The notes under the pieces: generated by a model
Database searches by the model: none
What the model saw: only the letters and a program-made list of their open reading frames with translations
What the model was told of the DNA's origin: nothing
Position numbers and translations under genes: made by a program
Shown: in pieces, positions 1 to 32,746 of the stretch
Layout of the letters: every line of letters begins with the position of its first letter
Position numbering within the stretch: position 1 is the stretch's first letter
Source of the DNA: Candidatus Magnetaquicoccus inordinatus
Lineage (GTDB): Bacteria > Pseudomonadota > Magnetococcia > Magnetococcales > Magnetaquicoccaceae
Reading direction: 5' to 3'
Assembly (NCBI RefSeq): GCF_004217665.1
Contig: NZ_RXIU01000013.1
Span: 1-32,746, forward strand
Length of the DNA stretch: 32,746 nt

Positions 1-116
1 CCCCCCCTGAAATGCTGAACCGCCTTCGTTGCCCAGGCGAGCGATTCCCAACCAGTGGGAAACATAGAGAGAACGAAGTCCCAGTTTTCATCCGTCAGTG
101 CGATTGGCTTAGTCAT
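1..116 (-). CDS. Transposase, N-terminal fragment (cut by window edge)
   Basis: An ATG at 116 opens a frame that runs leftward off the window without a stop, giving 38 residues that begin MTKPIALTDENWDF and end near VQHFRG. The pattern LP/FP-x-GW-x-x-LA followed by a short gap, a hydrophobic residue and RG resembles the N-terminal helical region of IS4-type transposases. No inverted terminal repeat could be identified to its right, so the element boundary is not defined. It may be an intact insertion sequence extending outside the window or a remnant. The family call rests on a short stretch and is tentative. Confidence 0.45.
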   Translation of the reverse strand, partial: MTKPIALTDENWDFVLSMFPTGWESLAWATKAVQHFRG

Positions 117-170
117 AGTGACCGAAGCATAGCACAGAATCTAGCTTACAGTAAATAGGTTAACGCTTAT

Positions 171-215
171 GGGGCTTTGCCCTGCACCCACCAGGAGGAG
201 ATAATCTCCTCCTGG
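171..215. repeat. Extragenic palindrome: two adjacent hairpins
   Basis: GGGC-TTT-GCCC (172-182) is followed by a perfect 12-bp inverted repeat, CCAGGAGGAGAT (191-202) and ATCTCCTCCTGG (204-215), separated by one base. The pair lies between the nif3-like stop (306) and the transposase start (116). On the minus strand it could end transcription of the dap operon, but no U-tract follows. Paired GGGC/GCCC and CCTGG palindromes of this kind look like dispersed extragenic repeats, which is inference here. Confidence 0.7.
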
Positions 216-305
216 ACCTCCCTAATAATTTTCTGATTTTCAAATGCGATTGCCCTGTCAATGGTCGTACAGCTTGCAAAATGTGCAGGGGATAAAAATC
301 GGCTG

Positions 306-1064
306 TCAGATGGGATTGGCAATGTCCACAAAGTGGTGTTGCAGAGCAAATTGTTTGGCCAAAGCTTCGCCGAGAGCCTGTACGCCAAACTTTTCTGTGC
401 GATGGTGACCAGCAGCGATAAAATGGATCTCCTCTTCGGCAGCAAAATGGGTGACATATTCGCTAGCCTCACCTGTCAAAAACAGGTCAGCCCCTTTTTG
501 TTTGGCCTCGCGAATCAGTTCGGGAGCAGCCCCGCTGCACACGGCGACATGATGAATAGTGGTTGGTCCATAGGGCAGGAGTAAAGGTTGTCCCCCAAAC
601 AGCTCTTGCACCTGTGCGCTCATCGCCTCGATCGAGAGTCCTTGTGCACACTCTCCGATGGCGGAGAGGTGGGTGCCACGGTAGAGAGCAAAGGGTTTAC
701 CGGGGGTGAGCTGAAGGCGCTGCAAAATTTGCGCATTGTTGCCCAAAGAGGGATGGGCATCGAGGGGCAGATGAAAGGCCATCAGCGTCAGATCCTGTTG
801 CAACAGCTTTTGCAAACGCTTTTTCAGACTGCCTTCGATGATTCGCGGATCTTTTTCCCAAAACATGCCATGATGAACCAAAACCAGATCGGCATTCAGG
901 GCGATGGCCTCCTCGAACAGGGCCAGACAGGCAGAAACACCAGTAACTACTGTGTGGATCTCTTCGCGGCCTCGCACCTGTACCCCGTTGGGGGCATAGT
1001 CGGAGATGGCCGAGCTGTTGAGCAGGGTGTGGCAATAGCGTTCCAGTTCCGTCAGGGTGACCAT
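306..1064 (-). CDS. Nif3-like dinuclear metal centre protein
   Basis: This 252-residue protein belongs to the Nif3/YbgI (DUF34) family of hexameric proteins with a two-metal centre and no settled reaction. Expected metal ligands are visible: His64-His65 in VLVHHG, Asp102 in HLPLDAH, and His220/Glu224 in AAGHHRTEKFG. The length is typical of the short single-domain form. It is the last gene of the dap operon; its ATG lies 6 bases after the dapE stop and has no clear ribosome site, suggesting translational coupling. Family membership is secure; biochemical function is not known. Confidence 0.9.
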   Translation of the reverse strand: MVTLTELERYCHTLLNSSAISDYAPNGVQVRGREEIHTVVTGVSACLALFEEAIALNADLVLVHHGMFWEKDPRIIEGSLKKRLQKLLQQDLTLMAFHLPLDAHPSLGNNAQILQRLQLTPGKPFALYRGTHLSAIGECAQGLSIEAMSAQVQELFGGQPLLLPYGPTTIHHVAVCSGAAPELIREAKQKGADLFLTGEASEYVTHFAAEEEIHFIAAGHHRTEKFGVQALGEALAKQFALQHHFVDIANPI

Positions 1065-1070
1065 GGCAAC

Positions 1071-2225
1071 TCACAAGGCAGGAAAGAGGGTCAACAGAAG
1101 GTGGGTATAGACCTGGCATAAGCGTTCCAACTCGTCTACGGGAACACGCTCATTGACCTGGTGGATTGTTGGTGAAAACAGGCCAAATTCAACAGTTTGC
1201 GGACAATCCAGGGAGATAAAGCGGGCATCCGAGGTTCCGCCAGCGGTATTGGGGTTGGCGCTGATGTCGAGTACCGTGCGAATGCTGTTGCTGAGTGCCT
1301 GCAGCAGCTCTCCCCCTTCGGTGAGGAAGGGGCGTCCCGAGAGATGGGTGGTCAAGGTATAGGGCAGGGGCGGATCGGCCTCGGCGAGGATGTTGTGGAT
1401 CTGCTCTTCCAGTTGTGCCGGCGTGCTGGCGGTGCCAAAACGAAAATTAAAGTTAAGGCGCAACGAGCCGGGAATCACATTGTCGGAGCCATCACCAGCC
1501 TGGATGCGGGTCATTTGCAGAGTGGTGGGGGGAAAATGGGCATTGCCTTCATCAAAGCGGTGGCGGGCCAGACGATCCAGGAGTGGCGCGGCACGATGGA
1601 TGGGATTGTCGGCCAAGTGGGGATAGGCCACATGTCCCTGACGACCCTGAAAGATCAATTCGGCATTCAAGGAACCGCGCCGACCCTGTTTCAAGCCGTC
1701 ACCCAACTGCTGCATGCAGGTAGGTTCGCCGACCAAGCAATAATCGATGCTTTCCTGGCGTTGTCGCAGCCACTCCAGCACCTTGACTGTGCCATCGACA
1801 GCGGCACCCTCTTCATCACCGGTAATCAAAAATGAAAGGCTGTTGTGCTGGGCAAAGTTTGGATTCGCTTGCAGAAAACGGGCAGTGGCAGCCAGCATGG
1901 CGGCAACGCCCCCTTTCATGTCGTTGGCGCCGCGGCCAATCAACATGCCATCTACTATTGCGGCGGCAAAAGGGGGAGTTTGCCATCGGCTCTCCTCCCC
2001 AGGGGTGACCACATCGGTATGGCCGGCAAAACAAAAATTTTTGCCTTTGCTGCCCAGACGGGCATAGAGATTATCGACGTTGCCAAAGCGCAAGGGGTAG
2101 AGGGTAAAACCCAGTTGCTGCAAAAACGAGCCGATCAGCAACTGGCACCCCTCATCACGCGGGGTGATGGAGGGGATGCGCAACAGGGCGACAGCCAGCT
2201 CCAGAGGGGAAGCAGAAGGATCCAT
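1071..2225 (-). CDS. dapE: Succinyl-diaminopimelate desuccinylase
   Basis: DapE hydrolyses N-succinyl-LL-diaminopimelate to LL-diaminopimelate and succinate in the succinylase branch of lysine and murein-precursor synthesis. The 384-residue M20 peptidase-family protein shows the zinc motifs FAGHTDVV (His69, Asp71), GRGANDMKGG (Asp102), catalytic TGDEEG (Glu138/Glu139), VGEPT, and a C-terminal SPTIHQVNE histidine. The frame stays open upstream, but the ATG at 2225 is chosen because GGAGA lies about 9 bases before it and the family begins there. It follows creA by 19 bases and precedes nif3 in one operon. Confidence 0.96.
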   Translation of the reverse strand: MDPSASPLELAVALLRIPSITPRDEGCQLLIGSFLQQLGFTLYPLRFGNVDNLYARLGSKGKNFCFAGHTDVVTPGEESRWQTPPFAAAIVDGMLIGRGANDMKGGVAAMLAATARFLQANPNFAQHNSLSFLITGDEEGAAVDGTVKVLEWLRQRQESIDYCLVGEPTCMQQLGDGLKQGRRGSLNAELIFQGRQGHVAYPHLADNPIHRAAPLLDRLARHRFDEGNAHFPPTTLQMTRIQAGDGSDNVIPGSLRLNFNFRFGTASTPAQLEEQIHNILAEADPPLPYTLTTHLSGRPFLTEGGELLQALSNSIRTVLDISANPNTAGGTSDARFISLDCPQTVEFGLFSPTIHQVNERVPVDELERLCQVYTHLLLTLFPAL

Positions 2226-2244
2226 GATCTGTTCTCTCCGACAG

Positions 2245-2709
2245 TTATGGTTTACCCCAGGGCATGATCGGCACGCTGCTGATACTGTTTTTCGGGCTGC
2301 CATCCACCAGTTTATCGCTGTAGACCAGATAGACCAGGACGTTGCGCTTTTTATCCAGGAAGCGGACTACCTGCATCTTTTTGAAGAGCAGGCTGGTCTT
2401 TTGCGAAAAGACGGTCTCTTTATCCTGCATCTTTTCATCCATGCGGATGGGGCCGATCTGGCGGCAGGCGATGGAGGCGTCTGAGGTATCTTCCGCCAAT
2501 CCCAAAGAGCCCTTGACGCCGCCACGACGGGCGCGGCTCAAATGACAGGCGACCCCTTGTACTTTTGGATCGTCAAAGGCTTCAATAACGATGTCATCAT
2601 CGCGGGCCAATAATTGAAAGTTGGTATCAACACTGCCGATAATTTCCGCACTGGCGGCATTAGGCAGCATGTTAAACAGAGCGAGCAGCAAAAAGAAAAG
2701 AGGCTTCAT
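2245..2709 (-). CDS. creA: CreA family periplasmic protein
   Basis: This 154-residue protein has a cleavable-looking signal peptide (about residues 1-21, ending SAE) and the CreA-family blocks [39 protein letters not shown] and [11 protein letters not shown]. CreA proteins are conserved in proteobacteria with no defined biochemical role. Two cysteines in the mature protein could form a disulfide. Its ATG comes 5 bases after the dapD stop with no separate ribosome site, so translation is probably coupled to dapD. Its position inside a dap operon, between dapD and dapE, is unexpected. Confidence 0.9.
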
Positions 2710-2714
2710 GAGGA

Positions 2715-3563
2715 TTACTCGCGCAAGAGTTCATTGATGGCGGTTTTGGCACGGGTCTGTTCATCAACGGTTTTCACAATCACCGCACAATAGAGATTGG
2801 GACCGGGGGAGCCGTCGGGAAGAGCTTTGCCGGGCAGTGCTCCAGGGACCACCACCGAGTAGGGCGGCACATAGCCCATATGTACCTCACCGGTGGCACG
2901 ATTGACAATACGGGTCGAGCGGCCCAGGTAGACCCCCATGGAGAGGACGGCACCAGTGCCGACAATCACTCCCTCTGCCACTTCGGCGCGGGCGCCAATA
3001 AAGCAGTTGTCTTCGATAATGACCGGGTTGGCTTGCAGGGGTTCCAATACGCCACCAATACCGGCCCCGCCGGAGAGATGGACATGTTTGCCAATTTGGG
3101 CGCAGGAGCCGACGGTGGCCCAGGTATCGACCATGCTGCCTTCGCCGACATAGGCGCCGATATTGACAAACGAGGGCATCAGAATGGCACCGGGGGCGAT
3201 ATAGCTGCCTTTGCGGGCGTTGGCCGGGGGAACCACACGAATCCCGGCTTTGCTGAACTCTTTTTTCTTCCAGGAGCTGAATTTAAGGGGAACCTTGTCA
3301 TAGCAGAGCATCTCGCCAAGGGGCATGATGCGATTTTCGCGCAGACGGAAGGAGAGCAGAACCGCTTTTTTGATCCATTGTTGCACCAGCCAGCCATGTA
3401 TAGCTTCGGGATGGTCGGCAGCGGGTTGGGCAACACGCAGAGCTCCTCTGTCCAACTCCTCTATGACTTCGTTGACCGCTTTATGGATGCGGGCGCCACT
3501 GCGAGGAGAGAGTTGATCGCGGGCTTCCCATGCCTGTTCGATAATGGCTTGCAACTGTTTCAT
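2715..3563 (-). CDS. dapD: Tetrahydrodipicolinate N-succinyltransferase
   Basis: DapD transfers succinyl from succinyl-CoA to tetrahydrodipicolinate, the committing step of the succinylase DAP pathway. The 282-residue protein has the N-terminal helical domain, then left-handed beta-helix hexapeptide repeats (about residues 100-240) with [26 protein letters not shown] and [13 protein letters not shown]. Length matches the family. The start overlaps the dapC stop as ATGA, and GGAAGGA lies just upstream inside dapC, so the two are translationally coupled. Confidence 0.97.
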
Positions 3564-4825
3564 GATAGATTCCTTCCAGTGGGTGAGAGAGAGAGCAGCT
3601 CCTGGGCGCAGTGGGCAATGCGCAACATTGCCTGATGATTCTCTTCGCGCGAGGCCACCATGGCAATACGTACATAGTCGGCACCAGGATTATGGCCGTT
3701 GACATCGGGACGGCCCAGATAGGCGCCTGGCAGCACGGTGACATGATAGCGTTGATAGAGATGGCGGGCAAAGGATTCGCCACCACCGGGAACCCGCAGC
3801 CACAGGTAGAATCCGGCATCCGGAGCCTCTACGGGCAAAATCGGGGTGAGGATCTGCAGCGCATCGTGCAGCTTTTGTTGATACAAGATGCGATTTTCCC
3901 GAACATGCTCTTCATCCTGCCAAGCCGCAATGGCTGCCCGCTGGATAAAACGTGGGGTGGCACAGCCGGTATAGGTGCGCAAACGAAAATATTCTTCCAG
4001 AAGACGGGCATCACCGGCAACAAATCCAGAGCGCGCTCCTGGCATGTTGGAGCGTTTGGAAAGGGAGTGGAAGACCAGACATTGATCAAAACGCTCCACA
4101 CCCATCTGCTGCGCCGCCTGCAACAGACCAGCAGGGGGGTGATCATACCAGATTTCCGAATAGCATTCATCAGAGGCCAAGACAATCTGGTAACGCAACG
4201 CCAACTCAATCAGCTTTTGCAGTGTGGCCAGGGGAAAGACAGCACCTGTAGGATTGCCGGGCGAACAAAGATAAAGCAGGGCGGTACGTTCCAGAATGGC
4301 GGGTGGAATGTTTTGATAATCTGGTAAAAAATGTTGATCGGGATGGCAGGGTACATAGACCGGTTGTGCTCCCGCCATCAAGGTTGCCCCTTCATAAATT
4401 TGATAGAAGGGGTTGGGCATGAGCACATAGGGTCGGTCGTTGCCGCTGTTGTCCACCACGGCCTGGGCGATGGAGAAGAGTGCTTCACGGGTGCCGTTGA
4501 CCGGGAGAATATGCCGTTGCGGATCGACACTGGACTCTTTCAGTTGAAAACGCTGTTGCACCCAGTTGGCCATGGCTTGGCGCAAGGAGAGTTCACCGCG
4601 CGTGGTCGGATAGAGGCCAATATCCTCCAAAGCATCGGCCATGGTCTGCCGGATAAAGGCAGGAACCGGATGTTTGGGCTCACCAATGGAGAGATTGATC
4701 GCTGGCAACGGCTCTCCGGCAGGAGAAGGGGCGTGGCCAGAGGAGCGGGCTTCTGGATCGGCTCCCAGCAAAGCGGCCAGCTTTTCAAAAGGGTAGGGAT
4801 GGAGTTGCCGTAACAGGGAGTTCAT
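3560..4825 (-). CDS. dapC: Succinyldiaminopimelate transaminase
   Basis: A 421-residue fold-type I PLP aminotransferase that would convert N-succinyl-2-amino-6-ketopimelate to succinyl-diaminopimelate. Visible features are NGTREALF (about 110), CSPGNPTG (Asn191), SDECYSEI (Asp219) and the PLP lysine in [17 protein letters not shown] (Lys257). The wording of these motifs fits the proteobacterial DapC subgroup rather than ArgD-like dual enzymes, and the dapD/dapE neighbours support it. ATGA overlaps join it both to the M14 peptidase gene upstream and to dapD downstream. Confidence 0.94.
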
Positions 4826-6366
4826 GGTGCCGCTCCTTTTTGGGGCGTAGTGGCAGCAGAAGAGGCCGCTTTGCCGCTGCGTTTGCTTTTGTTGGATTTG
4901 TTTCGGGATTTGGCTTTGTTTTTTGTTTTGCTTTTTTGAGCCCGTATCTTGTCGCTGCGCACTGCTTTTTCTGTGCTGATTTTGTCTGTTTGTCCCGGTT
5001 GCAATGCGCTGGATGCTGCTACCGCCGGGGAGGTTGTATCCTTTTTGGTGCTGGTGGCAACTGCAGTGTTGGCGCTGTTGGCTGCTGTCGCGGTGGTTGC
5101 GGCAACTGTGCCAACGGTAGCAGTGGCAGCGGCAACAGCCGCAGTGGTTGCGGAGGCCGTTGATGGTGCCACTGCAGCAGGCGCAACAGATGCTTTGTTG
5201 TCGGCAGCTTGCACCGCCTTGCTCTCCGCAGCGGGAGCGGCTTGGGGTGCGGATGGGGTGCTTGCCGGGGCATCGGGCTGTTTTGTTGTTGTGCTCTGAC
5301 TGGCAACAGCGCTCTCTGGAGGGGTGTGATCGAAGACATGATTACGCATCCAGCCGACAAGATCAGACCAGATGGATTCGATCTCACTATTATTAGGCAT
5401 AATGCCGGCATGTGGCAGTTCAATAGTGATGATGGGGATTTTAAGGCTTTCGACAGCATAACGCCCCAGAGAGCCGGGATAGGTACCCAGCAGGGAGAGA
5501 TAGATGTTGCCCAACCGTTCCGGTGGTGTGGTGGGTGGACCGTCAAAGTCCAGGAGACCAAAGGGGGCATGTATCGAAACAATGACGTTTGGACGAAACT
5601 GTTTAATTTCCTCGTAGAGCCAAGTGGTTTCCGGTTCGCTGAGCGGCGATTTGCCTGGAAAGCGGCGTGGATCTTTGCCTGTGCGGCGTACCCAATAGTC
5701 GGCACTATCCTCTTTCCAGTCACGGGTGGGAAAATTGCGATTCAAATCCACGCCGTTGGCGTTGGTGCGGGTGGACTGTTTGCGCAGCAAGCCGTCTGGA
5801 TTGACCAGAGGCACGATATGCCAATGAAAGATGCCAGCTTGATGTTTATCCATCAGTTTCAGCCACTTGAAAACAATGCTGATGGAAGAGTATTCATCCC
5901 CATGGACGCCGCCAATCAAGAGGACGCGCGCTTGTGGTATTTTGCCCGAGTTTTTTTGGTTTTTTTGATCGGGCAGGCTGGTTGTGCTGGGGAGGATATT
6001 GCGCAACAGAATCGGATACCCTTCCACAGAATGTCTGCCAGAAGGCTGGAGTTGACTGGTATGACACTCATCGACACGGACACTGCTCAGTTTGGCACCA
6101 ATTTTGAGACAGGTTTCACGGACCGAGAAGCCGGGATGTTTCCCCTCACCATTTTTGGCGCTCTCTGGGACGATGGTTGATTGACTGGCTGCCTCTTTGA
6201 CAAGCTCTTGTACCTCTTCCTGAAAGGAGAGGTGGGGATCAGCCGCCAGGAGTGTGCTGCTCCAAACCAGCAGAATAGCACACAGAAGGGGCCATCCTCT
6301 GCGGATAGAAAAAAGCTTGACGACACGGCCTGAGGCTGTGCTGGCGCGATGAGCGAGAGTTGGCAT
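4822..6366 (-). CDS. Secreted M14 zinc carboxypeptidase, MpaA-like, with Ala/Thr- and Lys-rich tail
   Basis: From the ATG at 6366 the protein is 514 residues: a long basic n-region, a hydrophobic export segment (about 25-42, ending LLAADP), and an M14 domain with GGVHGDEYS (His155, Glu158), NPDG, TRTNANGVDLNRNFP, SIHAP (His266) and the catalytic glutamate in ITIELPHAG (Glu316). The NRNFPT and SEPET motifs match the murein-peptide amidase (MpaA) branch, which cleaves gamma-D-Glu-mDAP bonds. After about residue 350 the sequence turns into low-complexity Ala/Thr/Ser/Pro, then a Lys/Ser/Asn-rich stretch (about 470-500). It is the first gene of the dap operon and overlaps dapC as ATGA. A longer reading from a TTG at 6459 is less likely. 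Substrate is inferred. Confidence 0.8.
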   Translation of the reverse strand: MPTLAHRASTASGRVVKLFSIRRGWPLLCAILLVWSSTLLAADPHLSFQEEVQELVKEAASQSTIVPESAKNGEGKHPGFSVRETCLKIGAKLSSVRVDECHTSQLQPSGRHSVEGYPILLRNILPSTTSLPDQKNQKNSGKIPQARVLLIGGVHGDEYSSISIVFKWLKLMDKHQAGIFHWHIVPLVNPDGLLRKQSTRTNANGVDLNRNFPTRDWKEDSADYWVRRTGKDPRRFPGKSPLSEPETTWLYEEIKQFRPNVIVSIHAPFGLLDFDGPPTTPPERLGNIYLSLLGTYPGSLGRYAVESLKIPIITIELPHAGIMPNNSEIESIWSDLVGWMRNHVFDHTPPESAVASQSTTTKQPDAPASTPSAPQAAPAAESKAVQAADNKASVAPAAVAPSTASATTAAVAAATATVGTVAATTATAANSANTAVATSTKKDTTSPAVAASSALQPGQTDKISTEKAVRSDKIRAQKSKTKNKAKSRNKSNKSKRSGKAASSAATTPQKGAAP

Positions 6367-6607
6367 GAGTATTGATTGAATCAGGTTAATAGCATTAACG
6401 GAAAAAAAGCAGGCTCTCCTGGTGTTACTGAATGGAATGGCGTTGGCTATTTTTTCCAATTGTGTTAGACTCGACTCTAGCTTTTACTGCACTTGAGGGA
6501 AGTTCGTCAATTCTTCATCCGCAGTAAAGAGAGGGAGCAGGAAGATGCCAGGGTGGGCAGAATGGATGCACAAGGGGTCTTTTCGCATTGCAAATAGGTG
6601 TAACAGT

Positions 6608-7537
6608 ATGAAAAGACGTGAATTTATACGTTCTCTGGCCGGGGTGGCCGTCTCACTGACTCCGGCAAGCCTGCTGGGGATGACTCCATCCGCAATGGCG
6701 CAGGTGCATGAGGTGCAAGATGCGCTGATGGAGAGCGGTGAGTCGGCAGCGTTATCTGCTGCAGAGGGGAGGGCTGTGCCTTTGCCCGATCTGCCGCCGC
6801 GTCTGCGTGGCCGGGAGCTGGAAAATTATTTGCATCGCTTGCGTGCTTTTAACGCCACGCATGATGGAGATGTTTTTCTCGATGCCAAACGCTTCGATCT
6901 GTTGCGCAGTGCTTTGGCGCGTTTTGAGCGTATCCAGAAGACTATCGGTTTTGGCAACTTCTATCTGTTGAGCTTCGATGAAGCGGTCCACTTGGCGCAA
7001 AGCCGTGCCGAAGTGGGCGCATTCACGGTCGATGAACTGGATTTTCTGGAACAGATCTTCTACGAACGGGCCTTGCTGTATGGTTTTTATGGCGAAAAGC
7101 CCATGAAAAACCTGACCGATCAGATTGATCGCAGCGAAGTGGTCAAGGTGCCCAACAGCGGCAACCATCTTTATCGCGGCAAGCCATTGGAAATGTATAC
7201 GTTACTCCGTCGCCGGGTCGGCAGCAAGTTGATCCTGACTTCGGGAGTGCGCAGTGTGGTCAAGCAGTTCATGCTCTTTTTGAGCAAAATTCATGAAGGT
7301 AACGGTAATTTGTCACGGGCCTCCCGTTCTCTGGCGCCTCCCGGCTACTCCTACCATGGCATTAGTGATTTTGATGTCGGGCAGACCGGTTATGGGCAGC
7401 ATAATTTTACCGAAAAATTTGTCGAATCTGAGGTGTTCAAGCATCTGCATGCCATGGGCGTGCTCAGCCTTCGCTATCCACGTGACAATTTGACCGGGGT
7501 GCGTTTTGAGCCTTGGCATGTCAAGGTGGATGTCTGA
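6608..7537 (+). CDS. Tat-exported M15/VanY-type D,D-carboxypeptidase-like protein
   Basis: The 309-residue product starts MKRREFIRSLAGVAVSLTP, a twin-arginine-style signal (RRxFI), which decides the ATG at 6608; AGGTG lies about 7 bases upstream. The C-terminal part carries M15-family features: SGVRS, PGYSYHGISDFDVG (zinc His and Asp), LSLRYP and EPWH (third zinc ligand). Such enzymes trim murein peptides in the periplasm. The middle (about 60-190) is helical and not recognised. It is divergent from the M14 peptidase gene, so two murein-peptide hydrolases share one intergenic region. The exact bond cleaved cannot be read from the sequence. Confidence 0.8.
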   Translation: MKRREFIRSLAGVAVSLTPASLLGMTPSAMAQVHEVQDALMESGESAALSAAEGRAVPLPDLPPRLRGRELENYLHRLRAFNATHDGDVFLDAKRFDLLRSALARFERIQKTIGFGNFYLLSFDEAVHLAQSRAEVGAFTVDELDFLEQIFYERALLYGFYGEKPMKNLTDQIDRSEVVKVPNSGNHLYRGKPLEMYTLLRRRVGSKLILTSGVRSVVKQFMLFLSKIHEGNGNLSRASRSLAPPGYSYHGISDFDVGQTGYGQHNFTEKFVESEVFKHLHAMGVLSLRYPRDNLTGVRFEPWHVKVDV

Positions 7538-8051
7538 TGCAAACCCTGTAGCGCCAACCCCAGTCCAGGTGTGGCTGGGGGTTGGCAGCAATAGGGGGCC
7601 TTCACACGCAATCTTTCGCCGTCTACTCTCCCGTTTGGCAGCACATCCATATCTCAAGCTTGTTGCTCTCTCCTCCTGGTATTATACGGAAGCATTGGGT
7701 CCAGGGCGGCAACGCCGCTACCTGAATGCAGTGTTTGGCGTACAAACCATTTTGTCTCCGCAGTCTCTGTTACGTTGTTTGCATCGCCTGGAAGCCTCTT
7801 GCGGACGCCGCCGCCGCTTGGAAAAACGCTGGGGACCACGCAGGCTGGATCTGGATCTGCTTTTCTATGGCCAAAAAATTATCCATAATCGAATCATACA
7901 GTTACCTCATCCCCGCCTGCAGGATCGCCGCTTTGTGTTGCAACCGTTGGCCGAGGTGGCGGCAGATTTCTGGCATCCGCAATGCAGCAAAACGGTTGAC
8001 ACTCTACTCAAGGAAGTGGATGATACGTCGCGGGTGGTACTTGTGAGATAA
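7530..8051 (+). CDS. folK: 6-hydroxymethyl-7,8-dihydropterin pyrophosphokinase (HPPK)
   Basis: FolK transfers pyrophosphate from ATP to hydroxymethyl-dihydropterin in folate synthesis. The sequence has WLGVGSNRGP, QRRYLNAVF, WGPRRLDLDLLFYG (the two metal-binding aspartates) and LPHPRLQDRRFVLQPLAEV, all classic HPPK blocks. The ATG at 7530 gives about 173 residues and overlaps the M15 gene by 8 bases, with AAGGTGG immediately before it; an ATG at 7518 is possible but has no better ribosome site. Confidence 0.95.
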   Translation: MSDANPVAPTPVQVWLGVGSNRGPSHAIFRRLLSRLAAHPYLKLVALSSWYYTEALGPGRQRRYLNAVFGVQTILSPQSLLRCLHRLEASCGRRRRLEKRWGPRRLDLDLLFYGQKIIHNRIIQLPHPRLQDRRFVLQPLAEVAADFWHPQCSKTVDTLLKEVDDTSRVVLVR

Positions 8052-8218
8052 TCGGGCTGCGACCATGCGGGTCATGGCGGAGACCGGATTGTGTCAGAAG
8101 TGGTGTGGTGTTGTTTGCAACTATGCCAGCAAGCCGCCAGTTTTTAACCTGTCCCAAGCCAAAATTGCCTGGATCACCTGTACAGTGACCGGGACAACAC
8201 AGGATAACGAGTTTCATT

Positions 8219-9058
8219 TTGACGACCCAACTGCTGGGTGCCTCCTCCGCGCAGATGGTGCATGCTCCGGTGACAGTACCGGTATTGCAGCGGATGAAGC
8301 AGGAGCGCACACCTATTGTCTCCCTGACTGCCTATGATTTCTCCTTTGCCCGTCTTATGGACCGGGCCGGGGTGGATATTTTATTGGTTGGCGACTCTCT
8401 GGGTATGGTCATTCAAGGACATCCCACTACCTTGCCGGTCACTCTGGAGCAGATGATCTATCATGCTGCTGCGGTGGTGCGCGGTGCCAAACGGGCCATG
8501 GTGGTCTGTGATCTGCCCTTTGGTGTCTGTCATGGTGGAGGGGCGGCGGTCATGGCTGCCGCAGTGCGGATTGTCAAAGAGAGTGGCTGTCAGGCAGTCA
8601 AGCTGGAGGGAGGAGTGCGGATAGCTGAGACCATCCGCTATCTGGTGGAGCATGAGGTGCCGGTGATGGGGCATGTGGGCTTGACACCGCAAGCGGTACA
8701 TCGCATGGGCGGGTTCAAAGTCCAGGGACGGGGCGAGGAGGGGGAACGGGTTGTTGCCGATGCTCTGGCGGTGCAGGAGGCAGGGGCTTTTGCGGTGGTA
8801 TTGGAGGGTATTCCTGCCACTTTGGCGGAGAAAATCAGCAAGAGCTTGTTGATTCCCACCATTGGCATCGGTGCCGGAGTGGCCTGTGATGGTCAGGTTT
8901 TGGTGATGCACGATCTGCTTGGGGTCTATGAAGAGGTGATACCACGCTTTGCCAAGCGTTATCTGCCGGAGGGGATGCTGACCGCTGCTGTTGCTGCCTA
9001 TGTGCAGGAGGTCAGGGAGAGAGAGTTTCCGGGAGCTGAACACAGTTTTGCCGGATAA
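8219..9058 (+). CDS. panB: 3-methyl-2-oxobutanoate hydroxymethyltransferase
   Basis: PanB transfers a hydroxymethyl group from methylene-tetrahydrofolate to ketoisovalerate, forming ketopantoate. Family blocks include SLTAYDFSFARLMD, LLVGDSLGMVIQGH, DLPFGVCHGG, VKLEGG, GHVGLTPQ and PTIGIGAG. The frame begins at TTG 8219 (279 residues) with AGGA rather far upstream. An internal ATG at 8255 gives 267 residues, closer to the usual family length, but has no visible ribosome site, so the start is unresolved. It is first of panB-panC-panD and follows folK after 167 bases. Confidence 0.96.
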   Translation: MTTQLLGASSAQMVHAPVTVPVLQRMKQERTPIVSLTAYDFSFARLMDRAGVDILLVGDSLGMVIQGHPTTLPVTLEQMIYHAAAVVRGAKRAMVVCDLPFGVCHGGGAAVMAAAVRIVKESGCQAVKLEGGVRIAETIRYLVEHEVPVMGHVGLTPQAVHRMGGFKVQGRGEEGERVVADALAVQEAGAFAVVLEGIPATLAEKISKSLLIPTIGIGAGVACDGQVLVMHDLLGVYEEVIPRFAKRYLPEGMLTAAVAAYVQEVREREFPGAEHSFAG

Positions 9059-9098
9059 GGAGTGGTTTTGCACTGCGTGGCGCAAGGGGATGTGTGGC

Positions 9099-9944
9099 AT
9101 GGAGTTGTTGACGAGTCGGCAGGCGTTGCAGGAGTGGCGGCGTGGGGTGGGTGAAGATCTGGCCTTTGTGCCGACCATGGGGGCACTGCATGCGGGCCAT
9201 CTTTCTTTGGTAGAGGCAGCGCAACAGTTGCCGGGGCGGACAATTGCCTCTATTTTTGTCAACCCGACGCAATTTGGTCCGCAGGAGGATTTTGCCCGTT
9301 ATCCGCGCACCTTGGAGCAGGATCGGGAGTTGTTGCAGGATGCGGGGTGTGATGCGCTTTTTGTGCCCTCGGTAGCCGATATTTATGCCGGTTCCGGGCA
9401 GACCAGGGTGCAGGTAGAGCCTTTGGGCAGCGATTTGTGTGGCCAGTTTCGTCCCACCCATTTTCAGGGGGTGGCGACAGTGGTGACTGTTTTATTGAAC
9501 CTGGTGCGCCCTGATCGACTCTATTTGGGGCAGAAGGATTATCAACAGCTCGTTGTGCTGCGCCGTCTGGTAGAAGATTTGGCCTTGCCGGTACAGGTGA
9601 TCGGGGTGCCGACAGTGCGGGAGAGTGATGGTTTGGCGCTCTCTTCGCGCAACCGTTATTTAAGTGAAGCCGAGCGCTTGCAAGCGTGTGCAGTGTCACA
9701 GGCGCTTCTGGCAGCCCAGCAGGCGCGACGCAGTGGTGAGCGGCAGGTGGCAGCGTTGCAGGCGGTAGCGCATGCGGTGTTGCAGCGTTATGGTGTTGAA
9801 AAAATTGATTATATAGCAGTACGGGATGCTGAAACTCTATTGGAGTTGCCGGAAGGAGTGGTGGGAGCAGAAGATCCGGTGATGTTGCTGGCGGTGCGGG
9901 TAGGTGTGACGCGCTTGATTGACAATTTGCTTTTAGCTTTATGA
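9099..9944 (+). CDS. panC: Pantothenate synthetase
   Basis: PanC joins pantoate and beta-alanine using ATP. The 281-residue protein shows [13 protein letters not shown] (HxGH nucleotide-binding motif), [22 protein letters not shown] and LSSRNRYLS (KMSKS-like). The ATG at 9099 is preferred because AAGGGGA lies 8 bases before it and the protein then begins [10 protein letters not shown] as in relatives; the frame is open upstream to 8991 and overlaps panB. The stop overlaps an ATG at 9941, but panD more likely starts at 9965. Confidence 0.96.
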
Positions 9945-9964
9945 GTTGGGGAAGGGAAAGAGGC

Positions 9965-10351
9965 ATGGAGCTGACTTTATTAAAGTGTAAGATTCATCGG
10001 GCGATGGTGACGGAGACGCATGTGGATTATGAGGGATCCTGTGCGATTGACGAGGATTTAATGGAGGCGGCCCATCTGCGGGAGTTTGAGCAGATTCATA
10101 TTTGGAACGTCACCAATGGTGAGCGTTTGATCACCTATGCGATACGTGGCAAGCGTGGCAGCGGGATGATTTCGGTGAATGGCTCGGCAGCGCACAAAGC
10201 GGCCTCTGGAGATATAGTGATTATAGCGGCTTTTGCCGGGATCAGTGAGGCGGAGGCAGAGAGCTTTCAACCCCATTTGGTCTATGTCGATGGCGCAAAG
10301 GGCAATCGTATCAAGAGTGTAGGACGGGAGATTGCCGAACCTTCGCATTGA
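9965..10351 (+). CDS. panD: Aspartate 1-decarboxylase proenzyme
   Basis: PanD makes beta-alanine from aspartate and self-cleaves at Gly24-Ser25 to form its pyruvoyl group; here the site is [10 protein letters not shown], with Lys9, and the later [14 protein letters not shown] and NGSAAH blocks. The 128-residue length is typical. The start at 9965 follows GGGAAAGAGG. An ATG at 9941 overlapping the panC stop would only add eight residues. With panB and panC it completes pantothenate synthesis in one operon. Confidence 0.96.
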
Positions 10352-10418
10352 GTGGGTGAATGGGCTGGTGTTGGTGAGGCCGGTTCAAATTGTTTGCTGC
10401 ACTCTTTGCAATATAAGC

Positions 10419-10455
10419 CCTTTATGGCAGTGGGACACACTCACTGCCATAAAGG
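10419..10455. terminator. Hairpin shared by convergent genes
   Basis: A perfect 14-bp inverted repeat (CCTTTATGGCAGTG at 10419-10432 with its complement at 10442-10455) encloses a 9-base loop. It sits between panD (ending 10351) and the convergent secreted protein gene (ending 10505), so it could halt transcription from both sides. Neither side has a clear run of T residues, so it may act as a barrier or RNA-stability element rather than a standard intrinsic terminator. Confidence 0.65.
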
Positions 10456-10504
10456 TGACTAACAGCTCAAAAGTTGTGCACAGAATTTTCCGCTGTATTG
10501 TGTG

Positions 10505-11485
10505 TCACTTGCAATCCTTTTTCTTCTCTGTTTTTGTCTCTTCAATGGGATAATTATGCTGCCCCAGTGCAGCACCCATCTCCTTTTGCGCCTTTTCTGA
10601 GGCTACATATTGCATGGCCTCCGGCAAAGCGCAACACAATTTCTCGTTATGGTATGTTGTTAAGCATTGATTATTGTTTGGCAATGCGCATCCATTGTTC
10701 ATGAGTTGCTGGATTTTGCCGTCATTTCGGATAAAATCAGCCCATTTGAACTCCAAAAAATAGGGATCGGTGGCACAACTTTTTTGAAATTTTTCCTTCC
10801 CGATTTTTGTTTCGCACTCTTTTTTACCACATTTCAAGAATCCACAATTATCTTCTACCATGGCAGCAAGGGATCGCATCGGGTCATCTTGTAATCCTTT
10901 GATCTGTTTTGGTAGCTCAGAAGGTTGAATATCTATCCCCTGATTGTTTTTCAGCCATACTTTATTTGTTGCTTTCATGGATGACCAGAATCTGCAATCA
11001 TCCTTATTATCAAGCATGTTATAATAATCTTCTATAAAATATACAGGTATGTCATTGCTGATGTTATTACTATCTTGTTTAATATGGTATATGGCGGTAA
11101 CCAAATGGTGGTGATCGGTAATGTATACCTTGTTATCTGGTCCACGTACCACTGGAACAAAATTTTTAACTTTTTTCCATATATCCTTTTTTTGTTCTAT
11201 ATCAGATAGAAGCTCCAGCTTTTTGTTTTGTACCTCATTCATGCCGACGGAATATTGTGTCGGATGCAGATCATCCAAGGAAATTTTACAGGTATCATCA
11301 AGAGTCATAGGTTTGTCGTCAATGGCTAATCTAGCGATTTTAATGCCTGTTTTCTCTTCTGGGCGACATTTGTTCATATCATCAAGAACAGACTTATCTG
11401 CCAGACCATTCGCTGGCATATTGGCCACTAATGCCAGTGCCATATAGGCGGAAAATTTTGCTGTTGTCTTTACTATGTTGTTCAT
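10505..11485 (-). CDS. Secreted ParBc_2-type putative ParB-like nuclease, Cys-rich
   Basis: A 326-residue protein with a signal peptide (about 1-29, ending GLA). It matches the PF08857 (ParBc_2) pattern: HPTQYSVG (74-81), a GPDNKVYITDHHHLVTA block (His125-127), FWSSM, LPKQIKGLQDDPMRSLA and FLEFKWADFIR. The region between the last two blocks and the C-terminal part are unusually cysteine-rich, which suits disulfide bonding outside the cytoplasm. The gene is clearly AT-richer than its neighbours, suggesting transfer. AGAGGGG precedes the ATG. Substrate and role are unknown; the nuclease label comes from the family name only. Confidence 0.7.
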   Translation of the reverse strand: MNNIVKTTAKFSAYMALALVANMPANGLADKSVLDDMNKCRPEEKTGIKIARLAIDDKPMTLDDTCKISLDDLHPTQYSVGMNEVQNKKLELLSDIEQKKDIWKKVKNFVPVVRGPDNKVYITDHHHLVTAIYHIKQDSNNISNDIPVYFIEDYYNMLDNKDDCRFWSSMKATNKVWLKNNQGIDIQPSELPKQIKGLQDDPMRSLAAMVEDNCGFLKCGKKECETKIGKEKFQKSCATDPYFLEFKWADFIRNDGKIQQLMNNGCALPNNNQCLTTYHNEKLCCALPEAMQYVASEKAQKEMGAALGQHNYPIEETKTEKKKDCK

Positions 11486-11546
11486 AGGATCCCCTCTGTG
11501 TTGGCGAATGAATTGTGAATACTTAAATTATTTATTGTGCCGCAAC

Positions 11547-11564
11547 TTTCCCAATAATGGGAAA
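11547..11564. promoter_or_regulatory. Inverted repeat upstream of the ParBc_2-type gene
   Basis: TTTCCCA and TGGGAAA form perfect 7-bp arms around ATAA in an AT-rich stretch about 60 bases upstream of the ATG at 11485. The position is suitable for an operator overlapping the promoter of that gene. No U-tract follows on the minus strand, so it is a poor terminator for mucR. Confidence 0.4.
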
Positions 11565-11649
11565 AATAAAAGGATATATACATCTCTATATAAGACGAAC
11601 GGCAGATCCTGTTGTATAAGGCGTGCGTCGATATTGTTTGAGCCGTACC

Positions 11650-12129
11650 TTATTCTGTATCTGCTTTTCTGCGTCCAGCCTGCAGCTTTTCTCCCGCACC
11701 ACTGGCCAAGGCCAGTTGGCGTCGAGTGGCTGAATAGTTTGGGGCGACCAACGGAAAATCTTTCGGCAATCCAAACACCGCCAAATAGGTCGGAATATCG
11801 ATGCGATGGGTTTTGGTCAAATGGCCGCGTATCGCCTTGCCCTGTTTGCCACAGATCAAACAGGTCACACTCTCCGCTGTTACCGCCTGTTCCAGAGGAA
11901 CCACCGGTTGCCAGCGACCTGGCGGCAACGCCAGCTCCGCAACCTCTGACTCCTCCGGTCCCTGCTCCAGCTCCTCCTCTTCCTGCTCTGAGGCTGCAAC
12001 CCTGGCCAAGGCGCGGTAGACCACACCTATCATCCGCTCCACATCTTCAGGAGTGGCCGTCGGCTGTGCTGCATAAGCAGCAACAATCCGCGCTGTGCTT
12101 TTGAGCAGAATATATTTCATAACATCCAT
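11650..12129 (-). CDS. MucR/Ros family zinc-finger transcriptional regulator
   Basis: The C-terminal part has the Ros/MucR zinc finger, C-x2-C-x9-H-x4-H in CLICGKQGKAIRGHLTKTH, followed by the family's YLAVFGLPKDFPLVAPNYSATRR block. The N-terminal helix (STARIVAAYAAQP) is also typical. An acidic linker (EEEELEQGPEESE) separates the two, longer than in classic MucR. These proteins are DNA-binding regulators of surface polysaccharide, motility and virulence genes. ATGs at 12129 and 12120 are both possible; neither has a strong ribosome site. It lies 33 bases downstream of the pilin gene on the same strand. Confidence 0.88.
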   Translation of the reverse strand: MDVMKYILLKSTARIVAAYAAQPTATPEDVERMIGVVYRALARVAASEQEEEELEQGPEESEVAELALPPGRWQPVVPLEQAVTAESVTCLICGKQGKAIRGHLTKTHRIDIPTYLAVFGLPKDFPLVAPNYSATRRQLALASGAGEKLQAGRRKADTE

Positions 12130-12162
12130 TGTCGACAAACAAAATGAATTATCGTAACTTTT

Positions 12163-12588
12163 CTATTTGCAGTTGCTTGGTACATAGCGTGGTTCCAAGG
12201 TGCTGGTGCAGCCCCAGAGGATGCTGCCGCCATTTTCACTACCAGTCAAGGTAACCGTTTTACCAGCCAGGGTCGGATCAACACTATTGAAAGCAATCGC
12301 AATGCTGTTATTGCTGACCGTGACCGAGGCGACATGATTGCCGGTAATCATGTTGGCGGCGGCCAATCCTGCTGCCGCATTATCGGTCGGCCAGTTGGAG
12401 TTGCTCAACCGATACTCAGTGACTGCCTGTTTGCTTCCGGAAGAGAGATCCAAGGCATCTTTCACTTTGTTGCGCACGGTATAATTTTTGTAGCTCGGGA
12501 TGGCTACAGCCGCCAAAATTACCATAACGGCAATAATAATCATCAGTTCAATCAAGGTGAATCCACTGTGCAGCCTTTTTTTAGGCAT
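12163..12588 (-). CDS. Type IVa pilin-like protein
   Basis: A 141-residue prepilin with the leader MPKKRLHSG cut before FTLIELM (methylated Phe, Glu5), then a long hydrophobic helix (IIIAVMVILAAVAIPSY) and a globular domain. Two cysteines near the C-terminus (WGC...SNCK) fit the disulfide-bounded D-region of major pilins. AGGAGA lies about 8 bases before the ATG. A sigma-54-type promoter lies upstream. No assembly genes (pilB, pilC, pilD) are nearby, so it is a standalone pilin locus. It could be a minor pilin, but size and composition favour a major-type subunit. Confidence 0.9.
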   Translation of the reverse strand: MPKKRLHSGFTLIELMIIIAVMVILAAVAIPSYKNYTVRNKVKDALDLSSGSKQAVTEYRLSNSNWPTDNAAAGLAAANMITGNHVASVTVSNNSIAIAFNSVDPTLAGKTVTLTGSENGGSILWGCTSTLEPRYVPSNCK

Positions 12589-12728
12589 CTTTGTTCTCCT
12601 GATAGAATGGGTTGGAGTTTCTGTTTGGCCATTCCCGATTTAAGAGTTTTGGTTATGGTGTTCCATTATCGGGCAGTATGAGTTTGGCAAATGACTGCTC
12701 CTGCCAATGCCTTGTTGTTTTTTTGTTA

Positions 12729-12744
12729 CGCATTGGGCATGCCA
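12729..12744 (-). promoter_or_regulatory. Candidate sigma-54 promoter of the pilin gene
   Basis: On the minus strand TGGCATGCCCAATGC keeps the GG and GC of the -24/-12 elements at the exact GG-N10-GC spacing. It matches 8 of the 10 conserved positions of TGGCAC-N5-TTGC and is preceded by AT-rich sequence. It lies about 140 bases before the pilin ATG. Pilin genes are sigma-54-dependent in several proteobacteria. Confidence 0.55.
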
Positions 12745-12807
12745 ACAATATTTTCAATATAAATTAATCATTTATAGTGTTTTTCGGCGCTCTGTTCTCT
12801 TTTTGTT

Positions 12808-12840
12808 CTTTGCTGTGAGTAAAATTAATTGTCAGCAAAG
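12808..12840. repeat. Inverted repeat in the pilin/tusA intergenic region
   Basis: CTTTGCTG (12808-12815) and CAGCAAAG (12833-12840) form perfect 8-bp arms around a 17-base AT-rich loop, just beyond the tusA-like stop (12858). An A7-T5 run lies between it and the stop. It could weakly end transcription of the sulfur cluster or bind a regulator of the pilin gene; neither is established. Confidence 0.35.
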
Positions 12841-12857
12841 CAAAAAAATTTTTACAC

Positions 12858-13079
12858 TCAGCGCACGACCACCAATGTATAATGGGGGCCCTCTTCCATG
12901 ACACTCTCCACCCGCCATCCCTCTTCTTGCACGGAACGGGGAATGTTAGCCAACGGTTCGCCCCCATTCAGACGAATGGTCAAGCGACTCCCTGGTGAGA
13001 GGGTTTCCAAACGCAGTTTGACCAGTACGAAGGTCATGGGACATACTTCATGGGTGATGTCAAGAAAGGATTCTGTCAC
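12858..13079 (-). CDS. TusA/SirA-family sulfur carrier-like protein
   Basis: A 73-residue protein of the TusA (SirA-like) fold: DITHEVCPMTFVLVKLRLE carries the conserved N-terminal cysteine (Cys13) and first proline, followed by SRLTIRLNGGEPLANIPRS and GW. The canonical CPxP is CPMT here. TusA-like proteins relay persulfide sulfur. It starts at a GTG that overlaps the upstream E1-like stop by one base (TAGTG), so it is coupled to that gene. As last gene of the rrf2-E1-cysK-E1 cluster it probably handles sulfur for that pathway, which is inference. Confidence 0.85.
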   Translation of the reverse strand: MTESFLDITHEVCPMTFVLVKLRLETLSPGSRLTIRLNGGEPLANIPRSVQEEGWRVESVMEEGPHYTLVVVR

Positions 13080-13828
13080 TACCGATCACTCGCACACACG
13101 GGACAAGAAGAAATTTTCTGTACTGCCAGACTCTGGTAACTGCTCTGTTCAGGAAGCAGAAGCAAACAGTTGTGCCACAAGGCAGAGGAGTGGCCAAGCA
13201 GGCTGCGCAGTGTCTCCATGGCCAACAGGGAGCCTATGGCCCCTCGCGCCACATGCAGCAATAGTGGATCTGCAGCAGCTCTTCCTTGTAGATGCTGTTG
13301 TGCGCTTTGCGCCACACAGTGCAAGCAGGCCGCTCCACTTGCGCTGTCTGCTGCGGCGCCTGCTGCCAGCAGCGCCTCTGGTTGTTGCCAACCTGCCAGA
13401 AGAGGACGTTTGACAGTAAATGCCGCTTGATTGAGAAGCTCTCGCAAGCTGGTCTTGCCCTCGGCAAGAACGGTCATCTGCACCGCAAGCAGCAGCGCTG
13501 TCGCCTCCTCAAGAGAGGCAGGTGGTGCCAAAGCCACCGTTGTGACCTGCGGATTCAGATCACGCACCATGGCACAGAGCCAATCACTGCCTGAGCTGGC
13601 CAATACCAGCAAACGGCCCACGCCAGCTCCAGCCAGGTATAAGGCCAACGGTATCGCCATCGGACCACAGCCAAAAAGGGCTACCGTTGCTTGATTCAGT
13701 GTGCGTTGTCCCCGTCCACCCACCCCCGGCAAAATAATCTGACGGGAATAACGCTCCATCCACTCTCGCTCATCCGCCTCAGTGCTCTCCTTAGTCTCGG
13801 CCAACAGCTCTGTAGGGCAGTGGCTCAT
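13079..13828 (-). CDS. E1-like (ThiF/HesA fold) protein with a lost ATP site
   Basis: A 249-residue protein. It has the N-terminal RYSRQIILPGVGGRGQ arm of MoeB/ThiF proteins (Arg26, Arg29), then a Rossmann start reading FGCGPMAIP instead of GxGGLG. The whole VDxDxVxxSNLxRQ segment is missing: after LLVLASSG the sequence goes straight to DWLCAMVRDLNP. No catalytic cysteine segment is evident. Both zinc pairs (Cys168/Cys171 and Cys242/Cys245) and the ARGAIGSLLAMETLRSLLG segment remain. It is therefore unlikely to adenylate alone and may be a partner subunit of the intact E1-like protein two genes upstream. It overlaps cysK as ATGA. Confidence 0.8.
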   Translation of the reverse strand: MSHCPTELLAETKESTEADEREWMERYSRQIILPGVGGRGQRTLNQATVALFGCGPMAIPLALYLAGAGVGRLLVLASSGSDWLCAMVRDLNPQVTTVALAPPASLEEATALLLAVQMTVLAEGKTSLRELLNQAAFTVKRPLLAGWQQPEALLAAGAAADSASGAACLHCVAQSAQQHLQGRAAADPLLLHVARGAIGSLLAMETLRSLLGHSSALWHNCLLLLPEQSSYQSLAVQKISSCPVCASDR

Positions 13829-14766
13829 GCCTCATCCCGAAAGAGTTCAGTCGACAGATAGCGTTCGGCAAAATCTGGCAATAAAGCCACAATACGGGTG
13901 CTGGCGAGGGCTCTTTCCGGATGATCACGCAGCCATTGCAGCGCCGCCGCCAAGACCGCTCCCGAAGAGATGCCACAACAAATTCCTTCCAAACGGGCGC
14001 AATCGCGCATCATCTTCTGCGCCTCGCCATCCTCCACCCGGATCACACTGCTGATGAGGGAGGTGTCCAAAACCTGTGGAACAAAGCCGGCACCAATGCC
14101 CTGGATGTTGTGATGCCCAGGGGTTCCACCAGACAAAACAGGTGAGTTGTCTGGTTCCACCGCTATGATTTGGATTTGTGGCAAATGCGCGCGCAACGCT
14201 TTGCCAATGCCACTCAATGAACCACCTGTGCCGACACCCGCCACCAGCACATCCAATTTTCCATCGGTATCTTGCAAGATCTCTTGGGCTGTGCTGTCGG
14301 CATGGATCTGCGGATTGATGGGATTGATAAACTGATTGGGCATAAAACTGTTTTTCTCTTTGCGCATGATTTTTTTGGCCTGGTCGATGGCACCCCGCAT
14401 CCCTTCGGCAGCAGGGGTTAAAACCAGTTCTGCACCCATCAAACGCAACAGATTGCGTCGTTCCAGAGACATGGAGTCGGGCATGGTCAAAATCAAACGC
14501 AAGCCCTGTGCAGCACAAACACAGGCTAAAGCAATGCCAGTATTGCCGGAGGTGGGTTCGATGATGACGGTATCTTTGCGAATCTGACCCGCTTTGCGCC
14601 CAGCTTCGATCATTGCCAGACCAATACGATCTTTCATCGAGGTGGTGGGATTGAAAAACTCCAATTTGGCCAACAGTTCGCAGGGCAGATCTCCGCTCAG
14701 GCGATTGATGCGGACCAGCGGGGTGCGACCAATGGTGGCGGTAATATCGGGATAGATGGCGGCCAT
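13825..14766 (-). CDS. Cysteine synthase family protein
   Basis: A 313-residue fold-type II PLP enzyme that would form cysteine from an activated serine and a sulfur donor. It shows the PLP lysine in FFNPTTSMKDRIG, the PTSGNTGIAL substrate loop, GVGTGGSLSGIGK for phosphate binding, and GISSGAVLAA. Canonical CysK has SVKDR where this has SMKDR, and CysM-type enzymes are equally compatible. It sits between two E1-like genes, so its sulfur donor could be a carrier-protein thiocarboxylate as in mycobacterial CysM/CysO, rather than free sulfide. Whether O-acetylserine or O-phosphoserine is used cannot be read off. Confidence 0.9.
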   Translation of the reverse strand: MAAIYPDITATIGRTPLVRINRLSGDLPCELLAKLEFFNPTTSMKDRIGLAMIEAGRKAGQIRKDTVIIEPTSGNTGIALACVCAAQGLRLILTMPDSMSLERRNLLRLMGAELVLTPAAEGMRGAIDQAKKIMRKEKNSFMPNQFINPINPQIHADSTAQEILQDTDGKLDVLVAGVGTGGSLSGIGKALRAHLPQIQIIAVEPDNSPVLSGGTPGHHNIQGIGAGFVPQVLDTSLISSVIRVEDGEAQKMMRDCARLEGICCGISSGAVLAAALQWLRDHPERALASTRIVALLPDFAERYLSTELFRDEA

Positions 14767-14782
14767 GGCATGCTTTGTCTGT

Positions 14783-15487
14783 TCAGGTAAGAGATCCGGA
14801 GGCCAGTTGGCAGACCGGACAAGTTGGATGGACCTTCCATGTTACGATGCGACGCCGCGATGATTCAAGGTCTATCGTCAACAATCGACCCTGTAATGGT
14901 TCACCGACGCCTCGCAGCCATTTGCTGGCCTCCAAAGCCATCAGCCAGCCCACCTCTCCCACCAAGGCTCCCCATACCCCTTCACTGCGGCAACTGCCCT
15001 CTTGCGGGGGAGGGGTGTCGAACAGACAGCGTAAGCAGGGTTGGCCGCCCGGAGGTATAAAACAGAGCTGTCCGCGCAAGCCAATGGCTGCTCCATGCAC
15101 CAAAGGAATGGCATCGAGCACAGCCGCATCGTTGGCAGCAAAACGGCTGCAAAAATTGTCGGTGCCATCAATGAGCAGATCATAACCACTGGCTCTGGCA
15201 GCAATACTCTCCCGGGTTTGCAGACGCTCTGCATGGATCTCTATCTGCAGGGCGGGATACAATTGCTGCAGGCGCTCTGCCGCCTGAGCCACCTTGGCTT
15301 TGCCAAGATCGCGGACACGATACAAAATCTGCCGGTGCAGGTTGGAGAGCGCCACTGTGTCATCATCCACAATGCCGAGACGCGCAATACCGCTCCCAGC
15401 CAAGGCCCAGGCCACTGCCGAACCGAGCCCCCCTGCACCTAAAAGCAACACACTGCCCTTGGTCTCTGTTTCTGGAGAGTCGTGCAC
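14783..15487 (-). CDS. HesA/MoeB/ThiF-family adenylyltransferase (intact ATP site, no N-terminal arm)
   Basis: A 234-residue E1-like enzyme. Visible: LLLGAGGLGSA (nucleotide loop, 15-23), VDDDTVALSNLHRQIL (Asp41/Asp43, Asn49, Arg52, Gln53), Lys65, IDGTDNF, zinc pairs CLRC (151/154) and CPVC (223/226), and GSCRSEGVWGALVGEVG with the candidate catalytic Cys166. Such enzymes adenylate the C-terminal glycine of ThiS/MoaD-like carriers. It begins almost directly at the first Rossmann strand and lacks the RYxRQ arm normally preceding it. The start is a GTG 11 bases after the rrf2 stop; no ATG, GTG or TTG further upstream in frame would restore the arm. Confidence 0.9.
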   Translation of the reverse strand: MHDSPETETKGSVLLLGAGGLGSAVAWALAGSGIARLGIVDDDTVALSNLHRQILYRVRDLGKAKVAQAAERLQQLYPALQIEIHAERLQTRESIAARASGYDLLIDGTDNFCSRFAANDAAVLDAIPLVHGAAIGLRGQLCFIPPGGQPCLRCLFDTPPPQEGSCRSEGVWGALVGEVGWLMALEASKWLRGVGEPLQGRLLTIDLESSRRRIVTWKVHPTCPVCQLASGSLT

Positions 15488-15498
15488 CAGGGCAATGC

Positions 15499-15960
15499 TT
15501 AAATAGAATAGGTCATGCGACTGTAGGCTTCGCTGGGAATCCCCTTGCGGAAGGCGCGTGAGGTCAACTCTTCAATGGTGATGTTGTCCATCATGCGCAA
15601 AATCTCTTCCTGAAACTCCAACCAAAGCGGTTGTACCACCTGATGTCCAATAGGTCCAGAGGTGATCCGCTCCGTATCCAGCAGCTCATCATCCTGATTC
15701 ATCTCCATTACCACCCGCGCCACATCACCGACACATATTTTGGAGCGCTCACGACCCAGCAAATAGCCTCCACGCGGTCCACGTATACCCTTGAGGATTC
15801 CTGCGCGCACCAGGCGCTGCATGACCTGCTCCAGATAACGTTGGGGAACACCTTGTCGACTGGTAACATCCCGGATCTGAACCGGTTCACCACCAGAATT
15901 GTAGGCAATATCTACAACAGCCTCAATCGCATACAGCAGCTTTTTGGAAAATTTCAACAT
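15499..15960 (-). CDS. Rrf2-family transcriptional regulator (CymR-like context)
   Basis: A 153-residue winged-helix regulator: MLKFSKKLLYAIEAVVDIA, then VTSRQGVPQRYLEQVMQRLVRAGILKGIRGPRGGYLLGR (recognition helix and wing), then GDVARVV. It has a single cysteine and lacks the three-Cys [2Fe-2S] cluster site of IscR. Being first in a cysteine-synthase cluster suggests a CymR-like sulfur regulator, which in Bacillus works in complex with CysK. The ATG at 15960 fits the family start; an ATG at 16017 would add 19 residues unlike the family. Confidence 0.88.
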   Translation of the reverse strand: MLKFSKKLLYAIEAVVDIAYNSGGEPVQIRDVTSRQGVPQRYLEQVMQRLVRAGILKGIRGPRGGYLLGRERSKICVGDVARVVMEMNQDDELLDTERITSGPIGHQVVQPLWLEFQEEILRMMDNITIEELTSRAFRKGIPSEAYSRMTYSI

Positions 15961-15995
15961 GGATTCCGTGCCTTGTGCTAGGGGTAAAACAGCCA

Positions 15996-16012
15996 CAGGC
16001 CCTCCTGGCCTG
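15996..16012. promoter_or_regulatory. Short inverted repeat before rrf2
   Basis: CAGGCC and GGCCTG form 6-bp arms around five bases between the coaBC stop (16028) and the rrf2 ATG (15960). On the minus strand a TTTT follows four bases later, so it could be a weak terminator for coaBC or an autoregulatory operator of the Rrf2 protein. Confidence 0.35.
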
Positions 16013-16027
16013 ATCATAATAGCTTGT

Positions 16028-17290
16028 TTACAAACGATTTTGCAGTGTCTGCACCAACCGTTCGCCGATCTCTTCTTTGGCCAGCAACGGCCATATCTCC
16101 TGCTGACCCGAGCGATGCAACAGAGTGACCTGATTGGTCAGACTGCCAAAAGCGCAACCGGGAGCCAGCACATTGTTGAGCAATAATAAATCACAACCTT
16201 TGCGCGCCAATTTTTCCTTGGCCAAAGGCACAAGCTGTGCGGCTGCATCCTCCGTCTCCGCCGTTTCGGCGGCAAATCCAACCAACAGGGGACGCGCTCG
16301 ATTTTTTTGTGCCAGGCGATTGGCTCTCTCTCCCAAGGCCAGCAAAATATCTGGATTTTGCGTCAGCTTGAGTGACAACTCCCCATCCAGCTCTTTTTTG
16401 ATTTTGCTGGCCCGACGGCTGGCCGGGCGATAATCTGCCACTGCCGCTGTCAAAATGGCACAACTGAGCTGCTGTCCAGGTCGCGTCCATTTGTCCCATT
16501 GCTGCAAAGTGGCCTCATACATCTCCTGTGCTGACTCTACCGCAAGTGCTTCTGCACCCCAGGGAGGAGCCATCTCCACAGCTCCATGAATCAGGGTAAC
16601 CTCCGCTCCCGCCCGCAATGCAGCCTGTGCAATGGCCCAGCCCATACGGCCACTGGAACGGTTTGAGATATAACGGACCGGATCCAACTCTTCTCGCGTC
16701 GGACCGGCTGTAAGCAATATGCGATGGCCTAACAATATTTTAGGCGACAACAGGCGCCGACCTGCTTCCAGTATGCGTTCTGCCTCTGCCATCCGGCCCA
16801 CACCCTGTTCACCACACGCCAAGGCACCACTCTCTGGGCCAACCAACAGCAAGCCATCCGCTTGCAGTTGAGAAATGTTACGTTGTGTTGCGGGATGTTG
16901 CCACATGCCACTGTTCATCGCTGGGGCCAGCACAATCGGTTTGCGTCGTACCAAAGCCAACGCCGACAACAGATCATCCGCCAAGCCACTGGCCAACTTG
17001 GCTATCCGATTGGCTGTTGCCGGCGCAATAATCAACAGATCGGCCTCTTGTGCCAAACGGATATGATCCATGCCATCGGCAGCTTGCGGAGTAAACAGAT
17101 CCTGGTAGACCGGATGTCCCGCCAGCGCCTGTACAGTCAGAGGGGTGACAAATTGTGTGGCTGAGGCAGTGAGCACTGGCCATACCCGTGCTCCTTGTTC
17201 CCGCAATAAACGTATCAACTCCAACGTTTTGTAGGCTGCTATTCCGCCCCCAAAGGCCACGACTACTGTTTTGTTTGCCCAAAAAGCCAC
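16028..17290 (-). CDS. coaBC: Bifunctional phosphopantothenoylcysteine synthetase/decarboxylase
   Basis: The N-terminal half is the FMN-dependent decarboxylase CoaC (GGGIAAYKTLELIRLL, PATANRIAKLASGLADDLL, PAMNSGMW, and catalytic Cys in GALACGEQGVGRM). The C-terminal half is the ligase CoaB (LLTAGPTREELDPVRYISNRSSGRMG, TAAVADYRP, GFAAET). It makes 4'-phosphopantetheine, downstream of PanB/C/D in the same pathway. The start is set at GTG 17290 because GGAGGAAGA lies 9 bases upstream, giving 420 residues. A TTG at 17317 would place that ribosome site inside the gene. Confidence 0.95.
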   Translation of the reverse strand: MAFWANKTVVVAFGGGIAAYKTLELIRLLREQGARVWPVLTASATQFVTPLTVQALAGHPVYQDLFTPQAADGMDHIRLAQEADLLIIAPATANRIAKLASGLADDLLSALALVRRKPIVLAPAMNSGMWQHPATQRNISQLQADGLLLVGPESGALACGEQGVGRMAEAERILEAGRRLLSPKILLGHRILLTAGPTREELDPVRYISNRSSGRMGWAIAQAALRAGAEVTLIHGAVEMAPPWGAEALAVESAQEMYEATLQQWDKWTRPGQQLSCAILTAAVADYRPASRRASKIKKELDGELSLKLTQNPDILLALGERANRLAQKNRARPLLVGFAAETAETEDAAAQLVPLAKEKLARKGCDLLLLNNVLAPGCAFGSLTNQVTLLHRSGQQEIWPLLAKEEIGERLVQTLQNRL

Positions 17291-17326
17291 CGCACTCTTC
17301 CTCCGCTGCTGCTGCAAGAGGTTCCG

Positions 17327-17354
17327 ATTATCGACTTTTTTTTGTTTAAGTCAA
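17327..17354 (-). promoter_or_regulatory. Sigma-70 promoter of coaBC
   Basis: On the minus strand, TTGACT (17354-17349) and GATAAT (17332-17327) are separated by 16 bases, most of them A. The predicted transcript starts about 30 bases before the coaBC GTG. It lies in the 174-base gap after the last GGDEF-like gene, so coaBC need not depend on read-through. Confidence 0.7.
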
Positions 17355-17464
17355 TCAAAATGTAACACAGTATCCCGACTTGTAAAAAAATTACGAACTT
17401 TGTCCGTCCATTGAGCAGTCGGAAAACGCTCCCTGTCAACTGCGCCGCAGAATGTGCGCTTTGC

Positions 17465-18784
17465 TTATTTCCGTAGGTGGGGGGTAGGGGAGGAGTGTTT
17501 CCGTGATGGTACTGTATGAATGCGTGTTCCTCCCGCACGCAGGGCCTCTTTGGCGGCCAAGGTTGCCAGTCCCAACAAGGTTTCGGTATTGTCTCCGTTC
17601 TCATAGCCGGCAACCCCATAGCCGCTGCGTACAACCAAACGGGCATCGGGTAGTTCAAAACGGGTACGATCCAAAATGCTGCGCCAATAACCTGCCAACT
17701 CCACAGCCTTGCTTTCGTTCAGGGCCAAAGCGATCAGGACGAAGGTTTCCTCATTATATCTGGCCAGATACTCTCCAGGCTTCATCAAGGAGACCAGGCG
17801 ACCTGCTACGGCAGCAAGCAAACGGTGCACGCGCTCACGACCAAGATCCTGGACGATTCCCGCATAATCATCCACCACCAGGGCGACCAGCGCAAAACCT
17901 TCAGGAGCCTCTTCTTGCTTGACCTGTTCCAAACGTGCCAACAGACCAAAACGATTGGGCAAACCAGACACCGAGTCCAGTAACCGTTCGTCACGTGTCT
18001 CCATCAGGGCCCAATCGGCCTGGCGTACCAACAGTCGCGAACGCTCCACCACATCTTCCGCTTCGCGCAGTCGATACCGCACATCCACGGTACGCTCACG
18101 AAAACGACGTACTGCAACCACCAACTGCTCTTGTATGCGCGGCCAATCCAGCTCCTCGTCACTCTTTTCTGTGGCCTGCAAAATGGCAGCGAGCTCCTCA
18201 TCTTCTCCTGCTATCAACTGCACTCCTTCGTTGAGTTTGACCATGGTTTGCCGCAATAACAGGCGCAAGGCATCCTGTTCCCGTTGCCATTGGGCACGCA
18301 GTTTATGTTCGCGTTGGATCAAAACACCCAGTTGTCGTCCCATCTCCGACCAGGTGCCAGGATGCTCAACGCTGAACAGCTCCTGGATCGTCCGCCCCCC
18401 CAGAACAATCAAAGCCTCCTGGGCCAAGGTCAGGGGAAAAGGGGGATCTGTTTCCGGGAGTGGGGCCATCTTGCTTAACGATTCCAGCCACACGGCAATC
18501 TCTTGGACCGCCGGAGCAATGTTTTCATATTGAAAATGGCTTGTCGTCTGCAACTGGCGCAGCAAACGTCCTACCCGTGCCTGTTTATCCTGCACTCCCG
18601 CCAGCGCCGGAACCACAAGACGCTCCAGAAGCAAAATAGCCGCTTGCCGTAACGAATCCTGTTCCTGCACGCAGATGCCATGCAGAAACAGATCCTTGGC
18701 TAAACGTAACGCCTCTCTGCTCTGGGCAGGCTCCTGGTCGAGAAGGGTACGAATGCGTTGCAGAGTACTGCGTGTTTCGCCCAT
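17465..18784 (-). CDS. Degenerate GGDEF-domain protein, downstream copy
   Basis: A 439-residue cytoplasmic protein. A helical N-terminal region (1-265) leads to a GGDEF-type domain at about 270-430, starting DSVSGLPNRFGLL. The signature is degenerate: where active diguanylate cyclases have RYGG(D/E)EF, this has RYNEETF (about 342-348), so it should not make c-di-GMP. It may instead bind the nucleotide or act as a scaffold. GGGGGAGAAGAG precedes the ATG at 18784. The N-terminal half resembles the neighbouring gene, indicating tandem duplication. Confidence 0.8.
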   Translation of the reverse strand: MGETRSTLQRIRTLLDQEPAQSREALRLAKDLFLHGICVQEQDSLRQAAILLLERLVVPALAGVQDKQARVGRLLRQLQTTSHFQYENIAPAVQEIAVWLESLSKMAPLPETDPPFPLTLAQEALIVLGGRTIQELFSVEHPGTWSEMGRQLGVLIQREHKLRAQWQREQDALRLLLRQTMVKLNEGVQLIAGEDEELAAILQATEKSDEELDWPRIQEQLVVAVRRFRERTVDVRYRLREAEDVVERSRLLVRQADWALMETRDERLLDSVSGLPNRFGLLARLEQVKQEEAPEGFALVALVVDDYAGIVQDLGRERVHRLLAAVAGRLVSLMKPGEYLARYNEETFVLIALALNESKAVELAGYWRSILDRTRFELPDARLVVRSGYGVAGYENGDNTETLLGLATLAAKEALRAGGTRIHTVPSRKHSSPTPHLRK

Positions 18785-18798
18785 GACTCTTCTCCCCC

Positions 18799-20193
18799 CT
18801 AACAAACACGCACTCGACGTGGTGCACTCTGCTCCTCGGCACGCCAACTGTGTGCCGCCGCTGCCAGGCGGTCGGTGGTCTCCAGCATTTGTGCCACATC
18901 CATTCCTGGCTGAAAGGCTGCGCATCCCGAATTGACATGCAGCACAATCTCGCGTCCATCCAGCTCAAAGCTGATCTCCTCCAGGATTTGACTGATGCTG
19001 CTGCCCATTTGTTCCCCAGATTTTACATCATATTTCGGTAATAGAATGACCATACGCTCTGTGCTCAAACGCGACAGAAAAGCTTGATCGGGCAGATGTG
19101 GACGCATCTCCTGGATAATCGCCAGAAGCAGACGTTGTTCCAGGGAGCCTGGCATCTGTGGTGCCGTTTGCTTGATCTGTTCGATGAGGGGCATGAGTTC
19201 ATAAAAATGAAACAACAACAAAGAAAAGCCCTCTCCCAAATGGACGGCGCGATCCAGATGGCGGTGCAGATGTGCCATAAAGGCAAAACGATCGGGAATG
19301 CCGGTGGTCGGATCGAGAAATTGTTCGCGACGCGCTTGTGCCAGTGTGGCTTCCAACTGATCAATGCGTTGCTTGAACTGTTCGGCCCGCTGGCGTGCTG
19401 CATCCTGTTGGGCGCGCAGATCCTGCGCTTCCTTAAAGAGTTCAGCCGCTTGCGTATGCAATAGGGAGTGCGCACGCGCCATATCCAAACGGCCATCCGC
19501 TAACCGCATGGAGGCTAACAGCCGTGTGCGTTCACTCTGTCGATAGCCCATTTGTGCCAACAGCTCTTCCAACTCACTGGCCAAACGCCACAGCGTTTCA
19601 TGCGCTTGTCGGCGTCGGCGCTGCCAGGGTGGGGTGGCCGCTTTGTGTCCTGCCTGAGCAATCTGGGTGAGTAAACCTTGCAGCATCGGCCAATCCTCAA
19701 CGCTCTCTTCGTGCCACGGCTGCAAGCGACGCAGCAGACTCTCTTCGGATTCACCAATCAGGCGCAACAGGGTGGTCAAACGGTAATAGAGGGATTTGGG
19801 AAGTGGATCGGTTATCGCAGTGGGGGGGATGGCTGTCGGCATGCCAGCGCTCAAAAGAGCAAGCGCCTCCTCCAGGAGTGCCCGATTGGCCGCAACCTGC
19901 CCTGGATCCCGCTCATCCTCTACAGCATGTGCCGCACGTTTTTGAAAATGTTCTTGTAAACGACCTGCTACCTCCTGGAGAGAGGGATCATGTTGCAAGG
20001 CCGGGAGTATCATCTGCTCAATCAATTGTGCCACAGCCAGAGCCGCCGTTTGCACCTCACGCGCACATAAAGGGCGATGCAACATCTGTTCACAGTGCGC
20101 CAAGGCACGAATGGGATCAGCAGGCTTGCCATTCAATAGATCCAGAAGCTGTTCCAAATCTTCACTGGTGGAATAGCCGGCCTTACGCTCCAT
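18799..20193 (-). CDS. Degenerate GGDEF-domain protein, upstream copy
   Basis: A 464-residue protein with an N-terminal helical region similar to its neighbour (LLNGKPADPIRALAHCEQML, then PAL), a long coiled coil (about 235-290, rich in Glu, Gln and Arg), and a GGDEF-like domain from DPTTGIPDRFAFMAHL (about 294) to the end. The active motif is replaced by RLSTERMVILLP (about 375), so cyclase activity is unlikely. The ATG at 20193, with GGAGAG upstream, lies one base after the deacetylase stop. Confidence 0.8.
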   Translation of the reverse strand: MERKAGYSTSEDLEQLLDLLNGKPADPIRALAHCEQMLHRPLCAREVQTAALAVAQLIEQMILPALQHDPSLQEVAGRLQEHFQKRAAHAVEDERDPGQVAANRALLEEALALLSAGMPTAIPPTAITDPLPKSLYYRLTTLLRLIGESEESLLRRLQPWHEESVEDWPMLQGLLTQIAQAGHKAATPPWQRRRRQAHETLWRLASELEELLAQMGYRQSERTRLLASMRLADGRLDMARAHSLLHTQAAELFKEAQDLRAQQDAARQRAEQFKQRIDQLEATLAQARREQFLDPTTGIPDRFAFMAHLHRHLDRAVHLGEGFSLLLFHFYELMPLIEQIKQTAPQMPGSLEQRLLLAIIQEMRPHLPDQAFLSRLSTERMVILLPKYDVKSGEQMGSSISQILEEISFELDGREIVLHVNSGCAAFQPGMDVAQMLETTDRLAAAAHSWRAEEQSAPRRVRVC

Positions 20194-20194
20194 G

Positions 20195-21559
20195 TTACTC
20201 TCCAGAAATCGCTGAGGTTGGCGAAGGGGCCGCAACATGGGCCGGAGCAGGAGATGCTTCTCCCAGTGTGGGGAGAGCTTCTGGCCGTTTGCTGGCGGTG
20301 GCCGGCAGTTCAGGATAGCGGGCACGGGCGGCAGCCGGGCGTAAAAATCGGGAAACACGCTGTACACGAATCCCCTTGCCAGGCAAGGTTGGTAGCCACT
20401 GCTGTAAGGCAGCCACCGTTGCCCGATAGGGGTGCCCAATCCCAATGGCCTCGCCATGACTGAGAGCCAACCGCTCCAGGCGATGCAACTGCCTTAAGAT
20501 GGCCCCTTCTTCTGCTGTATTGTCCAGAAATATATCGCGCACAGCGGTTGGTACCTGTTGTGCCAGCGCACGGTCAGCGGCAACCGAATTGTCTGAGGTG
20601 CGGCTGTCGATAAAAAAGAGCTGCTTTTCCAACAATACCTGCATCGCGCTATCCATGGCAACCGCTTGTTCCGTCAAACGGGATCCCATATGGTTGTTGA
20701 TGCCCACCACCTCCGGCAGTTGTGCCAGATTTTCCCGCAATATCGCTTGCTGCCGCTGTGTATCCATCTGCAGCAGCATTGCCCCTGGTCCCGGTGAGGT
20801 GTGAGGATAGCGTAACGGCTCCATCGGTTGGTGCAGCAGCATCTCTTTGCCCAATTTTTTCCCCAAGCGGGCGACTTCACGAGTAAAAGGAACTTTTGGC
20901 AGAATGGCCAGGGTAATATCCGCCGGAAGCTCGGTAATCGCCTTGGAGTGTGGCCAGTCATAACCCAGATCATCGATAATGATGGCCAAAGTTCCCAATG
21001 TCCGTTCACCCCGACTGGTGGTGGTCGTGGCAGCAGTACGCGGACGTGTCGGTGTACGCTCTTTTTTTCCAGCCGGTTGCGGCTCTTCATACAGGAGTGC
21101 TGCTGGTGTCGCTGTGGCTGTTGCAGCGGTCGGAGCAGAACTTGCTGTTTCTGCTCCAGGGGTTGGTGGAGGAGTGACCTCTGGACTCTCCGGTGATGTG
21201 GAGGTTGTGGGTGTCACAAAGGTCAAATCGGGTCCACTGGGACGCGCCGTTGCCGGATCCACAGGCGGCACAATTGCCACAGAGGGTTTGCTGCCACGCA
21301 TACTCTCCGCCAAAATCAGCCGCAACGGTTCATGATCCAACACTACCGTTGCGGGTGGGGCTGGGGCAGGCACAGCAACTGGCGGGCTGATCTTTTCGGA
21401 GAAAAGCTGGCCTTTATTGCCTGCGCTGTTTGATTCCGGTACTGTTCCAGAACCTTTGTCAAACCAGCGTACCACTCCCCACGCCGCCAAAAGCAGCAGC
21501 AACAGCACTGCCAACCAGCGGAGTTTGCCTGGCCAGTTACCGGTTGCTGGTCCGTTCAA
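20195..21559 (-). CDS. Divergent polysaccharide deacetylase family protein
   Basis: A 454-residue, membrane-anchored periplasmic protein: one N-terminal transmembrane helix (about 13-30), a Pro/Thr/Ala-rich linker (about 35-190), then a PF04748-type domain with LAIIIDDLGYDW, LLHQPMEP, GINNHMGSRLT and FFIDSRTSDNSVAA. Catalytic activity of this family is not established; members commonly neighbour ctpA and envC genes. The start appears to be a TTG at 21559 with AGGAAA about 8 bases upstream, overlapping ctpA by 23 bases. A Pro/Ala-rich tail follows the domain. Confidence 0.88.
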   Translation of the reverse strand: MNGPATGNWPGKLRWLAVLLLLLLAAWGVVRWFDKGSGTVPESNSAGNKGQLFSEKISPPVAVPAPAPPATVVLDHEPLRLILAESMRGSKPSVAIVPPVDPATARPSGPDLTFVTPTTSTSPESPEVTPPPTPGAETASSAPTAATATATPAALLYEEPQPAGKKERTPTRPRTAATTTTSRGERTLGTLAIIIDDLGYDWPHSKAITELPADITLAILPKVPFTREVARLGKKLGKEMLLHQPMEPLRYPHTSPGPGAMLLQMDTQRQQAILRENLAQLPEVVGINNHMGSRLTEQAVAMDSAMQVLLEKQLFFIDSRTSDNSVAADRALAQQVPTAVRDIFLDNTAEEGAILRQLHRLERLALSHGEAIGIGHPYRATVAALQQWLPTLPGKGIRVQRVSRFLRPAAARARYPELPATASKRPEALPTLGEASPAPAHVAAPSPTSAISGE

Positions 21560-23054
21560 ACCGGTTTCCTGACAGCAAACCCGCTACTTGCGCACCCTGT
21601 TTTTTGTCCAAGAGGTTGTGCATCACTTGCAAGCCGCGCAGCAGATCCAAGGCGCGTTGCAATTGATAATCCTCTTTGCTGTGACCGGTAATCCGGTCAG
21701 AATCTTCGAGATTTTTCTCTTTTGGTTTTGCGCGGCTATCCTGCCCATCCTTGAGTCGTTCCAGCAGTTTGTCATTATCCTTATCGGAGTTTTTATCAGA
21801 GTTGCCCCCCTCTTCGGACTCCTTGCCCTTCTCCTTTTGCCGTCCTTTATTCTCCTCGTTGGCCGCATCGGCATTTTTCAGATGACCCTTCAAATCGGCC
21901 TCTGTTGGCCGACGATCACTGCCTTCCCGTTTGTTGCCGCTCAAATCCAGATCTTCAACAACAATATCCGGGGCGATACCTTTGGCCTGAATGGAACGTC
22001 CGCTGGGGGTATAATATTGTGCTGTGGTCAAACGCAATCCTGAACCATCCGACAAGGGAATAATGGTTTGCACCGAACCTTTGCCAAACGAGTTGGTGCC
22101 CATGATCACCGCACGTTTATGATCCTGCAGGGCCCCCGCGACAATTTCTGATGCCGATGCCGAACCGGCGTTGATCAACACCACAATGGGAGCATTGCTG
22201 AGCAAATCACCGGGTCGGGCTTCAAAGCTCATATCCTTGCCAGCGATACGTCCTTTGGTATAGACGATCAAACCTTTTTCCAGGAAGGCGTCGGCCACCT
22301 CTACCGCCTGATCCAGCAGACCACCCGGATCATTGCGTAAGTCCAACACCAACCCTTTCAAGCCCTCTTTGCCCGCTGATTTTTTCAACTCATCCAATGC
22401 CTGCTCCAGCAGAGGCATGGTCTGTTCGTTAAATTGGGCAATACGAGCATAGCCGATTTGTCCGGCCTCCAAACGCCATTTGACGCTGCGTACTTTGATG
22501 ATGTCGCGGACAATTTTGAAGGTCAGCAGTTTGCTCGCCCCTTTGCGCAAAATGGTCAACTGCACAGCGGTTCCAGGCTTGCCGCGCATTCTCTTGACCG
22601 CATCTGGCAGGCTCATCTCTTCGGAGCTTTCTTCGTCGATTTTGACAATCAGATCGCCAGCTTTGACTCCCGCCTGAAAGGCAGGGGTATCTTCGATGGG
22701 GGAGACCACCAAAATGCCCCGCTCCGATTGCGAGATTTCAATTCCTAGCCCGCCAAACTCTCCTTTGGTATCGACCCGCATCTCCTTGAAGCTTTCCGGG
22801 GTCAGAAAAGAGGAGTGCGGATCCAAAGATTTCAGCATCCCTTGGACAGCGCCATAGAGGACCGATTTTTCATCGATCTCTTCGACATAGTTCTGTTTGA
22901 CCAGGGAAAAGACTTCGGAAAAGACCCGTAATTTTTCATAAGTGACCTGGCTGACGGCCAGCACATTGTCGGCTGCCATATGCAGGCCAGCCAGCACGGC
23001 CAGAAGAATCAGGCCAACAAGAAACGGGCGTTTTGCCCGAAGGGAAGTTTTCAT
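21537..23054 (-). CDS. ctpA: Carboxy-terminal processing protease (S41)
   Basis: A 505-residue periplasmic serine protease. From ATG 23054 (AAGGAG 9 bases upstream) come a signal segment (about 10-30), a helical region, a PDZ domain (about 95-185, with EFGGLGIEI and AGVKAGDLIVKID), and the S41 core with NAGSASASEI (catalytic Ser300) and SFGKGSVQT (Lys325). After GIAPDIVVEDLDL a highly charged Lys/Glu/Asp/Asn-rich stretch (about 375-460) precedes a C-terminal helix. These proteases trim envelope proteins, often murein hydrolases and their regulators, which suits the adjacent envC-like gene. Confidence 0.95.
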   Translation of the reverse strand: MKTSLRAKRPFLVGLILLAVLAGLHMAADNVLAVSQVTYEKLRVFSEVFSLVKQNYVEEIDEKSVLYGAVQGMLKSLDPHSSFLTPESFKEMRVDTKGEFGGLGIEISQSERGILVVSPIEDTPAFQAGVKAGDLIVKIDEESSEEMSLPDAVKRMRGKPGTAVQLTILRKGASKLLTFKIVRDIIKVRSVKWRLEAGQIGYARIAQFNEQTMPLLEQALDELKKSAGKEGLKGLVLDLRNDPGGLLDQAVEVADAFLEKGLIVYTKGRIAGKDMSFEARPGDLLSNAPIVVLINAGSASASEIVAGALQDHKRAVIMGTNSFGKGSVQTIIPLSDGSGLRLTTAQYYTPSGRSIQAKGIAPDIVVEDLDLSGNKREGSDRRPTEADLKGHLKNADAANEENKGRQKEKGKESEEGGNSDKNSDKDNDKLLERLKDGQDSRAKPKEKNLEDSDRITGHSKEDYQLQRALDLLRGLQVMHNLLDKKQGAQVAGLLSGNRFERTSNR

Positions 23055-23118
23055 ACACTGGCTCCTTGAAACGACGCATGGCACTGTGCGCACGATAATC
23101 CTCTGCAGGATTACATTT

Positions 23119-23979
23119 TTAGTGCATCAGGCTGGCCATTTTATCGCTGTGTGCCCTGTCGCGAGCCAGCCAACGCCGGGGATTTTCCGGTCGGTTTCCT
23201 TTGCGAATCTCAAAATAAAGACCGGGAACGCCATCGACGCTACCGGTTTTACCACTTTTGGCAATCACTTGGCCAGGTTCGACAACATCCCCTTTGGCCA
23301 CCAACAGATCGCGGTTATGTCCATACAAGGAGTAGACACGTCCTCCATGATTGAGGATGGTCAACAACCCATAACCGCGAAACCAACCCGCATAGACCAC
23401 TTGACCACGGGAACTGGCACGTACATCGGCATTTTCCGGCACGCGGAAAAAGAGTCCCGATGAGCGATTGACCGCAGAGCCATTCACCGGACCGAGGAAG
23501 GTGCCCATGCGCCGTTCTGCGGTGGCGGAAAAGATGCTGCGTTTGCCGCGTGTCGGTTGTCCCTGGTGCGCTGCTCCGTTGCGTTTATAGCTCCGGCGGG
23601 CAAAAGATTTTCCCTTTGTGCGCTGCCATTTGCTTTTGTGCAACTGTTCACCGTGCCCGGCGGAGAGTGTTCCCTGTTTGCGTGCATACAGGCCCACTCC
23701 ACCATTTTTGCGGCGCTTCTGGGTTGCAAAATTTTTCTTGCCCCGTTGTGCGGAAGAGAGAGCTGCTTTTTTTCGCCGCTGCTTACTGCTCTCCACCTGT
23801 TGCCCTTCTAATCCATACATCAATCGGCTGTGCTCGGCAAGGCGAACCTGTGTGGAGAAGCCGTGATTTTCGCTGGCCATGCTCTCCGGCGCCAGCAACA
23901 GCAGTATGGCCAGCGCCATGCAGGCAACCATCATATACCAACTATGCCACAAGCGTCTCATATTTTTTATGCTGTTCAT
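23119..23979 (-). CDS. EnvC-like degenerate LytM/M23 protein
   Basis: A 286-residue exported protein: hydrophobic signal (about 14-35), a strongly basic low-complexity linker (about 65-150, rich in Lys, Arg, Gln and Gly), and a C-terminal LytM domain beginning GLFFRVPENADVRAS. Zinc ligands of active M23 enzymes are missing (LFFRVPEN in place of the first His/Asp motif; LYFEIRKG in place of HFE), as in E. coli EnvC, which activates amidases instead of cutting murein. SLYGHN, GQVIAKSGKTGS and NPRRWL support the family. The long EnvC coiled coil is absent. ATGA overlap with gpmI. Confidence 0.85.
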   Translation of the reverse strand: MNSIKNMRRLWHSWYMMVACMALAILLLLAPESMASENHGFSTQVRLAEHSRLMYGLEGQQVESSKQRRKKAALSSAQRGKKNFATQKRRKNGGVGLYARKQGTLSAGHGEQLHKSKWQRTKGKSFARRSYKRNGAAHQGQPTRGKRSIFSATAERRMGTFLGPVNGSAVNRSSGLFFRVPENADVRASSRGQVVYAGWFRGYGLLTILNHGGRVYSLYGHNRDLLVAKGDVVEPGQVIAKSGKTGSVDGVPGLYFEIRKGNRPENPRRWLARDRAHSDKMASLMH

Positions 23980-25553
23980 GGTTGTTCCAGTGCTTTCGGC
24001 AGGGGACGCAGCAGCGAGGTTCCGGTCATCTGCAGCGGTTGTGGCAGTTCCAACAGTTCCAACAGGGTGGGTGCGATATCGCTCAAGCGTCCGGGTTGCA
24101 GAGTGATGGCGCGTTTGCCCAGATAGATCAACGGCGCGGGATTGCTTGTATGGGCTGTATGCGGTTGTTGGGTCTGCTCTTCCAGCATACAGTCGGCATT
24201 GCCATGATCGGCGGTGATCAACAGTTCACCACCCGCCTGCAATATGGTATCGGCCAGGCGTCCCAGACAGTGATCAACGGTTTCAATGGCCTGTACGGCG
24301 GCGGCAAAGCGACCTGTATGGCCGACCATATCCGGATTGGCATAGTTGACGACGATAAAGTCATAGATTCCTTGTTCGACGCGGGCGATTATCTGCTCGG
24401 TCAGATCGTGCGCCGACATTTCCGGCTGCAGGTCATAGGTGGCAACCTTTGGTGAGGGAATCAGCAGACGATCTTCGCCTGGAAAGCTCTCCTCTCGACC
24501 GCCATTAAAAAAATAGGTGACATGTGCATATTTTTCAGTTTCGGCGGCGCGCAACTGGCGCAGACCGGCATTGGCCAGCTCTTCGCCGAGGATCCGACTC
24601 AGGGAGTCAGGGGGAAAGGCGACGGCAACCGGTTGCAGACTGCTGTCATACTGGGTCATGGTCAACATGGCGGCCAGTTTGGGCTGGCGGCTGCGGGTAA
24701 AACCCTGAAAAGCTTGCGCTCCGCTTTGCGGATCCAGGAGAGCATGGCAGATTTCGCGCATGCGATCGGCACGAAAATTGAGCATCAGCAGGACATCATC
24801 ATCCTGGAAGATAACTGGTTCTGGCAGATCCTGATTGATAATCAAGGTAGGTTGCACAAACTCATCATCTTCACCGCGTTGATAGGCTTCGTGTACCGCT
24901 TGCAGAGGGTCAGGGCTTTGCAATCCGCTGCCCAGGGTATACATGTCATAGGCGCGTTGCACTCGTTCCCAGCGCTTGTCGCGATCCATGGCATAATACC
25001 GGCCACAGAGGCTGACAATTGTGCCGCAGCCGATTCTTTTGAGGGCTCGTTGAAACTCTTCCAGATAGGTCAATGCCGAGCGTGGTGGAGTATCCCTGCC
25101 ATCAAGGATGGCATGGATATAGACCTTTTTGGCACGGCAATCTTTGGCGGTCAGCACGGCGGCCAACAGGTGGTCGCTATGGGAATGGATCCCCCCTGGG
25201 GAGAGCAAGCCGCAGATATGTATGGCGCTTTGTTTTTCGATAGCCGTTTGGATGCTTTGTTCCAGAGCCAGGTTGCTGGCCAATTCGCCATCCCAAATGG
25301 CTTTATTGATGCGTGTAAGATCCTGATAGACGATGCGACCGGCCCCCAGGTTGGTATGTCCCACCTCTGAATTACCCATTTGTCCATCGGGTAGTCCCAC
25401 ATCGCCGGCACTGGTTTGCACCAAGGTATGGGGTTGGCTGTTGAGCCAGCGATCATAATTGGGGGTGGCAGCATGGTGGATGGCATTATAGCGGCTATCC
25501 TGGTTGATGCCCCAACCATCCAGCACGACCAAGGCGACGGGTTTGGCTCTCAT
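23976..25553 (-). CDS. gpmI: Cofactor-independent phosphoglycerate mutase
   Basis: GpmI interconverts 3- and 2-phosphoglycerate using two Mn ions. The 525-residue protein shows LVVLDGWG (Asp12), GQMGNSEVGHTNLGAGR (Ser62 phosphoryl acceptor), GGIHSHSDHL, HAILDGRDTPPRS, NYANPDMVGHTG and TADHGNADCM. The ATG at 25553 matches the family start; the frame is open further upstream without homology. It is the first gene of the gpmI-envC-ctpA-deacetylase run. Confidence 0.97.
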   Translation of the reverse strand: MRAKPVALVVLDGWGINQDSRYNAIHHAATPNYDRWLNSQPHTLVQTSAGDVGLPDGQMGNSEVGHTNLGAGRIVYQDLTRINKAIWDGELASNLALEQSIQTAIEKQSAIHICGLLSPGGIHSHSDHLLAAVLTAKDCRAKKVYIHAILDGRDTPPRSALTYLEEFQRALKRIGCGTIVSLCGRYYAMDRDKRWERVQRAYDMYTLGSGLQSPDPLQAVHEAYQRGEDDEFVQPTLIINQDLPEPVIFQDDDVLLMLNFRADRMREICHALLDPQSGAQAFQGFTRSRQPKLAAMLTMTQYDSSLQPVAVAFPPDSLSRILGEELANAGLRQLRAAETEKYAHVTYFFNGGREESFPGEDRLLIPSPKVATYDLQPEMSAHDLTEQIIARVEQGIYDFIVVNYANPDMVGHTGRFAAAVQAIETVDHCLGRLADTILQAGGELLITADHGNADCMLEEQTQQPHTAHTSNPAPLIYLGKRAITLQPGRLSDIAPTLLELLELPQPLQMTGTSLLRPLPKALEQP

Positions 25554-25980
25554 GGTTTGACTGCCTGTTCTACCGTATGGGAAAGAGGGAAGTGCAACAA
25601 AACTTCCAATTTGCCGGAAGAGTGATGGTGAAACACATCTGGAACTCCTGACGCAGAAAAGCACAAACCATGCCGTTCATTTGGAGGCAGAAAAAGGCGC
25701 AATATTATGTTTGACGAAAGCCTGCTTTCTTTGTTTTATTAATTGTTTATCAATTTGTCTCAGATGCTGGCAGACAGAAGAGTCAGGAAAAGTGCCAAGC
25801 CAAGCGACAGGATATTGCTTGAGAGGTTTGCGCCATGCCAGCGCTTTGACACAGCAGAGGAGGAGAGGATTGTTGCTGCTCTTGTTGCAAAAAAGGGTGG
25901 GTAATTTGTTGGAACCACCTTGATTGCCTGCACAGAATTGGTTACCATGCGCGTCTGCATAAGATACCGCAGTAGCCGAC
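25554..25980. other. Intergenic region between gpmI and tRNA-Ser
   Basis: These 427 bases hold no convincing gene. Open frames crossing it are short, run into the tRNA, and show no domain or ribosome site. It must contain the gpmI promoter on the minus strand, which was not identified with confidence, and a tRNA promoter at its right end. Confidence 0.6.
25938..25965 (+). promoter_or_regulatory. Candidate promoter of tRNA-Ser
   Basis: TTGGTT (25938-25943) and TAAGAT (25960-25965) are 16 bases apart and end 15 bases before the mature tRNA 5' end. Both elements are imperfect. Confidence 0.4.
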
Positions 25981-26070
25981 GGAGGAGTTCCAGAGTGGTC
26001 GAATGGGACGGTCTCGAAAATCGTTGTGGGGGCAACCTCACCCAGGGTTCGAATCCCTGCTCCTCCGCCA
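25981..26070 (+). tRNA. tRNA-Ser(CGA)
   Basis: A 90-base class II tRNA. The acceptor stem pairs GGAGGAG with CTCCTCC and is followed by an encoded CCA. The anticodon loop CTCGAAA lies between ACGGT and ATCGT and reads CGA. A long variable arm (TGGGGGCAACCTCA) and the T-loop GGTTCGAATCC complete the serine form. Its 3' end abuts an integrase gene, so it is the probable attachment site of the downstream element; the integration left the tRNA intact. Confidence 0.97.
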
Positions 26071-26110
26071 TTTCCTTGTCTAGTCTTGTCCAAAACAGTC
26101 TAAAAATCCT

Positions 26111-26138
26111 TTGAAAATATAGACATTTCCAGTATACT
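26111..26138 (+). promoter_or_regulatory. Promoter of the integrase gene
   Basis: TTGAAA (26111-26116) and TATACT (26133-26138), 16 bases apart, each match 5 of 6 consensus positions. A small palindrome, CGGTT-T-AACCG (26149-26159), lies just after the predicted start site and could be an operator. Confidence 0.6.
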
Positions 26139-26182
26139 CTGTCTAAGGCGGTTTAACCGAAAACAGCCAAATTTGCCATGTC

Positions 26183-26232
26183 ATCGTGGGTAGCATCGTG
26201 GGTAGGCTGATCGTGGGTAGCATCGTGGGTAG
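26183..26232 (+). repeat. Four direct repeats of ATCGTGGGTAG before the integrase
   Basis: Perfect 11-bp copies start at 26183, 26195, 26210 and 26222 (intervals 12, 15 and 12). They lie between the tRNA end and the integrase ATG, inside the predicted integrase leader. The position suits integrase arm-type or excisionase sites that also allow autoregulation; this role is inferred. Confidence 0.8.
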
Positions 26233-26251
26233 ACGGAAGAGGGGGCAGGAT

Positions 26252-27433
26252 ATGGCCAGAAAACCACCAGGGCAATTGACGGCACTAAAGGTCACCAAGA
26301 CCCGCACACCAGGATTGTACGGCGACGGCGGCAACCTTTGGTTGCAGGTGACCAGTCAGGCGGCCAAATCATGGGTACTACGCTACACGCTCAGGGGTAA
26401 GAATCGGGAAATGGGGCTGGGCAGTGTGCAGGATGTTTCTTTGGAGGAGGCCAGAACCAAAGCGGCCAAAGCCAGGAAGTTACTAATAGAGAGGGTAGAC
26501 CCCATTGTAGACCGGGACATTGAGCGGCAAAAGGCGGCACCCGCCAAGTCATTCAAGCAATGTGCTGATGAGTTCATCGAGGCGAACAAAGCCGGATGGA
26601 GCAATACCAAACATGCGGCGCAGTGGGCCAGTACCTTGGAGACATACGCCTATCCGATCATCGGGACCATGCCAGTCTCTGAGGTAACTACCGATCACGT
26701 GCTGCAGATTCTGAACCCTATCTGGCAGGAGAAGCCAGAAACGGCATCAAGGGTAAAGGGACGGATTGAGTCTGTCTTGAGCATGGCAACTGTGCGAGGT
26801 TATCGGATCGGGGAGAATCCAGCCAGATGGAAAGGGCATCTTGACCAGTTATTGCCAGCAAAGGTCAAAGTGGCCAAGGTGGAGCATCATGCAGCGTTGC
26901 CTTATGCGGATGTGTCGGGGTTTATGCGTGCCCTTGCACAACAAGAGGGTGTTGCAGCGTTGGCTTTGGCGTTTTGCATCCTGACTGCTACCAGGACCAG
27001 CGAGACGTTGGGGGCGGTGTGGGGAGAGATAGATTTTGCGGCCAAGGTGTGGGCCATTCCAGGCGACAGGATGAAAGCGGGCAGGGAACATAGGGTGCCA
27101 TTGAGTGACCAAGCCATGACGGTTCTGGAGCGGATGCAGGAGCAACGGCAACCGGATTATATATTCCCTGGCATGCGGGCAGGTAGACCGCTTTCCAATA
27201 TGGCATTGCTTATGACGTTGCGGCGCATGGAGCGAGGAGACCTAACAACGCATGGGTTTAGATCGACCTTCCGAGACTGGGCGGCAGAGACAACAGGCTA
27301 TCCGAACGAAGTTTGCGAGATGGCGCTTGCTCATGATGTGAAAGGCGTTGAGGGTGCATATCGTCGGGGGGATCTGTTTGAGAAGCGGCGGCAATTGATG
27401 GCTGATTGGGGACGGTACTGTGATGGAAAGTGA
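26252..27433 (+). CDS. Tyrosine recombinase/integrase (P4 type)
   Basis: A 393-residue integrase. The N-terminal region (LTALKVTKTRTPGLYGDGGNLWLQV) is the arm-binding domain found in P4-like and island integrases; a core-binding domain follows (about 100-190). The catalytic set is complete: Arg248 (TATRTSE), a lysine near 275, His334 and Arg337 (THGFRSTFRDW), His361 (ALAHDV) and Tyr370 (GAYRR). The ATG at 26252 follows GGCAGGA; the frame is open back to 26186 but that part is the repeat array. Being next to tRNA-Ser, it should catalyse integration there. Confidence 0.95.
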   Translation: MARKPPGQLTALKVTKTRTPGLYGDGGNLWLQVTSQAAKSWVLRYTLRGKNREMGLGSVQDVSLEEARTKAAKARKLLIERVDPIVDRDIERQKAAPAKSFKQCADEFIEANKAGWSNTKHAAQWASTLETYAYPIIGTMPVSEVTTDHVLQILNPIWQEKPETASRVKGRIESVLSMATVRGYRIGENPARWKGHLDQLLPAKVKVAKVEHHAALPYADVSGFMRALAQQEGVAALALAFCILTATRTSETLGAVWGEIDFAAKVWAIPGDRMKAGREHRVPLSDQAMTVLERMQEQRQPDYIFPGMRAGRPLSNMALLMTLRRMERGDLTTHGFRSTFRDWAAETTGYPNEVCEMALAHDVKGVEGAYRRGDLFEKRRQLMADWGRYCDGK

Positions 27434-28310
27434 TCTGCAGGCAAAAAAAATTGGCGCATCATACTGGATGCAGATTCATGGCGCATGCAATTTGTTCCTC
27501 TTTGGCCAGCAAGTGGAGATGGCGCTTGCAACTATTGGCCGAATCAATCAACTGATGCAGTGTGTTGACAGCGAACCAAACAAACCATGGTGCAGAGATG
27601 AGGCATACGGCATGCACAGGCGCATGGTGGATCTGAGGCCGTTCATGCTGTTGGCAGCAAGGAATGGGCACGTTCCATTTCATGGGCTGATAGATACCTT
27701 GCGGGGGTTTGGCTTCCGTTTCGGCGATGGCAATAAAGAAGATCACGAGCAAGGGCGCGAATGGGGATCTGTGTTTGAGGCTCGAATCAAGATTGCAATC
27801 GATGATGGTAAGGCAAAAGATTCTGATCTTCCCGATAGCTTGATCTGTAATTTTGCGGATCTGGCGCAACTTGCTTCCCCTGGTCATTTTCTAGAATGGG
27901 TATCTGAATGGCGCGAGGAGTCTGCACCGTCACCACCGGAGCATGCGAACGGGCATAATGAACCCCCTCTGGCTGGAACAGGGCAGGCGGCAGCGAGTGG
28001 TGACCCTTGGAGCTTTCTGCCAGAAAATGAGCCATATCGAACGCATGTCATTGCCATATGCCAGGGGGCGAAGTGGGCAACAGAGAACCAAAATGCACAT
28101 GAAGAAAATCTGCTACACGGGAAAACACTCTCTGCAAACAGAGTTGCCGCCGTGATACTGAAATATCCAGGTCAGTGGTGGGATGAGGAGAAAATGGGGA
28201 AGGACGATCCACCAGCCCATAAGAAAGTGGCAGAATGGGTGAGCAAATGGCTGCAGGCCGGACGGCCAGACCCTGACACGATAAAATTACCTTATAGCAT
28301 GGCAAAGTAA
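27423..28310 (+). CDS. Protein of unknown function, element-borne
   Basis: A 295-residue soluble protein, not recognised. The ATG overlaps the integrase stop by 11 bases, so the two are co-expressed. The N-terminal 140 residues look helical and rich in Met, Trp and charged residues; a Pro/Ala/Gly-rich hinge (about 170-200) precedes a second helical part with WSFLPENEPYRTH and YPGQWWDEEK. No nuclease, ATPase or DNA-binding motif was seen. No signal peptide or membrane segment. Confidence 0.75.
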   Translation: MESDLQAKKIGASYWMQIHGACNLFLFGQQVEMALATIGRINQLMQCVDSEPNKPWCRDEAYGMHRRMVDLRPFMLLAARNGHVPFHGLIDTLRGFGFRFGDGNKEDHEQGREWGSVFEARIKIAIDDGKAKDSDLPDSLICNFADLAQLASPGHFLEWVSEWREESAPSPPEHANGHNEPPLAGTGQAAASGDPWSFLPENEPYRTHVIAICQGAKWATENQNAHEENLLHGKTLSANRVAAVILKYPGQWWDEEKMGKDDPPAHKKVAEWVSKWLQAGRPDPDTIKLPYSMAK

Positions 28311-28357
28311 AAGTTGTCCTCACCATCCGCTATGGTCAAAGCACCACCCCCACCTTT

Positions 28358-28387
28358 TTGACAACATAAAGCAAATGCCGGTACTGT
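28358..28387 (+). promoter_or_regulatory. Candidate promoter of the AlpA-like gene
   Basis: A perfect TTGACA (28358-28363) is followed after 18 bases by TACTGT (28382-28387), which matches only 3 of 6 positions of the -10 consensus. A weak -10 element suits activator-dependent control. It lies 37 bases before the ATG at 28424. Confidence 0.45.
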
Positions 28388-28423
28388 CCAAGCATGTTTA
28401 ATTTCATCATGCGAGGTGTACCG

Positions 28424-28681
28424 ATGAGCGACAAAACCCAAACAAATCGAATTCTGACAACTTTGCCGGAAACAGAATTTCTGCGGTTAAAGCAGATTGT
28501 GGGCGACAAGAAAGCAACCCCTCCAATTCCGGCGCTAATCCCAGTTTGCCCGGCCACTTGGTGGAACGGGGTCAAGAACGGTAGATTTCCAAAGCCTGTA
28601 AAACTTGGCGCAAATTCAACTGGTTGGCGCGTTGAAGATGTTCGATCGTTGATTGATACCTTGGCTCAGGCGGCGGGCTGA
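28424..28681 (+). CDS. AlpA-like phage regulator (helix-turn-helix)
   Basis: An 85-residue protein with the pattern ATWWNGVKNGRFPKPVKLGANSTGWRVEDVRSLID, the AlpA/MerR-like winged helix used by P4-type elements to control integrase, excision and replication genes. The start at 28424 has GAGGTG 6 bases upstream; ATGs at 28394 and 28409 are less likely. An unusual N-terminal stretch (VGDKKATPPIPALIPVCP) replaces the usual LSRST lead-in. It directly precedes the primase gene. Confidence 0.82.
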   Translation: MSDKTQTNRILTTLPETEFLRLKQIVGDKKATPPIPALIPVCPATWWNGVKNGRFPKPVKLGANSTGWRVEDVRSLIDTLAQAAG

Positions 28682-28692
28682 GGTGCCCCCCC

Positions 28693-29826
28693 ATGGAGAC
28701 GCAAAAAACCCCCGGCGGCAACCGGGGGCGCACAACAAACTACCAAAATCACAGAAATAATAGCAACTTCCGCGACGAAAGGCAAGGCGATACATCCGAA
28801 GTCAAAGCGGCAATGTCCGGGCGTTGGCTTGACGCTCTCCCGCGAATCGCTCCGAGTCTTGCGCATGCCGTTGCACGGTTCCCCCGGCACGTTCCTTGTC
28901 CGATCCATGGGGGAAAAGATGGTCTGCGCCTATACGGTGACGCATCCCAAACCGGCGGTGGGGTCTGCAACACTTGCGGGGTATTCCCTGATGGAATCGC
29001 GGCGATTATGTGGGCGAACGGATGGGATTTTCCGACAACAATGGATGCGTTGTGTGATTTTCTCGGATGGACCCACCGCACCGGCAAACAGACCATGCCA
29101 CGAGTGCATGCGACACAGGCGCAGGAATCGGCGGCACCCACCCCGGATCTGAAGGCGTGGCAACGGATCCAGACCATTGCCGAGGGCGTTGTTCCTCTGA
29201 CCGATCCGGCGGCGGAACCGGCAAGGCTGTACCTGTACCAACGGGGCATCGGCAAAATAATGGATGATCTGCCAGATTCATCGGTTATCGGTTTTCATCA
29301 GGGGCTGATGTATTGGCATGAGAGGCGGCACATCGGAGATTATCCGGCACTTGTGGCGCGTGTGCAGCGAATCGATGGTGCAACGATTGGACTACACTGC
29401 ACATACCTAAGCGACGACGGAAGCAAGGCCGATGTGCCAGGGGTGAAAAAGCTGACCCCAAAGCTGTGGTATGGAGCATACACGGGCGCAGCGGTTCGCT
29501 TATACCCGTTGGGCGGCGACACCCTGCATTTGACTGAAGGCGTCGAGACTGCGCTTGCCGTGCGCTTAGGAACCGGCGGGCCTGTTTGGGCCTGTTTGAC
29601 TGCTGGAGTAATGGAGAATGTTCAATTGCCGCGTGAGGCTCGGAACATCTGCATTTGGGCTGACCTTGATGCAAGCGGCGCAGGGCAACGTGCGGCGCAT
29701 ACACTTGCCGACCATCTGGCATCAGAGGACCGCACCGTTCGCATCCTGACACCCCCAGGGCTGATTCCTGAAGGTGCCAAGGGTTTGGATTGGCTAGACA
29801 TCTTGACGCAATGGGGGCGCACATGA
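28693..29826 (+). CDS. Zinc-ribbon/TOPRIM primase
   Basis: A 377-residue primase-like protein. A zinc ribbon (PCPIHGGKDGLRLY then VCNTCG; Cys69, His72, Cys92, Cys95) resembles the P4-alpha/bacteriophage primase zinc domain, and a TOPRIM domain follows with LTEGVETALAV (Glu) and IWADLDASGAGQRAA (DxD). It would lay down primers for replication of the element. The ATG at 28693 has GAGGTG 7 bases upstream; the domain begins near residue 33, after a low-complexity start spanning a GC-rich hairpin. The stop overlaps the helicase ATG (ATGA). Confidence 0.9.
   Translation: METQKTPGGNRGRTTNYQNHRNNSNFRDERQGDTSEVKAAMSGRWLDALPRIAPSLAHAVARFPRHVPCPIHGGKDGLRLYGDASQTGGGVCNTCGVFPDGIAAIMWANGWDFPTTMDALCDFLGWTHRTGKQTMPRVHATQAQESAAPTPDLKAWQRIQTIAEGVVPLTDPAAEPARLYLYQRGIGKIMDDLPDSSVIGFHQGLMYWHERRHIGDYPALVARVQRIDGATIGLHCTYLSDDGSKADVPGVKKLTPKLWYGAYTGAAVRLYPLGGDTLHLTEGVETALAVRLGTGGPVWACLTAGVMENVQLPREARNICIWADLDASGAGQRAAHTLADHLASEDRTVRILTPPGLIPEGAKGLDWLDILTQWGRT
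28703..28728 (-). terminator. Hairpin with T-run, minus-strand terminator form
   Basis: CCCCCGG (28709-28715) and CCGGGGG (28722-28728) surround six bases, and six A residues (28703-28708) precede them. Read on the minus strand this is a GC-rich stem followed by T6, the form of an intrinsic terminator. On the plus strand it falls inside codons 4-12 of the primase gene and has no T-run. No minus-strand gene was found that it would serve. Confidence 0.5.
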
Positions 29827-31022
29827 ACCCATTTGCAGAGGCTCTAAAGGGCAGCATTCCGCACGTTCCTGCACCGGCAAACGATGCGCCAGAGGTGGAA
29901 CTCCTGTTTGATCCAATGGACCATCGAGCATTGACGATTGCAGCGATGATCGAACCGCCACCAAAAAGAGCGGCAATCATAGAAAATTTAATTTATCGCG
30001 CCATTGTCGCGCTTTTGGCTGGGCCAGGAGGCACAGGCAAAGATACTTTGGCTAGAGTAATGTCCTGTTGTTGTGGGACAGGCGCCAATTTTATGGGCCT
30101 GAAAACGACGAAATGCAGAGTAGTTTATTTTGGTTCAGAGGATGAGCAGAGCGAACTTTTTAGAGGGTTGTACTACGAAGCTCAAAAATACTCCCCTCAT
30201 GAGCGGGAACTGATTGCTCAAAACGTTTTTATTAAGTCGCTGACCGGTACGAACTGCCGCATGACCGACACCAAACAAGGGATGGTCATGGCAACGGGAT
30301 TTGCGCAGCGGATTGCTGCAACCGTGCAGGCCGTTGGCGATGTGGGGTTGATAATCTTCTCAACCATATCCAGAGCAAATGGTGGGGATGAAAATTCTGC
30401 GGCTGATATGACGATGTTGGTAGAACAATTTGAGCTTATTGCTCAAACAACAAATGCCGCTGTACTGCTTTTGCACCACACCCCCAAAGCATCTATGCGT
30501 GACAGTGATAGAAGTCAAGCGGCTGTTCGAGGTTCAAGCGCAATTGTCGATGGTGCACGTTCTGTTCTGTTGCTAAACAGACCGGATGAGAAAGAGGCTC
30601 GCCACATTCCCAAAGATGAACTCAAAAACTACATAGTTTTGAGTCATGTAAAGTCAAATTATTCTGCGCTGGCGGATGACATTTGGATGAAAAGGGGGCT
30701 GCATGGTGTTTTGTCTCAAACCACACCGCCAGGGCCAGGCCGCGTTGCCGATGGTGGGCCGGATCCGGTCATCACAAAGATTGCCGATTTGGTTCGCGAT
30801 TACGCACGAACCGGGCGTTTGTTCAGCCAGAGGAGTTTCGTTATTGCTCATTTTGGTGATAGTGGGTCATTCGGACTGTCCAAGGATAAGCTGACCGCCA
30901 AGGTGGAGGAGGCCATTCATTTGGGTGTTATCGAGCAAAGACCCGTCCTAAAGGGGAGCGGGTACCACCTGCACATACCGGCCAGCAAAAATGACTCAGG
31001 GGGGCAAGATGAAGAGTTCTAA
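29823..31022 (+). CDS. RecA-like (AAA_25/RepA-type) replicative helicase
   Basis: A 399-residue ATPase of the RSF1010 RepA/AAA_25 kind. Walker A is LLAGPGGTGKDTLA (Lys73), followed by VYFGSEDEQSELFRG (EDxxxEL motif), VLLLHHTPK and AAVRGSSAIVDGARS. The Walker B segment reads GLIIFSTISRANGGDENSA where relatives have an Asp in IIDPLSR. The C-terminal 90 residues form a probable winged helix (FGLSKDKLTAKVEEAIHLGVIE). It overlaps the primase gene as ATGA and ends just before an iteron array, a primase-helicase-origin module. Confidence 0.85.
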   Translation: MNPFAEALKGSIPHVPAPANDAPEVELLFDPMDHRALTIAAMIEPPPKRAAIIENLIYRAIVALLAGPGGTGKDTLARVMSCCCGTGANFMGLKTTKCRVVYFGSEDEQSELFRGLYYEAQKYSPHERELIAQNVFIKSLTGTNCRMTDTKQGMVMATGFAQRIAATVQAVGDVGLIIFSTISRANGGDENSAADMTMLVEQFELIAQTTNAAVLLLHHTPKASMRDSDRSQAAVRGSSAIVDGARSVLLLNRPDEKEARHIPKDELKNYIVLSHVKSNYSALADDIWMKRGLHGVLSQTTPPGPGRVADGGPDPVITKIADLVRDYARTGRLFSQRSFVIAHFGDSGSFGLSKDKLTAKVEEAIHLGVIEQRPVLKGSGYHLHIPASKNDSGGQDEEF

Positions 31023-31032
31023 ACCTCGGTTT

Positions 31033-31249
31033 GGTGTCCTGGTGTCCTGGTGTCCTGAGGTGTCCTGTTTTTTTTTCAGGACACCATAACATACTGAAAA
31101 CACTAGGAAAAGTTTGGTGTCCTGGTGTCCTGGTGTCCTGGTGTCCTGGTGTCCTGGTTTTTTAGGATACCAGAACATATTGATTTTGTTGATGTTTTTT
31201 GGTGTCCTGGTGTCCTACCCCTTATAGGGGGATGGTGTTTCAGGACACC
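31033..31249. repeat. Iteron array, candidate replication origin of the element
   Basis: The octamer GGTGTCCT occurs 11 times in direct orientation: 31033, 31041, 31049 and 31059; 31116, 31124, 31132, 31140 and 31148; 31201 and 31209. Each cluster is followed by an inverted copy: AGGACACC at 31078, AGGATACC at 31164 (one mismatch) and AGGACACC at 31242. T-runs (9 and 6) separate the last direct copy from the inverted copy in the first two modules. AT-rich spacers lie between modules. CCCC-TTATA-GGGG and a similar CCCCTTTATAGGG flank the last module. No coding sequence is present here. Confidence 0.9.
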
Positions 31250-31279
31250 ACCCCCTTTATAGGGCTTTGGGGGTTCGCG

Positions 31280-31699
31280 ATGAGTGAGATTCGAGCGTTG
31301 CTTTTGGAGGTAGAACAGCACGGCGCAAAGATCATCCAATCTGGTAGGGACCGTCTGACTCTGCGCCGGGCAGCCCTGGTGCCTGATGATTTGTCGGCGC
31401 AAGTGAAGGCGGCGAAGTGGGCGATATTGAGATTTTTATCCGGCGTGGGTGAGCCGGAGCTTGCACCTACGACGGCACAGGAGTTTCGGAATCATTTCGT
31501 GCTATGGCCGTGGAATTTGCACTGGGATCTGCCACATCCCGCAAGGCGGTATTTGAAGCCAGAGAGTCACGGCGGCGGCTTCTGGCACTGGTGCAGCGAC
31601 TGCGGGCGGTGGGCAGTGCATGGTTTTGGCGTGGATCTTCAGCATGGGCAGCTTGGCGAGTGGCGATGCGGTCTCCATCGGACCGACGGCAAGCGATAA
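31280..31699 (+). CDS. Small element-borne protein with TubC_N-like start and possible zinc site
   Basis: 139 residues. The first 50 (SEIRALLLEVEQHGAKIIQSGRDRLTLR...KAAKWAILRFL) resemble the TubC N-terminal docking-domain fold often found in phage and plasmid proteins. The C-terminal half holds WHWCSDCGRWA (Cys-x2-Cys) and later WRCGLH, possibly a zinc site. GGGGG lies about 6 bases before the ATG at 31280; the open frame upstream lies in the iterons. Function unknown. Confidence 0.6.
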   Translation: MSEIRALLLEVEQHGAKIIQSGRDRLTLRRAALVPDDLSAQVKAAKWAILRFLSGVGEPELAPTTAQEFRNHFVLWPWNLHWDLPHPARRYLKPESHGGGFWHWCSDCGRWAVHGFGVDLQHGQLGEWRCGLHRTDGKR

Positions 31700-31725
31700 A
31701 TAACAATTACAAAGTGAGGTTTTCA

Positions 31726-32199
31726 ATGTTTGACGAAACTGCATTACAAAGAGCTAAAGAATACGAGCACCCCCGCCGTCGTTTGTTGGGCCTGTTGCAA
31801 CGGGGTCACACGGCGGGGGGCAAAACAATGCTATCCGGCCAGCTTAATGGGCGCCATGTTGCAGTAATTCTTGCCCGTCCAGCAAAAAAACAGCCAGGGG
31901 TTCGTCGCGGTGAGCAACCAATTTATGGAGAGTGGACAGCCTTTGTTGGAAGTCGTGAGGTGGGGCGGTTTGTGACTGCTACTTCGATGTGGGGGGGGCC
32001 GTTGCTGGTCGGGTGTTTGGAATGCGTGGAGGGGGTTTTATTTGTTAATGCGTGGGGATCTTTTAATGCACCAGTTTATCGAGATCCAACCCCTCAACAG
32101 CCTCCTTCCGGCGGTGTAATGAAGCAACTGACCGTACATATTCACCATGGTGAAATGCCTGAATTGGAAGAGATTTTGAAGGTGGGAAACAATGGCTGA
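31726..32199 (+). CDS. Hypothetical element-borne protein
   Basis: 157 residues from the ATG at 31726 (GAGGT 5 bases upstream). Not recognised. The N-terminal third is basic (YEHPRRRLLGLLQRGH); the middle looks like a beta-rich domain (YGEWTAFVGSREVGRFVTATSMWGG). The end is acidic (MPELEEILKVGNNG). It overlaps the terminase-like gene by 8 bases. The frame is open back to 31504, overlapping the preceding gene, which is unlikely to be used. Confidence 0.65.
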   Translation: MFDETALQRAKEYEHPRRRLLGLLQRGHTAGGKTMLSGQLNGRHVAVILARPAKKQPGVRRGEQPIYGEWTAFVGSREVGRFVTATSMWGGPLLVGCLECVEGVLFVNAWGSFNAPVYRDPTPQQPPSGGVMKQLTVHIHHGEMPELEEILKVGNNG

Positions 32200-32701
32200 A
32201 AAACCAACTGTGACAAAAATGCAACAGTGTCAGGGTAAACCGGCATCACCGGCCTTTCCATCCAAGCGGCGGCAGATTTTTCTGAAGGCTCTGGCGCTGG
32301 GGGGCGTCGTCACCCATGCGGCGGCATCGGCGGGGGCAAGTCGAAAAACCTTGTACGCTTTTCGGGCAACAAATCCAGAGTTTGCCGAAGAATGGGATAA
32401 CGCCTTGGAATCATTTGCTGATAGTCTGGAGCAAGCGGCACGGCAAAGGGGTGTTGATGGCTGGCAAGAGCCAGTTTATCAGGGTGGGCAACTGGTCGGA
32501 ACTGTGCGTAAATATTCTGATTCTCTGCTGCTGGCCATGTTGCGGGCACGGAAGCCGGAGTATCGGCCAGCGGCACAGGTGCCAGCACCACCACCGGCAC
32601 CAGAGAAAAAAGAACGAGATCCAGAAAAGATTGCGCGAAAGATTGCATTTGCTCTGGCTCTTGCTGCAAAAAATGCAGAGCAGAAAGGAGGCGACGGGTA
32701 A
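32192..32701 (+). CDS. Terminase-small-subunit-like protein
   Basis: 169 residues. A helix-turn-helix (FLKALALGGVVTHAAASAGASRKTLYAFRATNPEFAEEWDNAL) is followed by a helical region with LLLAMLRARKPEYR, the layout of phage terminase small subunits that recognise packaging DNA. A Pro/Ala hinge and a Lys/Glu-rich helix end the protein. AGGTGGG precedes the ATG. The remaining 45 bases of the window show no gene start. A large terminase gene would be expected next, outside the window; other phage regulators share this helix-turn-helix, so the call is moderate. Confidence 0.65.
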   Translation: MAEKPTVTKMQQCQGKPASPAFPSKRRQIFLKALALGGVVTHAAASAGASRKTLYAFRATNPEFAEEWDNALESFADSLEQAARQRGVDGWQEPVYQGGQLVGTVRKYSDSLLLAMLRARKPEYRPAAQVPAPPPAPEKKERDPEKIARKIAFALALAAKNAEQKGGDG

Positions 32702-32746
32702 AACTGATTTTATGGCGTGATCAAAATATTTTGGCAGGCGTGACCC

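Follow-up and report, generated by a model that had tools for sequence, protein, structure and literature searches.

An armless and an arm-bearing E1-like protein from one sulfur-transfer cluster of Magnetococcia probably form a single asymmetric adenylyltransferase

Two genes for E1-like proteins lie in one cluster of the window, i.e., the whole analyzed stretch of 32,746 nt from Candidatus Magnetaquicoccus inordinatus. One protein (E1a) has an ATP site and no N-terminal arm, and the other (E1b) has the arm and no ATP site, which raises the question of whether they are two enzymes or two parts of one. The coordinates of both genes in the first-pass annotation were correct; the strand, which had not been stated, is the minus strand. 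From 5′ to 3′ in the operon, the cluster consists of rrf2, E1a, cysK, E1b, and tusA, all on the minus strand:

15499..16017, minus strand: rrf2, Rrf2-family regulator (IscR/CymR-like), first in the cluster (PF02082, 2.9e-26)
14783..15487, minus strand: E1a, armless and predicted active E1 (ThiF/MoeB-like), GTG start (PF00899, 3.1e-58)
15422..15439, minus strand: nucleotide loop GAGGLG of E1a, residues 17-22
15329..15346, minus strand: SNLHRQ of E1a, residues 48-53, including the equivalent of MoeB Arg73
13825..14766, minus strand: cysK, cysteine synthase A, between both E1 genes (TIGR01139)
13079..13828, minus strand: E1b, arm-bearing and predicted inactive E1 (PF00899, 1.5e-14 in two pieces)
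13739..13753, minus strand: arm RYSRQ of E1b, residues 26-30; R29 aligns with MoeB R14
12858..13079, minus strand: tusA, TusA-family sulfurtransferase (CPMT), touching the end of E1b (PF01206, 1.1e-15)

The E1b gene overlaps the end of cysK. The Rrf2 protein scored below the cut-offs of the named models IscR and CymR. TusA reached 57.6 bits with PF01206 (cut-off 28.6) and has the CPxx active-site cysteine; the motif was CPMT or CPIT among the TusA relatives listed.

E1a has 234 aa (15487 to 14783) and reads GAGGLG (17-22), VDDDTVALSNLHRQ, CLRC, and CPVC. PF00899 was the sole Pfam family found (197.2 bits, cut-off 28.1). The complete ATP site and the missing RYxRQ motif, both described in the first-pass annotation, were borne out by the sequence. 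A non-standard upstream start that restores the arm, which would speak against the proposed heterodimer, was also considered, and no such start was found. The stop codon of rrf2 lies only 19.7 codons before the P-loop, while the spacing between arm and P-loop in other E1s is typically 27 residues, and no arm is encoded in the 210 nt upstream in any frame. In the class that holds the Magnetococcales (Magnetococcia), E1a was present in 42 of 48 genomes, and an RYxRQ-type arm in none of the 42 proteins; six of these E1a and those of G043 and G046 were assigned by profile and not by the motif rule. A scan upstream of 37 E1a genes revealed a single motif, RYERE, in another frame in G011. An in-frame RxxR at the canonical spacing occurred in one of 40 cases, also in G011 and upstream of the start codon used, and we take it to be a chance occurrence. 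G17, G19, G20, L21, G22, S48, N49, L50, R52, and Q53 are invariant in 37 E1a. In MoeB numbering, R73, K86, and D130 were each found in 37 of 37 E1a and in 76 of 76 E1s of other groups, and R11 and R14 in none of the 37. With not one of 42 E1a armed, a misread start or chance as the source of the armless proteins was rejected, and the split into armless and arm-bearing proteins is not a chance event because it recurs across the class.

E1b has 249 aa (13828 to 13079). RYSRQ is present at residues 26-30, GCGPMA replaces GxGGLG, the SNLxRQ segment is absent, and CLHC and CPVC are retained, in agreement with the earlier description of an armed protein that has lost both the loop and the segment. 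Again, PF00899 was the only Pfam family found (54.2 bits in two pieces, cut-off 28.1). E1b was present in 41 of the 48 class genomes, each with the arm, in states from mild with a G-x-G-A loop through strongly decayed. Only five columns are invariant in an alignment of 31 E1b (A1), among them R26 and R29, whereas R73 and D130 were each kept in 2 of these proteins and missing from 29. R11 and R14 in MoeB numbering were found in 36 of 36 E1b, and in E1 relatives from other groups in 76 and 75 of 76, respectively. The main sorting of E1b made use of the arm motif, so that an E1b without the arm would be harder to detect; the motif-free checks were profile searches and E1b ORFs picked with phmmer, which had the arm in 31 of 31 cases. 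The MoeB of G026 with the loop GAGALA (L299) and a further E1 of G045 (L292) were left out of the count. A decaying pseudogene was rejected as an explanation of E1b, in view of its presence in 41 of 48 genomes and the invariance of R26 and R29 in the 31 aligned proteins. The sequences themselves establish a complementary pattern, in which each of the two proteins has the element (arm or ATP site) that the other lacks, and this pattern is conserved.

The co-occurrence survey that had been proposed for the two genes was carried out for the class. Both were found in 39 of 48 genomes, only one in 5, and neither in 4 (Fisher p 0.002, uncorrected for relatedness). Both genes share an operon in 33 of the 39 genomes, and in one further genome (G002) they are split by a contig break. 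Five genomes (G020, G021, G025, G031, and G036) have retained an E1b that is not linked to E1a but resides on a different contig, where the surrounding stretch contains no cysK; two of these are E1b-TusA fusions. Such fusions were found in 17 of the 41 genomes with E1b. In G022, a cysK fragment at the contig end precedes E1b and tusA follows it, and the cluster is cut before E1a. E1b was not found in three genomes with E1a, i.e., G005 (96% complete, with a contig end directly behind E1a), G014 (77% complete), and G028 (99% complete), in which an arm-bearing MoeB could be the partner of the armless E1a. With a bar of E 1e-67 or better, chosen so that MoeB falls outside, E1a-type matches occurred in 42 of 398 genomes of the phylum, all 42 in the class and none in the 350 genomes outside. 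Among the best 80 of 586 confirmed E1 loci of the contig collection, 4 from Magnetococcales were armless, and the 76 others all had R11, 75 of them together with R14. Armless E1 pairs may occur outside the class.

In the phylogenetic tree, E1a (37 of 37) and E1b (41 of 41) each formed one clade with a support of 1.0. The E1b clade is placed beside the class's own MoeB with a support of 0.92, which drops to 0.55 at the node that joins it to the one closest MoeB; in a first tree with 15 of 36 E1b, the support for this neighborhood was 0.99. The deep nodes around E1a had low support values of 0.0 and 0.16. As E1b branches near MoeB and E1a forms a separate lineage, the idea that both arose by the splitting of a single ancestral E1 was rejected. 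MoeB has its own arm in 31 of 38 cases examined. The remaining 7 lack the arm motif, form one clade of one genus, and have retained the ATP site. One of them, in G007, is doubtful as an armless protein, with RIDRN in the frame upstream of it at the canonical place, and the other six are clear.

Both proteins are members of the E1/ThiF superfamily (above the PF00899 cut-off), and their best solved relatives are E. coli ThiF and MoeB, with which they share the fold, the ATP-site motifs, the arm sequence, and the zinc pairs. Neither protein reached a cut-off among the NCBIfam MoeB/ThiF models listed (25 of 26 families for E1a). In MoeB and ThiF, one gene encodes both halves, and each chain of the homodimer combines an arm with an ATP site; in contrast, neither E1a nor E1b does so, and the two elements are distributed over two genes of two E1 lineages. 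UBA2 and UBA3 are not known to have the arm. The eukaryotic SAE1-UBA2 and APPBP1(NAE1)-UBA3 are described as having an armed inactive subunit or domain and a partner with the active ATP site (PMC9378703; subunit roles in PMC12355090), as predicted here for E1b and E1a. Unlike these, E1a and E1b have no catalytic-cysteine or ubiquitin-fold domain, as judged from length and Pfam, no E2 was seen, the operon is devoted to sulfur transfer, and the origin from MoeB-type genes is separate. BilD is reported to be a bacterial E1 in which an inactive adenylation domain is likewise paired with an active one (PMC11354881), but it is a single chain with a Cys domain that activates the ubiquitin-like BilA, whereas here two genes, no Cys domain, and a TusA fusion are found. 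Among the matches listed in the open-access PMC literature, there was no bacterial two-gene E1 of this kind.

The window E1a and E1b were modelled in one chain with AlphaFold2, with an artificial linker of out-of-frame cysK. The pLDDT was mostly above 90 in both parts, and the pTM was 0.67, compared with a rough estimate of about 0.35-0.4 for parts that are not placed against each other. This model was based on alignment A6, which was chosen after tests and then checked, and combines the 20 E1b rows of A5 with 8 of its 30 E1a-only rows; A4 and A5 were dropped, having put E1b-only rows onto E1a. In the structural comparison, 36 of the 50 listed rows were UBA1, UBA6, or UBA7 chains that covered both parts (386-416 residues, 2.8-3.9 Å), and the modelled dimer matches these single-chain E1s. 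Foldseek's own alignment of this model with a UBA7 chain spanned both parts, but at an rmsd of 24.9 Å, and the remaining 49 rows listed by Foldseek were mostly single-domain. The pair model of G027 had a poorly placed E1b (pTM 0.56), and 2 of 50 listed rows spanned both parts. A pseudo-symmetric E1a-E1b dimer is thus predicted for the window pair, where the model is partly prior knowledge because AlphaFold2 has seen many E1 dimers, and only weakly for the G027 pair.

We conclude from sequence comparison and modelling that E1a and E1b probably form one asymmetric adenylyltransferase, in which E1b would be the inactive arm donor for E1a. E1a is predicted to bind Mg-ATP as well as a ubiquitin-like sulfur carrier, the latter through the carrier's C-terminal glycine, and, by homology, the arm of E1b (R26 and R29, corresponding to MoeB R11 and R14) would reach the triphosphate in E1a (for the role of the arm arginine in E1s, see PMC9378703). 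TusA, adjacent or fused to E1b, would supply the persulfide sulfur that turns the carrier adenylate into the thiocarboxylate, and it is described as a sulfur donor for MoaD (PMC5372717). By elimination, the carrier might be ThiS or, as a second candidate, MoaD. Of the heterodimer in the first-pass annotation, the assignment of the nucleotide site to E1a and of arm donation to E1b was retained after comparison and modelling. Two further attributes were not supported, namely "obligate", in view of the nearly complete genome G028 with no E1b found, and "evolved inside a sulfur cluster", in view of the five unlinked E1b and the MoeB neighbor of E1b in the tree.

An alternative that concerns only the product is a CysO-type route, in which the heterodimer loads a carrier and CysK makes cysteine from the thiocarboxylate. 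The position of cysK between the E1 genes and a JAB peptidase in 28 of 31 genomes are in line with it, mycobacterial MoeZR is described to load CysO (PMC3227635), and operons with an E1 and a cysteine synthase, or with an E1 and SirA/TusA as a predicted rhodanese replacement, were predicted by Iyer et al. 2006 (PMC1779556). However, these operons do not contain a pair of oppositely equipped E1 genes, and in the CysO-CysM pathway, a carrier and a JAB gene reside beside the E1 and the cysteine synthase, whereas no gene for a ubiquitin-like carrier (ThiS/MoaD) or JAB protein was found in the window cluster. PF02597 and PF14464 were unmatched there and had their matches in the window genome on C279 and C514, respectively. 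Furthermore, CysK scores as an ordinary cysK (TIGR01139, 401 bits versus a cut-off of 351) and stays under the cysM cut-off, so that this route appears rather unlikely.

E1a could also be an active armless homodimer and E1b a separate scaffold or TusA carrier with no part in the ATP site. UBA5 is a precedent for an E1 homodimer that lacks the usual arm, G028 has E1a without E1b, and the frequent fusion to TusA could mean that E1b is mainly a docking platform. Nevertheless, a mere scaffold has no need for invariant arginines 26 and 29 amid near-general drift, and the arm is missing from every E1a, which makes this reading improbable. That E1b mainly partners canonical MoeB and shares only a common regulation with E1a is very improbable despite its phylogenetic placement next to MoeB and the loss of the MoeB arm in one genus, because the 31 of 38 MoeB with their own arm need no donor, every E1a would need one, and the two genes are in one operon in most genomes.

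As the MoeB of one genus is armless, E1b may serve two active E1s. It is tentatively proposed that E1b, often fused to TusA, is a shared subunit that brings arm and sulfur to E1a and to this MoeB; if true, two activating enzymes, each with a carrier of its own, would share one inactive E1. New are the E1b-TusA fusions, the armless MoeB, and the branching of E1b beside MoeB. Adenylation and sulfur donation are also combined in one complex by the E1-rhodanese proteins MoeZ, Uba4, and MOCS3 (PMC5372717, PMC3227635), whereas here the sulfur domain is a TusA on the inactive subunit, which has, as stated in PMC5372717, no sequence homology to the rhodanese-like domain. This suggests that E1a/E1b-TusA is a bacterial counterpart of MOCS3, with TusA replacing rhodanese.

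Eukaryotic E1s are thought to be derived from symmetric MoeB-like dimers through the loss of one site. The E1a/E1b split resembles ubiquitin-type E1s and apparently evolved separately in a sulfur-transfer operon. As a simple bacterial enzyme with no conjugation machinery seen nearby, the pair offers a clean second case for testing symmetry loss, and the class holds steps along the path, i.e., MoeB, mild E1b, strongly decayed E1b, the TusA fusion, and armless MoeB.

The two zinc pairs noted for both proteins are present in the window pair and are not a rule across the relatives: in 13 of 37 E1a, the last zinc cysteine does not fall on the aligned position, and the C-terminal zinc pair is missing from some short E1b (e.g., of G027, G034, and G038); in G012 and G039, E1b is truncated by the end of the contig.

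The two E1-like proteins, E1a (armless, with an intact ATP site) and E1b (with the N-terminal RYxRQ arm at residues 26-30 and a lost ATP site), are encoded in one cluster. The positions assigned to both in the first-pass annotation were correct, and both genes lie on the minus strand.

Gene cluster in the window
16017-15499, minus strand, rrf2, first gene of the cluster
15487-14783, minus strand, E1a; GAGGLG, DDD and SNLHRQ present, arm absent
14766-13825, minus strand, cysK, between E1a and E1b
13828-13079, minus strand, E1b; RYSRQ followed by GCGPMA, without SNLxRQ
13079-12858, minus strand, tusA, directly after E1b

The overlap of cysK and E1b comprises four bases, and the last base of E1b is the first base of tusA. 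The absence of an arm from E1a was borne out: fewer than 20 codons lie between the rrf2 stop and the E1a P-loop, and the spacing from arm to P-loop in other E1s is typically 27 residues, so that there is no intergenic room for an upstream arm. The coaBC gene (16028-17317, minus strand) adjoins rrf2 in the window, as it does at the majority of the loci read from relatives.

In MoeB, on our reading, the critical arginine near the N-terminus is supplied by the partner protomer. Conservation was counted in E. coli MoeB numbering, with 76 E1s of other groups (from the best 80 of 586 loci) as the comparison set. The arm arginines R11 and R14 were found in 0/37 E1a and in 36/36 E1b; the other-group E1s had R11 in 76/76 and R14 in 75/76 cases. 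R73, K86, and D130, assigned to the MoeB active site (PMC12355090), were kept in all 37 E1a and all 76 other-group E1s. Among the 31 aligned E1b, which are 19-52% identical to the window E1b, R73 and D130 were each retained in only two, and the only invariant columns were R26 and R29 (equivalent to R11 and R14), Q41, L44, and G69. Q41 corresponds to MoeB Q26, which likewise precedes the P-loop and was kept in 76/76 other-group E1s. Five further E1b from the profile search (G021, G022, G025, G036, and G040) showed milder decay, with K86 and the G-x-G-A loop each present in 4/5. In homodimeric MoeB, one protomer is described as making most ATP contacts, while a critical near-N-terminal arginine also touches the triphosphate; the canonical eukaryotic E1s have this arginine on their inactive domain (PMC9378703).

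Because the starts of E1a and E1b are in the same frame, translating minus-strand positions 15487-13082 through the stops yields one chain with E1a first and E1b last, joined by cysK read out of frame (about 319 residues). The AlphaFold2 model had pLDDT values mostly above 90 in both E1 parts and below 50 for nearly the whole linker. Its pTM was 0.67, with rough estimates of 0.59 for both parts well placed and about 0.35-0.4 otherwise. With VIA-align, a UBA1, UBA6 or UBA7 chain matched across both parts in 36 of the 50 matches listed (386-416 residues, 2.8-3.9 A, Z 28.8-32.5), and the remaining 14 covered a single part. The order of active and inactive domains in UBA1, UBA6, and UBA7 is opposite to that of the modelled chain, and therefore the match relies on pseudo-symmetry. 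Among the matches listed by Foldseek, a single UBA7 chain extended across both parts (rmsd 24.9 A), and most of the others covered one domain. The second pair modelled (G027) had a pTM of 0.56 and poor E1b confidence; its middle stretch, with pLDDT 70-80, is probably cysK, and 2 of the 50 matches listed spanned both parts (334 and 338 residues). The models support an E1a-E1b dimer, short of proof.

The nearest named relatives are the Magnetococcales. A profile search of 48 genomes of the class Magnetococcia gave 303-368 bits for E1a versus 155-221 bits for the separate MoeB, so that the two are readily separable. E1a was present in 42/48 genomes, always without the arm, and was not found in any of the 350 genomes sampled from the rest of the phylum. 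E1b was present in 41/48 and both in 39/48; E1a occurred without E1b in G005, G014, and G028, E1b without E1a in G022, where its contig ends in cysK, and in G040, and neither was found in G017, G018, G044, and G047. The two genes shared an operon in 33 of the 39 genomes with both. A contig break separates them in G002, and in five genomes (G020, G021, G025, G031, and G036) E1b is on a separate contig, with no cysK in the surrounding 3-8 kb. A partial second E1a-type copy (G036:C67:21175-21693, 248 bits) is missing the P-loop part.

Taken together, the comparison and one of the two models support the claimed E1a-E1b heterodimer well, whereas its being obligate is unsupported, because the 99% complete genome G028 keeps an armless E1a with cysK and tusA (L092), and E1b was not found there. 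As the division into active and inactive parts is already known from eukaryotic E1s and, within one chain, from the bacterial BilD (PMC11354881), the pair is a variant of a known arrangement.

In one genus, the separate MoeB had no arm motif in 7 of the 9 genomes with MoeB found (L243, L245-L248, L250, and L251, in G007, G009-G012, G015, and G016); G008 and G013 kept it. All seven retain the ATP-site residues and form one clade (support 1.0), and therefore a single loss seems likely. The G007 protein is doubtful as armless, since its frame reads RIDRN at the expected arm position. In the genomes with armless MoeB, E1b was the only arm-bearing E1-like protein found by the searches, which suggests that E1b is able to serve MoeB as well.

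In a tree of E1 relatives, all 41 E1b formed one clade (support 1.0) beside the MoeB of the class (0.92, and 0.99 in a tree of a smaller set with 15 of 36 E1b), and E1a formed a separate clade (1.0), with low support at the deeper nodes around it; the pair thus unites two E1 lineages. Nitrospirota and related loci contain pairs of E1 genes, spaced about 2.5-2.8 kb, each with arm and P-loop (L168, L169, L172, L173, L175, L177, L180, L188, L196, and L235).

TusA is fused to E1b in 17/41 E1b and is separate in the window. In E. coli, TusA is described as the sulfur source for the MoaD thiocarboxylate, a role that falls to the rhodanese domain in the case of MOCS3 (PMC5372717). Operon types with an E1, SirA/TusA and sulfur genes, and with an E1 and cysteine synthase, were among the predictions made in 2006 (PMC1779556). 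A search for a carrier gene at the window cluster found none; a ThiS/MoaD-type carrier was present elsewhere in 20/21 genomes searched, and the MoaD type was the only one found in the window genome (G000). Besides E1a and E1b, the E1-like proteins of that genome comprise a canonical MoeB (C60) and a further match, on C77, taken for TcdA. In G009, the MoeB gene adjoins a gene that we read as moaE-like. By elimination, ThiS is tentatively the likeliest carrier for E1a.

Nine genomes among the loci read have ThiS and ThiG in one ORF with an internal GGG (L117, L121, L126, L128, L130, and L132-L135), so that the ThiS end would need to be freed; in L131 (G024), ThiS stops three residues past GGG. 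In L107 (G000:C279) and L109 (G006:C37), the MoaD-type carrier, with GG inside, continues in frame into a domain that we take to be MobB; in several other relatives MoaD terminates freely at GG. A Prok-JAB peptidase, found in 28/31 genomes and at C514:23372-23674 (L335) in the window genome, is a candidate for freeing internal GG ends.

Elsewhere in the window, an integrase-like gene (26186-27433, plus strand) matched NF007246 at 147.6 bits, under its cut-off, and the adjacent ORF at 27420-28310 had no NCBIfam match. A ROS/MucR-family regulator (PF05443) and a pilin-like ORF lie side by side at 11650-12138 and 12163-12588 (both minus strand), the pilin-like ORF showing, by eye, GFTLIELM near its start.

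Follow-up and report, generated by a model that had tools for sequence, protein, structure and literature searches.

Gene content of the element at the tRNA-Ser locus

The window (the whole stretch of DNA analysed, 32,746 nt) is one complete contig and carries an integrated element that starts at a tRNA-Ser(CGA) gene (25981-26070) and runs off the right contig end, leaving 6.7 kb of it available. All genes of the element point rightward and follow the order integrase, unknown, AlpA-like, primase, AAA_25 helicase, iteron array, two unknown ORFs and terS. The tyrosine integrase (26186-27433, plus strand) lies next to the tRNA gene, which forms the left end of the element. Repeats of ATCGTGGGTAG were seen at 26184-26235, where the long integrase ORF begins, between tRNA-Ser and the integrase; these are possibly arm-type sites of the integrase, and the true integrase start may lie downstream of that of the long ORF. 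The AlpA-like regulator or excisionase (28394-28681, plus strand) gave a weak profile match just below the Pfam cut-off and is 57% identical to the copy in a related island (G017). It is followed by a primase (28693-29826, plus strand) with profile matches to Zn_Ribbon_Prim, DUF7146 and Toprim_3 (phrog_510), and by a RepA-type helicase of RecA fold (29811-31022, plus strand; AAA_25, Pfam 2.4e-32), which is the candidate iteron-binding initiator. The small terminase subunit (terS, 32192-32701, plus strand; phrog_4044, 2.6e-39) shares 56% identity with the TerS of an island in G006, a genome of the same genus.

Organization of the iteron array

The array begins 10 bp past the helicase stop codon. 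The octamer GGTGTCCT occurs 13 times exactly in the window, whereas shuffled sequences contain 0.94 on average and at most 4, and all 13 copies (11 direct and 2 inverted) are confined to 31033-31249. The earlier note, made from the letters alone, had counted eleven direct copies grouped as 4, 5 and 2, each group closed by an inverted copy; the count agrees to the base and the closing copies are present, two of them exact and the one in module 2 with a mismatch. Module 1 (31033-31066, plus strand) comprises four exact direct iterons, starting at 31033, 31041, 31049 and 31059, and its exact closing iteron (31078-31085, minus strand) pairs with 31059-31067 to give the 9-bp stem around a T9 loop (31068-31076) that the note had described. 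Module 2 consists of five contiguous exact direct iterons (31116-31155, plus strand) and the near-copy AGGATACC (31164-31171, minus strand), whose single mismatch is the G-T pair already remarked on in the second stem. Module 3, likewise as first read, has two exact direct iterons (31201-31216, plus strand) and, at 31234-31249, a degenerate direct copy GGTGTTTC followed by the exact inverted iteron AGGACACC (31242-31249). The AT-rich spacers reported between modules measure 30 bp (31086-31115, 73% AT) and 29 bp (31172-31200, 79% AT); the first lies between divergent iterons, has a gap size (26-33 bp) that is kept in relatives and is a candidate melting region. IHF-like boxes on the minus strand stand at equal offsets from the respective inverted iterons of modules 1 and 2, namely TTTCAGTATGTTA (31087-31099), one base off its iteron, and AATCAATATGTTC (31173-31185), whose last base departs from the consensus. 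A C/G palindrome, CCCCTTATAGGGGG (31218-31231), lies within module 3, and palindromes of this CCCCTNNAGGGG type were observed at the far end of 14/34 arrays as compared to 18/728 control segments.

The helicase tail and arrays among helicase relatives

The helicase core resembles RSF1010 RepA by sequence and by fold (1nlf, TM 0.86 normalised by target length; also 1g8y), and about 100 residues extend beyond it. AlphaFold2 folded this tail into three helices and a two-stranded wing (H-H-H-E-E) with a mean pLDDT of 87 for a 26-sequence alignment and 79.5 for the tail alone, and a C-terminal winged helix is thus predicted at about residues 318-387 of the 402-aa model starting at 29814. Foldseek searches with the tail returned mostly winged-helix DNA-binding proteins, all weak (best E 0.06, none at E<0.001), and the P4-alpha domain was missing among the matches listed.

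Searching for arrays beside the helicase genes of relatives, as the earlier note had proposed, yielded about 30 remote relatives, each with its own array and its own word. Single-sequence helicase searches of viral and genome contigs gave nothing useful except one primase-linked locus. The remote relatives (about 20-35% identity) have their own 7-mer in 5-14 copies at the corresponding position, which 0/200 shuffles reached, and only 15/1493 control segments of the same loci held at least five copies of one 7-mer. The words include AGTGTCCC, GTCCGGCA, GGCGCAC, CGTTCCC (common to the members of one clade), CGTTGGCA and GTTACCA, among others. Arrays of CGGGACA and CGTGACA were seen in L026 (2484-2598) and L027 (2577-2678) inside the 3' end of the helicase frame and not after it.

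The presence of an array, called as at least five copies of one exact 7-mer at the 3' end of the helicase gene, was compared with that of a tail in 52 distinct relatives with enough flank. Among helicases whose tail measures 60 aa or more, 32/45 were accompanied by an array, the window's helicase being one of the 32, as against 0/7 without such a tail (Fisher p 6e-4), counts that are not fully independent because the relatives come mostly from one order and IMG/VR and some are of recent common ancestry. Exact 7-mer counting misses imperfect arrays, and among the 13/45 tailed helicases lacking an array by this count, at least one (L076) does so because its repeats are imperfect. As regards the origin-binding C-terminal domain expected of a self-loading initiator helicase, the analysis gives a predicted winged helix on the tail and a statistical tie between the tail and the array.

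The alternative that survives best, though we regard it as unlikely, is that the array is an origin but that a host protein or another protein of the element, not the helicase, recognises it. RSF1010 RepA, the nearest relative with a solved structure, does leave its origin to a separate protein, RepC (PMC2200642). The similarity of array words correlates with tail identity (r 0.60; Mantel, 0/5000 permutations), but just as well with core identity (r 0.58), so that the tail is not singled out and descent alone could explain the covariation. Against another recogniser, no RepC-like gene was recognised among the genes of the window element with Pfam, PHROGs and NCBIfam, helicases devoid of a tail are devoid of arrays, and the words differ among elements of one and the same genome, where arrays other than that of GGTGTCCT carry CGGGAAC (C114) and AAGTGACA (C538).

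Conservation of the array layout

Divergent gaps in relatives with unrelated words measure 29/30 bp in L011, 31/31 in L012, 28/28 in L013, 28/33 in L120 and 27/31 in L018. Over 34 arrays, 20 divergent gaps fell at 26-33 bp, whereas 5000 gap shuffles averaged 6.3 and never exceeded 16; the exact significance is optimistic because the bin was picked after the data were seen. The three-module layout, which had seemed unusual on first reading, recurs in relatives with unrelated words, and it does so in the P4 ori as well. Convergent gaps between facing iterons, on the other hand, range in relatives between 1 bp (L013) and 15 bp, so the T9 loop is incidental and the T-loop cruciform, presented earlier as a feature of the array, was rejected as a conserved element; the hairpin is probably just two facing iterons.

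Of the 34 arrays, 20 contain the IHF-like box WWTCARNNNNTTR, often 1-4 bases off an iteron, and of 728 control segments 46 do; the motif was noticed first and then tested on largely the same arrays. A narrower motif, CARTNNGTTV, was present in 12/35 arrays and was less enriched than this loose consensus. An IHF-alpha-like protein, scoring just above the curated cut-off, is encoded in the window's genome. The canonical form WATCAANNNNTTR is less frequent (5/34 arrays) and the equivalent box of P4 is non-canonical; we therefore rejected a strict IHF site and name the box IHF-like only.

These patterns also bear on the possibility, to which we assign very little weight, that the array is an operator or attenuator for the genes downstream of the helicase, its hairpins acting in RNA or as cruciforms. 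It does lie between two genes of an operon-like run, and in single-stranded folding modules 1 and 3 fold better than shuffled sequences (z -3.6 and -3.4), module 2 being weaker (z -2.1). The T-run, however, sits within the loop rather than after the stem, which does not make a standard terminator, no RNA family reached the Rfam gathering score in the array, and what relatives have conserved is the divergent AT-rich spacers and not the hairpin.

Related islands and exchange of the helicase

Related islands place the array in its wider context. The island in G042 is complete (7.6 kb) and consists of a tRNA-Arg gene, 93-bp att repeats, an integrase, a fused primase-helicase and a AGTGTCCC array, with neither structural genes nor terS recognised in it. 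The G017 island occupies the same tRNA-Ser site as the window element and carries an integrase 64% identical to that of the window, a primase, a helicase, an array and terS, followed by host genes. That in G006 runs from an integrase and AlpA through a primase sharing 57% identity with that of the window to a D5 helicase, which has a small paired array, and on to terS, beyond which lie a second integrase fragment and then host genes. At this last locus (L037/L127, G006:C88) the D5-type helicase (3145-4593) follows the primase, and over its first 27 residues it shares 70% identity with the start of the window helicase; by sequence comparison, the locus reads as a clean helicase-module swap beside conserved primase and terS. 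Facing (paired inverted) iterons also occupy the place of the array in relatives that share the primase but encode D5 or DUF3987 helicases. Comparison of D5, DUF3987 and RepA-type islands thus indicates that the helicase has been exchanged while the primase, the position of the array and terS stay.

Two further loci were observed in this survey. Near the end of a related island, L038 (G024:C8, 6196-6969) encodes an AbiJ_NTD4 protein, a candidate abortive-infection gene. L042 (G008:C55, 2999-9845) is a decayed island at tRNA-Val with a tail-less truncated helicase, a primase with stop codons and a 34-bp att repeat, and no array was found in it.

The terS genes of these islands are relevant to the proposal that the array serves in packaging, as a pac/cos-like site for the small terminase whose gene lies 0.9 kb further downstream. 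Proteins of this kind can bind repeats, and the window does encode one. Yet arrays adjoin helicase genes also where terS went undetected (G042) or belongs to another family (phrog_57 in the islands of G017 and G024, as against phrog_4044 in the window), the words covary with the helicase, and the presence of an array is tied to the helicase tail; we consider a packaging site highly improbable. A dispersed chromosomal repeat, which the earlier note had named as the finding that would speak against an origin, was rejected since the 4.14-Mb genome has no second tandem of GGTGTCCT, the sole other match having two mismatches.

A putative self-loading replication module

Taken together, the array and the place where it lies, its association with tailed helicases, its conserved layout, the predicted fold and the surrounding island make it very probable that the array serves as replication origin in an integrated phage satellite of PICI/P4 type. 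In the mechanism that we propose, helicase subunits would bind the GGTGTCCT iterons via the C-terminal winged helix, and the clusters flanking each 30-bp AT-rich spacer would bring hexamers together. IHF or a similar protein probably bends the DNA at the box beside the inverted iteron. The AT-rich spacer would then melt and the RepA-fold helicase may load itself without a separate initiator, with the Toprim primase encoded just upstream supplying the primers. Replication after excision would copy the island, and the TerS that the island encodes may direct packaging by a helper phage.

More broadly, we lean slightly towards the view that a RepA-fold (SF4-type) helicase has gained its own origin-reading winged helix and thereby become a self-loading initiator outside the AAA+ SF3/D5 helicases, with the layout seen in P4 and PICIs (facing iterons, then an AT spacer of 30-35 bp that contains a shared box, then iterons) forming an origin grammar older than, or independent of, the helicase family. 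If a RepA-type helicase does read its own iterons, SF4-type loading without an initiator becomes testable on a module of two genes plus 217 bp. Studies of initiator-origin specificity would benefit from the large number of orthogonal iteron words. The data place P4/PICI-style replicons in Magnetococcia and suggest that satellites exchange helicase families while retaining one origin layout.

Comparison with known systems

The P4 ori consists of three direct GGTGAACA copies, one inverted copy, a 35-bp AT spacer that is constant across P4 relatives, and two direct copies. The window array has this P4-type architecture, in which an octamer cluster ends in an inverted copy and is followed by an AT-rich spacer of the 30-35 bp type and further direct copies, and the spacer beside the inverted iteron reads CAGTAAGTTA in the P4 ori and CAGTATGTTA in the window. 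It likewise follows the helicase gene directly, as crr follows the alpha gene in P4. The P4 primase has a zinc ribbon and a Toprim domain, and the window primase has both. The systems differ in the iteron word, in the number of AT spacers (two in the window, one in P4), in the second array 4-5 kb away, which is lacking in the part of the window element available, and in the helicase, which is RepA-type (AAA_25) in the window and D5/Pox_D5 in P4. As to the marker set of P4-like satellites (PMC8628076), the Pox_D5 (PF03288) alpha helicase is absent by Pfam, and psu, sid, delta and epsilon were not recognised in the 6.7 kb of the cut-off element with Pfam, PHROGs and NCBIfam. The earlier suggestion of a P4-like satellite origin next to primase and helicase genes thus gained strong backing from comparison as regards the origin, the satellite island and the resemblance to P4; membership in the P4-like group fell away, the helicase being RepA-type without a Pox_D5/P4-alpha domain.

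With RSF1010 the window element shares the RepA fold of the helicase core. RSF1010 RepA has no tail and works with a separate RepC, whereas in the window the tail is fused to the helicase, the array abuts the helicase gene, and the separate RepC iteron-binding protein of an IncQ/RSF1010 replicon was not recognised among the element's genes in the window with Pfam, PHROGs and NCBIfam.

In gene order the element is closer to the PICIs (Gram-negative PICIs and SaPIs), defined by unidirectional genes in the order int, alpA/xis, pri, rep, ori and optional terS (PMC6092414), an order that the window element displays. Iteron sets flank an AT-rich region right after rep in Gram-negative PICIs, and the pri-rep-ori segment of EcCICFT073 sustains plasmid replication (PMC6092414); the window has three iteron sets around two AT regions, immediately 3' of its helicase gene. 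For an attachment site and the lack of structural genes, the tRNA-Ser left end is present and the right end lies beyond the contig, while the islands in G042, G017 and G006 have no recognisable structural genes. SaPI Reps are of DUF927 or D5 type as opposed to the RepA fold of the window helicase. In SaPI Rep and Cch2 helicases a C-terminal domain binds iterons directly 3' of their own gene (PMC7581432). Literature searches returned nothing specific on Magnetococcales satellites or on satellite, iteron, AT-rich and helicase jointly. As judged from sequence, the window element joins a P4/PICI-type origin and a PICI-like gene order to a RepA-type helicase and is excluded by its markers from the P4-like satellites. 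What is new here is that a RepA-fold helicase probably recognises its own origin and that, on sequence comparison, one origin layout is common to several helicase families.
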